Shown here piece after piece: positions 1 through 64,000 of a stretch of DNA of 64,000 bases (its first letter is position 1; the number at the start of each line of letters is the position of its first letter). The stretch is taken from the NCBI GenBank assembly GCA_900095095.1, contig FMBT01000446.1, positions 1 to 64,000 of the forward strand. The letters run 5' to 3'. The notes below the pieces were generated by a model. The model did no database searches, was not told the origin of the DNA, and saw only the letters and a list, made by a program, of their open reading frames with translations. This DNA is from Fragilariopsis cylindrus CCMP1102 (taxonomy: Eukaryota > Bacillariophyta > Bacillariophyceae > Bacillariales > Bacillariaceae). Made by a program: the position numbers and the translations under genes.

Positions 1-487
1 AATTTTGACCGTCGTGACGTATTGTATTCCTATAGACATCCACGAAATGATAAACAATCCTACGCATACGATCTGTTACTATTGAAATTAAGTGCACCAT
101 CTACTAAGCGACCAATTCGTTTGAATGACAACCCGGCCTTACCCATCGTGAATCAGTTAGTTACCGTAACAGGTTTTGGAAAGCTGGCATACAATGGCGT
201 ACCTTCAATCACATTACAAGAAGTAGAACTTAATGCTATGTCCAATGATGTTTGTTCAATGTCTAAAGATCTCAATTCGAAGCGGGAAGACTTTCAACAA
301 GGGTATGAAGGATTGATACAAGACAATATGCTTTGTTTAAATGATCTTAGTGGTAGCAAAAAAGACGCATGTTCAGGTGACTCTGGTGGACCAGCCATTC
401 TAAGAGGGAATACTTCGGAAGAAGATATCCAAGTAGGTAAGTTAGAAGAAGTATATTATATATTAGATTCTGTAGCATGTCATATAT

Positions 488-520
<33 letters not shown>

Positions 521-2348
521 CCTATGTAGGAATATATATCTACATAATATATAACTAATCCTTTCCTTTTATCATTTTTATTCTGTTTTTGTCTTTAAAA
601 AGGAGTTGTATCGTGGGGATACGAATGCGCCTTGCCAAATTTTCCCGGTGTGTATGCTGGTATCAACCAAAGTATTGTTTGGCTTAAATCAAGTGCTTGT
701 ATCATGTCCGACCAACCACAGGATGATTTCAATTGTGAAAGTTTTGCCAATTCACGGACAATTAATGACCCCAATGGGACTCCCATGATAGATATTACGA
801 TCAAAATCGAGTTTGCCCTTTACCCGGATCGGATTAGTTGGGCTTTCACGGATGCTCAGACAATGGAAACAATAGCATATCGATCAGAATTCGAATATTC
901 ATCGATTACATCAGATACGTATTATGAAGAAGTTGTTTCGTTACCGGCTGGTTCGTTCATGACATACACTATTTATAGTAATGGGAACAACGGGCTGCAA
1001 ACTTTTTCTGTTGGTTATTACCGATTATGATGGTACCGAAATGTCTATAATGGCAGGTCGAGGAGGGAACGATGCTGACCAAGACTCAGCATCAATTGAC
1101 TTCACTCTGCCATCTGCACCAACCGCTCAACCTACGCCCGTACCGAGTATGAGTCCAACGGAAACTCCGTCTTCCAATCCTACGGACATCCCTTCGGCGA
1201 TTCCTACTACAGCTCCAACTCCTCGTCAGAGTGGCGTACCCAGCGATATCCCAAGCGATATGCCTAGTTTGGACCCAAGTTCAATTCCAACTAGTCAACC
1301 AACTGATCGACCAACGATTTCTCCCACCAATGCGCCCACAGTATTGCCGACCTCATCTCCGACTGATTCACCTACGGATTCACCCACGGATTCACCGTCA
1401 GCGTCTCCTACAGATTCGCCCACTCCAAGGCCTACAGAATCACCGACGACAAACCCGACTGCAGGACCGACTCAATTGCCTACAGTCAAACTAACAATGA
1501 GACCCACCAACGGACCAACTAAATTTCCTACATTTATACCCACGAAGCGGCCTTCTCTAGGTCCGACAACTAATCCTACGCAAAGACCGACCGATGGCCC
1601 GACAACTAGCCCTACGCAAAGACCGACCGAAGGCCCGACAACTAACCCTACGCAAAGACCGACCGATGGCCCGACAACTAATCCTACGCAAAGACCGACC
1701 GATGGCCCAACCAAGCGACCGACAAATGAACCTTCTATACATCCGAGTGAAGTACCCAGTTCTATCCCAAGTTTGGTTGAGAAACCACCAACCAAGCAGC
1801 CATCATCGCGTGTTCCGACATTACGTCCTTCGATTCGAAGTTCATCAGCACCGACAGCTAAACCTACAGAATCGCTAGTCAAAGACCTTATAGGTAATAA
1901 TGCACCAGGTAAACGAGAAAATCGAAATAAAACACCCACTAAAAGTCCAGCGCCTTCGCCTACCGTATCTCTATTCCCTACGGATATATCATCTAGTAAT
2001 GCTACCGACATTGACAATATTGATCCGAGTGATGTATCCAGTTCTATTCTACAAAGTTTAGTTCCCATTGATGAACTCAGTTCCATTCCAAGTAAAACCG
2101 GTTCTGATGATATGGGTTTTGTTACCACAGATGCGTTATCTGATTTCGTTTCCGATCCAATACGATCAATACCCTCAAATACAAGTACAAATACAACTAC
2201 TGATGCCGATCTAACAGAAGACATTTCCACAGATTCCTCAATTTCGAATACATCTTCATCTAATAGTGTAACTGCACAAAATATCTCGGGTTGTTTCAAG
2301 TTGTTCTTGACAATAACTCTATCCTGGACGATTACGATGTTACTATAG
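1..2348 (+). CDS. Trypsin-like S1 serine protease with P-T-rich stalk (5' truncated)
   Basis: Secreted or surface serine endopeptidase. The frame is open from base 1, so the signal peptide and catalytic His lie off the left edge. The catalytic Asp is in AYDLLLLKL and the catalytic Ser in DACSGDSGGP. The Asp six residues before that Ser predicts trypsin-like cleavage after Lys/Arg. Intron 437-602 (GTAAGT...AG) joins in phase to give GVVSWGYECA, a classic S1 motif, then NFPGVYAGI. After about residue 280 comes a long P-T-x-x-P-rich stalk (about 1100-1960), a Ser/Thr/Asp-rich segment, and a hydrophobic C-terminus that could be a GPI signal or a membrane anchor. The frame changes by +1 near 1010-1030. 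Either one extra base or a very short 43-bp intron (1014-1056) would explain it. The family is known for diatom secreted proteins; the stalk probably holds the protease at the wall. Family assignment is firm, the middle junction is not. Confidence 0.88.
1563..1706 (+). repeat. Four tandem 36-bp units inside the protease stalk
   Basis: Four head-to-tail 36-bp units encode the 12-residue unit TTNPTQRPTDGP with only a few base changes. The copies are so alike that the stalk probably changes length by unequal exchange or slippage. Confidence 0.95.
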
Positions 2349-2951
2349 AACCACAAATATGATCATCAAACACTATCAGAAAAACTAAGGAATTTAAAAT
2401 AAAAATTTTCAATATCAGATGTCATAACTAACTAAATATTATCCCATGAATGTAGTTTTTTCCTAAAGAACATCCTCTTTTGAATTCTGCATCTCAATGA
2501 ACTGTATATTTTACGCTAGATACGATACCGTCATACTCTACATTGCTTTATCATAGTAGCAGAGCTTCTTTTGAATCTTGCTAGTACTCCTCAAGACTTA
2601 AAGGCAGGTCCGTCCTACTACGCTTTGAATACACGCTTTGAAAAAACGCTATAAAATAATTTCCATACACGCTTTCCTAAAAAGCAGGTGCATAAACGCT
2701 TTCCCCAAAGCGTAGGACCTATGGCATATGGGGTACGGTACACGCATTTGCAAAAATGAACATAATTATTAGTTTTCGATCAACCTCCAATATTTTTACA
2801 GTGCCGGAGAAGGCCCACTTATTTCGATCGAACATAAAATTTAAAAAAATCCTTATTATCGATCCATCATCTTGGAATAATCGTCGCTCTTTCTTCTTAA
2901 CCAATAGTACAATAGTACCAAACCAAAGCAAAACCAAAATAGAGTAGAACG
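2349..2951. other. Intergenic, 603 bp; holds a small inverted-repeat element
   Basis: AT-rich spacer between two plus-strand genes. Apart from the ACGCTTT inverted-repeat cluster at 2606-2720, which is listed separately, I see no gene or RNA. Promoter sequences for the DUF1517 gene should lie here. Confidence 0.6.
2606..2720. repeat. Short inverted-repeat element built from ACGCTTT units
   Basis: About 115 bp. The left end reads AGGTCC, then a 7-bp insert, then TACGCTTTG. The right end is the reverse complement of AGGTCCTACGCTTTGG. In between ACGCTTT occurs several more times on the plus strand (about 2630, 2669 and 2695). The inverted ends suggest a MITE-like or foldback element, but no target duplication is obvious. 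Confidence 0.5.
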
Positions 2952-4517
2952 ATGAGGACGCTAGTGACTTTTACCATGGCGATGGCGCTTTTCGTCTGTC
3001 GTTTCACCATTTCAGTGCAAGCCTTCCATCCTCCACAACAGCTGCTGCGTGTTTCGGCAACGCGTACAAGTCTTAAAATATCAGATAACAAACAACAACC
3101 ATCCATAATGGATAGTAGTATCTTCTATGAATGTTCATCTTATAGTACAAAGAGAAAGACGATCACAAGCCCAAGCCTCTCATCCTCCCATCTATTCGCT
3201 GTATCATACGATGACAATTCAAAAAGGGAACAAGGTCGCATTCGTCGTTTCTTCAGAACAGTCACTTCTTTTCTTTATAATTGTCGTGCGAAAATGATGT
3301 CACGGGAACGTCTCCGTACTCTGATTTTATCGGTTGTTTTCTTCTTTGCGATTCATGGATTGGCACTAGATCCCGCATTGGCCGCTGGCTCGAACGGAAG
3401 AATGGGGGGCTCTTATGGCAGATCGAATCGGTATCAACATACTATTAATAGACCTAGACAGCAACATCGTCCAGCTCGTGCCCGCGCTCCGATCCGAGTA
3501 GTGTATCCTCCTCGTCTTCGTACGAATAGGTATCGAAGTTATAATAATTTTCATCATGCTAATGGAGAACAAATCTCCGGTGAACTAAGCGTTGTGACGT
3601 CCCCCGACGGAACGATGACCAACTTAGTTCGCAAACACGATACACATCCGTTTTCTGATTCTAGGTATTCTGCTTCTGATGTGGTCTTAGCGGCGGGCAT
3701 TACCGCCGTGGTGACGAAAGGGGTTTTGAACCAAAAAAAACGGGAGAAGCATCAGGATGACGATGATCCGTCTCGTCATCCTCTTGGTCCTGGAGTTTCC
3801 GTTTGGTCTTTGACAGCTTGTTTAAATGTTCCCGATAAAAATGATCCGACGTCTATAATACACCGCCTACAACGACTAGCCGATACAACATCCACGGCAA
3901 ATCGAGAGGGATTACAACATCTACTAGCTGAAACTTCTTTGGAATTGTCACGACAAGTCGAAAAGGGTACCATTATGTCGGTCGAATCGAGGTATAATCA
4001 TTTTAGATCGGGCGACCAATCACTGGTCCGAGCTGAAAGACAATATAATCGAATCTCAACGAAAGAAAGATCGAAGTTCGATCGAGAATCATGGGGCAGT
4101 TATAATGGCAAGACTGTTCGTAATAATTTCAAAAAAGAAGAATCGTTCGTAGCTTCGAATGGGAATGCCACGCTTGCTCTGGTTCAGATCCATTTAGTTA
4201 TAGAGGGGAATTCGATGCAACCCTTTGGTCAACGTCAAGTTGAAACGCGAATGATGCTGAAAGAAGCATTGGTACAACTTTCTGGGGATGTGACTGCGGT
4301 TGCGGATTGTGTAGTGGTATGTACATTGCTGCTATGGCGTATAAGATCATTGTCGAAATATTTTTTCCTTTTTTTTCTATCCTTTCTGACCATCATGTCT
4401 TTTATTTTCCTCTTGGTATAGGCGGGGGAAGTATTGTGGGCGCCCCAACAAGAACAGGAAGTAATGACCGAGAAAGATGTTTATGCAAACTACCCGATGT
4501 TGTGGCAGTTAGGCTAG
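2952..4517 (+). CDS. Plastid DUF1517 (FLAP1-like) thylakoid protein
   Basis: Join 2952-4316 and 4422-4517 (intron GTATGT...TATAG), 486 residues. Residues 1-24 are a signal peptide ending VQA before FHPP, the usual diatom plastid cleavage type. A hydrophobic segment at about 121-138, followed by LAAG and a Gly/Arg-rich stretch, suggests a thylakoid or envelope membrane anchor. The rest (about 270-486) matches DUF1517: SVWSLTACLNVP, then LQHLLAETSLEL, NRISTKERSKFDRE, and the C-terminal VLWAPQQEQ and YPMLWQLG. The short second exon restores this conserved tail, which confirms the intron. Land-plant DUF1517 members include FLAP1, which affects acclimation to fluctuating light and photoprotection. 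A similar role here is inferred from the family only. Confidence 0.88.
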
Positions 4518-5105
4518 AAAAGTCGTAGATTTATTTATTTATATACAATTAAATTCAACAGCTGTTCTACTAAAAAGAACAAAATACAACTAGACAGCTT
4601 GTGAAGAATGCTAACTCCGTACATACTATATTTGACTTACTACATATTCCAATTGCATCTATTTTAATTGGACCATTCTTCTTCTCGTCACGACTGCCTT
4701 GTCTTGCTGAATGCAACTGGATCATCTCTTCGCATGATCACAACGAAAATGTATAGGCTAACTTTATGTATTGTTGTAAGACAAAAAAGACTATAATATC
4801 TGCAGCATATATACAATGTACCATGGGAATATTATTGCCATAACTAAAATATTGTTCATCAACTAGAAGAGAAAACATCATAACGCCAAGAGAACATTTT
4901 GTTCTTTCGTTATAAATTATTTCAATTACTAGTAATTAAGTAGTTTTCCGGCTATGCAATGTAGTCGCAGAGGCTCAAACTCCCAATTAAATAAACTTTT
5001 CATTCCCTCTTCTCATGGATTATAATATGAGATGTCGTGATCATTCCCAGAATGATTACAGTATACGATTCATTCAGGTTTAACTTTCATATTCCTGTTT
5101 CATTC
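4518..5105. other. Intergenic, 588 bp, between convergent genes
   Basis: AT-rich region holding the 3' ends of the convergent DUF1517 and POLA2 genes. No ORF with family features, no RNA gene and no repeat stands out. Confidence 0.6.
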
Positions 5106-7570
5106 TTAAATCCGCTGAATCTCTACTTGCATTCGATCTTGTACCTCGTGGGGAAGAACGGTAGTATCATCTGCAGCGTGCGCATTGAGTTTCTCTCGCG
5201 ACATCGGACTTATTTCCATAACAGCGTATGTGCCACCCGTCGTACCCTTGGTTAAATGCCCTGGATTAATCGCAATGGTACTTCCAAGGATCGGAGCACA
5301 AAATGGTGTTAGCTTACTTGGTACGATCAAAACATCAGGTTTGCAGGGCATCTTCCATCCATCCTGTTGTTTGAGATCAAGATTGACCGATTTATTAGGG
5401 GGGAAAAGGGGATAGTAACTTCGTTGATGTACTAGATGCTGAGCGATTCGACGCAATCTAGAACCAACTGGAAGGTTAGCGTTAGTCTCTTCGACACTCA
5501 TATGAAAGAGAACATCGGTAGAGGTAACACCGAACACCAACTCGTTAATTCGAAAAGTACATGGATTGGATAAACAATGCACACGACGATTGCCATTCTT
5601 TTGATGTTTCGCCAAGCTGTGCAGACCCAAAGATCCAAACTCGATATCGTCGGCACCGGGAACATTCAGGAATTTTCCACCCTTCTCTAACCGGTCCTGG
5701 AAGGGAGGTTGAGGGTATACGCATTCAGCGGTCGCGTCCTCCAATGCTGGAACCAACACGAATTCGGTTTGATCGTTTTCTCCCTCAGTCAAAAATTCCT
5801 CAATACTCGCCGCAATTTTATCAGCGAAGACCGTTTCGTAGGAAACAACAATTTTTTCTTCCGTACCGTTCCCACCATCGACATCAATAGTTGATCGTCC
5901 CGATTGGACAATTTCCTGCCGAACATCAACGAAGGGTCCAGTTAAGATCACAACATCTGGTTTCTGTTCAATTACAACGTTGAGTAAATCAATAAAGGGT
6001 GCGTAATCCATATCCTTAGAGGTGGTGAAGGGACCACAGGCGGAAATAACTTTAAGTGGTGCAGGGTGTTCTTCGAAGGATTGTTCATTATTGTCGCAAT
6101 AATAGCTCTTCATCTCTCGAACGGATGTCGATACGGGTGGAATAGGTGCACCTTCTCTAATTTTTGCAGCAGTAATCTTCCGTCCCGTTCCATTCATACC
6201 TTCGACTGCAATAATTTGACCAGGAAATAGAGAATACCCTGCTTTGTTCAGTTGTTGCTGCTGCTGCTGCTGCTTCATCTGGGACATATCAATGTTGACT
6301 CTTGCACCCCCAGAAGTCGAAGAAGAACCTTCCAAAACGACCGATGTTGCATTGATTTTACCCTGATGAGCCTCATTACAAACTCTACCGATACAGGTTG
6401 AAGGATCTTGTCGTGGAACATTGACTTCCTCAAAGGGTGCCGGTCCTTCGCCGTTCTCTTCTTTGTTACTATTATTTTCGTTTATTTCGTTTCCGATATC
6501 ATTAACAATCGCATCTTTCATTTGGACGAGGTGCTTCTCGAGAGCCGTAGCACGATCATCCATTGTTGTAAACATATGACGGTAACGTTTAGTGATGTTG
6601 TGTCGAGTGATATCATTGGTATCCTCCTGCTCCTCCTCATTGTTCCCAATTTCTTCATTCCCTGTACTACTACTTGCACTTTTACTTGTTTTTGTTGTTG
6701 TCGTCGTTAAGACACATCGACGATGACCAGTTTTAGTGTTACTACTACTGCTGATGTTGCTACTACCATCACTGCTTTGATTTGGAGGATACGTCGTTAC
6801 GACATGTCCCACCTTGGTTCGTTCTTCGTACTTTGGCAGGACCATTGGCTTTCTTTCCGTTTTCACCGTGGTCGATGAAGAAGACGAAGATAAGCTACTA
6901 CGCACAGGACTTGGACTTTCAGAAGTATCGATGGCAACCAGATCGACCGACGATGTGCCGTTGGGAGGAGATGATTGGTGACGTTTGCTGAAGCCATTGG
7001 AGTGACCATAGGAGCTTCTCGTTTGATGGCAGATTTTCGTGAAATGATTGTGGCTCCACGGGGTGTAGTAGAAGTTTTATTCGTATCATTAACGTCGACG
7101 TTACTATGATGCAGATCGGGAGTTGATCCAGCTGTTGATCCAGCAGCCTTGATGAGCTCATTCTTGTACGCCTCAAATTGATGCATAGTAAGTTGTGTCA
7201 AGTTTTGTTTGTTCAAACTATGTGCCTCCCAAACTTCAGCCATTGTGTCGGGAGACAAATGCAACAACGATGACAATGCAACGCCTACCGTACAAATATC
7301 ATGCGTGTGTGGGAAAATGAGTGCAATGTTAGGAACCGGAAGGCAGAGAGTTTAATAGTATCAATAATATAGTGGGATGCCGGACGATCAAAGTAGAACG
7401 AACAAAGAAAAAACAATTCAGTATATATACTGTACAAGATAAAGTTTACCACACAGGCACCAGTACGTACATTTGGTAAGGACATCTCTATCGATTTGTT
7501 GCAATCCAGCACCGATCAATGCGGATTTGATCAGTTTCTTGGTCGTCGGGGCGGTTGCGGTTGCTGCCAT
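5106..7570 (-). CDS. POLA2: DNA polymerase alpha subunit B (primosome B subunit)
   Basis: Accessory subunit of the DNA polymerase alpha-primase complex, which lays RNA-DNA primers in the nucleus. Exon 1 is 7471-7570 (ATG at 7570, MAATATAP). Intron 7285-7470 has a GTACGT donor and splits a Cys codon. The N-terminus is the helical domain (LIKSALIGAGLQQIDRDVL...LHLSPDTMAEVWEAH). A Ser/Pro/Thr-rich linker follows, then an OB fold (GQIIAVEGMNGTGRKI) and the inactive phosphoesterase fold (LKVISACGPFTTS, PDVVILTGPFVDV). The C-terminus has PDVLIVPSKLTPF and INPGHLTKGTTGGTYAVMEI. Length is about 759 residues, somewhat longer than animal homologues because of the linker and a Q7 tract. One frame shift lies in the weakly conserved linker at about 6980. 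It fits a single missing base in an AAA run, giving TPMASAKRHQSSP. Family call is firm. Confidence 0.92.
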
Positions 7571-8012
7571 CATAATAACGAGGATATTAATACCCGAATA
7601 GTTCAAATGAATCAGGTGTTGTTAGATGTTGTTAGATGTTGTTTTTGTGTTGTTTTGCGTTGATGTGTAACTTGTTATGTTAGGCAATGCTGTAGTTTAT
7701 GCTAATTTGGTGACTTTCCGTACAAAGTCTTAATTTTTTTCCGCGCCTCGAAAAAGCGATAGCAAAAATGACAAAATAACCCGGATTTCGAAATAATTCG
7801 CGCCAAAAAATTGATGCAAAAGTAATGCATACCTTTTTTTAATAACTTTTTGTGCTACTAGTAGTAACGTAACTACCACCACCGTTCACCACCATTTATG
7901 GATGTAATTCTCCTAGTAGTAGGCTGCATACGCTTATTAGACACGTAACATAACAACACACTAGGTGCTCTTCATGATAATGTAAAAGTACGTCTACCAT
8001 ACGCAAAAAGAA
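7571..8012. other. Upstream region of POLA2, 442 bp
   Basis: Contains the POLA2 promoter (minus strand), including an E2F-like site at 7797-7810, and a short TGTTAGATGT tandem at about 7618-7640. Several CTAGTAG motifs occur at 7855-7925. No ORF is supported. Confidence 0.6.
7797..7810 (-). promoter_or_regulatory. E2F/DP-like site upstream of POLA2
   Basis: Minus strand reads TTTTTTGGCGCGAA, an exact match to the E2F consensus TTTSSCGC (TTTGGCGC). It lies about 227 bp upstream of the POLA2 start codon. E2F/DP control of S-phase replication genes is known in plants, animals and algae; use here is inferred from sequence and position. Confidence 0.55.
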
Positions 8013-8085
8013 CACCGAATGAGGGGATCGAACCCTCGACCACACGATTAAGAGTCGTGCGCTCTACCAACTGAGCTAATTCGGC
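8013..8085 (-). tRNA. tRNA-Lys (anticodon CTT)
   Basis: 73 nt on the minus strand, no intron. The acceptor stem GCCGAAT pairs with ATTCGGT, discriminator G. D arm GCTCAGTTGGTAGAGC; anticodon stem CACGA/TCGTG with loop CTCTTAA, giving CTT; T arm GAGGG-TTCGATC-CCCTC. All stems pair fully. CCA is not encoded. Confidence 0.97.
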
Positions 8086-8539
8086 TTTTTCACTGCAACT
8101 GTTTGAATTGTTTGCTGCTGACTCATCGCCGAGATTTTAGGTATTTATATTTATTTATTGACATCATATCGTGTGTTGTATCGAGTGCGCATCAATATAT
8201 ATTATTACTGTACAGTGATGTGTGTGTCCGTTGAGTGGGAGTGAAAATTAAAAACCGTCCCAGTTATTGGTGTTCGCAACACAATATTATTTCATTTCTC
8301 GAAGTGTTCGTTAGAATGGGAGTTGATTTTTGCGATGTTACATATAATATGTATACGGCTATCCCTCCTTTCGACTTTGAAAAAGACCTTTCTATCTTAT
8401 CGTCGAAGCACGCACATACACACAACACAAAAACAAACAAAACATAAACAAAACATAAACTCTTCTCTACTCTCACACAAAACAAAACACAAAATATCTT
8501 ACTTTGATTTGATCTTTATAAATAAGAATCGAATCGATC
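8086..8539. other. Intergenic, 454 bp
   Basis: AT-rich spacer between tRNA-Lys and the secreted hydrolase, ending in an ACA/AAC-rich run (8408-8500) just before the start codon. An open frame runs through it into the hydrolase, but its residues are not protein-like. I see no separate gene. Confidence 0.55.
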
Positions 8540-9939
8540 ATGAAGTTGTTATCATCATCATTATCGTCGTTCGTATCGACGACGACGACAAACATATATT
8601 TGTTCTTCTTTCTCTTTTTCTGATCGTCAACATCGTCAACATTACTAATAATGTCATCATTGTCGTTGATGCTTGGCAAGTATGTTCTACCACAGATGGT
8701 GGTGGAGGGATTTGTCCAGATGGATCAACATGTTGTCCAACCGATATACCTGGTATATCATCCTGTATTCCTGGTCGTAAAAAGGATCCCAATAATGCTA
8801 ATGGTGAATGTTGTAACAATAATGGAACTGCTGGAAGTGGAAGAACAGGATGTGGAGTCGGGTATGAATGTGCATTTAAATTTGCAGATACAGATACAGA
8901 TACGGAAGATAGCAATGACGATAACGAGGAGGAGAAAGAAAACGGAGAAGAAGAAAAAGAAGAAATCGAGGAGGAAGTCTGTAAATTACGTAACCCACAT
9001 CCTTCTTATTTGAACGTACCAGTAACACCACGATACGAATTATGTCGATTACCGTCATCGTCATCATCATCATCGTTGTCGGACGTATTGAAGCTGCATG
9101 GTTTTCCCGTGGATGGTTATAATGCTGCGTATTATTCAAGTATGGGATCAATTACACAACATGGTAACAGTAATGGTGGAAAAGATAACAACAATGAAAA
9201 TGAAAATGAACAAGAACAAGAACGAGACTACTCATATATGAAAAAATTCTCTTCTATTGAAACGATTTTAGTTATCGTTCATGGATCGGCACGAAATGCT
9301 GATGAATACCTATGTGCAGGTATGTCGTTGGTGGATAAATTGGATCCATCGGCATCGGTAACCACCGAGAAAGAGAATGTGTTAGTGATCGCACCAAAAT
9401 TTGTAGCCGATATCGATGTCTATCAGGAGAATCATCAACAGGATTGGCAAGATAACGATAATGATAACGATGTCATATTAATAACTATAATGACGATCGT
9501 CGTCCCAATGACGATGATCTTTTTCTTAACAACAACAACAACAACAGCTACTACAACTATAGTGGTATACCAAATATCTTGTATTGGGCTCAGGTGGTAG
9601 TCGGGATCAGGATCTTCCTCTTTCGCATACATGGCGGTACGGTGCTGATGCATTGAATACAAATACAACGAAAGGATAAGTAGTTATACCGTCATGGATC
9701 GATTATTGGAATATTTGATTGAATCTAAATCTAAATCTAAACAACAGGAGAAACAACAGAAAGGAAAGAAGATGAAGACGAAGACGACGAAGAGGAACAA
9801 CAACAAGGATCCTACTATAATTTTCCAAATCTTAAAAAGATTAGTGTTGTGGGACATTCTGCTGGTGGACAATACGTTCATCGATGGACTTTATTGTCAT
9901 CAAATCCATTCATTTGGGGAAGAGACGACAACAATGAGC

Positions 9940-9973
<34 letters not shown>

Positions 9974-10986
9974 ATGATAATGGTAATGATGATGTAATGA
10001 TAACGGTAATGATGATGATGATGATGATTATGATGATGATAGTAACGGTATTGGTATTGGTCGCGATGGCAACACCAATATAAATAATGTTAGAAACATT
10101 GAGGTACGGACCGTAGTGGCAAATCCTCGTTCGTATTGTTACCTAGATGACCGTAGGATGATACGCAAAGATGGAAACAACATCAGTATCAACGATAACG
10201 AAAACGATGTTGACGGTTATGCAAATGCGAATGCTATGCTAATGCTAATTCTAGTGTTAATGCTATTGTTACTATGCACGAGGACGAGTATGGGTACGAT
10301 GATAATGATAATGATACTGATAAAGATTATTACGTATTGGCTGTACCTGATCGTCAGGATGTTGATACTTGTCCTACGTACAATCAATGGCAATGGGGAT
10401 TAGAACAGGGAGGTATATAACTTGTCCATATAAAGATAATATGTTGAAAAAATATACTACAAACACAATCTCATCACGGTACGCAAGTCGAAATGTATTT
10501 TATTTAACTGGTGAATATGATACAATGGAACAAATGGATCGTTGTGAAACATATAACTTCCAGGGTTATACACGAAATGAACGTGCAAAACGATATTTTC
10601 ATTCATTACAAGAATACTTCAAAGAAGAATCCACATCATTGCTTCATCAACAACTTCACCAGGTACCGGCATCACCACACGACCATACACTGATGTTTCA
10701 AAGTAAACCTGGCCTAGAGGCTATCTTCGGGAGTAATATAAAAGGAGAATACAGTAGCAAGAATAAGACTGAAAGGGTGATCGATGATGACGATGACAAC
10801 GGAGATATTCGTTATTCCGGGAGTAACTCGATTGCACGTCATTCATCTTTGTTTTTGATGCGTTTGGAAGAGATTATGATGAATCTATGCTTCTCAACTA
10901 GTAGCGGGAATTTAATGAGAATAAATAACGGTGATGGTTCTAACTTGAGATCAAAAAGAAGCTATGTAAGCAAAAACAAACAATGA
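8540..10986 (+). pseudogene. Secreted alpha/beta hydrolase with Cys-rich N-terminus, reading frame broken
   Basis: Starts at ATG 8540 with a signal-peptide-like stretch (MKLLSSSLSS...). A granulin-like Cys-rich segment follows at about 8674-8880 (GGICPDGSTCCPTD, GECCNN, GCGVGYECAF). The hydrolase domain is complete in order: ILVIVHGSARNADEY (oxyanion strand), NVLVIAPKF, LYW, SHTWRYGADALN, SYTVMDRLLEYL, ISVVGHSAGGQYVHRW (nucleophile Ser, about 9855), VVANPRSYCYLDDRR, CPTYNQWQWGLEQGG, RNVFYLTGEYDT with the likely catalytic Asp, and FQGYTRNERAKRYFHSLQEYF. These blocks lie in different frames, with about six switches, mostly in homopolymers or the GATGAC and AAC low-complexity runs. Acidic and Asn-rich inserts separate the blocks. 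Either a recent pseudogene or a gene damaged by assembly indels; conservation of all catalytic blocks argues it was functional recently. Confidence 0.7.
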
Positions 10987-11317
10987 ATTTTAAAAATGCC
11001 GGTACGGATCGAATCGAATGAGAGATGTATGCGATACTTTTAGAAAAAGCTGTTCGTTAACTAGTAGCTCAACAGCTCACAATAATTCCTATTACCAGTA
11101 CTAAAGGACAGATAACAAACCTAATCAGTATTTACTGTGTCTACTTCAACCTATTTGCCTATCTTTCGATTAGAGAGCGCCTACTACAATATACATGGCA
11201 TTCAACAAAAGATTCATCTATGATGTCACGTGCTTACTATATCATTTGATTATTACTGACTCTTGTCGGAAAACGTTGCAGTATATTTGCTTCGGTTTTC
11301 ACACAATTATTTATTCA
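10987..11317. other. Intergenic, 331 bp, between convergent genes
   Basis: Spacer between the 3' ends of the hydrolase and the SET-domain gene. No ORF or RNA gene is visible. Confidence 0.6.
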
Positions 11318-12330
11318 TTATTCACTGATAAGTTGCTTCAAGCCAATCGTATCTGTAGGGCATAATGTGTTACGATAAAAAAAGTCTTCCGATTCAGGAT
11401 CAAAGTTAGGATTCCTCCTAGCGTATTCTTGGTAGGAGTGCTCGGAATACTGTTTCAACGTCTCAAGCGACACGATTTCTTGATGACGAACGTATGTAGC
11501 CAGCCACTGCTTACTATTTCTTTTGAACGAATCCATCTCAAGACGTACCGCCTTAGAGCAAGTAAATTCCTCGTGGAAATCACAATTCTGATTTAGACCA
11601 TGACTGGCTAGTTGCCACACCCAAATCAAAGCCCGATATTCAAGTCCGTCTCCACCACCTGTTTTCATAACCAATGGGCTGTCGTCGTCGTCGTCGTCGT
11701 CGTCTTTACGCTGCTCTAATTCCTCGATCGTATCTTTCAATACACTGTAAGCGTTTCCATTATAGTCACGATGTGATAGGGCGAGAAGTCGACCAGTAGA
11801 AATTATCTGGTCAACACCTGAGTCGACAGGGATACTACCATGAGTTTGATCAATTTCGCGAGCAGGAAATGAAACGATCCAATTCCTGTATCTATTAACA
11901 ATATACAACAACGCCTTTCGCTTCAAACGCTTGAATCGCATTGCCACGACATCTTCTTCGGTGACGCATTCCTACAAAATGAGATAATCCATGGAAATCA
12001 GTATACATAGGAGGAAGAACAAAATAGTGTAAGATATATTGAGAGTTTGTGCGAGTGCGTGTCTCTCTCACGACGTGAAGAGATCAAAAGCCTTACCTTG
12101 TAACCATCATCCTGTTGAAGGTATATGATGATCTGTTTTTTTTGTTCCATTATGTACGTATTTGCAGATACAACTCGTGTGTCGACAATTCGATGACCTC
12201 CTAGTAGAACAGACGTACGTTCACTAAAATCACCATTAACAAAACCATACGTAGGAAAAAGACTTTGAATAGGAGGGTATCAAAGAGGAAACGAGGACAA
12301 AAATATTAGACCATTGTGCTTAGTCTACAA

Positions 12331-12374
<44 letters not shown>

Positions 12375-13493
12375 CCAGTTCAACTTCGAAATTCATTCCA
12401 CTTACTCTGCACGCTCGCCATAAGTATCGAAAAGTTCAGCTCCTTTCGGAATATTTTTGCTGGCGTAGGCCAAGAATTTCTTGGATTCGGGAACGTACTT
12501 ATATTGTACATTGCGTTCTATATGATGGGAATTTAAACCGTCTAGAATTGGTACCATCGCGGTGACCTTTTCTCGGATATTTACTCCAAAATTCTTCCTA
12601 TACCATTCTAATTCTTTCAGCGGAGCATCTTGATCACTTAATGGTCCAGCTTCGAACCCCCTGGCTTGAACATTCAGACGTGCTGCAACATAATCTTTGT
12701 AGCTTATGGATTCACTAAATTCACTAGAGATGCGAACAAACGCTTTGTACTCTGACTCGATTTCTTCCTTTCGTTTCGAAACCAAGAAGTATGTTTGTGT
12801 ATGCGCTCCATACAAAGAATTTAGTTCTCTTAGATCAAATGTGACGGGATGATGTGATTCATAGTCTTCATAAGTTGGCAAGATATCCAGATAAAAAGAA
12901 GATTTTTGTTGTTGATGATTAGCAGAAGTATATTGTGCTGAAATGTTCCTCTTTATAAGCATCGCAAGGTAGGCAGCAAGGAAAGCCTGTTCTACCAAAA
13001 AGGCGTCTGTATTGGAATGGCGTGCTCCAATCAGTTTATTTTTCACGAATCCGTCACGGAAGGCATCCAAAGTCCAGATTTGCATGTCTCTGGGAATTTC
13101 GAATAATTTCCAGTTCTTTTCTAATGTCTTCCCCGAAATTAACGTCCTTTCTTCTGTATGTAGCACATCCTCCCCACAGTTACCATTCTCACAAGTAACA
13201 CGCACGAGACTTTTGAGTGGTGAATCTAATAAACTACTAATTTGCTGGTTCACGAACTGCCGTTTATTGTTCAGCCAGTCCAAATCATTTTGGACTGCGA
13301 ATCTCCATATGATGGACGAAAGAACGATAATGACACCAATGACGAAACCTATCCTGATCTTTCCACTCACTCCATCATGATGATGAAGGGACAGCGATGA
13401 TTTTTCACCACTTTTCCCATATTTGACACCGTGTTTTCTCTTTGGCTTGCCGCCATTGTTGCTGCTAGATTTCTTTTTCGTCATTTTCGCCAT
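11318..13493 (-). CDS. Membrane-anchored SET-domain protein methyltransferase (SETD3/Rubisco-LSMT type)
   Basis: Exons 12406-13493, 12097-12262 and 11318-11971 give 635 residues. Introns have GTAAGT and GTAAGG donors. The start is ATG 13493 (MAKMTKKKSS); longer frames need TTG. A basic N-terminus precedes one transmembrane helix (about residues 50-72, GFVIGVIIVLSSIIWRF). The split SET core follows: MQIWTLDAF, then MVPILDGLNSHHIERNVQY, the AdoMet/substrate motif of this class, and GAELFDTYGERADLFPTYGFV. That last motif is created only by joining exons 1 and 2, which confirms the splice. Exons 2-3 hold the helical substrate-binding region, with a D8 tract near 11690. Homologues methylate Lys or His on plastid or cytoskeletal proteins. 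Substrate here is unknown, and the membrane anchor is unusual for the class. Confidence 0.85.
12332..12368. repeat. (AT)n microsatellite in intron 1 of the SET gene
   Basis: About 18 TA repeats within the 143-bp intron. Likely polymorphic in length. Confidence 0.95.
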
Positions 13494-14740
13494 CTTCAAT
13501 TACTGGTCAGATGTGGAATGAGTAGAAGATGTACACTGTAGTGCCAATTGTTATGTCCTACTCGTCGACTACTTTAATAGAGCGAAATACGAAATACGAT
13601 ACTTGTAGTTTGTAAAAGAACAATTTGAATAATTTCGAATAATAGAGCCCGTGCATTTTGTTGTGTGACGCGTGCAAATATTTTGGGGCTCGCCTTGTGC
13701 AAGAGAAAAGGTTCTGTCCTTAGAATATTGTACCCCAACTTTACACGGCAAATACATCATATAACATATATATTATGTGTCTGTTTGTTATGAACTATTT
13801 TCTTGAAAGCAGATAGGAATATTTTGTGTGTTACAAGCATGGTGTACTAATAGGTGGTTTTGTTACTGCTAGCTTTTCTTGCAGAAAAGAAAAATCACAA
13901 CAAGTACGAGTTTCATTAAAAATAGCAGATGCCATTAAGGCTTGTGTGAATCCTGCATTATGTGTGTCAAGGCTATGCTGTGGAACATGAGAGAGAGAGA
14001 GGGAGATAGAGAGAATACATACACCTAAGTAGTTCTATTGTATTATAAATAGTCTACACCTGTGTACGTTGGTATATGTTTGCATATTAATAATACATAC
14101 TAATTCAGAGGTTTGAGTGTGGAAAATAAATTATACTATGAATTCAGGACTAGTTTTAGCTAGACCTAGTTCAATACGACGAGAGTTCCATTTTCCTGGT
14201 TTCAATTTTATTATTTCATCCAATGACTCATTTCATTCATTCTATCAGAGATGTCATGTTGTGAAGCCTAAAGCTACTAGCAGCTAAGCTGGCTTTACTA
14301 GAACAGAAATGGTCAAAAAAAGTATAGTGAATTGATGAATGAATCTTACTGTACTTAGCATGTCGCAATGTTTTCGACTAAACAATAATTGTTAAGTACT
14401 CACCCCATAATGGATGCGCGCGCGCAAGGGGAGATTCGCTAGTTGGGTAGGCGATAACGACAAAAATGATCATACGACAAACGACAACGACAAAATCGCT
14501 GAAAAAAAAAAATCGTACACTTCAAAACTAGAAATCGCCGAGTTATGATGAATCGATGTCAGTACACAATTATTGTAGCAAAACGGCGGACAAAAAGAGC
14601 TTACAAAAGTTCATTTGAAATTTTTGCATACCGTACCACATACCATACATACCACATCAACGAAAACGAGAACTAATCTAATCTACCGTGTCTTGAATTA
14701 GAATCAATCTGTTCAAATTAAATAATCTAATAGAATAACA
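13494..14740. other. Intergenic, 1.25 kb, divergent promoter region
   Basis: Lies between the divergent starts of the SET gene and the SUMO-like gene. Holds a GA-rich tract (about 13990-14013) and a GCGCGCGC run (about 14417-14425). No gene or structured RNA is evident. Confidence 0.6.
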
Positions 14741-15667
14741 ATGGTCGCTGCTGTTGACAACGGACTTTGGGTTCCTGAAACAAGGAATGCAAAGACAGGA
14801 AAAGAATCCAAGATCGAGTCATGGTGGGAAATCAGAAGAGCTGGACCTACTGAACCGGCCCCTACCCGAGGTGCAACACCTCTTGTTGAACGATGCATGC
14901 GTGTTCATAGCTTTAGTGAGGAATTTGCAAGACGTACTCTCAAAGGATACCGTCAATTTATGGAGTTGAAGTCGGTCATGAATGATTGGCAAGAGCTCAA
15001 ACTTGCCCCTTCCCTTCCTATTAAACAAATGTGGGAATCACATTTGCTAGACAATCTAAGCTACACCGAAGATTGTCTTCTTTTATTTGGACGTGTTATT
15101 GGTCACAATCCTGACACAATTCTTGATGGACCTGCCTTGAGAGAACGCACCATGACCACTCAAATCGCCTTCCAGGCACGTTACGGTGATGATTTGGACC
15201 AGGATGTTTGGGACTTTGGTGATGATTGGAACAAAGATTCCATGTCAAAGCCAAACCCTATCAAGAAGTTTGACAATCTCGAGGTTTCCTCTCGTGGTCG
15301 TCTTCCAGTTGCTAGTCGAGGTGATATTGACGAAGGAGATAGGAGTCATGGACGCAGTCCAAGAACACTTGCATCTCCTCGTCGTGTTAACACAACAAAG
15401 TCACCTACATCTGCTTCTCCGGGAGGAAACGAGCCCATTACGATCTTTCTTCGTGACCAAAATACCGGCGAAGAGACTTACTTCTCCTTGCGATACAAAA
15501 GCACACTTCGCATTGTCTTCACCGTTTTTGCTGAACGTCGGGGTTTGAACCAAAACTCACTTAAGTTCAGCTATAATGCGCAGCAACTAACGGGATACGA
15601 AACACCTCACAGTCTTGCGCTTGAAGATAGAGCCCGAATTGATGTCCACATCGAACAGAGACGGTAA
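14741..15667 (+). CDS. Protein with GRDP-like N-terminal motif and C-terminal SUMO-like domain
   Basis: Single exon, 308 residues, ATG at 14741. The N-terminal half has a Trp-rich start (SWWEIRR), then GYRQFMELKSVMNDW and PIKQMWESHLLDNLSYTEDCLLLFGRVIGHNPD. The pattern MW-x2-H-x2-D-x3-Y-x2-DC resembles the WH-x-H motif of glycine-rich-domain (DUF1399) proteins; this is a likeness, not a firm assignment. A low-complexity Arg/Ser/Pro linker (about 190-230) leads to a SUMO/Rad60-SLD-like ubiquitin fold (ITIFLRDQNTGEETYFSLRYKSTLRIVFTVFAERRG, then LKFSYNAQQL and ALEDRARIDVHIEQ). The protein ends EQRR with no Gly-Gly, so the fold cannot be processed and conjugated like SUMO. It is probably an integral interaction domain. 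Function unknown. Confidence 0.85.
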   Translation: MVAAVDNGLWVPETRNAKTGKESKIESWWEIRRAGPTEPAPTRGATPLVERCMRVHSFSEEFARRTLKGYRQFMELKSVMNDWQELKLAPSLPIKQMWESHLLDNLSYTEDCLLLFGRVIGHNPDTILDGPALRERTMTTQIAFQARYGDDLDQDVWDFGDDWNKDSMSKPNPIKKFDNLEVSSRGRLPVASRGDIDEGDRSHGRSPRTLASPRRVNTTKSPTSASPGGNEPITIFLRDQNTGEETYFSLRYKSTLRIVFTVFAERRGLNQNSLKFSYNAQQLTGYETPHSLALEDRARIDVHIEQRR

Positions 15668-16645
15668 AACATTGACCAAAAATATATATGCTGAAAAAAA
15701 GAATAGTAGCACGCAACCTTGCAGTTGACGAAGGCGATCCCTTCCGCACGATCTTTAAATGTTGACCTTTGAAACGGCAGGTATCCATCCTCCTTGTATT
15801 TATGATGATTTTTATAACTTTGTACTCTTTTAAATGAATTAATATAACAACCAACCAATGACTGAAAAACCTAAATAACTTACTGATTGATTCGTTTCTT
15901 TAGAGCATGTATTACTGGAAAAAGTTTTACATACACTTACTTCTTCCTAGTAGTACTAGTAGCATGCATATTTGATATTTGGTTGCAAATGAAAATAGGA
16001 GTGGCCACTGTAGAAGGAGAAATGGATTTACACCAACACTCATTGGGTCTAGATTTTTTAGCAAAAGATATATATAGAATTGAATTTCGATCAACTTGTC
16101 ACATAACGTGCTCTCTCTCTCTCTCTCTCTAAAGAGAAAACGCGAAACACGAAGCAGATATAATAGAGTAGAAGCTAAAATAACAGTAAAGCTTGTCTTG
16201 ATATTATATGAATTATCGATCCCATTAATATATTGTTTCTACAGTAGTTGTTTTACTACCAGCTAGAGCATTAGAAGGGTCTCATGGTCAATGGGTATGC
16301 TTGACATGCTTTTTACTGACTGTTCATCCCTCTTTTGAGTACCCTTAAACTAAACACTCAATACTTTCCCCCTTCCGCAGTTGGTAGAAATAACAGTGCA
16401 TAGAATACCACACAACGAAAGTCCTCATAAGCAATAGCTAGTAGTAGTTGTATGCTTTCATGGTTTACTAGTAGTTAGATTTACTGTATGAAAAGTAAAA
16501 GAGTACATATTCTGATATTAAAAAATAAATAGTTATTTCGTATTTAACTACTCGGACAAAATAATACACAATATATAAGGATTTAAAGAACGATCTCGAT
16601 TCGGTATATAGAAGAAATCTCTACTCGGTAGAAGAGTTCTTATAT
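15668..16645. other. Intergenic, 978 bp, between convergent genes
   Basis: AT-rich 3' regions of the SUMO-like gene and the phosphate cotransporter. Contains a (CT)n run at about 16110-16130 and CTAGTAG motifs near 15950 and 16440. No gene is supported. Confidence 0.6.
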
Positions 16646-18533
16646 TTACAGGGCGTCAACTTTTTCAACGCTAGAGGACTTTTCTTCTGCTTCCTCAACT
16701 TCCTCAATGGTATCTTCTTCAACATCGTCACCTAGAAGACCGGTGTGTTCCTCCAACTGTTGGATCTTGGCCCGAAGGGACCCATATCATCGGGTAAAGA
16801 GCGGACAGCATCGGTACGTGCTTGGCGTGCAGTCAAACATATGACACAACCTTGTTTTCCTCCAGCGAATTGCCAGTAGTAGATTCCGTAGATAATACCA
16901 CCGAACAACGCGACGGTAAGTAGGGATCCCAATACGGTTAGTCCTTTAACACCTTGGGTGAAAAGAATAGATAGACCCAAAAGGATCACAGGAATGATGA
17001 GGAAGGCAACAATGATGTAAACAATAGGGAATCCACGCCAGATACGAGTGGCTTTACCCAACTGACGAGCCGCGTTAAGTGGAATTCTTCGCATGAATGG
17101 AATTGGATACCAAACAATGATACCGGAAATGTTGAAGAATAAATGGGCAAGAGCAACTTGCATGGCCTCGGTTGTGGAAAGCATAGCAGCAAGAAGTGCT
17201 GTAATGGTGGTTCCAATATTAGCTCCAAGAGTGATAGGGAACATTTGTTCCAATCGGATCACGCCCAGACCAACCAAAGGAGTGAATGTAGAAGTGGTGA
17301 TCGAAGACGATTGAACAAGAATGGTAACACCAACACCGACAAGCATAGCGAGGTATCCGTTGATGTTTGTGGCCTTGTACATAATACGAGTTGATGTTCC
17401 CATGAGCATTTTTTGTAGCATTGTAACCATAGCGAAAAGACAGATGAAAAGAATGATTAATCCAAGAATGAAAACAGCAATTCCAGAAATTTGATCATCT
17501 CTAAGGGATGCGTCAGATTGGAAGAAGGCAGGACAACGGTCGGTTTTCTTGTCACATGAGATTAGACCAACTTGAGAACATGTGGACTTCGTTGGATCTG
17601 AAGGGTCCTCACATTCAATTGGGTAGAAATCCTCGCATGATCCTCCTTTGGCAACACCTTTGATGACGCTCTTGTTTGCGATGATGACCATGTTAGTGAG
17701 GGGTGAAACGAGATATTTCAATGGTCCTGCCCATTTTTCTCCGTCCTTTGCACTGAAATTTCTAACACAAAGAGACGTTATACGGTTGAGGTATCCGGTA
17801 ATAAGTTCGATTGGGAAGAATACACCGACAGTCAAAAAGTTAAACATATCATGGACGGTGGCTCCAGCAAATGCACGTTCGAGTTGGTCACCGTCACCCA
17901 TCTGTCCCATAGCGACAATTGTATTGGTGACTATACGTTGTTAAGTTATTTTTTGTTGTTGTCGTACGGAACAAAAGAAAGTATTGTTAGAAGCCATACG
18001 AGGAGGGATAAGGGAGTGCGGCACTGCATATGCGTGCATACATACATACGACGTTCGAAATGATATGATACGTTTGACTTACCTGAAGTACCAATATTGG
18101 CTCCCATGATCATGTAAATTCCTTGATTGACAGAAACGGATCCGGCACCGACAAGAGACACAACAATCGATGTGGTAGTGGAAGACGATTGAAGGAAGAC
18201 TGTTGCCAAGATACCGATCATAACTCCGGCTACAGGATTTGTATCATCACCGAAAAGTTCACCGGCAGCACAACCTCCCATAACCTTCGCACCAGAACCA
18301 AGAAGGTCTAGACCGAATAAAAAGAAGTAAAGAAAGAATAAAACAATGGATACACCAATAGCAATCATGCCCCATTCTGATGGGCTGTGACAACAACATG
18401 TTTGTACAACCTCGCCCCAAGTGGCATCTTCGGGGATGTCAGCTTCGGTGAACTTGTCTTCCTTGCCCGCCTTGTCCGCCTTGATAGGAATAGAAGCTTC
18501 GAGATCGATGTCTTTCTTTTCAGTGTCTGTCAT
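16646..18533 (-). CDS. SLC34-type sodium/phosphate cotransporter
   Basis: Plasma-membrane Na+-coupled phosphate importer. Exon 1 is 18083-18533 (ATG 18533, MTDTEKKD). Intron 17931-18082 (GTAAGT...TATAG) splits a Val codon and gives MGANIGTS-VTNTIVAMGQ, the SLC34 signature. Both inverted-repeat halves are present, each with its QSSS motif (FLQSSSTTTSIVVSLVG and LVQSSSITTSTFTPLVG). A Cys-rich extracellular loop (about CEDFYPIECEDP to CDKKTDRCP) lies between them. The C-terminal tail needs one extra base near 16785. It then reads SLRAKIQQLEEHTGLLGDD and an acidic tail to the stop at 16646, about 578 residues in all; without it the frame ends at 16732 after a short unrelated tail. Family call is firm. 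Confidence 0.92.
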
Positions 18534-18702
18534 CTTGATAATATTATTGGAAGAGCGAATTGTATAACTTGATGTTGTACTTTTTAACAGCAAGTTTCTT
18601 TCAATTTTATAAACGGTAGGTTGAAAGGAACAAAAAGGCAAAAAGTTGTCAAACAACACAAAACAATTTCATAAAGATATTTTAGAATACGTAACTCTCG
18701 AC

Positions 18703-18725
18703 GTACAGTACTTCAAGTACTGTAC
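18703..18725. promoter_or_regulatory. Perfect palindrome upstream of the phosphate cotransporter
   Basis: GTACAGTACTT, one C, then AAGTACTGTAC: an 11-bp perfect inverted repeat with a 1-nt centre, 170 bp upstream of the cotransporter ATG. It could be a dimeric transcription-factor site or a cruciform. Function is inferred from position only. Confidence 0.4.
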
Positions 18726-19508
18726 CAATACAAACAATAGAGAGGTTCCACAGCTCCGATCGAAATAATTGCAAATGCAATCAAAAACTACTGGATCTGA
18801 ATGTTTTTGAATCTAATTTGAATCTCTCCGTGAATTTTGAGGAATCGAATCAATTAATGAAGATTCATCAATCATCATTGATATTAAACGCGCCAAGTTA
18901 ATCGTATATTGCGAGCCAAAATAGGCAATGAAGCAGCCATTAATTGTACCATACGGTACACTACGTCGTATTATAGAATCTTCCGTTTGTATTGCAGGAG
19001 TTAATCCAAAAAATGTATCAATCTTTGTAAGTAGCCGCGGGGGCAATAGGAGTCAAGTTCAAGCAGACGAATACGACGTGTTATATTGTTACTATTTGCA
19101 TTTACGATTCCAACCCACGTAACTTTTAGTCAAATAAATAGTACTGCTGATTGAATGCGTGCGGCAAAAGTTCAAGAAGAAGCAGTAGTCGCGATGTCAT
19201 TATTTGATCACCATCAACAAATGCCAACAACTTGAAGGGAATTATGTGATGAATGTTTCTCTTTTCCAATATTCGAAGATTCGGAAGATTCGAAGATTCG
19301 ACACACAGCGGACATACAATACAGTACACGCTTATCCATCGAATAAAAATGAGGGCAAAGAACAAGAAGTCAAAAAGAATTCGTCATCGCCTCCCACACG
19401 CCACCCGATCAATCATGATCAAATTAAATGGCTGAGCATAATAAATGTGTTTGAGTCGTATTCGCGAGTACTAATCGAGCTAGTCGAATAAGCTTGAGGC
19501 TTGAAAGA

Positions 19509-19891
19509 ATGGACTCAGAGCATCAATCAATAGAAGAAAATCAGCCTCATCATCAAAGAAACCAACTAAAGTCACCCCAATAAAACGTAAATATGATTCA
19601 TCCCAAGCCAAGTTTGACAGCAGTGAATGTGACTGGGATGAAGAGTCTTAATTGAGTAATACCTCCAATACAAAAACAATCACTTTCCCCAAAAACAAAA
19701 AAGCACCGAAACCCAGCATCCTCAAGTCAAATCAAGGCAATAGCAAGCAAGATTCCATAGTGTTCCCTGGTTTATTGGACTCCTCACAATCCTCACTTTT
19801 TGAAAGCGAAGCTGACAATGATAGTGGGGACAACCAGGACAAGAACGACCCAAAAGTCTCCTCAGTCTCCAAAATCGACGAGACCAACTAA
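19509..19891 (+). pseudogene. Decayed Lys/Ser-rich coding fragment
   Basis: Neighbouring frames give Lys/Ser/Asp-rich peptides (KRKYDSSQAKFDSSE, CDWDEES, then FPKNKKAPKPSILKSN and SLFESEADNDSGDNQD). They look like parts of one former acidic/basic protein separated by stops. No family is recognised. Could be the remnant of a transposon protein or of a nuclear protein. Confidence 0.3.
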
Positions 19892-21634
19892 AACGCCTTC
19901 ATGTATGAAGAAGTGTGGACAAGATCCAAAAGACACCAGCTCAGTTATCATTTGAGATGGCAGCCAAACTTCCTCACTCTGTTATTTTGATATGACAGCC
20001 AACCAGATAATAATATACAACACCCAAAAGTAACCCCTCCAATGGGAACATGAAACTTCGAGTAGGAGATAAAAAATTCCCATCCTGCTTTTTTTACAAT
20101 CCAGTCAACATCATACAAAACATGAATCACCAAACAGGATATTGTTCAGATATATTTCAATTTTTCATCTTGTTTTACCTCAACCAAAAAAACAAGAACA
20201 AATTATTATTGCTCAAACACAAGTTATATACTTCACATTCAACAATTCTATTGAGGCAGTAATATTGTTCTACTAAAGTGTGTTAGATCTCTCACTTAAC
20301 TGTTAACGGAGGCAAGTTTAAAGACGTAATAGTCTGCTATACATATCTACATAGAAATTAGCTAGATTAATAAATAAATATATATATATATATATTATAT
20401 ATATATATATCGCATAGTAAATCAATGAGTTGAATAAATAAATAATTCATTTGTTTGTTTGATTGATTGATCAGTTTGTTGTTGTTGTTGTTATTGTTGT
20501 TTGGAATAAGATGCAAGAAGAAGTGCAAAGTGCAAGAAGTGCAAAAGTACTGTGCAGCGTAGAAGGGGACTTGTTGTCAACAGGTTTGTTTGACATGATT
20601 CTATGGGATTCTACAGTACACATGATTTATGTAATGTTTCAATGCAATAAGATTAGGCTTTTTAGCAAATGAGAACTATAACTATTTAACCCACTAACAA
20701 CCTTTACAAAATGAATGCAGCTGGGTTTTAGAAGAGAAAGAGAACCAATTGGAACAACCAGAAATTGAGCCTCCCTAATCACACCTCCATAGAAGAAGAC
20801 TCTTTGTTTAACTTGCAGACAGCACATACATGACATGGAGTAATGTGTGGTTAAGAAATGTACTCACTCATACAAATATGTAGGGGGCGGGGTACCTTCT
20901 TCACCTTAGTACAAACAGCCAACTTTCTTCATTCTACTGTATTTCTGTCACTACTAATCCAATAATGTAGATACTGCCAACATGTGTCAGCAGATGTAAC
21001 TCTATTTCAAAATACTAATAATAATAGGACAAGGAAGGAATACATTGTGGTAATTTGGTCTGTATTTTTTCACTCCCATTTTTTCAGTAGTTAAAACTAG
21101 CAGAAGGGAACCCAATTTCTACTTTTGTTTCATCTGTAGCACTCTGAATGGGTGTGCTCTGGATTGGTTGAAATAATCATTCTCACCCCATTGTTGAATT
21201 CCATTCAGAACAAAAGGGTTCTTTTACATATTCCAACAATCCAATGGATTTGAAAATGTTTGAAAGACAATTGTTCCTGGTAGTGACACACTCCTATATA
21301 TATCGAGCTCAACCCAACATGCAGTTATTTAACCAAAACATCCATCTGTCTGCTGCTGTTGATACAATGTTTCTGTTAGTTATTTCTAAATCATCTCCAG
21401 CAATGGATTGGCTGTAGACTTTTATGTTAAGTTATAAAATAATCGATGTCATTAAGTGACGTTACATAGAGCCCAAAGCATATATTTCAAACTAAATCAC
21501 TAATAAAAGTAGCGCAAGTATACTGTATTCTTTTATCTAGATAATAATGTAGTAATTATAATAACAATGATAATAAGTTACATTTGAAGCAATACGTAAC
21601 TTTTGGTGTCCGCATTATTTAAACTCGTTTCGTT

Positions 21635-24600
21635 TCATATTATGGGGGAACTATCGGTATCAGACGAAGAGGATAAACTATCGCTTTCTATAAACGATTG
21701 TGGAGAGGTTTGCATGTCAACAATCCCTTTTTTAAACTCAAAACTGGCCCTCCGGCTTATCCTCATTTTCTTAGGAGATTCAAACCCTCCCACACCATCT
21801 ACACGTCCAACTTCCAACTTTTCGATGCATTCATCCAAGGCATCAGCGATGCGGTAGTGGCATCGTATCATTGCAGCGTGTTGATAAGCCGCAACAGAAC
21901 CTACTTTAAGATAATGATATAATCTATTGACGGAAGGATCACTAAACAGTACAAAGAAGTCACGAAGTTCAACCTGAGGTACGATCGTGGTAGATCCCTC
22001 GAAAGATTGTGTCATCATCGTGCCCGTGAAGCTGACCGCTGCATCCAAGTCTCTAAGAAAAACAAACTTTGCCCGCATGTCATTCTTAAGATACATCTCC
22101 AGGGCGGCTAATAAGAAGCCTCCTCTCCAGCTTGTTTCTTGCTCTCCGCCAGACCAGCGACTCGGTCTACCAACTCCTCCCTTCGCATTAAAAAAGAATG
22201 GTACGATATGGGGATTGCATTGGCAGGCGACAAAAAAATGACAATTCAACATCTCTGATAGACCAGCCGTTGGAATATCGTGTCGAATGGACCCGTCATA
22301 GTAGGTTTCGGGTCCAGCGCTTCGGACCGTGCCGTCAGGATCTTTTATCTGGAGCTTTTGAGGACTCACAAAACCTGGAACTGCTGCACTAGCTATCACA
22401 GCGCTAGCAATTGTAACATTCGGAGCACTTATGTAATTAATTAGTACGGGTGGTGTCTTTTTCGCGGTAGCTGCAAGTGCGATGCAAAGAATACGTCCCG
22501 TTTTTTGGTAAGCTTCCTCAAAGGTCATATCGCCGTAGGTGAACCTATACAAAATGAAGAGACAGATTAGAGCACAGTAAACAAATTCCAAAGTCCATCA
22601 GCAGAGCACAATAAACAATAAGCAAACTCCAAGATACGCTGTATCCCAATCATACACACCATTTGATCATTTTGAGCCAGTCGTCTCCTGAGAAAAGATT
22701 TCCGTTCTTCCAAACAGAAGCAAATCGATCCGGCCAACTTCGTTCAAAGCATTTAAGATGGGGCCCGATAACTTTGGGATCCAAATCATTGTGTAATTCA
22801 AGATTTGTTCGTGTGCATAGAACAGCACCGATTACACTTCCTGCACTACATCCACTAACAATGTGCGGCAGACAATCAGTTTCCATTAATCCCTTCAGGT
22901 GGCCTAGATGATAAAGGCCCATCATCTATCGTTGTTTTAAGTTCGCATGTTTTAAGTTCGCATGAAAAAAAAGGAAGGAAGAGAAGCAGTTAGTGATTAG
23001 AACGTACTATAATAACAAGACACAACGGCATTAATATATTGAGTTCGCTTTGTACTTACGGAACCTCCCGATAAGCAAAGAGCAGTTTTCCCATAAGCAG
23101 TACGAGCCCGTTTTAAAAATTTCAAAAGTTGTTCTCGATTTACAGTGCTAGGTGATACAAAACCACCTGTCGTTTCGTCGTTGTTGCCGGGATCATAGTC
23201 ACTGCCGTTTACACCATCGCCGGCTCTCGTAGAGTTCTGTCGTCTGGTTGTGGGTGTACTCGGAATAGTGTCTTTTTTGGTTGATGCTTCTTTCCTTACT
23301 TTCGATTTCCCTGTCTTGATTTTGGACGTGCTTCGTGTATTTGCACCGTCTTCTGTTCCTGTTTTACTGTTGAAATTTAACGTCGCAAATGCAATTAGCG
23401 ATCCCCATAACTTATTCCTCTCGGCTGTCGATTGTTGATGCAAATTTTGTTCGAATTGATTTTGATGATGCTGCTGCTTTAGTATTTCGTCCTCCTGTTT
23501 CTGGTCGTCGTTTTCTACCGACAAAAGGGTTTGGTCCGTCACCCAGTACAGAGTTTTCGTGACTTCACCAATAAATTCTGTGACAACGAATTTGGGTTCA
23601 CCGGTATATGTTTTGGTAAACAAATCTGACATCGAGGTATTAAAAAAGTAAGAAAAAAGACAATATCATATGTGAGAATGATAGTGAGAATACTTCATAC
23701 ATGACCATCATGACCATCATGACTAAATAACTATCTATTTGTAACTCACCTTCGTTCATTATCCCACCCACATTTTTGCGTGTACATTGTTGTAGTACAG
23801 CAAGTGCATTAATTGGATCTTTTCTTGACCGAGCCTCACGCATATCTTTCACTAGTTGTTTGATGAGTGGCCAGTTATATTGATAACTAGTCGAATCGTT
23901 GGTAGTCTTTTGCCACCTATCTCGTTTTTGCGATTTATCGAGTTCAGCAGCATATTTGTACCATTCCTCATACGATGTTACATCCTTTGCCATTTTTGAT
24001 CGTAACGCACGATGTTTGGGAGTTGCAACGAGAGTTTCAATGAACCGAATAACAAGTCTGATAACGACATAAACAATAAATTCGACATTTATCAACATAT
24101 ATATTACTATCAATATTGGCCATCTTAATATTTTACCTGCCATCGTATGTAATCGTCCCGGCATGACGGAAAGAACCGCAATTACAAGTAACAATCCGCC
24201 AAATGTTTGCCAAAGAAAAACACCAATTTTCCAATCCATTAATGGCCATTCACGAGAAAACCATGCCCAAAATGATTCTACGGGTGGAGGAACAACAGTG
24301 AAAGGAGGTGTCGACGGTAATTTTGCAAGTAACTCGGTCATATTGAGTAATTCGTTTGGACTGATATGACCATCCTGATTCGTATCAAATTTATTCAACA
24401 TAAATTCTGCGATGGTTGCATTGGCATTTTTAGAGGATTGAACGGCATGTTCCCACAAGTGTTGAGCAAGTACGTTCGGACTTGTCAGCCATCCATTTTC
24501 ATTGTTAGAGTTGTTGATATAATTATTGTCGTCTCCTACGAGCGATAGGTTGTTGTTACCTTCATAAAGCTGCTGTTGTAGCTGTCGGTCTTTCAGCCAT

Positions 24601-24782
24601 GTAGGTTTAACGAACAAATAAAGTTCGTGTCCGATCAGGACAGCCCAGGCAACAACGTCATTCCACAACCGATGCAATAAAATAGGAAATGAAGAAAGGA
24701 TTGCGGGGAAAATTTCTTTAACGTAAAAGTCATATACCGAATCGGGATCCACATCTGGTTTTGATTTTGTTCCACTGTCCAT
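21635..24782 (-). CDS. Patatin-like triacylglycerol lipase (SDP1/TGL type) with EF hand
   Basis: Hydrolyses storage triacylglycerol at lipid droplets. Exons 23750-24782, 23060-23625, 22660-22925 and 21544-free final exon 21635-22544 join in frame to 924 residues. Intron donors are GTGAGT, GTAAGT and GTGTGT. N-terminus: one EF hand (DTNQDGHISPNEL, about residue 140) and two hydrophobic segments (LLLVIAVLSVMPG, then WPILIVIYMLINVEFIVYVVI). Next is DUF3336 (SYEEWYKYAAELD...NWPLIKQLVKDM...LQQCTRKNVGGIMNE). The patatin core has the glycine loop (ALCLSGGS-MMGLYHLGH), nucleophile elbow SGCSAGS, YGDMTFEEAYQKTGRIL, and the Asp of the dyad in YYDGSIRHDIP followed by FFVACQCNPHIVPF. Each of these is restored by the chosen splices. 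The N-terminal EF hand is not typical of plant SDP1 and suggests calcium control of lipid breakdown (inference). Confidence 0.92.
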
Positions 24783-25157
24783 CTTTTGTGTGGGCTGGGC
24801 TGCTACGAATTGAATAGAATAATTCCGAAGCGAATGCTTTTTGTTATGAATGCGGGGTACGTATTGTGGTAAAACAAGGTATTTGTACGGTCACTGCACA
24901 ATTAATAGTATCTATAACAGGAAGGTGACTGGTGCGTTTATTCATCTGTGTATTCAATAAGCTAATAGTAGGGCTTGTCTTGACTTTTTAATAGTTGTGA
25001 GTAGTTCACGTCATCAATCCGAAGTAGATCTTCTTTGTTGCTCTCTGATAGTAAAAATGGGATTGTGTTAAAAAAAAATTGTAATGATAAAGAAATTTTA
25101 CCATAATACTGTATGGAATGTGTCAGTCATTTCAGGTATTCAGTAGTACTAGTCCAT
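24783..25157. other. Intergenic, 375 bp
   Basis: Upstream region of the TAG lipase, ending at the retrotransposon insertion site. No gene is visible. Confidence 0.6.
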
Positions 25158-25162
25158 ACAGT

Positions 25163-25283
25163 ACTGAAATAATGGGAGTGTTGACGGACAGACCACTGTA
25201 GAATATTAACCACGTAATCTAAATCATTAATTTGAAATATTATTCACTAACTAGTAGAACGACCATGTCGTACTATTTTCAGT
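25163..25283 (+). repeat. 5' LTR of the Copia element
   Basis: 121 bp, running ACTGAAA to TTTCAGT, with the usual TG...CA just inside. Identical to the 3' LTR over its full length. Unusually short for an LTR. Confidence 0.95.
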
Positions 25284-26373
25284 TTATCAGACCCATATAG
25301 TACTCTAACCATGCTAAGATTGCATAGGTAGTCTCTAATAAGGATGATGTATGCTTTGATTGATCATTTTGACCAACAAACGGATGAGATAATTCATTTT
25401 GAATGAATTCCGTAAAAGCGAGTCGTATCGATTTTGCGACAAAATATAAACAGTATATTCACGATAAAGTGATGATACTACACCAACACCAACCATATGA
25501 ATCGAACCGCATTCATGGTGTTGTGCTAAGGCTATATCTAATAGCTAAATACAATAACAAGGTTCTGCTTCGAAACCAGATCCCATGGTCATAATTAAAA
25601 GACAAAGTATTTTGAAAATCAATCTAAAATAGAGCTAAAATAGACTCAATTTAAGCACTATCTTATACTTTAGTGACAGGCTTGCGCTCCAATCGTTCAA
25701 GTCATACACAGAGCCCAATACAAACCAAAAGGGCATATCAATGAAAAATTCACTCGTAAGCCATACTTACTGATGTGTATCAACAAACAGTAACCTCAAC
25801 TGACAAAATTAAGTCGCGTCTAGGGAAAATTTGATCACTCCTAAGCGTATTGAAGTTCAAAAATAGAATAGAAATCAAAGATACCACTTGATGTTACGCG
25901 TAATTGAAGTCATGATTTAATTTCGCGGGACTTCTAAGGGGTGGAATGTGGCAGGCGCGTACTAGCTTGTACTCCACAGGACGAAAATTTCAATATTCAT
26001 GTATGTGCCCTGATACTAACCTGCGAATTGATACAGCTGAAAATCAATCCCGATTAATCATTCGCGCGTTGGGCACTATTAACACACTAACACTCCTAAT
26101 AATTGAGTGACTCCGTCCAAAACTAACGAAAAATACAATGAATTTACTTAGGCTGAAAACTGTGCTGTAGAATTCTACAGCATTTGTACTAAGTAAATTA
26201 GAGCGAAAAACGAGAAAGCGAAATAACTGAAAATACAACCCAAAATAAAGGTCCATTTTTCTTCACTTTTCTTCACTCACTTTTCGAAACTTGTGGATAA
26301 ACAAACACGTAATAAGTTTTGTAGAAGATATTAAACTACAAGTTAGTTTTAATAATAACCATTAAACAACACA

Positions 26374-27984
26374 ATGGACAATGCAGCAATGAGGGGCCTA
26401 TTCGGTCGGCTTGGCTTATCACCCCAAGCAGCACACTTCATGGTGCATGATCAATCGATCAATAGTTTAACTATACTAAAACGACTAACTGATGACTCTA
26501 TTAAGGAGTTATGTCGTGTCTGTCGCAAGCCTGGTGGGATGATAGTTCATCCTAACGCAGGAGCCCCAGTCGCAGGTGGTGCAGCTGGTGCAGTTTACCC
26601 AGCTATGTATCCAAATCCTGGAATTGCTATTGCAGCTTTACATGCTGACAATATTAAGCTAGCCTCATTCTATATTCGCACATGTGCGAATGAATCTAGA
26701 ACGTGTGCCTTTGCTGATGTTACCCTTGGTAGCATCGAGACTATGCGAGACTATAAGATAGAAATCGAAGCACAAGTCAACTTAAAGATTTCCGAAGCAC
26801 CTAAGATCAATGCGAACAAAGTATTTGAATTCTTTACAGAGTTTGGCGAGTTCACACTTGATATGGTGGGTAGTGTATCGAAAATTCCTCTCTCTTATGT
26901 CTATCGTGAGAATGAAGGACCACTACCTGAGGCGTTGGAGCCCACTTTTGGAACTGTCGGAAGTACGTTCGCGTCATTCAACCATGAACTGGTTGCGCGT
27001 GCACCAATCTTCCTTCCTGGAACAACGACATACACCCATTACTACACGCTCGATCGTGTTGTTATTTGGAAGATTTTGTATGAGATTTGCTATGGTACTC
27101 CGTACTATACGTACATCAAAGCTCATCAGCAGTCACGAGATGGTCGTGCTGCCTACTTTGCATTATATACAGCATTGTTAGGAACCCAAGCCGTTGCGAA
27201 TTATGCATCAAAGGCTGAAAATAAGTTACAAACTATGACACTTGACGGTGGCAGTAAGCGTAACTGGGGATTCGAGAAATATGTCTTAGCTCATATGGAT
27301 CAACATACCATACTTGAGCATCTTAAGGTTATGAGCAATCATAGAGGCATCGATGAAACATCGAAGATCCGTCTCTTTAGTCTTGGAATTACTGATCCCG
27401 GCTTGGATACAGTAAAGGCTACAGTAAGTGCAAATCCCGCACTAGACACTTTCGATAAGGTTGTTGGTACATACCGCACTTTCATTGAGTCAAAGAAACA
27501 ACATACTAAAGAACAAAAGAGTAATGTTAATGTTTCTTCTGCAACCTCCTCTCGCAATGGCGGAGGTAATCGCACGCGTCAAGGAGACAAAACTGGTGGT
27601 GAAGAGGATGGATATGATCCCTCAGCCAATTATGATTCTTCTAAGATCGATAATGGTAGGTATTATACCACCGTCGAATGGAATGGTTTGAAAAAGAACC
27701 AACGCAACTACTTGCGTAAGAATAGTAGACGCAATACCAAAAAGGGTAGCCCACACAAGGCAAATGTCAGCCAAGTTAAAACTGCTGTCATGAAAAATAA
27801 GAAGACTCTTAGCAAAATGAAGTCTAAAATCGAACAACTAGTTTCAGAATCTGCTATGGTTGAGCATTTATCTGATACTGACGACGATATGTTGATTGAT
27901 GACACCGATTCAGATGATGGACCGGTGAAGAAGAAGAAATCTAAGAAATCATCAAGCCTCAAAGTACCTCGTAAGAAACGCTGA
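26374..27984 (+). CDS. Gag-like protein of the Copia element
   Basis: 536 residues in one open frame. Resembles the gag region of diatom CoDi elements: an N-terminal helical part, a central conserved domain around NIKLASFYIRTCANES, and a basic, Lys-rich C-terminus (KKKKSKKSSS). No CCHC zinc knuckle is visible. Closely followed by pol. Confidence 0.85.
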   Translation: MDNAAMRGLFGRLGLSPQAAHFMVHDQSINSLTILKRLTDDSIKELCRVCRKPGGMIVHPNAGAPVAGGAAGAVYPAMYPNPGIAIAALHADNIKLASFYIRTCANESRTCAFADVTLGSIETMRDYKIEIEAQVNLKISEAPKINANKVFEFFTEFGEFTLDMVGSVSKIPLSYVYRENEGPLPEALEPTFGTVGSTFASFNHELVARAPIFLPGTTTYTHYYTLDRVVIWKILYEICYGTPYYTYIKAHQQSRDGRAAYFALYTALLGTQAVANYASKAENKLQTMTLDGGSKRNWGFEKYVLAHMDQHTILEHLKVMSNHRGIDETSKIRLFSLGITDPGLDTVKATVSANPALDTFDKVVGTYRTFIESKKQHTKEQKSNVNVSSATSSRNGGGNRTRQGDKTGGEEDGYDPSANYDSSKIDNGRYYTTVEWNGLKKNQRNYLRKNSRRNTKKGSPHKANVSQVKTAVMKNKKTLSKMKSKIEQLVSESAMVEHLSDTDDDMLIDDTDSDDGPVKKKKSKKSSSLKVPRKKR

Positions 27985-27996
27985 GTCCGTTATCTT

Positions 27997-30900
27997 ATGC
28001 CTGTACATGTGACAATATCTTCTATAATGGATATTGAGGATGGAGAATCTTATATTGATCTCGATTCGCACGCCGACACATGTGTGTTAGGCTGTAATGC
28101 TTTAAAAGTAGAAACCCCATATCCGGAAAGAACAGCAATAGTATCTTTTGCTGATCCTTCCGTGGGGACTGTAACGACACCAATACTTAGTGGAGCATTT
28201 TTATATACACACTATACTGGTTCTCAATACATATTAGTAATACACCAAGCTATTTATCTAGAAAATATGAAACACTCCTTACTTTGTCCAATGCAAGTCC
28301 GTGAGAATGATATCATACTTAATGAACACCCAAAGAGTATGACTGAAAATCCGACTAGCGAAACACATGCAATGTCTGGAGTAACTGACACGAATGAACT
28401 ACTTCGAATACCACTTCTTATTAGAGGTGTGACGTCGACATTTCATGTTAGTAAACCAACGTTAAAACAATACGAATTATTGCCACGTTTAACCTTGACC
28501 AGTGCAGATCTCACTTGGGATCCACAGACAAAGGAATATGAACTGGCAGAAGCTGCAATGCTTGATAACTATGGCGAATTAAAAGAGCCAGGGGACAGAC
28601 CTGATAGATTTGTCATTAAATCGATAAGTGAAATCCCAATTACTACAAAACTTTCAGTAGCTGCATTGAATTCTCTATCAAGGAATGATCGCGCCACCTC
28701 TCAAGGTGAAGCAATACTTAACAGTATAGATCCTTTGTTAAATGAAGATGTATTTGCTGACCTATTAAAAGAAAATAGGAATCTTTCTGCTACTTCAACG
28801 TCAAATCGACAAGGCTTATCAGCCGAAAAGTTAGCATCCACATGGAAGATACCACTAAGACAAGCACAAAACACGCTGCGAGTCACAACACAAAGAGGTG
28901 TGAGGCATATCGCCAACCCTGCTATTAGCAGAAGGTTCAGAACAAACGATAGGATGTTACGGTATAGACGAATACCACATACTGTTTTCACTGACACACT
29001 TAAATCAACCGTCAAGTCTAAACGACAGAACCGATATGCTCAGATATACAGTACTGACTTCGGTTATACCCGCGCTTATCCAATTAGAAAGGAGGCAGAG
29101 GCACATCACACTTTATCTAAGTTCTTCAAAGACATAGGCGTCCCTGACGTCATGGTGATGGACGGAGCAAAAGCTCAAATACACGGTGACTTCAGACGTA
29201 AATGCACTGAAGCTGATTGTAAAACAAAGCAAACAGAACCATATACACCATTCTCTAATTCTGCGGAAGCAGCTATAAGAGAGGTAAAGAAATCGTCTGG
29301 AAGAAAGATGATGGAAACCCAATGTCCTAAGCGTATATGGGATGATTGTATTGAATTAGAATCATTCATTAAATCACATACTGCAGTAGACATTTGGCAA
29401 TTGGAAGGTCAAGTACCCCAAACACGTATGACAGGTCAAACAGCTGACATATCCCAATTCTTCGAATTAGGTTGGTATGATTGGTGCCTGTATCATGACT
29501 CAGCAATATCATTTCCTGAGGACAAATTAGTATTAGGTCGCTGGCTTGGACCATCTATCGATATTGGCCCTGCCATGACTGGTAAGATACTAAAAGAAAA
29601 TGGAAACACTCGACATGTGTCTACTTATAGACCATTGACAAAAGATGAGTACCATGATCCTGTGAAAATAGAACAGATGAAACAATATACAATCCAAATC
29701 CATGAGGCTCTAGGACCAGCTGCAAAAGAATCAGATTTCGAAGATGAATTTGAAGAATTTGTAACTCCTATTAATAAACCTTATAAGGATAAAGATACGA
29801 AACCCTTTGAAGTACAAGACAGGGATGAGTATCAGGACTTCGATGCATATATAGGTGCAGAAGTCCTACTCCCACATGAAGACTCGATGCGCACAGCTAG
29901 AGTTAGGGAAAGAAAAAGAGAAGCTGATGGCTCACTTAAGGGGACATCTCATATAGATGTTATGTTCGATACTAGAGCATACATTCTAGAATTCCCTGAT
30001 GGTGCTGAAGCTGAATATACTGCAAATATTATAGCAGAAAATATGTATGCACAGTGTAACGCTGATGGAGAACAATATCTATTGTTGAAATCAATCTGTG
30101 ATCACAAGAAAGATGCCATGCTGTCGAGAAGGCTGACGCCTACATAACAGTCAATAACCGAAAATCCCTACGCAAGACCACCAAAGGATGGCTCCTATGT
30201 GTAGAATGGAAGGATGGTACAACAACTTGGGAGAAGCTTGCTAACCTAAAGGAATCAAACCCTGTAGAGGTTGCAGAATATGCTTTATCAGTTGGTATAG
30301 ATGATGAACCTGCCTTCAAATGGTGGGTACCATATACTCTAAACAAAAGAGACCGTATAATACTAGCGGTTAATTCTCGATATCACAAGAGAACACACAA
30401 ATTTGGGTTCGAAATACCTAAGACAGTGCAAGATGCTTTCCTATTAGATGATCAAAATGATAATGATCTATGGGCTAAGGCAATAAAGAAAGAAATGGGT
30501 AAAGTGCGAATAGCATTTGATATAAAACCACATGGTGAAAAAGCGCCTGTTGGATTTACCCATATTGGATGCCATATTATCTTTGATGTTAAGATGGAGA
30601 ACTTCCAAAGAAAAGCTAGAATGGTAGGCAATGGTAATGAAACCGGAACCCCTGCTAGTTTAACATATGCCTCTGTTGTATCGCGAGAATCTGTAAGGAT
30701 TGCTTTAACAATAGCTGCATTAAATGGATTAGAGGTGAAAACTTCAGATATTGAAAATGCGTACCTAACTGCACCAACAACTGAGAAACTGTTTACAGTT
30801 CTTGGTGATGAATTTGGTGAAGATAAGGGCAAAGTAGGTGTTATCGTAAGAGCACTGTATGGCACTAAGAATGCTGGAGCAGCATTTAGGAATCATTTAG

Positions 30901-32135
30901 CAGATTGTATGCTCAATATGGGCTATGACTCTTGCAAAGCTGATCCTGACGTATGGCTCAAACAATGTATTAGACCTGATGGGACTAAATACTATGGCTA
31001 CATATTACTGTATGTCGATGACGCTCTGTGCATTAACCATGATGCCACGGCTGAATTAGATAAGTTAGATGACTTCTTTGTAATGAAACCAAACTCTATA
31101 GGAGACCCTGATATATATCTTGGTGGTAAGATTATGAAGTGTGAAGTCAACGAAGAAAATGATGAAAAAGAATACATTCCTGCATGGGGTATATCACCCA
31201 CCAAATATGTCAGTGAAGCTGTAACCAATGTAGATAACTACTTGGCGAAGAATATGAATGGGCGAAAACAACCCAAAAGAAATGCTACTAGTCCATTTGC
31301 TAATGGATATAGACCAGAACTGGACTTGAGCCCTGAGCTTGACCCGGTATTATGCTCCTACTATCAATCCCAAATAGGAATATTAAGGTGGATGGTAGAA
31401 CTAGGTAGAATTGATATAATAACTGAAGTTTCAGAACTCGCTTCTCAGTTGGCTATGCCACGAGAAGGTCACCTAGAAGCAGTATTTAGGATATTCTCAT
31501 ATCTAAAGTACAAGAAAAATAGTGTCATGATATTCGATCCCTCTTATCCAGAAATTGATCATGAGAACTTCCCCAAGAGAGATTGGAATAATTTCTATGG
31601 AGATGTTAAGGAAGAATTGCCACCACTGATGCCTAAACCTTTAGGACAGGAGGTGATACTGCGATTATTCTGTGATTCAGACTTTGCTGGAGATGGCAAT
31701 AGTCGAAGATCAAGAACTGGATTCTTTGTCTTCTTAAATGAGGCACCGATTCAGTGGTTCAGTAAGAAACAAACTAGAATCGAAAACTCAGTGTTTGGTG
31801 CTGAATTCATTGCTATGAAAACAGGACTGGACGTTACCAAAGGCATTAGATATAAGCTTCGTATGATGGGTATTCCAATCAAAGAACCTACATACATTTA
31901 TGGAGACAATATGTCTGTGATATATAATACATCAAAACCAGAATCAACTTTAAGAAAGAAAGCAAACTCAATCTGTTACCATTATATTCGAGAGAATGTG
32001 GCTGCAGATGAGTGTCGAACGGGCCATATCAGTACACATGAAAACTGTGCTGATATAGCAACTAAACCGTTGTCTTCTGGTGCTAAACGAGACCACCTTG
32101 TAGGTAAGGTGATCTATTTCTTTGCACCGGAATAG
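27997..32135 (+). mobile_element. Pol region of the Copia element (PR-IN-RT-RH)
   Basis: Order PR-IN-RT-RH defines Copia/Ty1. Protease motif DSHADTC near 28060. Integrase core from about 28970 (FTDTL, then STDFGYTRAYP, VMDGAKAQ, TEPYTPFSNSAEAAIREVKK). Reverse transcriptase with YVDDA near 31015. RNase H from about 31660 (FCDSDFAGD, FGAEFIAMK, YGDNMSVI, HISTHENCADIATKPL). The integrase wording closely follows diatom CoDi elements. About one break; otherwise complete. Confidence 0.9.
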
Positions 32136-32252
32136 TAAGTTATTTTTCTTACATGTAGTGAGTTATTTTTCTCGCATATTAACTAATCAAAGACCAATTA
32201 AGTGAGTAGAAATGCCCCATATTGTTCCATTTCCCACGACTTACTTGAGGGG

Positions 32253-32373
32253 ACTGAAATAATGGGAGTGTTGACGGACAGACCACTGTAGAATATTAAC
32301 CACGTAATCTAAATCATTAATTTGAAATATTATTCACTAACTAGTAGAACGACCATGTCGTACTATTTTCAGT
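32253..32373 (+). repeat. 3' LTR of the Copia element
   Basis: 121 bp, identical to the 5' LTR. Preceded by a short purine run (GAGGGG) that can serve as the polypurine tract, and followed by the target duplication ACAGT. Confidence 0.95.
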
Positions 32374-32665
32374 ACAGTACGGTACGGTATAGCATAAATA
32401 AATAAATGAAGCTCGTCATTGACACATCGGCGAACCCTTGACAAACCAATCATAAATGATCATTATTTAATAATTTTGATTTTTTTCTTACAAAATTTAT
32501 TACAGTTAATAATGTAGATCGAAATGATCAAAAGCCGCTGTATTTTTAATGCAAATGAATGAATCAATCAATCATTTGAATTCCTACTGTAGCTAGGTAA
32601 CGTTAGTTAGCAGACGACGGTTTAAATACAGGACGGACGGATCACCAAGAATAAGTAAAATAAAT

Positions 32666-33517
32666 ATGCTTCAACGATGCTGCTTTCCAAGTAGAAAAAT
32701 TCCTATAATATGTTCCCAATGGGATCAATGTTATCGTTACATAACCTCACAGCATCGCCTATTAGCGTTAAGATCGCAACAGCAACCACCGCCACGACGA
32801 TATTATTTCGCCTCGTACGGTGATCACCATGGGCAGTCTTCTTGTTCTAACACGCGGTTGTTATCTCGTTATCAGTCATCTCGTTATCAGTCATCATCAT
32901 CATCATCGTCATCCTCCAAACATCGCCCAGATCCATTTGCACGTCGACCGACCTCAGTGTGTGATCCATATGGTCAAGGTGGCAAACCATTGACGCTGGA
33001 AGAGGCGACAAAGTTGCTCCGTACGGTCGAACCAGAATGGAAAATCCTTATACATGAAGATGAGAATGGTAACGAGTACGATACTAAAATGGGAAATGGA
33101 ACAAAAAATACACCGTCAATATTAATAAACGGCGTTGACGATGACGGGGGAAACAATAACGACGACGGTGATGGGGGAAGCAAAGATAAGAATAATAATA
33201 ATTGCGATGAGAACAAGAACTTTGCTGTTGTTCCACCATTCGGTATAGGAAGAGATTTCTGGCACGATGATTACATACAAGCATCACAATTTATGGCCCA
33301 TGTTGCTGCAGTTGCTGAAATGAATGCACAGCATTTCCCGCACAAGATTATACTAGAACGAAAGATACATTCTCGGACGAAATCATGGAATGTTTGTACT
33401 CGTGTTATTTGCCGCACTCATGTACTACAGGGATTATCCCATCATGATTTTTATCTTGCAACATTGATCGATATAGAAATAGATCGACCTGAGGTACGAG
33501 GATTACTGAAAAAATAG
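32666..33517 (+). CDS. Pterin-4a-carbinolamine dehydratase-like protein, organellar
   Basis: Single exon, 283 residues. The N-terminal 90 residues are rich in Arg, Gln and Ser with almost no acids, as in a mitochondrial pre-sequence. A conserved segment CDPYGQGGKPLTLEEATKLL leads to EPEWKI, then an acidic/Asn-rich insert (about 140-185). The PCD fold follows: GIGRDFWHDDYIQASQFMAHVAAVAEMNAQHFPHKI, then VCTRVICRTHVLQGLSHHDFYLA. PCD enzymes recycle 4a-hydroxy-tetrahydropterin. The canonical H-H-P is H-F-P here, and spacing from the Glu is one residue longer, so dehydratase activity is uncertain; the TH...GLS..D block is intact. Confidence 0.8.
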   Translation: MLQRCCFPSRKIPIICSQWDQCYRYITSQHRLLALRSQQQPPPRRYYFASYGDHHGQSSCSNTRLLSRYQSSRYQSSSSSSSSSKHRPDPFARRPTSVCDPYGQGGKPLTLEEATKLLRTVEPEWKILIHEDENGNEYDTKMGNGTKNTPSILINGVDDDGGNNNDDGDGGSKDKNNNNCDENKNFAVVPPFGIGRDFWHDDYIQASQFMAHVAAVAEMNAQHFPHKIILERKIHSRTKSWNVCTRVICRTHVLQGLSHHDFYLATLIDIEIDRPEVRGLLKK

Positions 33518-34044
33518 ACTAGTACAGTATATAAAGTAATAGAAGAGAGGTTGTTCGATAGAAATAAGAAATAGGATAGGCTATATTTTATATGAATTGT
33601 ATGTTTGAAAGGTGACGTCTATTCAATAGTAGGGATACAAGTATCAGCAATTACATTAAACTGCCTTCATGCGAGTATCATCAATTACACACAACTGCAT
33701 ACATACTTTTAGAGAGTTAGAAAGTATTGTGTACAAAAGCATTTTAGATTGTACTGGTACTTCTCCTACTGTACCGTACCGTACTATATGTTAGCCTACC
33801 AAATCTGTGTAGAACAACTGATAACAGATAATGCTTCAATGAATGAGGACTGTTGCTGTTACAGGAGTGAAATGAGTAGAGGTTGTGACCCAATAGAGCT
33901 AGGAGTAGTAATAGTAATAGTAATACACCACCCAACAATAGTTTGCAGTGTACAGTAGTAGATACAAACTTAAAAACAATAATCTTAATTTAAGATGATA
34001 ATGTAAAAATCTTACAAACGAAGCAACAGAAAACGGTCAAAAGT
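33518..34044. other. Intergenic, 527 bp
   Basis: AT-rich spacer between the PCD-like gene and tRNA-Gln. No gene is visible. Confidence 0.6.
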
Positions 34045-34116
34045 TCTCTTATAGTGAAGTGGTTATCACTCTTGACTTTGAATCAAGCATCCTGCGTTCG
34101 AATCGCAGTAAGAGAA
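34045..34116 (+). tRNA. tRNA-Gln (anticodon TTG)
   Basis: 72 nt. Acceptor TCTCTTA pairs with TAAGAGA, discriminator A. D arm GTG...CAC; anticodon stem CTTGA/TCAAG with loop CTTTGAA, giving TTG; T arm CTGCG-TTCGAAT-CGCAG. No intron. Lies 217 bp upstream of the MSS51-C-like gene and is followed by a T-rich run that can terminate Pol III. Confidence 0.96.
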
Positions 34117-34333
34117 CATCCTCTTTTTGTCCTTTTTGTCTTTTTTGTCTTTTTTTCACGCGCAAACTTGTCTTCAAAACTATTTCGAATTTTAAGTTAC
34201 ACCATAGGTACATACTGAATACAATTACTGTAAGAGAATTAGAAGCGCAGAACTGGAATACAATTTGTACTACAGAAGTATATGTATGTATTGTACTACA
34301 GACTAAACTAAAAACCTTCATAATCGTACAGTA

Positions 34334-36130
34334 ATGGGTCCTTGCCGTAACACGGAAGACAGAGCTACAGTTAGTGGCGGCAACGACGACGACATCATCA
34401 TCATCGAGGACGAAGTCGATATCAGCACCATTACCACCACCGCGAACGCAAGAACGACGGAGGATCCAGAAATGATAGATTCAACCGAAGCCTGGGCAAC
34501 GGCCGAGGGTTACACACCGTTATCTGATTTAAATCATCACGAAACAAATGCTGGTAATTCATTTATGATGGTATCCATGAGTCCTGATGGAGGAGGAATC
34601 GATAGTAGTACTAGTAGTGATAGAGACGACGACGACGACAATGATAACGAGAACGGCGATGATCGGCCTCAAGGAACAGGTGGATCAGCCCTTAGTGAAA
34701 ATTCTTCCGTATTTATAAATTCAAACGAACTTGATATAAGCAACAACGAAGCTAATAACTTCGAAGAACTCGCAGCTATTGCACTATCGGCTCTCGATGG
34801 AGAATATCAACAGACTCTGTCACATGCTCAACAACAAATGAACGATGGCGTACATGTCACTACCAGTGAAGGTCGAAACTCAACCAATGATGTTAACATT
34901 AACATTAAAATAAATAATAACAACGACAATACTAATGAGAAGGAAGACTTAGGAAAAATAATTGCAAACGGATACGATCGACGAAAGGAAGAACTTAAAC
35001 AAATCGAAAAACACGGAGTAACCTTTCCGGTACGTTGGGAGGAATTAGAGGAGGAAGCTTCGACGAGAAAAGATCACAAACAGCAAGAACATGAACAACA
35101 TGTTGATACCAACGCTGTACGGAAAGCCATTGAGACTCTTTCGACCAAAAATAAGGATGCTTCGTTTCATCAAAAATTTGCTAAGTGGCAAATGCGGCAA
35201 CAACATCATGCATTGATTCCAGTTGCTTCATGCAAGGCATTTTGTAAAGCGAAATCCACCGATAAATCCCGTATGGCCACGAAAAATTTATCGAGATCAG
35301 CGACGATAAGCGAAGCTGTTGTACGATTGTCACTATTGTCCTCGTTACCTTCGACCGACATGTTATTGATCGATATAGTAGGCGTCGATCACGTGGAATG
35401 CGAAAACGAGTCGACGATACGTGATGCCTTTGGTCCTTTTGTCAGATGGCTCGGCAATTACTATTCATCACCGTCATCATCAGCAGTGCAACAACAACAA
35501 CAACAAAACGACGCTGCTCGTCGTGTTCATTTTCGCTTGATAGGACGCGATTTGATTGGGCCGACTACAGCAGCAGGAAACGTTATAAATCTATTAACAT
35601 CAATATCGATACAGGCCACCGCGTCATGTCACTCTGGCGTATATCATGAATTCTTGGAGGAGGAAAAACAGAAACAAACAGCCTTCAACAACAGCAACAG
35701 TGATAGCAATAATAATAAAAACGACAATACTGTTGTCTGTCACGATAAGAATATCCCAGATTTGATACTAGCATTTAATGCCGGAATTTGGGGATACGAA
35801 GAATGGGGCACTACCATTCGATACTTAGCACAGCAGCAGGATGCAACGTCTATGATCATTACATCTTACACGTTTGATGAATGTGAAGATGATAACGATG
35901 TCATAATTCGGGCGATTGCTCCTTCGGATACTGCTTCCGACAATATTGCTAGTAATACCGACTCAATTTCTTGTAGAGCAGAGATTTTATGGAAACCTGA
36001 GCAAAATCCTTTTGGTAGCGAAGTTATAAGAGAGACAAATTGTAGTCCTCAACCGAATCGGGAAAATGCATGTTGGCAAGCCTGGTTATTAGGTGGGAAA
36101 ACATCCGATACTGAATTTAATTCGAAGTAG
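34334..36130 (+). CDS. Protein with MSS51 C-terminal-like domain
   Basis: Single exon, 598 residues, ATG at 34334. The first 200 residues are acidic and Asn/Ser-rich, probably disordered. A basic helical stretch follows (FHQKFAKWQMRQQ, SRMATKNLSRSATISEAVV). The C-terminal half matches the domain found after the MYND finger in MSS51-type proteins: MLLIDIVGVDHVECE, FGPFVRWLG, VHFRLIGRDLIGP, CHSGVYHEF, IPDLILAFNAGIWGYEEW, TSMIITSYTFDE, and NPFGSEVIRET. No MYND finger is seen in this gene; it may be lost or replaced. Yeast MSS51 acts in COX1 translation, but distant members have no proven role, so function here is unknown. Confidence 0.8.
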   Translation: MGPCRNTEDRATVSGGNDDDIIIIEDEVDISTITTTANARTTEDPEMIDSTEAWATAEGYTPLSDLNHHETNAGNSFMMVSMSPDGGGIDSSTSSDRDDDDDNDNENGDDRPQGTGGSALSENSSVFINSNELDISNNEANNFEELAAIALSALDGEYQQTLSHAQQQMNDGVHVTTSEGRNSTNDVNINIKINNNNDNTNEKEDLGKIIANGYDRRKEELKQIEKHGVTFPVRWEELEEEASTRKDHKQQEHEQHVDTNAVRKAIETLSTKNKDASFHQKFAKWQMRQQHHALIPVASCKAFCKAKSTDKSRMATKNLSRSATISEAVVRLSLLSSLPSTDMLLIDIVGVDHVECENESTIRDAFGPFVRWLGNYYSSPSSSAVQQQQQQNDAARRVHFRLIGRDLIGPTTAAGNVINLLTSISIQATASCHSGVYHEFLEEEKQKQTAFNNSNSDSNNNKNDNTVVCHDKNIPDLILAFNAGIWGYEEWGTTIRYLAQQQDATSMIITSYTFDECEDDNDVIIRAIAPSDTASDNIASNTDSISCRAEILWKPEQNPFGSEVIRETNCSPQPNRENACWQAWLLGGKTSDTEFNSK

Positions 36131-36899
36131 ACAAATAATAAATAATAGTTTGGACGGTAGGTTGGACGGTATAATTCTTATATTTAAATTCGGAAAGTCT
36201 CGACATGGAAAAGCACACACTCGTTCGGTTCTTACAAATAGCCCATAGCATATTATAATATTTATAAGTAGAGGAATCAATCACGAAGTCTAATCTTTCA
36301 CCCTAACAATGTTGCGCTCGTTTGTAGTGTACCGATTTTTATGTTTCTTTTGAGTTCCTTTCACGGTCTTCAGTTTCCGACACACAACATTCAAAAGGAT
36401 TGTGTGTCTTTTCGATTTACTATTTACGTCTCAATTTAAACTATCTTTACAATTAGCAAGCATACTGACATGAATGATCATACGACGTAGTCCCAAGGAC
36501 ACTGTCAATGGATTGAGAAAATAGTAGTCTGTCAAAAACATAAGTTGGTATCATTTTCAAGCGAAGGTGCTGACTTTCAAAACCAGTTGTCTTTTACCTT
36601 CATTTTTCACACAAAAGTTTCTACATTACTAATATGGTAAGAAAGTTCTGCTGTAACTACCCGAACTGCTTTCCAGTGCGGTACAAACTTCTCTAACTAT
36701 AAAAGGTGTCTAAAAGAGTTTATGATGTGTAAATCAATTTGATTTTCGTTTTCATTTCAATATATAGGGGTTAAATTTATTCATTATTAATCTGCGTCTT
36801 CCTCCTTAACAAATCATACCCATTATCTTATTGAACCAACTAAGAAAAGAAAGTAGCCAAAAAGAAACAAAGACGCAAGAATTGTTGTATATCTTTTTC
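36131..36899. other. Intergenic, 769 bp, between convergent genes
   Basis: AT-rich 3' flanks of the MSS51-C-like gene and RPS5. Nothing recognisable. Confidence 0.6.
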
Positions 36900-37758
36900 T
36901 TAACGATTGGACTTGGAAACACGTTCAATTTCATCCTTTTTCTTGATAGCGTAAGAGTTTGATGATCCTCTAGCGGCATTGATAAGTTCTTCTGCTAAGC
37001 ATTCAGACATAGTCTTTAAGTTACGGAACGAGGCTTCTCGTGCTCCGGTGGCTAAAAGGTATAAAGCGTAGTTGACACGACGGAAAGGAGACATATCAAC
37101 GGCTTGACGACGGACAACACCTGCTCCACCAACACGGGTAGAATCTTCACGTGGTCCGGAGTTGATGATGGCATCAACAACAACTTGGATAGGATTTTGA
37201 TCGGTCAAAAGATGAATGATTTCCAATGTGTGTTGGACGATTCGTACGGCCATAAGTTTCTTACCGTTGTTACGTGACTTTCTCATTAGGCAACAAACAA
37301 GACGTTCAACAATAGGACAAGAAGCCTTTCGGAATCTCTTTTGTTGATAACGTCCAGCAGTGTGTGGAAGGTATACAGCATGGTCACCTTTGCATGCGAT
37401 GTAATCCTGAATAACAAGAAAAAGAAGAAAACAAAAATAAACGTAAGTTATAATTTCACGGGTGGAGATGTAGATTCTGATATCGTACATCTACTGCTAC
37501 GCATCGGTTATTATTGTTCGGCGTAGCCATCTATTGCGTTTTATTGTATTGGCTAAACATTTACAAATGCACTACACTCACCTCAAGGGAGATGTCTCGG
37601 ATTTCAATATCATCGAAGGACCATTTTCCGAAAAGTTTGACCTCAGTGGCACCGACGGCTACGAAATCTTCCTCTTCTTCGACTTCTTCCTCGAGCTCAA
37701 CAGCCTCTTCCTCGGCGTCGGCAACTTCGTCAACAATTGGTTCTGCTACTTCTGCCAT
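36900..37758 (-). CDS. RPS5: Small ribosomal subunit protein uS7 (RPS5)
   Basis: Cytosolic 40S head protein that contacts mRNA and the E-site tRNA. Exons 37582-37758 and 36900-37406 (intron donor GTGAGT, acceptor TTCAG) give 227 residues. Exon 1 is a Glu/Val-rich N-terminus ending EIRDISLE and joins exactly to DYIACKG. Typical uS7 blocks: [72 protein letters not shown], and a C-terminus ending VSKSNR. The acidic N-terminal extension is normal for eukaryotic S5. The intron early in the gene is typical of ribosomal protein genes. Confidence 0.97.
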
Positions 37759-38332
37759 GGTTGAATATTATTTATTTTTCTTAGTAGTTATTGTGCTTAG
37801 TATTGACGGGTGAAAGGGGGATAGATGATGATGAGTACTTGCTGTAGCAGTAGCGTCGGATGATAATCAAAGGAGATGGAAGCACTACAAAAACGTCGCG
37901 CACAAAAAGCACGTGTTTTACTTCTTTTCGGTCTACTAGAAAATCAATTTGCTCAACTATATCTATTTGGGGGACGCACGCTTCGGGGGAGAATACTTTT
38001 TTGTTTAGCTTACATACATACTACAGATGCAATAGGTACGTACTAGTAGTATTATTGATTGGAACTGCGGGACTCGTACGTGTTACGAAAAAACCTTGTA
38101 TTATAATTTTTTTCTAAAATAAATTGCTTTTGCTTCTATTCTACGTACAAGTACTACGTACAAGTACTACGTACTGTATCGTACGACACATCTTTACAAT
38201 TGAATACAATATCTTTTTCATATCAAGTTTTCCGACTTCCTGTAACTCTAGCTAGCAGCAAACTCTCGACACGATCTTTTTCATCTATTGAATACGACAT
38301 ATTGTTAAGATATTTTATTACATATTCCAAAA
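37759..38332. other. Intergenic, 574 bp, divergent promoter region
   Basis: Between the divergent starts of RPS5 and the plastid NAD(P)-binding protein. Contains a CACGTG box at about 37911 and the TACGTACAAGTAC tandem listed separately. No gene. Confidence 0.6.
38142..38187. repeat. Tandem TACGTACAAGTAC palindromic repeat
   Basis: Two exact 13-bp units followed by a diverged third (TACGTACTGTATCGTACG). Each is rich in GTAC and TACGTA palindromes. Lies about 150-190 bp upstream of the ATG at 38333, so it may be a promoter element or just slippage. Confidence 0.6.
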
Positions 38333-39675
38333 ATGGCAGTACAAAAGCGATAAGATTCTTGTTCCTCCTGGTCCTATCACCAGTTGGACGATGCCTTTCC
38401 TTTGGAGATTTTCAATTACCTAAATTACCCTGGGATAATAACAGTGGAGGCGCCGCTGGGACGGGCAGCACTCTCCAACCCGGCGATACAGTCGCTGTTG
38501 TTGGTTTAGGAAACGTGGGAAAACTCGTTGCTTTACGTCTATCGGATACATATAAAGTGAATGGTATAGTTAGGAACGCCAATTCTGTCAGATCTTTTTT
38601 CGAGGGACGTGAAGACAAAATCTCATTGTTCGAAACGGATCTATTAGACGAGGTTTCATCCATGGAAACAAAAAAATCGCAACAGCCATATTGTCCCGAT
38701 TCGTTACTTCTCGCTCTTCGCGATGCCAACGCAATTGTGATCTGCACAGGAACAACAGCATTTCCAACGGAGGCATGGTCTCGATCCGGTCAATTCTCTG
38801 TAACATCTACCGTGATAAGTGCCCTCCTCGATTCAAAATTTGATGTCCCACAAGCGTTACTTTCACTTGACACACAAGGCCTCAACACTCCCAACAATGT
38901 GGACAATCGTGCCAATAAACTTATTCTAGATTCATGGAAAAAAGCGTGTAAGGTCAAACGAAAACGTGCAATTATGTTATCATCCATTGGCGTGAAACGA
39001 CGAGAAAGTATGCCCTTCCCAATTTTGAATGCTTGTGGAGTATTGGATGCTAAGGCCGCTGGAGAACAAGCGCTACAAGATGCTGCGGTTGAGGGAGGAT
39101 TCTCATATACCATTCTGAGGCCGGTAAGTTGTGTTTGTTTTTTGTTTTTGTTGTTGTTGTTGTTAATGAAATTTGAACTTGTTGAAAGTCGTTGAAGTGA
39201 AGTTGAAGTTGTAGTTTGTACTGTATTGTATTGTATTGTATTTTCGTTTTCTTTTTCTGGTTACTATTATTTTGTTATTATTCTTCCTCATTTTTTCCTC
39301 TCTCATTTTGTTTCCATTTTCTCGGAATTGAATTGAATTGAATTGAAATTGAATCGCTCAAAAACAAATATTTATATTACTGTGCTCCATTTTTATCTTT
39401 GTGCCTGCTGTCAGGGCCAATTATTCGGAGGCCCCTACGACAACAACTACTACCTTGGAACATTATTTCAATTAGATAAAGACTCGAAAACGAGGGATGT
39501 GGATATCGGAAGGGGTGATGAATTACTGGGAGATACCCTTAGGAGTACCCTCGCTGAGGTTACGGCACAGCTATTAGAGGGTGACTGTGCGAAAGATATG
39601 GATTTTGCGGTTGTTAACGTGAAGGGTGATGCTCCCACTGAAGAAGGTGTACGGGAGAAACTCGAAGCGTTATAA
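38333..39675 (+). CDS. Plastid NAD(P)-binding protein, atypical SDR/NmrA-like
   Basis: Exons end at 39123 and restart at 39415 (GTAAGT...CAG), restoring YTILRP-GQLFGGPYDNN. The long open frame has no in-frame ATG near its start. ATG 38333 (MAVQKR) needs one extra base to enter it. That reading gives a good signal peptide (IRFLFLLVLSPVGRC, then LSFGDFQLP), which fits plastid targeting, and a 350-residue protein. The Rossmann fold has TVAVVGLGNVGKLVALRL with the GxGxxG loop, followed by VNGIVRN, ANAIVICTG and a SSIGVKRR block. No classic YxxxK is seen, as in atypical SDRs such as those acting in photosystem assembly or pigment metabolism. Substrate unknown. Confidence 0.78.
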
Positions 39676-39892
39676 AATAAATAGTGAACAAAGGCACACG
39701 CGTTTTCTTAATAATCATATTTTATTTTAAAAGGTAAAAATAAGCGTAGTTACATTACTACAGTGGAAGACAATTGTTTTTGTCAACGGGATAGAGATTA
39801 ATTCTTGATTCGACGTCGTAATATGAAAACTCTATCAATGGTTAGAACAATGACAAAAAAATTCATTCCACCCTCCATCGGCCATCCGTCCG

Positions 39893-40402
39893 TCAGTTGA
39901 GTCTAACGTGAACATCGTTGTTCTTTCCCCGTCGTATTCGGATACGGAGTTTGTCGATGCGTTTCGTATCATAATATGTCGATAATCCTCGGCGATCTCT
40001 CCATTTGATGTTTTTATTTTTTAAAGTTTTCGCTTGTTTTGTAACGTGTTGTAAGTGGGATTTTAATTCTCCCAACCGCCTTTCCCCCACCATCCCACCC
40101 AACTGTTTCAAGGTTATCTCTTCCCCAGACGACGAAGCTAACGCTCTCCATATTCTTACACGCACGGTATCAGTATCCTCCTCCTCGACGAAAGATTCTG
40201 TTGCTGACTCAAAAGCACCGTTACATTCATCAGGATCTGTGGTAGCAAAAATCGGCCACTGGAATCTGAATCCAGAAGTACCAAAAGTAGACGTCGCGAC
40301 GAATGCAGTTGTCGTACCTGTACCGACCAACGGATGGATACCACAATTAAGTATCAACACAACCAACCGTATTTGTTTACGAATAGATACAGCGATCCCC
40401 AT
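39893..40402 (-). CDS. Small plastid-targeted protein, function unknown
   Basis: An open frame runs from 40537, but the better start is ATG 40402. This gives MGIAVSIRKQIRLVVLILNC, a basic n-region and hydrophobic core, then TTTAFVATS, which resembles the diatom plastid cleavage site; 169 residues result. The mature part is charged: VRVRIWRALASSSGEEITLKQ, GERRLGELKSHLQHVTKQAKTL, KWRDRRGL and a very basic C-terminus. It may bind nucleic acid or the ribosome, but I recognise no family. A sizeable antisense frame overlaps it. Coding strand chosen on targeting signal and composition. Confidence 0.6.
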   Translation of the reverse strand: MGIAVSIRKQIRLVVLILNCGIHPLVGTGTTTAFVATSTFGTSGFRFQWPIFATTDPDECNGAFESATESFVEEEDTDTVRVRIWRALASSSGEEITLKQLGGMVGERRLGELKSHLQHVTKQAKTLKNKNIKWRDRRGLSTYYDTKRIDKLRIRIRRGKNNDVHVRLN

Positions 40403-40863
40403 GACGGGAACGATACGGTGTATATTTACTGCTGTACATAGACTTCGTCCAACCTCACAACCAGCTAGAAGAGCTAATAATACTGTAGGAAAGAGGAAAG
40501 GGAAAGAAGATGGTGTCCATGTGATTTGAAGGAGCATAAATAAGCGATAGATCCCAGTCGTGTCTAAACGAGAACACGTCTACGAAAATAGGCGCGCCCT
40601 TTTGTGAAACACGTGATTTTTTTGAGAACGTGCTCTATTTTTTAGGATCTGCCGCCAACAAAAATAGAATTCAAATTTTTGTCAGAATAAACGTAATGAA
40701 ATTCGATTCGGATTCTTGCTTTGCACGTAGCTCTTGGTGGTATCTTCTGTTCTTACAATATTAATTCTAATTCTTGTACCACATTTCTTCAATACTTTAT
40801 TGTTTAACACTTTAGTAAGAATTCGGAGTCGGTGCAACGGTCTGTCATAAGAAACAATTCAAA
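40403..40863. other. Divergent promoter region, 461 bp
   Basis: Separates the divergent plastid protein and the Mpv17-ACT gene. Contains an 8-bp palindrome GGCGCGCC at about 40592 and CACGTG at 40610. No gene, if the downstream start of the minus-strand gene is right. Confidence 0.5.
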
Positions 40864-42428
40864 ATGGTAGCATCGATGGCAGCTCGTCGGGTGGCAATGA
40901 CATCGACAGCTACGCGCTTTTGGTCGAAAGCCAAAACTGTTCCTGTTACGTATCCTCTTGCATTTGGAATCGTTCTTTCGGGATTTAAGACTTCCTTTTC
41001 CGATCTGTTGGTACAAAAGGTTGTTGAAAGAAAAGAAAAAGTCGATTGGAAACGGAACGCTGCATTTGCTGCTTTTGGTTTTTTGTATTTAGGAGGTATT
41101 CAATATACGCTATATGTTCCTATCTTTGGTCGTCTTTTCCCCAACGCTGCTAGGTTTGCTGCCAAACCAATTAACCAAAAATTAAAGGATGTTAAAGGAA
41201 TGGTACAATTGGGAATACAAGTTTTCTTAGATCAATGCGTACACCATCCTCTAATGTATTTCCCCGCTTTTTACATAACGAAAGAACTGGTTATGTGTGG
41301 TAGTAAGAATATTGACGGAAAACCTGACATCTCCCACGTATTGACTGAATACCGAGCCAATATGAAGGAAGATTTGCTGGCATTGTGGAAGATTTGGGTT
41401 CCTTGTACGATTTTTAACTTTGCATTTATGCCCATGCATTTGAGAATTCCCTTTGCAGCTGGTGTATCACTGCTTTGGACTGCTGTCTTGTCAGCCATGC
41501 GGGGCGGGGATACATTACACGGAGACGACTTAGCTGGTGGTATGGTAACAGGTGCCTCGTATCAAATCTTCTTGGAGGGATTGGATGCATTCAACACTAC
41601 ACCAGTTGAATTGGATCGTGACCTAGATCATATGAGTATTTCAGCTTCTGGGAAAGACCGAGCCGGGATTGTCGCACAGCTTGCCGGTCACGTAGCCAAA
41701 CAAGGGGGTAACGTTACTCATTCGAAAATGGTTAGATTGGGAGAAGAATTTATCATACAAATGCACGTAGCCGTCCCTAAAGAAACATCCAATGCCTTTT
41801 TCCGATCTCTTAAGAGTCGTAACCTCAAAAAAGAAATGGAATTGGATATTCAAGCAACAAGACTGAATCGACGAAAAACAAACCACGCACATACGGCTGT
41901 TATGGGTATGAAAATTCATTGTGTAGGAGACGATCGGTAAGTTGTTTCTTTTTTAATTCTATTTTAAATTGAGAAAGTCTATCATTTGTTTGTTGTGTTC
42001 AACAATACAATACAATGTAATATCAGATCTGCTATGATGATTCTCGTTTTCTTGTTTTGTTTCTCTCTCGGCTTGGGGTGTTTCTTGTAGAAAATGGTGA
42101 TAAAAGCGTTATGTACTCACTCATGCACCCTTATCTTGCGATATTAACAACGATATTGATTTCTAAATTATCGTTATCTCTATGTTATAGACCTGGGATT
42201 TTGGCCGATGTAACCGACCGCATTGCTAGAAAAGGCATGTCACTAGAAGACGTAACTACGTCGATTCGTTTGAGTAGCACCGGACAGAGAGAGTTTATCA
42301 TCGATGTGTTAGCTAGTTCACCCAACATGAAAGATAAAGAAAATCTGGATCAATATCTTGCAGATATTACATCAATGGAAAAAGATTTGAAACTCTCTCA
42401 TCTTGATATTCGAGTTCATACTGGATAG
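40864..42428 (+). CDS. Mpv17/PMP22-family membrane protein fused to two ACT domains
   Basis: Exons 40864-41936 and 42191-42428 (GTAAGT...TATAG), 436 residues. The N-terminal 220 residues are Mpv17/PMP22: YPLAFGIVLSGFKTSFSDLLVQK, DWKRNAAFAAFGFLYLGGIQY, FLDQCVHHPLMYFPAFY, and the signature WKIWVPCTIFNFAFMPMHLRIPF...WTAVLS. Such proteins sit in mitochondrial or peroxisomal inner membranes. After a linker come two ACT domains: MSISASGKDRAGIVAQLAGHV (about 258-335) and RPGILADVTDRIARKG (about 358-436). The order ACT-ACT matches the GcvR-type regulators that bind glycine or other amino acids. The intron falls exactly between the two ACT domains, and the first exon alone would end just after the splice site. 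The fusion suggests a channel or carrier gated by a metabolite (inference). Confidence 0.9.
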
Positions 42429-43079
42429 ACATGGTATTGCATGATGAAAACAAGAAATAAATCACTCAGGGAAGATACCAAGCTTTTTGCTCAGACAGTG
42501 CCTGGAGTTGAAGTTGATTTGTCGATAATATTGAAATAGACAATACACAATTGTGGATATTGAATATATCCTGTACTATAATATGTATTGTAATAGGTGT
42601 GTAAGACCGCGATAATTTTCTAGAGATAATTAACGCGTAATGCGTGGTTCTACCTGTACAAAGTGTACTAGTAAGAAATATCAAAATATGGGCATTATGG
42701 AAAAAATTGCAAATGGATCGACAACTTAATTCACATCGTTCATACAATACGGTACTTAAAAGTCAAAGACAAGCTAGCAATTAAAACTAAATAATACATT
42801 AATCTATGATACATTAATCCCTATCAGGTCTATTGTAGAAGTATTGGTCTAAAGTTCAGTGATGTTCACAGAATAGTTGTAACTCCTCCCATATTTTTCA
42901 TTTGGCATCAAAATCGTTGTCATCACCTCCAACCAAGAAATGTATGATTTGATTCGATTCTGTAATGTCGAAGTTTTTAGATTCATCTTCCTTTCTCCCT
43001 CCTCTCGAGAAAGAAGGTGTTTACGTCTCTATTTTGAATATCTATGTTAACAAAACGATTCTCTTTTACCTGTACTACA
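42429..43079. other. Intergenic, 651 bp, between convergent genes
   Basis: 3' flanks of the Mpv17-ACT gene and the large CHAT gene. AT-rich, nothing recognisable. Confidence 0.6.
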
Positions 43080-46000
43080 TCATGATTCATGCAGCTGTGA
43101 AAGAGCTTCTCTCGAAATCGAATAGGCGGCCTTTTCGATTTTGGCTGGGATGCCACCCCCGATTACAGAAAAAATAGCATCGCTTCGTGTCTTCAGGTTT
43201 GCATCTCCAGGCAATAGGTCCATTTGGTCCTCGTCATCTCGAACTAACTTTTTTGACAGCATGCCACGCTCCGACGGTGTGTGCAGGTGAGGACATAGTT
43301 TAGCGAAGAGCTTGACTGTGTTGGCAAAAGTGAGGGGACCCAAGCTGTAAGCATGTTCTACCTGTCCACCGATAGCGGGTTGACACAAAGAATTAAGCGC
43401 GGTGATAATAACTCTGACCTGTTTCGTTTCGTAGAGGATAGTGCTGAGAATCTTTTGCAATTCTAGACATTCAACGTCCGAAGACTTGATAAGTTCAGTG
43501 CGGTCGAAAACAATCAAACATTTGTCGGTCTTTAAACTTCTGCAGATAACTTCCAGCATAGCTTCCGTGTCCGTATCTTCGTCGGTCGGTCTACATTTGC
43601 CCTTTTCTTCAAGTTTGTCCAGTAGTTGACGAAGGAGAGAGCGACACAGGACGTTTCGGTCGCCTTGTTTTGGTTTGATGAAGTAAATGTGTTGAATCTC
43701 TGAAATGGTGCTGGCGCGCTCATTAATGTAATGGCAAAGTGCACAAACTAGTGACGATCGACCGATACCGGTATCGCCCAACACCGAGACCAATCTTTTA
43801 TTCAATTTGAGCAAAGCCGAAAGAATGTAATACAAGTCCATTTCTCTACCCAAAAAGAATTGCGGAGGAGTCGGAGAAGGATCTTCCTGCATCATATTTC
43901 GAACACTCAGCTCGGAACTCTTGGTTCCCAAGGTGAAGCCGCCTGTCAAAAAGCTTCCACGACTCCCGCGTCGACGAGAGGATTTTGTAAGGACAGAGCC
44001 ATGACTTCGAGACTGTTGTTTTGGCCATTCTCGAATAGATTTTGCACGGAATACTGGCTTATTGTGGTCACCGCCCTCAGGAAGCAGTACAAATTTCTTC
44101 ATTTCTTCGGTACTCTCTCTCAAGTTAGGGGTGGCTCGTACAGCTTTACAGCCTTGGTCGAAAGATTCCTTTACAGTATGACCCATAAGCAGGGCTAGAT
44201 AGAAGGATCGAGTAAAGGCCAGTGCTGAAAAGAAAAAGAGAAAATGGTAAAATAAATTTGATAAAGGAGAGAAACGATGGATTAGAACCCCAAAAATTAT
44301 CTGGATGATAAACCAAATTCACGAGAGATTTTAGTTTATTTAGATTAAGATTCACTTACCTGCCGTATCCTTTAGTTCGGAATCTTGTTTACAACAAACA
44401 ACATGAGGTACCCCCGCATCTGCAAATGTTTCACCTGCTAGACCACTATGACAGGCAGATACAAAGACAAATTTAAATGGGACAACACCGTTTTGCAGAA
44501 TAAGGTCCTTGATATCCTGGACGCTCAACCAATTCGGACCTCCCATTCCATCTTCAAAAGGTAGAAACGATTGATGGCCGTGTCCAGAATAGTGGAGAAC
44601 ACTGCAACGCCTAGTCAAGGTTGCCAGTAGACGAGAATGATGCGCATTATCAAAACTCATCTCGATGTCTCGAGAAGCTTCCTTCATACACTGCCATAAC
44701 AGTTCCTGCTCCATTTCAAAATCCAACTTCGCAAATGGATGCAATTTGTTCTCTCCGTCAGCAAAGACAAGGGGAGCCGAAAACAGCACAGTGATCTTGT
44801 TGTCACCCTGATCATTTGTGTCAAGAGATAATGTTTCTTGGTCTCCGGTATATGAGTTTCTAGAGCAGATTGTCTTTGTTTCTTCGTCAATAAGGTCAAG
44901 TTCGCCTGATTGTCTATCCACGGCATCTTGAGTATCAGTGTCTCCCAGAAGTTTCATTTCTTTTTCAACCACATATCGCTTGATAGCATTTTTCCGAGAT
45001 TTCTGTAGGAAGTCAGCGAGTTTAGATTCTTGATTAGAAGTCAGAGTGGGGCTGTTATTCTCGAAAAGTAGAAATGATAAACCGCTTTCGGCATCTCGAT
45101 TATTCAGGTTATCAAGAATTAGATCGATGAGAGCGGGGTTGAATTTATTTTCTGAAAGATTCAAATGGCAAAGTGAAGTGTTCTTCAAAAGACACGATGC
45201 CAACAACTGATAGGAGTCGCTCTCTAGACCATTATTAGAGAGATCCAAATAACGTAAGCACAATGCATTGTGCTTCAGTAGGGCAAAAATTTCTAGACCA
45301 GCCTGGCCTAGGAACAAATTGTTACCAGCCAGGATTAGCGTGTGCAAAGATGATTGCCAGCTCTTCCGTAACATTTTCACTCCCACCTTCTGGTTGTACC
45401 GGTAGTACTCTGTGTAGGCGCGCAAAACTCGAACAACATTAGCACCTCTTCCTATACGGTTTCCTGTGAGATCGAGTTGCTCTATACTGCATCCAGAATG
45501 CTTGTCATGGACAAGTTCGAGTATCATAGCAGCAGCTTCGTCTCCTAAATTATTTCCAGTAAGATCTAGAATTTTCAATGTCGATAATGGCGCAGGAGCA
45601 GGATTTCGTCGTGCATGTCCCATTTTACCAAACATTTGAAAGAACGAGCTCCATGATTCTCTACTTATTTGCAAAGAATTACGAATACTCATGCACGCAA
45701 AATTTCCCTGTGGTTGGCCAATGGACACTAGTGAAGTTTCGTCGTCAAGATCATGTCCTGACGATAACTTTCCAATCGTATCTAGAATAGCAACTAAAGC
45801 CCTGAGATCACGATCATTCAGCATGTTGTCGAATGTCAGATGAGAAACCCAGGGTGGAAGAGAACCGGTAAGATTAGCAAGTAAACCACCTCCATCGTCT
45901 GCATCACTTCCTTTGTCGGATTTGCGCATAGCAATCCATTCAGAATTCCGTACAAAAGAAAGCCCCGTGATCATGGGGTGTTTGTATAAAGTCTGAACGA

Positions 46001-49000
46001 GCGACTCAACGAATTCACCAGCGAAGGTGCTATTGGTGAAACCAAGCGTCCAATGAACATCATCAGAATCAATAACAGATCCTTGCTTGTCGCATAGCCG
46101 AGCCAAGAGCTCACCCTCTCGTCGGAACGAAAAATACCTCCTTTTTGGCATCATAAAAGCCCGAAAATTGAAGCTCGACTGGGGAAGAAGATCATTGACA
46201 GGTACAATGTAATTACGAAGTGCCTTTGACGGGAAACAAGAATCTAAAAGCTTTTCAACTCGCTCTGGCATGGTTCCAGATATACTAAATTTCTGTGACT
46301 CATTGCATGCTTCTATTGCATGATGGTGACTAAGAACCCAGTCTTTTTCTTCCCTCGCATCGCTCAGAGGGAAAACATGAGACGCCATCATATTTTTATC
46401 AGCTTCCGATACATGTTGGTCAACACTACCTGGAACTCTTTTCAGTCTATTACTAGATTCATAGACGTTAAGATATTGCCACAGTATTTTCTCTCTATCG
46501 TCACGTGAATCGTAGTCACTAGTGAAACTCGCGAATAAGTCCTTACAAACTGGGTCGTCGTTAGAATCAATACTTCTTTCGTCGGTAGTAGATGACTTCT
46601 CTGAATTCGCCTGTGATCGTTCGCGAATAAGTCTCATCTCTTCTAAACTATCGGGATCGGTTTCACTGAGAGGTATTTGCCACAATTCCAATACTTTTGT
46701 ACGTATTTCAGTGCGCACCATTGCTTGCAGAAGTAAAGCCCGATGCAAACAAAACAAATCGACAAGAAATTGCGGATTGTTTCCGGCCACTTGTGCTGAA
46801 ATTTCATCTTCGATAAATCCCATCGAAAGCAGAACTTGATTCGCAGCGGTTGCAATATCAATCTGTTCTCCACCCATACTTTTGAATAGGAGCAATTTCG
46901 GTAGTGTTTGGTTTACGATTCTAATCTTGAGGGGCTCGTAAACAGCAAGAGCTCCTATTCCCTGTAGTGCATCAATTGTTAACTCTGTCGAAAGATCGGT
47001 CTCGATATTGTCATCACACTCGTTTAACCGCTTGAGAATACCGTCCAATGCTTCGAACACATCAATTGCCCAATTTGCTATTCCCGATGATGCAGTATCT
47101 GATAAAAGCAGAGGTGATAAATTTGCCAACAAGCGGCACGATTCCTCAAGAAGATCTATTCGATCAAGTGCTATCATTTTATTTTCTGCAAGAAACGACG
47201 GAGTGCTCGATAGCGCGGAGACGCAAAGGATCCCCGTAAGTCCTCCACTCATTGCAACGTCAAGACAGCCCTTCACAAGCAGCTCCCTTGGCTTAAGTTG
47301 AGGATCCATTCGACGAATGTTCTGTGATTTCTTCGACTCTCTTTGAGGCTCCAATATATTTGCTAAGGCGCGAAGAGCTCTGTAGGTGTCTTTCACTCCT
47401 GTAATCAAAGTTTCATCTATGCCCAAGGAATCCATCGTTTGTCTTGCATCTAGTCTGTCATAACCTTCTAATAGTTTTATGACCGATGTATTGTCCTTGA
47501 TAGTCTGTCCAAGTGTTCCCGCAGCACCCACGCTACAAAGTTGCAATCGGGTCTGACGGTAAGAATCTGTATCTTCGCTCAGAACTCTGAGAGCCTCTAC
47601 AGAAATAGATCGGAGTTTCCCAGTATGTTCCAGGGCAATCTGCACAAACGACCCATGAGCCCATCCTTGTAGAATATCGCTAATATAAGAGGGAACAAAA
47701 ACACCGTTTAGAATGTAATCTTATTAGGATCGACCCATCAATACTGACTTTCATATATGTACTTACTTGACGACATTCGCATGTTTTGTTGTATTGTCAG
47801 AGTACTTGTAATTCCCGCATTCAGCACTAGCACCAGTCATAGCACCAGCCGCTAATTGTAAAAGAGCAGTACAGGCAAAAAGAACTATATCTTCCGATTC
47901 TGGTGAAGTATGCTCGTATAGTAGGGCCACCAGATAATTCACCCCGTTGGCATGTACCACTGCTGCTCTGGTATGAGGTGCAACACACAAATAAGACAAC
48001 ATTTCGGCAACTGCAAGACGAACATCTTGACCAACAGACTCGTTTAGAAGTTTCACAATTTCACTGACAGCTCCCTCATTCACAACCTGCGAATGAATCC
48101 AACCGGCCATGTATTTGTCCTGGATTGCGATCAGATAGCGCAGTGCCGAAGCAGCCGGTCGAACCTTATAAAAAACTTCCGACCGAATCCATTCTACAAA
48201 TATAGCAAGGAGCCCCTCACGAACTGCAATAGGCCTCGCTTCATCAACCTCGCACACTTGTTCGACAATATTATATCCCGTGTCAATCCTAAATTTTGCT
48301 GTTTGTGTCAGTTTAGCTAGATGGGCTATAAGCGTAACAGCTAGCTCTGTTAGCTCCTGGATTTCTATCGACTCTGACCCTTGGTCGAATACACCCCCGC
48401 CGGTACGTGATCGTAGACGTCCGTAACGAACTGTTTTGCCAGGACGAAGTGATGGGGGTGATGTACTGGATGCATTCTTTAATTTATTCATCTCAATCAG
48501 AGGCTGAATGGAATTTATCCATAAAATATTAACGCCCACTGAAGCCGCCTTGCACATCTCCTCTATTGTTATCACCACACCGTTTGGAGATACCGAATTT
48601 GACGTGGCCAAAAAATGAAGGCATTCTACCAGCTTAAGTCCAATTGATGAGGATGTTTGCGAGGAGGCCACGTATGACGGTAAAATGTAAGCTACCGCCA
48701 AGCTTGCAACTACTTTGAGTTCACGGGTCATACCCCTTGTCTGGTGAAATAATGATAGAAACGAATGTATCCCCCCGGATGATATTATTTCGTCACTTAA
48801 CGCCTGATCGTCCCTTGCAAACTTCATAAGGGCTAAAGCTGCTTGCATTCGTTTCTCGTTCGGAGCACGTAACATGCAAATCAAACTAAACACATCCTTG
48901 TTTTCTTCTAGTAGTTCTATAGTTGGACCTTCCACGGCCTTTTCCTTTTTCATCGGTTCCTTTTCCCGCTTTAATGCGTCCTTTCCCGCTTCCATTGCCG

Positions 49001-50276
49001 CACAAATCTCATCGTTGATACCGAATAGCTCTTCCAAATTATCTTTACCGATGGTATCTTCTTCCAGGACTGCACTGAGTTTTCCCTGTAAAGTTTCTTG
49101 ATCTTGTTTACAACACTCCATAAGTTCTCGTATGTAGCTAGCATTAATATCATTGATACCACTTTTTGACGTAACAACCGACATGAGTGCCGACATGAGT
49201 GCTCTTGAATGTTCCTTTGCCAATGTAGTAAAATCATCACCATCAGCCACGACCGATATGGGATGAACATCGTTACCACTGCCGCTGTCATTGTTTTTGT
49301 TGTCTCCTTTACTATTATCGTTGTAGTTATCATCGTAATTATAATCTTCGTCATTTTTTGGTGGGGCTTTGCGCGTAGTCGTTGGTTCGTTATCTGATGT
49401 TATTGATGGTGATAAGGGTGAATGTATCGTCGAAGATTGTTGCCGTAATGTCGCTGTTTCTGTAGTTGTGGTAGCGGGAGGCGCGGATGTATGATCCGGA
49501 GGAATATTCAAACTCAACCTTGTTGGTGTATTGGGTGTATAGCTGTTACTGCTATTATTAATATTATTATTGCTATTGCTGTTGTTATTGTTGTTATTTA
49601 TTCCAAGAGATGATGACCAACCCATTCCTCCTGCAGGAGTCTGAACGGAGGATGATGGTACTGACGACGACGACGATAGAGTTAAATGATCCATTATATT
49701 GGCTGTAGCATCGGCTGGATCATCATCCTCGAGACTACGTTTGTTAAATTTTGTTCCATAAATCGACGAGCTGTATTTGATAGTCGGCATCGCAGTATCA
49801 TCGGTAGAAGAAGCTATTGTTGCTGCTGCTGTAGTCGTTGTCGTAGGAAATACACCGACCGTTGACGATGCCGTCAACGAAGGATGGATGGCCGACCTCG
49901 TCAATTGACTATCAGGAGTCGGTTTGAGATTGTTATTATTTTCGTCGTCGACATTATGGAAATTACTTGAGTGGCGCGAGCTGGGGCTCTGATCATGGTG
50001 ATGATAGCGCTGAGCAAATTCTTTTTGGGGCTTTCCGTGTTCATTAGCGTCGTTGTCCATATTTAAAAGTTGCCAGGATTTAGAGTACGGCGAAGATACA
50101 GAACTTCGAGAGGTGGAGGGTCGGAGAGAGGAAGCGGTTGTCGTTGTCTTTGTTGTCATTATTGACGAAGTGTCATCGTTGCTTTTTGGCTTTCCCTTGT
50201 GGTCGTCATCCTTCTCCGAATAGTTGTCTTTGCTGCTCTTCATTGGTGATATATTATCACCCGACGAAAAATCCAT
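43080..50276 (-). CDS. ARM-LRR-CHAT protease-STAND NTPase giant protein (NLR-like)
   Basis: Exons 47767-50276, 44360-47679 and 43080-44224 join in frame to 2,324 residues. Start is ATG 50276 (MDFSSGDN). Donors are GTAAGT and GTAAGTG; acceptors are ATTAG and TTCAG. Domains: disordered, Ser/Asn/Thr-rich N-terminus (1-400). Armadillo-like repeats (about 430-1100), continuous across the first splice (VVNDILQGWAHGSFVQIALEH). NLRC-type leucine-rich repeats (about 1530-1700; ILDLTGNNLGDEAA, LRYLDLSNNGLES, LCHLNLSENKF). CHAT caspase-like domain (about 1795-2010) with His1870 in HYSGHGH and Cys1913 in FVSACHSG; the second splice restores DTAALAFTRSFYLALLMGHTV. Then an NB-ARC/STAND-like NTPase from about 2070: FFLGREMDLYYIL, P-loop GDTGIGRSS with Arg2099 where Lys is usual, and Walker B CLIVFD. 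It probably senses a ligand through ARM/LRR and cleaves a substrate. Target and trigger unknown. Confidence 0.88.
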
Positions 50277-51448
50277 CTTGAGAGCACTTTCAACTTTCAA
50301 CTTGCGTCACGTGTACGTACTACTTGTATGATCAAATTATTGATTCAATTCGTGAATTTTCGAAGCACAGGAAGTTATATTATCAGATCTTATTCTGTTA
50401 TGTATGATATGGATACTTGTACAATGCACACGACTCGCTAACTCTAGCACAAGCTAGCCTTAAGATCTTTCCACAAAAATTGAATATAACAAAAAAATCA
50501 TTTATGAAGAGACGATACAGTAAATAGCTGCCGTTGTTATTCTATTCATAGACTAACGAAGAATAACGAACAACGATGCACACGCCGAATGTTACAGGTA
50601 TTCCAGAGAAAAAGCGCTATGTGGTAGAGATGATGCCAATCACTCTTTGATCTTTATGTTTTGATCATTCTCATCATGCTAATGGCATTTGGCATAAGTT
50701 CATATCACGATTAATAGATCGCTCGCGACTGCTACACACTATCAAACTAGTATATGATAGTACCACGAAGTTTACTAAAAGGTATGTAAACTACATTCTA
50801 AAAAATAATTAGTACTGAGACGCGTACTGACGAGCTGTACTTATTGTACAAATGACTTAAGGTAAAAATAAATAAAAATATACAGTAGGACTGTCTACTG
50901 TAATAATACCTAATAACGTATATTAAAATTAAATAATGCAATGATAATAATATAACAAAACAATTGTTTGGAGCTCTCTCTATTACTAGAAGATGTTGAT
51001 GTTGTCCTTGTTACAAGACATATCGTATATGTTGAACTTCAACCTGTTATCAGACTAATTGATATAATATCTTAGAATTAACTCGGTATGATATGCTAGC
51101 ATCGAAGACAATATATATGTGTATCTAGCTAGATTCTAACAGTAGTAGGCAGTAAAGCCGGTTGACAAATAAGAATTTTTCTTTAGTATTTGATTAAGTA
51201 CATGTACAGTGACGTTACTTTTCCATACATACGCGATTATACATTATATGCCATAAGATAATAAAACATACTTCACACAAAAAAGTATTCGATAATAATG
51301 ACAAATCATGGTGTATTTTTTTTTCGTATTCAGTTCTTTTCACATGATATCTTGAAGCAGAATAGGATATAAGACGATCGAAGAAGAGAGGGCGAGATAG
51401 GGTCGCTTTCTCTCTCTCTCTTTCTCCTTCTCCTTTCCTGATTTCTTC
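50277..51448. other. Intergenic, 1.17 kb
   Basis: Upstream of the CHAT gene and downstream of the winged-helix-like gene. AT-rich, with a CT-rich tract at about 51408-51433. No gene or RNA recognised. Confidence 0.6.
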
Positions 51449-52038
51449 CTATTTAAGTGTTGGACGACCACCAACCGGAAACATATCGTCCGCTAGCCAA
51501 ATTGTCTCTCTATCAAAGTCGATGATATCCAATTTCTTAAGAGGTGTTAACATATTTGCCCATGTCGAATTCATCTTGCAACCAATTGCAGCAGCAATCT
51601 CCTTTTTATTGCGAGTTCTTCCATCAGAAAGTTCACCAAATAAATCGCGGGCCTTGGTTTTGAGTTTGAATTTATCCTTGACCTTCTCATGAAATCTTCG
51701 TTTCTGACAGAACTCATATCAGTAATTTTCGCCTGGCTCATCCCTTTGTCGGTGACATCAATCGATCCAGACGACAAGGTGACCAAATTTAACTTTTTCA
51801 GTTTGGTCAATGCATTGGCAAATGTTGATGTACCCATGACTCCCTCAAATTTAGCAAAAGCGACAACCTTTTTTCGAGGAACGCTATTACTGTCAGACTG
51901 TACACTTGCGAGAGTAGCAGCTACATTAAGTACTATTTGGACAGCACCCCCAGGGCTACTACTGGAGGATGTTCCTCTATTAGACTTGCTGTGCTTCGCG
52001 GTGGAAGAACTTCCTTTTACGACTTTTGGCTTAGGCAT
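51449..52038 (-). CDS. Small protein with two winged-helix-like repeats
   Basis: ATG 52038 (MPKPKVVK). A basic, Ser-rich N-terminus precedes two related segments: TFANALTKLKKLNLVTLSSG (about 75-95) and TWANMLTPLKKLDIIDFDRE (about 160-180). Each is preceded by a helix-rich block. This looks like an internal duplication of a winged-helix-like unit. To read into the second copy one base must be added near 51690. This gives 196 residues ending GGRPTLK at stop 51449; otherwise the frame ends early in a non-conserved tail. No named family is recognised; DNA or RNA binding is a guess. Confidence 0.65.
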
Positions 52039-53031
52039 GGTAGTTTGTCTTGGGTATTATTGACCTATTATTATATACTTGTTGTAGATTTTGTTTTTGT
52101 GAGAAAGAGAAAAGTTTCCTTTATTATGAATGCTATAATATCAATCATCGAACACTACTTTGTCGTCACCTTCTTCCTCTTTCAAAACGTAATCTTCTTG
52201 CGAGAAAAAATCAAGCAGAAATAGCTCCCGATTTATCACCGCTGTATACTCCACGAGTGCAATGATATCGAAACAGAAGCAGCGTCCCGTTCCCACGTAA
52301 TATTTTCGATTTTTTTCTTCGTGGAAATTAATTGTCAACGAAGACTTAGAACGTAAATAACGCCTACAGTTCCCGTGATCTTCTCCGTTTCGCTCTCACG
52401 CTAAAACACGAGAGTACACGTTGAACGTGTGTACAATTTTAAAGCCGATGTGTCAGTTGCAGCCTAGTTTTATCAATACGGTACCCAGCGTGATGAATGA
52501 ATGAATCGGAATCAATCCCACCAAAACATGTGACCGCACAAATCTGCTGGGCGGCATTCTTATTCATATCATCTCCTTCCACATTATTATACCTTATTTG
52601 ACTTTTAATTTAAGTTCATCGTCGATCGATTGCTGATGTGTGCTGTCGGCGTTTGAAGGTTTTGGTTGTGATTTTGTTTTTTCGTCGAAAAGATTTGATT
52701 TCTTGGGGTAGACGATTTTTCGATTTTTTTTCATTCTATTTTTATTTCATTCTATTTTTATTTCTGGTTGATGACGCTGCATGTTTAAAGATGAATGACG
52801 ATGTATGAATCATTCATCAATCGTTCTTCTTCCTTCAATAAAATGAGAATAAATACTATTGACGAAGACTACGAACACAGCCAAAGACGACATAAAGACA
52901 ACGCCAACGAAAAACTTGAAAGCCACAACGTAAACAACGAAACACCGACCGCATCAAACTGTAGACCGTAGCCTAGTTTTGTTTAAGTAATTAATTTAAT
53001 TGAAGGAAAAACCGATACTTAAAGAACAAGT
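52039..53031. other. Intergenic, 993 bp, divergent promoter region
   Basis: Between divergent starts. Contains a direct repeat TTCATTCTATTTTTATTT at about 52730-52762 and a short GAATGAAT run. No gene is supported. Confidence 0.6.
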
Positions 53032-53595
53032 ATGAATCAAACAAATTTAATAAGGTCCATATGTTTGTCCGTACTATTGTCGACATTGTCGATGAGCTGT
53101 CAAGCTTGGGTATCCACACAGCAACTAGTAGTACATCCTCTACATATAAATCCTTCTTCGTTATCGAGCCGGCATCCGATTCGTAGTAGTACTGGGAAAG
53201 AATCTATAATAATGTTCTCAGATGCTTCCAGTAGTGGTAGTGCTGGCGTTCAATCGATCGATTTGGCAGGAGGGAAAATGAATGATAATCATGACGAGGA
53301 GGGACAATTGATGGCAAATTCGGTCATCGCCTGGTTAGATTCCGAATGGATACCACAAGAGGTACACGTCCAAATGGCAAATTCTGCAAAAAAATCATAC
53401 ATTGATTGTCGAGAGTCAAATACTTCCGACGTTATGGATATCATGATGCAGATTTCAAATGACTTGGATGAAAATTGGGCAAAGTATAATGATGATGCAT
53501 TTATTAATGCATGGGATATTGGCAACTACTGCTCGGATTATTTGATCAAGAAATCAGGCTATGAAGGTTGTGAATGTTCGCCTGAAATTTTCTAA
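53032..53595 (+). CDS. Putative plastid-targeted protein, function unknown
   Basis: Single exon, 187 residues. Signal peptide (SICLSVLLSTLSMSCQA) followed by WVS, close to the diatom plastid site, then a Ser/His-rich transit-like stretch. The mature part is acidic and conserved-looking: VIAWLDSEWIPQEVHVQMANSAKKSYIDCRES, then DVMDIMMQISNDLDENW and DAFINAWDIGNYCSDYLI. It ends in a Cys-containing tail. No family named with confidence. Secretion is the alternative location. Confidence 0.75.
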   Translation: MNQTNLIRSICLSVLLSTLSMSCQAWVSTQQLVVHPLHINPSSLSSRHPIRSSTGKESIIMFSDASSSGSAGVQSIDLAGGKMNDNHDEEGQLMANSVIAWLDSEWIPQEVHVQMANSAKKSYIDCRESNTSDVMDIMMQISNDLDENWAKYNDDAFINAWDIGNYCSDYLIKKSGYEGCECSPEIF

Positions 53596-54245
53596 TTTAT
53601 ATATATATATATATATATAGCTTAATACGGTATATAGTCTGAAAAACGATGAGCTCAGACATGAAAAATATTTTTCAGTCCAATTTCATGACTGTGCTAC
53701 AGCATAGTGCACGTTGAAGAAAGGAATGAACATAATATAGCTTGCATCATCAAGCATACCACAATGCTGTGTCTAGAATCGAACTTTCTTTCCGAATGCT
53801 TGGTTGTATTTTATTCCGTCGTCTTTTTAAAGATCACGTCTTCCAAAATATGGTGTAGTAAAATTCCATTTATTGTCTAATGATGTTGATACAGCTTGGA
53901 CGAAATATATAAATAAAATAGGACCGATATTGTCACGTTGTTTTACTCTACCGTTCCATATTTTCACTTCTTCTTCTCCTACTCGCATAACAAAAGTTAT
54001 ATTTATATAATAAGATTTATAGTATACTGTAAAGTTATAAATTTGTGTTCGTGGTACAAGTACCAAGGATAAACCATACTTGGTAACTTTAAACGAAAAC
54101 AACAATTAGTGCTTACAATTGACTTAGATGGGATCTCTTTCCCCCCGTATAACCTCCAGCATAGTAAGGTCAGAACCATCTATGTGCACAATCGTTTGAA
54201 CACAGCTATTGTTTCCTGTGAGAACAATTGTTCCACAATCCAACT
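53596..54245. other. Intergenic, 650 bp
   Basis: Begins with an AT microsatellite (about 53600-53620) just after the stop codon. Otherwise AT-rich without a recognised gene. Confidence 0.6.
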
Positions 54246-54776
54246 TTATCTTCTTCTCTCATTATCATTATCAGTGCCATTCTTGTTTTCGCTCTGACCA
54301 CAGTCTTCACATGAACTTTGTTCCGTTCGACTGATTAGGATGGTATCATCGCCCACTTGATGAAAGAGGTATTCAAATGGTAATCCCTGTACATCAAGCT
54401 TAATCACACCGTTTCCAATGTGTTCACCAGTCAATGTAATAGGAGTAGCATCAGGATCCGTACGTAGCAACACTTTACATTCATTTTCACCATGTATTTC
54501 CCAATTTACGTAACGTATGCGATCATCGCCCTGCTGAAATTCTGTTCCATTAAATATCTGATAATGATTTTCTCACGTTCCTCCCACGAGCCGCGATATG
54601 ACGGAAAACGCTATGCTGACCATTTCCTTCTGCTGTGTATCAACACTGCTGAATCCTCCACGAAGATAGCTACTACTACTCCCAAAATATGATAGCTTAA
54701 AATGATGAGTGAGAGACAAAGCCGGTGCAGCGAGAAGAACTACAACGAGTGTAAGGATAGCTACCGATGACCGCAT
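54246..54776 (-). pseudogene. Small secreted protein gene with an in-frame TGA
   Basis: ATG 54776 opens a clean signal peptide (MRSSVAILTLVVVLLAAPALS). The frame meets TGA at 54573-54575, then continues open in the same frame with ordered, protein-like sequence (RIRYVNWEIHGENECKVLLRT, TGEHIGNGVIKLDVQG, YLFHQVGDDTILISRTEQSSCEDCGQ) to 54246. The two halves look like one 176-codon gene with a nonsense codon. No splice pair keeps the frame. Alternatives are a null allele, a base error, or UGA recoding; I see no SECIS element and do not favour recoding. No family recognised. Confidence 0.5.
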
Positions 54777-55165
54777 GCTTGATTTGTGTGTGAGTTTAGT
54801 TGTGATTGTGACACGAATACTACCCGCTATCCTCTATCAATAGAAGATAAATGGTTGTAATAAAAGGCAAGATGAAATACTGGAGGCATCTTGCAATGAC
54901 GAAAAAAGATACACTTTTGATTTCGCTTTTTCGCGATAAAAATACAAAATACGTTTTCCCTCATTTTTTGATCCGTGCAGACGGACGGACGGACACACAT
55001 CAAACAAAAGAAAGAAAGCAAACAAAAAACAACGCCACAGTTATAGTTTCTTTCCTCATCATATATCCATCATCCTTTATTAGCATAGAATTGCTGCTAC
55101 CGACTTCTGTTATGAAGAAGCAGTAAAAGCAAATCTTACGTTAGGTCGAAAGCAGAACTACTCCA
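54777..55165. other. Intergenic, 389 bp, divergent promoter region
   Basis: Between the divergent small secreted protein and the YaeQ-like gene. Short frames on both strands are not protein-like. Confidence 0.55.
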
Positions 55166-56101
55166 ATGAGAAGTTCATTTATCCAACAAACGCGGTTACT
55201 GGTTATTTTCTCTCTTGCTCTTTTGGATGCCACTACCGTAATTATTGTTGATTCTTTCTCACATTATCACAAGAAAAAAGTGTTTACAAGACGAACGGCA
55301 TTATTTAGTAATAGTCAACAACAGAGGACAAATGCTCGTCGTTGGAACGGAAACTATAAAGAGGCAAGCACTAAACTATCGGATCTTTCGAAATTTAAGA
55401 AACTCACGTTGAACGTAACGGCAAATGGAATAACTAAGACACTACAAAAAAAACGAGAGGAAAGTCTTCAGCATGTCTTAACAAAGGCGATGATATGGAA
55501 ACTTTTTATGAATGATTATCCTAACTTAGAAATTGAATACGATATTGGTGATGAGAATTATCTCCCAGATGTAGTTTCTACAACGGGTGAAGAAATCTCT
55601 TTTTGGGGTGAATCAGGACGCATGAAAGTTCATAAGGCTTTGGATCTGATACGACGTTATCCAAAAGCTCATATCGTGCATTGTCGGTGGGGTATGGATA
55701 TCGAAAAATTTATGGACCCCTTCATTGAATATTTAGAAGTTGAATTGGAGGCAGGTAGATTACAAGATATTATGTTGGATTGGAAAGGGAAATTTTCATT
55801 CGCCTCAATACCTACCTTGGCAGTTTGGGATTTTATTGACGAGGATACTGGGACCATATTAATAGAGCGAAGTGATCTAGAATGGAAGGAATTGGATCTA
55901 TCACAACTGCAACTTCTCAATAGTACTAATTCTTTGGGTACTTCTCGAGAAGTTGACACTACTATGAATATTGACGAAATAGAGCCTGAGAAAATAAACA
56001 GTTCCGAAATAAGTACAGGAATGACAACGCGAGAAAAGAGGCGTGCAGGAAGGCGACGTGCAGGAAGGCGGACGCGGTCCGTTCTTAAAAGCATTGACTA
56101 A
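55166..56101 (+). CDS. Plastid- or secretory-targeted protein, possibly YaeQ/PD-(D/E)XK-like
   Basis: Single exon, 311 residues. Signal peptide (LLVIFSLALLDATTVIIVDS) then FSHYHKKK, again close to the diatom plastid site. Core: LTLNVTANGITKTL, ESLQHVLTKAMIWKLF, NYLPDVVSTTGEEISFWGESGRMKVHKALDLI, AHIVHCRWG. The order beta-helix-LPD-x(n)-W-x-E-x-G-x-K resembles bacterial YaeQ, a PD-(D/E)XK-type fold. That likeness rests on motif order only. A Ser/Thr/Glu linker and an Arg-rich C-terminus (RRAGRRRAGRRTRS) follow; the Arg tract comes from a 15-bp tandem. Nuclease activity not implied. Confidence 0.7.
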   Translation: MRSSFIQQTRLLVIFSLALLDATTVIIVDSFSHYHKKKVFTRRTALFSNSQQQRTNARRWNGNYKEASTKLSDLSKFKKLTLNVTANGITKTLQKKREESLQHVLTKAMIWKLFMNDYPNLEIEYDIGDENYLPDVVSTTGEEISFWGESGRMKVHKALDLIRRYPKAHIVHCRWGMDIEKFMDPFIEYLEVELEAGRLQDIMLDWKGKFSFASIPTLAVWDFIDEDTGTILIERSDLEWKELDLSQLQLLNSTNSLGTSREVDTTMNIDEIEPEKINSSEISTGMTTREKRRAGRRRAGRRTRSVLKSID

Positions 56102-56121
56102 ACGATATGTATATACTGAAG

Positions 56122-56161
<40 letters not shown>

Positions 56162-56794
56162 ACCACACATGTTTTCCTTCCTTTAAATTTTCAGCTACAA
56201 AATATCTCTTCTCCAGCAGAAAATGATCATGTTAGATCTCTAGCTAGATTGCCAGTTTAATTTCTGATTGCACTAAAGATAATTTCGGACCGATTTACTT
56301 CCAGTTAGTATATTCCAAATTTCTTTTACTAACCCAATAGTAATTTGAAGAAAAAAATCGAAATAAACTTCAAAACATCTAATAGGACAGCCAGTCACCT
56401 AATCGATAAAGGGAAAGCGTTGTGTGCAACTTTTTGACAAAATGATATTTTAAAAATAGTTAGCTACTAAACTATCAAAAGTTCAGTAACCATACAGTAC
56501 GTACATACCACCACAATTGTGGCAACGGAAATATTTTTGTATGCGTGCAGGTGCGGAATTTCCGGTTAGTATGCTGTGTGATCTTGCCTGCCGTTAACAT
56601 GCCGTTTACTAAGTCTTATTTAAGGGTAATAAAAAGTCGGACACCAACCAAAAAAGTTTTAAAAATTTGTACAATTTCTATCGAGTAAAGTTAGCATCGG
56701 CGTAAAATCAATTCTTTCATCTTTACTCTCGTTCTGATAATCTTTTTGCTCTGTCACTACGCAACGTTGTAAGCAGAAAAAAAACTGGACCGTC
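56102..56794. other. Intergenic, 693 bp
   Basis: Starts with an AT microsatellite followed by an AC run (about 56125-56163). The rest is AT-rich promoter DNA of the PDZ gene. No gene is visible. Confidence 0.6.
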
Positions 56795-58876
56795 ATGCAT
56801 CCTATCGAAGATGGTATCGTTGTTGCCGTCAATGATGGCGCTGATATTCTTATCAACAAACCCTCTGTGTTAGTTAATGTTAATGTTAATGTTAATGTTA
56901 ATGGGGACGAATCATTCGAATCATACTCTACAGAATCGTCATCGTCGACGACTAATGAAGAAGAAGAGGAAACGAATGTGGAGGATGATCCATCTACGAT
57001 TGGACCTTTCTCTGGATTTCGTCGACGAAGAGCGGAACGTAGAGCTTCTTCAATAGCTCTACGTGATGAAAGAATATGTGCCGAAAATGTACGTCGAGAA
57101 GAAAGAATGCGAGCCGATGACGCGCGGAATAAGGCGAGAGAAGAGGTACGACGACAAGCTGACGAAAAACGACAACTGGCAAATGAAGCTATTCCAGAGA
57201 CTATGCTAGAAGCGAATTTTGATTCTTTACGTGCTGCTAGAATCAGTGTAACAGTCGTCAAAGATGAGTCGAATTCTTACGGTTTAGGGTTAGTCCAAGT
57301 TCCTCGAAAGAAAAATATGGTCAAAATTGATGCCTTGGTAAACGAAGGTTTGTTAAGTGAGTCTCCACTCCGTGTAGGCGATATTCTCAAAACGGTCAAC
57401 AACAAAGTTGTTACAGAACACAGACCTGTCATGTTACAACTGATGAACCTAGATGGACCAGTACAATTACAGTAGAAACTCCAACTCCCATGGCAATCCA
57501 GCCGTAGTTCAAGCATTTTGTCGGAAATCCACTATCGAAACATTAGTTGGAATTAGTTTCAGTGTCACCGAACATTGTACAACTCATAATGAGCTATGTG
57601 GAGATTTATCTGAAACACAGGAGGTCACTACTACAAAATTATTGAAAATCAATACTATCGAATCCAATGGCCTATTGGCGAATTCCGCGTTGAGCCCTGG
57701 AGATTTAGTCTTAGCCATCAATGGAGTTCCTTGTAAGAGTCCCGATGAAGCAACCGCCTTGATTTTAGAATCTTCGTTCACTGTTAACATCCTAGCTTTG
57801 AACCCAAAACTAGCCCAAGAGCATTGTGGACCCACTCGCACACAGCGATGGATGCGAGGAGCTAAAAGGGCCGGCATTGCCGTAGGGGGCGGAACTATGC
57901 GTAAGTAATTATATATGTTCATTGAACTCAATACTACTGTATGGATTGTACCAAATTAATCGGTTTAATGATTTTCGAGATGGTTATGTTAAGTCTTAAA
58001 TTTTTTTGATCTTCTTTATATTATAATATAACGCATATCGTATCATATCATATCATATTATCAGTCGGTATTGGTGTCTGTGTTGTTTTAATTCCATTTC
58101 CTCCACCATTTGGAGAAGTGTTGGTTGTGGGGGGCGTCTCTGTCTTGGGAACGGAATTTGAAGGACCAAAGCGCGTTTTTCGCAATGCTAGGAATTCATT
58201 GGAGAATGCTATAGGGCGGCATGGCAACGAAGAGCTCGCAATCGAACAACAATTAAAACAAAATGAGAGTGTGGCAATTGATATTGATTGTTATGATAGT
58301 GCAAATGATGTGGAAGAAAAAGTGATACTAAGGGATAGTTTCTTTACAAATGCTGCTGGTGGAATAGATGATAAGACTAGCGCTGGTGCTGCTGACATCA
58401 ACGACTGCTGGACAGACGCTAACATCCAAGCAAATATTGACAATATGTACATCAGTAAGGAGCCGAGGGATCTTTCGCCATCACCATCGCCAACCAAATC
58501 TTTTCTGAAGAGTATTGGTCGAAACGTAGTCCTGCCCTTTTTGGATCAAGTTGTAGGAGATCGCAAGAAGCTTGAAAATCTGGAAAATTTCGAACCGAAA
58601 CGACCAGACGAAGAAGACTCAAAAATACTTGAAGCAAGAAAAATAGAATCCAAGACTAATGCAGAGGAAGAGGAAATAATAAAGGACGATAGCGAAGATC
58701 AGTGTAGTGATGATAATGGGTTCACCAATAATGCTATAGCAGCGGTAAACTCCAACAAAACACTTGACATAGCAGCAGAAGTCAATGAAGCAGAATATAA
58801 TATGAGTGAAAAGTCTTCTGATTCAGAAGTACTTGAAGACGACGAGAAAATCGATGTTTTATCTAGTTTTAATTAG
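56795..58876 (+). CDS. PDZ-PDZ protein with PGPGW-like membrane segment
   Basis: ATG 56795. The N-terminus holds a (VN)5 run, an acidic stretch and a charged coiled coil (about 75-135, RRRAERRASSIALRDERI...). PDZ 1 (about 150-226: SYGLGLVQVPRKKNMVKIDALVNEGLL, RVGDILKTVNN). PDZ 2 (VGISFSVTEH, TIESNGLLANSALSPGDLVLAINGVPC). Intron 57901-58064 (GTAAGT...CAG) splits a Leu codon and opens LGIGVCVVLIPFPPPFGEVLVVGGVSVLGTEFE. This follows the pattern of PGPGW bacterial-type membrane proteins (LxPLPGPGxLLxxxGLxxLGTEF). An acidic tail ends at 58876. One +1 shift is needed near 57470 to join the PDZ domains. It is probably a membrane-tethered scaffold; organelle unknown. Confidence 0.78.
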
Positions 58877-59115
58877 AAAAATCCTGACTAAGTAATGGAT
58901 TCGGGACCGATATTAGAACACGTTGTCGACGTTTATAAGAATTTACAGATCTCATTGAGATGACGCGAAGGCTTTGTTAATTAAAACAACTACTTTACAT
59001 TATAACTTCGATACAAATTAAATGTAGAATTAAGATTAAAAAAGAGCGAAGGTTCTTTTATAGACTGTAATTCTTAAGTAAAATATGCATGCGATCTCTT
59101 TACTGTCTTGGGGGT

Positions 59116-61879
59116 CTATTCACCACGAGGAACTCCAGAAAAAATACCCATCAAAATAGCTTCAGTTACTGCTTCGAGTGAACCTCTATTTCTCAGTTCT
59201 CTTGACAAATCGCTTCGGTCATACTGCGGGAACATATCTACCAACTGAGTGAGTGCTCGTGCTTCTTCTTCGGGCGACATTGGTATTGCTCCAGCCAACA
59301 TCAAGAGACGCCGAATGAACGATATTGAGGTTCTTGCTGCTGCTCCTGCTGCTGGTGTATTTGATTGTCGTTTTCCAACTCTGGATTCAACTCTTGATCT
59401 CTTGGTATTGTGGGCGCATGTTCATTAGATTGTATTGGTCCCATTGTTTGATCGTGCTGTATATGTCCTGCTGCCACTTGGGCCCCGAGTGCGGGCCGAC
59501 GTACCACTTCGAAGGAAAAGGCTGGAAATGGCAACCAAATTGGTAGAATCCCTTCAGTGGAAAATCGAAAAAGAGCCCGTTCTCTTCCTGCCTGGTGTAG
59601 TGGAACGTCATCTCTAATGCTGCTTCTGTTTCTACCACAGCTGTATCATTTGTTGCCGCAAGACTGTCATGGGAGGAGCGACGGGGATACTTCTATCCGG
59701 GGTAGCTGTATTTATGTTATTATCATTGTGGATGGTATTTGTGGGAGATCCTGTTGCAGCCGAACTGGGCTATCTGCTAGGGTGCTCGACATAAAGGGCA
59801 TTTTGCTACTTGCAAGTTCTGCTCACGTTCTATGACTTCTCTAAGACAATGTGTGTGGAATAAATGCCCGCACGTAATTTTTTTAACGTTCCCTCCAGTT
59901 GACATTGTTCCGAGACATATACAACAAACGTCACCGGATATAGATGCCCTTTTTAAGTCTTCATCGGTAGCGTCAGGGAATAGCCCATTTAAATTTCGAG
60001 AGATATTACGAATATTTCGGCGTCGGGCAACTTTTGTGCAAGCTGCAGAAATGGTTGAATATATATGAAGAGAAATTAGACCATCGATCAATGTCAAACG
60101 AATACCATACAAATACCAGGTATGAAAATATTGTCCCACCGTCAATATATGGCAACACATTTTTAGATAGAAGATAACTGAGTCTAATATAGACAAACGA
60201 TGATTTTGTTTTGATTCGAAGCCTTCCATTCTGCGGTCCAACTGTCTCAATTCTTGTCGGATCTCCGCTGACGTCATCGTGGATATTGCCGCTGTTTGTC
60301 TTTCTCCTTCCATTGGAACCGGAACTTCCATCGAAAGCTCAATACCATTATCCTCCGAATCTTCTTGGTGGCCATCAGCAATATCGTCAACATTGTTATT
60401 ATCACGGATAGCCCCATGCAAATTTAATTGTCGCGTCTCCAATTCCGTAATTGTTGTATCATGAGAATCTTCCAAAACACATTGATAATACTTCAATATA
60501 TGACCAATCGTGTCACATAACAAAAGGGCACAATCGCAATTCAGCAGCAAAACAATGTCCCATCCCGCTGTGTGGAGTAATGTGTAACACGAGCAGGCGG
60601 CAACGATGTCACAAGCTAATACCAAAAACAACAATTGAACGACTCCAGTCTTTGGTGATTGTCCCATCGCGGTAAGGTGTGTGTTGGTAGAATGGGCTAG
60701 ATGGTCCAAATTTCGTAGGCAACCTAGTAAGGTGAACCACGTCACCAATATCATTAGATCCAGAGTATCAGGTTCCACCACAGCAGATATTAATAGTAAC
60801 TTAAATACTAGAAAGCCTACCATGCGTTCTCTCGCGCTAGTAGCTGCCGAAGTAGAAGCGAAGGCCCAATCTGTTACTAAGGCCGCAGGATGATCTCCCT
60901 GGTGCTGTCCTTGCTGCTGCTGTTGTTCTTCCGTGTTGTTTGAAGATCTAGAATGCAAGAGGAACCAAGCTGCCATGACCGAATGTAACAGATATATCAT
61001 AGCCACAATATAATTAGTAATGACACACAATCGAATCGTTGATTTTAATATTTTATCAATGATGTTGGTAACGATCTGACGAAATGAAGAATATTCTAAC
61101 AAGACTGGATCGACCCATTGCCAATCAATGCCATTATTTCTTTGTCTGTCTTTGTGTTTATCCGCAGGGGTATCGTCGTTTCCTCCTCGACGAGATCGAT
61201 CATTTGTGGCTTCAATATTCTTAAGAAGCTCCGACCACCATAGCTTGGGCTGCGTTGGCATTTCATCAGTAGGTTTGTTTTCTTGACTATCATCGTAATT
61301 TTCAAATAGCGATAAGTGTCGTCGTTGCCTTAGTCTTTCTTGTTGTTGCTTTTCTTCAATATTGCCGCGAGCACGGGTTAACATCTCTACGATCCCGGTA
61401 TATGCGTCTCCTCCGACAGTTGTATCGACGTCGCCAAAGTTTTGAACTTTAGCAGTCATTGATAAGATACGAGGAATCCTCTCCCGACGATTTCTTTCTG
61501 CTACACGGTTCATCATCTTCATCATCCATGGATATTCGATTTTTGGTGTTGAAATTGGAGCTAAGATGATCGCTAATACTGCCAAAAAGACCGATACCAT
61601 AATATATACACGTGAGATTTGAAGTACGCCTATGCCTTTTGTTTGTGATCGTGTCGAGGATGTGTTACTGTGAATGTTGTTATGTGGTTGTTGCGAGACG
61701 ATGTCAATCCCATCTTCGTTCACGGTACTGTTGTTGATGTTGACATCTGCATCTCCTTCTTCTTCAACTCCTCCTTCGGGATCATCAATATTGTTGTTGT
61801 CACCGCCGTCACGTTGGAAAAGCGGACCAGCTTGATGACGTCGGCGCAATCCGTATGGTAGCTCTCCCGTAGTCGACAT
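59116..61879 (-). CDS. gp78/AMFR-type ER membrane RING E3 ubiquitin ligase
   Basis: ATG 61879 (MSTTGELPYG). Multi-pass membrane region: VSVFLAVLAIILAPI (residues about 93-110), then ITNYIVAMIYLLHSVMAAWFLL, MVGFLVFKLLLISAVVEPDTLDLMILVTWFTLLGCLRNL, LLFLVLACDIVAACS, and a last helix near 600. A long Asn/Arg-rich lumenal loop lies between helices 1 and 2. RING-H2: CCICLGTM...CGHLFHTHCL...CPLCRA at about 655-698. The first frame ends here. Downstream on the same strand lie ALFRFSTEGILPIWLPFPAFSFEV, which resembles the post-RING linker of AMFR, and a CUE-type ubiquitin-binding domain (ARALTQLVDMFPQYDRSDLSRELRNRGSLEAVTEAIL, stop at 59116). About four frame shifts separate RING and CUE. Role: ER-associated degradation. 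RING and CUE assignment is firm; gene unity is an inference from the family order. Confidence 0.82.
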
Positions 61880-62487
61880 TATTTCGTTTGTTCGAGTTTC
61901 CTACTGCCGAATTGTAACAATCCGTAATCTGGATTGATTATGTTTTCTTTCAGCACTTCTTATATCATTTCGAGACAATAAGACTTAGCGTAGTAGGCAA
62001 AATAGAGTTTGGTGTCGTAGATTGTTGCAGATGCAAATCCAATTCTGATCTGGTGTTGACTTCTGACTGATGTCTTCGATAACAGTATGACACGGATACA
62101 CGGTGCTACATTTTTAATTCACCTTAGTAAAGAATTAATTCTCGATCTTAGTAAAATCCGGTGATGTGAGAGCGAGCGAGTCGCGGGTGATTTAACACTA
62201 AGTCAGCTCCTACGGTCACTATAGTTTTGAATACTGCACGGTAGATTCTTAATTTTTGCTAGAAACAAGAAATATGATAAGATAAATTACAAACCTCTAA
62301 TCTAACAGGCATCTAAAGTAGCGTTTGATCTAACTTCTTTGAGGTTAACTGTATGACAACAACAATAACAACAACAAAAATATTGGTACATACGTTTATA
62401 GAAAGAATATCAACCAGCTTAGCTTATATACATATTATTTTTTGTCTTAGTACCCCTGATATTAGCCGGGTTTTAGCTGTATAGTAA
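61880..62487. other. Intergenic, 608 bp
   Basis: Upstream of the E3 ligase and downstream of citramalate synthase. Short ACA-rich run near 62356; otherwise nothing recognised. Confidence 0.6.
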
Positions 62488-64000
62488 TTATTCAAAATCA
62501 TCGTCGCAAAGCATACACATCTGGGCGTGTTCAATTAAGGCGTATTCGAATCCATCCACTAAGGCATTCAACGAGGCAGATACAATGTTTGTATCTACGC
62601 TGACGGTTGTCCATTTTTCCTTCGTTATTGTATCTTGGAAATCAATCAATACTCGTGTTACTGCCTCTGTGGCCGCATTTGGATTCAAAATTCGAACCTT
62701 ATAATCCATCAGTTCAACAGATTTCAAAGACGGATGAGACGGTGTGAGAGCCTTCTTTAACGCCCTTGTCAAGGCGTCAACGGGACCCACTCCGTCACTA
62801 ACTTCAAGGACCTCGGCAAATGCCAAGTCCGAATTATCTTCTTCATAGTTAGCAACGGTCCGGACTTTTATGGTAGCTCGTGCTGTCGTTCGAGCATCGC
62901 GGGAGGTCACCAATCGACTTGCGCTGTCTATATTCTGATCGTGAGTTTGTGCCGTATAATCAAGGACTTGAAAAGGAGGACAGTATCCTTGGCTACCATA
63001 TAGGATCAACAAATGTACCGATGCATCTGCTCCCTCGAATTGATATCCCATATTCTCAAGCTCCTTTACTCGATTCAATACAGCCAACGAACGGTCTGAC
63101 TTTTGTCCTGCGTCCATACTGTTTCCAAATATGTCTTGCATCTTCCCCAGGATGTTTTGTCTTCCGCTCAATTCAGAGATCAAAACTCTCATTTCGTTAC
63201 CGATTGATTTCGGCTCAACATGCTGATACGATAAAGGCGACCGTTCCATCGCTGCGACATGTAGTCCTCCCTTATGAGCGAATGCACTTTTACCAACGTA
63301 TGGGGACGCGATATTAGGGCTGCGGTTCAAGACCTCATCTACGAAACGAGACAGTTGTGTCAGCTCGGTCAATTTGTCACTGCAAGTCATCTCTGTTTCG
63401 ACGTGAATAGCTAGACTTGGAACAATGGAACACAGATCGGCGTTGCCCGTTCTTTCTCCAATTCCGTTTATTGTCCCTTGGATTAACCCCACGCCCGCAT
63501 GACACGATGCGATACTATTGGCAACAGCCATGCCACAATCGTTGTGACAATGGATACCGATGGTACAGAAGGGGTCGAAGTGCTTTACAACAGACTTGGA
63601 AATATCTGTAACCTCCCATGGCATACTTCCCCCGTTGGTATCACACATAACTAAGCACTTAGCCCCAGCGTCTGCTGCAGTTTCGCAACATTTCATTGCG
63701 TATTCAGGATCAGCCTTGTGCCCGTCGAAAAAATGTTCAAGATCGACTAGAACAGTTTTCCCCAAACCAGCCAAGTACGCAACAGAATCGTGTATCATTT
63801 CTAAGTTTTCTTCTCGTGTCGCTCTCAGAATTTCGGTGACCTGCCATGAATGGGCCTTAACAACCATACATACAGTAGGTACGTCGGAATCGATGAGGGC
63901 TTGGATTTGTGGATCATCTTCGACAGCGACATTTTTACGACGACTTGAACCAAATGCAACAAGCTTTGCGCGGGCGTGTTCTGGTAATTCAAGCTGAGCT
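62488..64000 (-). CDS. cimA: Citramalate synthase (CimA-type), N-terminus off the right edge
   Basis: Condenses pyruvate with acetyl-CoA to (R)-citramalate, the first step of the threonine-independent isoleucine route. The frame is open to base 64000, so the N-terminal part of the TIM barrel is missing. Visible: LVAFGSSRRKNVAVEDDPQIQALIDSDVP, the CimA-type substrate-region block; then VVKAHSWQVTEILRATREENLEMI, DLEHFFDGHKADPEYAMKC, CLVMCDTNGGSMPWEV, the metal-binding HCHND (IGIHCHNDCGMAVANS), and VQGTINGIGERTGNADL (as LIQGTINGIGERTGNADL). AFAHKGGLHVAAM closes the barrel. The C-terminal LeuA-like regulatory domain (about 62490-62880) should mediate isoleucine feedback. EHFFDGHK separates CimA from isopropylmalate and homocitrate synthases. 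Probably plastid-located, but the targeting region is not in view. Confidence 0.93.
   Translation of the reverse strand, partial: AQLELPEHARAKLVAFGSSRRKNVAVEDDPQIQALIDSDVPTVCMVVKAHSWQVTEILRATREENLEMIHDSVAYLAGLGKTVLVDLEHFFDGHKADPEYAMKCCETAADAGAKCLVMCDTNGGSMPWEVTDISKSVVKHFDPFCTIGIHCHNDCGMAVANSIASCHAGVGLIQGTINGIGERTGNADLCSIVPSLAIHVETEMTCSDKLTELTQLSRFVDEVLNRSPNIASPYVGKSAFAHKGGLHVAAMERSPLSYQHVEPKSIGNEMRVLISELSGRQNILGKMQDIFGNSMDAGQKSDRSLAVLNRVKELENMGYQFEGADASVHLLILYGSQGYCPPFQVLDYTAQTHDQNIDSASRLVTSRDARTTARATIKVRTVANYEEDNSDLAFAEVLEVSDGVGPVDALTRALKKALTPSHPSLKSVELMDYKVRILNPNAATEAVTRVLIDFQDTITKEKWTTVSVDTNIVSASLNALVDGFEYALIEHAQMCMLCDDDFE

Follow-up and report, generated by a model that had tools for sequence, protein, structure and literature searches.

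The gene at 43080..50276 (minus strand) of the window, by which we mean the whole 64,000-nucleotide stretch of Fragilariopsis cylindrus DNA analyzed here, is, judged by its sequence relatives, a diatom representative of an ancient stramenopile family with the architecture (SPRY)-GAT-like-ARM-LRR-CHAT-STAND. Within this family, we make the new observation that the Walker A lysine of the STAND NTPase is an arginine in nearly all diatom members seen and in Triparma. The reading we favor, with a probability of roughly 0.5, is that the product would be a self-contained CHAT protease that is gated by partners, carries a probably non-hydrolyzing STAND module, and cuts conserved substrates.

The gene runs on the minus strand from an ATG at 50276 to a TGA at 43080, and its three exons join in phase into a single intact frame of 2,324 aa, as the initial annotation had described. 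Exon 1 (47767..50276) encodes a low-complexity N-terminus (residues 1-350), a GAT-like segment, and the first half of an ARM solenoid, while exon 2 (44360..47679; model md5d383e5b5f2, pLDDT 79) encodes the second half of the ARM solenoid, the LRR, and most of CHAT. Exon 3 (43080..44224; model ma2d4a839b2dd, pLDDT 85) supplies the end of CHAT, a basic linker, and the STAND NTPase up to the C-terminus. Both introns are GT-AG: intron 1 (47680..47766) is 87 nt long, and intron 2 (44225..44359), at 135 nt, lies inside CHAT. Every exon is a long open frame, as would be expected if the exons were separate genes or a mis-joined model, but we consider this very improbable and reject it. Both junctions are gap-free in all 11 of the displayed homologues (of 120 aligned), CHAT itself is split by intron 2, and P0001 is a single homologue of 2,304 aa on a contig of 7,916 bases. 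The earlier claim that the splices rebuild conserved stretches of one gene thus holds. Over residues 480-2320, the window protein is 90% identical to P0001 and 82% identical to its nearest named homologue, P0002 of Pseudo-nitzschia multiseries, and its make-up is therefore not due to chance. The N-termini of the window protein and P0001 are also alike, both starting with MDFSSG. On these comparisons, the gene is real and old.

When the spliced protein is searched against Pfam with curated bit-score cut-offs, the four modules named in the initial annotation (ARM, LRR, CHAT, and STAND) are all recovered: Arm with 28.3 bits (cut-off 20.6), LRR_6 with 23.9 bits (23.4), CHAT (PF12770) at residues 1845-1975 with 29 bits (24), NACHT with 30.6 bits (26.7), and nSTAND1 at residues 2065-2282 with 31.2 bits (27.1). 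AAA_16 falls below its cut-off (31.7 versus 32.6 bits). The ARM solenoid spans residues ~480-836 in exon 1 and ~837-1170 in exon 2 (46680..47679, minus strand). In the predicted structure model, the LRR solenoid extends over residues ~1341-1735 (44985..46169, minus strand), which exceeds the Pfam match, and it resembles NLRP3 and NOD2 in a structure search. Ahead of the ARM repeats, residues 361-429 (48990..49196, minus strand) form a GAT-like helical segment with a weak match (E 0.0016; 19 bits versus a cut-off of 31). A Pfam scan of 17 family proteins gives this GAT-like match in five, the window protein included (window protein, P0001, P0017, P0133, and P0210). It never reaches the cut-off, and it precedes ARM in P0001, P0017, P0133, and P0210.

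The same 17 proteins reveal a SPRY domain above cut-off in seven (P0141, P0145 of Hondaea, P0146, P0148, P0138, P0017 of Nitzschia Nitz4, and P0210 of Mucochytrium) and below cut-off in three (P0130, P0009, and P0051); such sub-threshold matches score 18.9 bits in Nitzschia inconspicua and 22.1 bits in Seminavis against a cut-off of 26.3. Among 212 proteins, many of them truncated at the N-terminus, a SPRY profile built from five pieces matches 27, including 22 non-seeds. Pfam yields no SPRY match in the window protein, P0001, or P0002, nor does the SPRY profile match the window protein. A hidden SPRY exon upstream within the window was tried and rejected, as the best tblastn match has an E of 0.66 compared with 1e-129 and 1e-39 for the controls. 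The 161-aa frame upstream at 51574-52056 has no Pfam match.

The exon 2 part of CHAT corresponds to residues 1797-1943 (44360..44801, minus strand), with the remainder in exon 3. The catalytic residues sit as the initial annotation had placed them, with His1870 (codon 44580..44582, minus strand) in an SGHG motif starting at residue 1868 and Cys1913 (codon 44451..44453, minus strand) in a SACHS motif starting at residue 1911. The pair is present in 120/120 of the first-search homologues listed. For a wider comparison, we pooled 211 proteins with bacterial frames and frames from contig C63 of the same genome and dropped rows that covered 300 or fewer model columns or spanned 900 or more residues. 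This removed 17 proteins and the C63 frames and left 194 proteins and 3 bacterial rows, and His and Cys are invariant in all 197. The dropped proteins include P0153 of the haptophyte Prymnesium parvum, which is without the SGHG string and has two CHAT-STAND-like matches in one chain. In the PDB, profile A4 matches chain 8tl0_A, a "CHAT domain-containing protein" (E 1.7e-7), although the single-sequence search matched no CHAT chain. The exon 2 model places strand-SGHG before strand-SACHS in a block with a pLDDT of about 61-80. The 50 rows of its fold list are filled by ARM and LRR matches and hold no caspase-type structures, which is not evidence against the fold. We infer that CHAT is a cysteine protease with an intact pair, for which proteolysis itself is predicted.

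The STAND NTPase occupies residues 2060-2324 (43083..43877, minus strand). Its exon 3 model has the STAND NTPase fold, with CED-4, Apaf-1, and NLR resistosome folds as structure matches. The initial annotation had described a P-loop NTPase, and while the fold stands on both Pfam and structural grounds, the canonical Walker A lysine does not: the P-loop is a degenerate GDTGIGRSS (43752..43778, minus strand) with Arg2099 at the lysine position. This position is an arginine in 118 of the 120 first-search homologues listed; of the 197 rows kept, 147 carry R, 48 carry K, and one each carries C and S. Walker B, on the other hand, stays: among the 120 homologues listed, 119 have D at position 2184, and position 2187 is occupied by either E (106) or D (14). 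The pattern is one of a single residue lost with the rest of the site kept.

To place this replacement, we use a midpoint-rooted tree of 57 of 59 chosen rows. All arginine rows in the tree fall within one group of diatoms and Triparma, and the fork uniting Triparma with the diatoms has a support of 93/74. Lysine is found outside this group and arginine inside it, with four exceptions (P0039 and P0054 with Lys, P0121 with Cys, and P0123 with Ser, all inside the group), so this site is not strictly invariant. The diatom paralogues P0150, P0151, and P0154 keep the lysine and lie outside the arginine group on long branches. P0150, P0151, and P0152 are ankyrin-kinase-CHAT proteins with an intact pair and a GLGKTA P-loop and represent another CHAT architecture; P0150 and P0152 originate from Bacillariaceae MAGs. 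A lysine-to-arginine change in a P-loop often permits nucleotide binding without hydrolysis, and at Walker A it can also leave weak hydrolysis. Given this effect, the arginine suggests a non-cycling module, and the STAND module in diatoms is probably non-hydrolyzing.

Only about two dozen residues separate the GIP motif from the end of the chain, and a winged-helix (ARC2/MHD) segment after the NTPase is accordingly absent. A missing C-terminal exon encoding such a winged helix is unsupported, as all 120 of the first-search homologues listed have tails past the end of the window protein of at most 32 aa (median 2). A further 21 eukaryotic rows, some of them from more distant members, carry between 0 and 365 aa beyond the CHAT-STAND match, and long extensions past the NTPase occur in P0142 (247 aa), P0166 (243 aa), and P0154 (365 aa). 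When compared to CED-4, Apaf-1, ZAR1, and NLRP3, the window protein differs in that its NTPase comes last with the LRR before it, its Walker A lysine is replaced, it leaves no room for a winged helix, and it has its own protease built in. The departure from the order of plant and animal NLRs noted initially is borne out, with the LRR (1341-1735) N-terminal to the NTPase (2060-2324) rather than C-terminal as in NLRs. On sequence, the NLR label therefore fails on three tested features, namely the Walker A lysine, the winged-helix segment, and the position of the LRR. Elsewhere in the genome, three NB-ARC frames of more than 1,000 aa (C299:336312-337064, C265:986541-987269, and C59:39433-39879), two of them with TPRs after the NTPase, represent its more conventional NLR-like genes.

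We searched the genome (67.9 Mb, 818 contigs) with exons 2 and 3 as queries. Each exon gives one full match, which is the window gene itself; the only distant matches, three with exon 2 and two with exon 3, lie on contig C63. An expanded NLR-type family is thus not observed with these queries. The C63 region at ~145-180 kb holds three related genes (L018, L019, and L020) with LRR-like sequence and a CHAT-like domain in which the catalytic pair is missing (GFGH or SCYG in place of one motif, NSYHS or SSTHA in place of the other). A STAND P-loop is seen in two of them, and L019 has a Macro-domain exon. By these motifs, the C63 genes are pseudo-protease paralogues.

Beyond F. cylindrus, a first search of the 7,977 best-sharing candidates found 128 proteins with E up to 1e-3, of which the best 120 were used; the organisms named among the matches listed are all ones we take to be raphid pennates. 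A second search with the CHAT part of P0032 found 91 proteins, adding Thalassiosira, Proboscia alata, Triparma, and Hondaea, with a weaker match in Prymnesium, and a third with the CHAT part of P0143 found 169 proteins, the best 120 of which add Ochromonas danica and Mucochytrium quahogii. For many homologue rows, the group is taken from the tree alone. The search of diatoms and stramenopiles proposed with the initial annotation has thus turned up relatives from raphid diatoms to labyrinthulomycetes. By sequence, the family spans raphid and centric diatoms, Triparma, Ochromonas, and two labyrinthulomycetes, and it is old and slowly changing.

Conservation is uneven along the protein. Across 29 full-length homologues, CHAT is the best conserved part (mean identity of 77.7%), with lower values in the LRR region (58.8 and 52.8%), STAND (56.4%), ARM (55.0 and 48.3%), and the N-terminus (19.9%). 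Among pairs of homologues, which are not independent of one another, the LRR trails STAND in conservation in 35/38 pairs above 90% identity, 100/112 pairs at 80-90%, and 229/458 pairs at 70-80%. The behavior of the close pairs fits a mild, sensor-like change and counts against a strict reading in which there is no sensor. Mean entropy is 1.58 bits at the exposed LRR positions (7 motif copies) and 1.65 over the whole ARM, compared with 0.41 at the LRR scaffold positions.

Two peptide patterns were scanned against the GTDB representatives, and one prokaryotic relative was confirmed: L021 (3692-6832), in the Anaerolineae MAG JAIMBB010000077.1, whose other frames look bacterial by eye. Three of 301 genomes of this phylum, the MAG itself included, match at E up to 1e-20. 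In all three bacterial proteins, CHAT is accompanied by a lysine-bearing STAND P-loop, and 259-527 further residues follow; in the midpoint-rooted tree, these proteins adjoin unnamed lysine-type rows. Like the window protein, L021 carries CHAT directly before the STAND NTPase, with 38% identity over the best segment and both SGHG and SACHS. Unlike it, L021 has the Pfam layout EAD7-CHAT-NACHT/NB-ARC-TPR, with an N-terminal EAD7 (56.6 bits, cut-off 32), an intact GIGKSS P-loop, a TPR-containing stretch of 527 aa beyond the NTPase match, and no ARM or LRR match. As EAD7 is described as belonging to a type of domain associated with conflict systems (PMC8195603), the make-up of this closest prokaryotic relative found fits a conflict role.

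Several described systems share parts of this layout. Fungal NLRs with a CHAT effector combine CHAT and an NLR NTPase in one protein, as here (PMC10197012), but they are described with WD40, TPR, or ANK repeats, an N-terminal protease, and no LRR identified in that account (PMC12881547). Metazoan TPR-CHAT proteins, including TTC28 and the coral expansions, place a repeat solenoid before CHAT, as in the window protein, whereas they have TPR in place of ARM-LRR, no NTPase is named in the architecture described, and they are hugely expanded in Acropora corals (PMC12314368). The iSTAND and iSTAND2 modules of bacterial conflict systems resemble the window STAND by their description as having eroded NTP-binding motifs (PMC8195603); here, only the lysine is replaced, Walker B is kept, and a CHAT protease precedes the module. 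PADLOC matches neither of the two proteins submitted, and among the titles and abstract beginnings searched, no paper recognizably describes the window protein.

The initial annotation had proposed an NLR-like sensor, a proposal that is partly supported: of the features of an NLR, the protein has the STAND fold and LRR modules but departs from it in the Walker A lysine, winged helix, and LRR position, and the searches with exons 2 and 3 show no expanded family. In its full form, the ARM and LRR repeats would bind signals of pathogens or damage, the NTPase would oligomerize, and the clustered CHAT would cut executioners such as a pore-former. We regard this as possible but doubtful. The likeness of the LRR to NLRP3 and NOD2 and of the NTPase to CED-4, Apaf-1, and resistosomes argues for it, as do the SPRY domain at the head of a number of relatives, a domain frequent in immune sensors, and the slightly faster change of the LRR than of STAND among close pairs. 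The EAD7 of the prokaryotic relative is of a conflict-system type (PMC8195603), and fungal and bacterial CHAT proteases are described as acting in gasdermin-type death (PMC10197012, PMC12881547). Against it stand the one full genome match, the deep orthology and 78% conservation of CHAT, the loss of the P-loop lysine, and the end of the chain with the NTPase. Gasdermin Pfam models match nowhere in the genome, although their absence is not established because the control also matched nowhere. A fast-evolving NLR repertoire, in particular, is unsupported by either the copy number of exons 2 and 3 or the conservation of the LRR, although between close homologues the LRR changes slightly faster than STAND.

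Conservation and copy number would also suit a housekeeping protease of clan CD, separase-like and scaffolded by a solenoid, with a cell-cycle, cytoskeletal, or trafficking substrate. Separase likewise consists of an alpha-solenoid and a C-terminal caspase-like domain, and the GAT-like match, found below cut-off in 5/17 proteins, would suggest ubiquitin or Arf binding. This reading is nonetheless unlikely. The GAT matches are weak, and a normal separase is encoded elsewhere in the genome (contig C89, 197 bits), to which the family profile aligns in hhalign with a probability of only 0.4%. Pfam finds no Peptidase_C50 (separase, PF03568) match in the window protein, the genome's C50 match being the C89 gene, and we reject the identity of the window protein as the diatom separase.

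In the partner-gated protease that we favor, the ARM and LRR solenoids would hold partners and keep CHAT off, while the CED-4/Apaf-1-like C-terminal module would not cycle ATP in diatoms, either binding nucleotide without hydrolysis or serving as a fixed assembly surface. Partner binding would then switch CHAT on, by conformational change or clustering, and active CHAT would cut one or a few conserved substrates. Its strong conservation suggests a core pathway, such as stress or cell-death signaling or the cell cycle or trafficking, rather than recognition of changing pathogens. By analogy, an immune or death role is possible, because fungal and bacterial CHAT proteases act in this way and the prokaryotic relative has a conflict-system make-up.

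Operation like an apoptosome-protease fusion is plausible. More tentatively, we envision a caspase and apoptosome in one polypeptide: in an ancestral stramenopile, SPRY-ARM-LRR scaffolds may have been fused with a CHAT-STAND cassette of bacterial type and the product retained among the core genes, and the diatom-Triparma ancestor may have lost hydrolysis through the Lys-to-Arg change, so that a switch that cycled ATP became a non-hydrolyzing, ligand-locked trigger for regulated proteolysis or cell death. Diatoms display caspase-like activities and bloom-ending cell death, and to our knowledge they are without true caspases. With its conserved protease, intact active center, and apoptosome-like module, the family is a concrete candidate for this caspase-like activity. 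The lysine and arginine groups further provide a natural experiment on whether STAND modules need ATP hydrolysis for effector control.

Finally, other features of the window include a RING finger protein frame (59780-61900, minus strand) and an open frame at 40819-41937 with matches to Mpv17/PMP22 (171-225) as well as an ACT domain (274-345), which is either a fusion or two genes. In the genome, two AAA matches with identical scores (C62:107437-107832 and C465:32567-32962), of which that on C62 is TRIP13-like, perhaps represent allelic or duplicated contigs.
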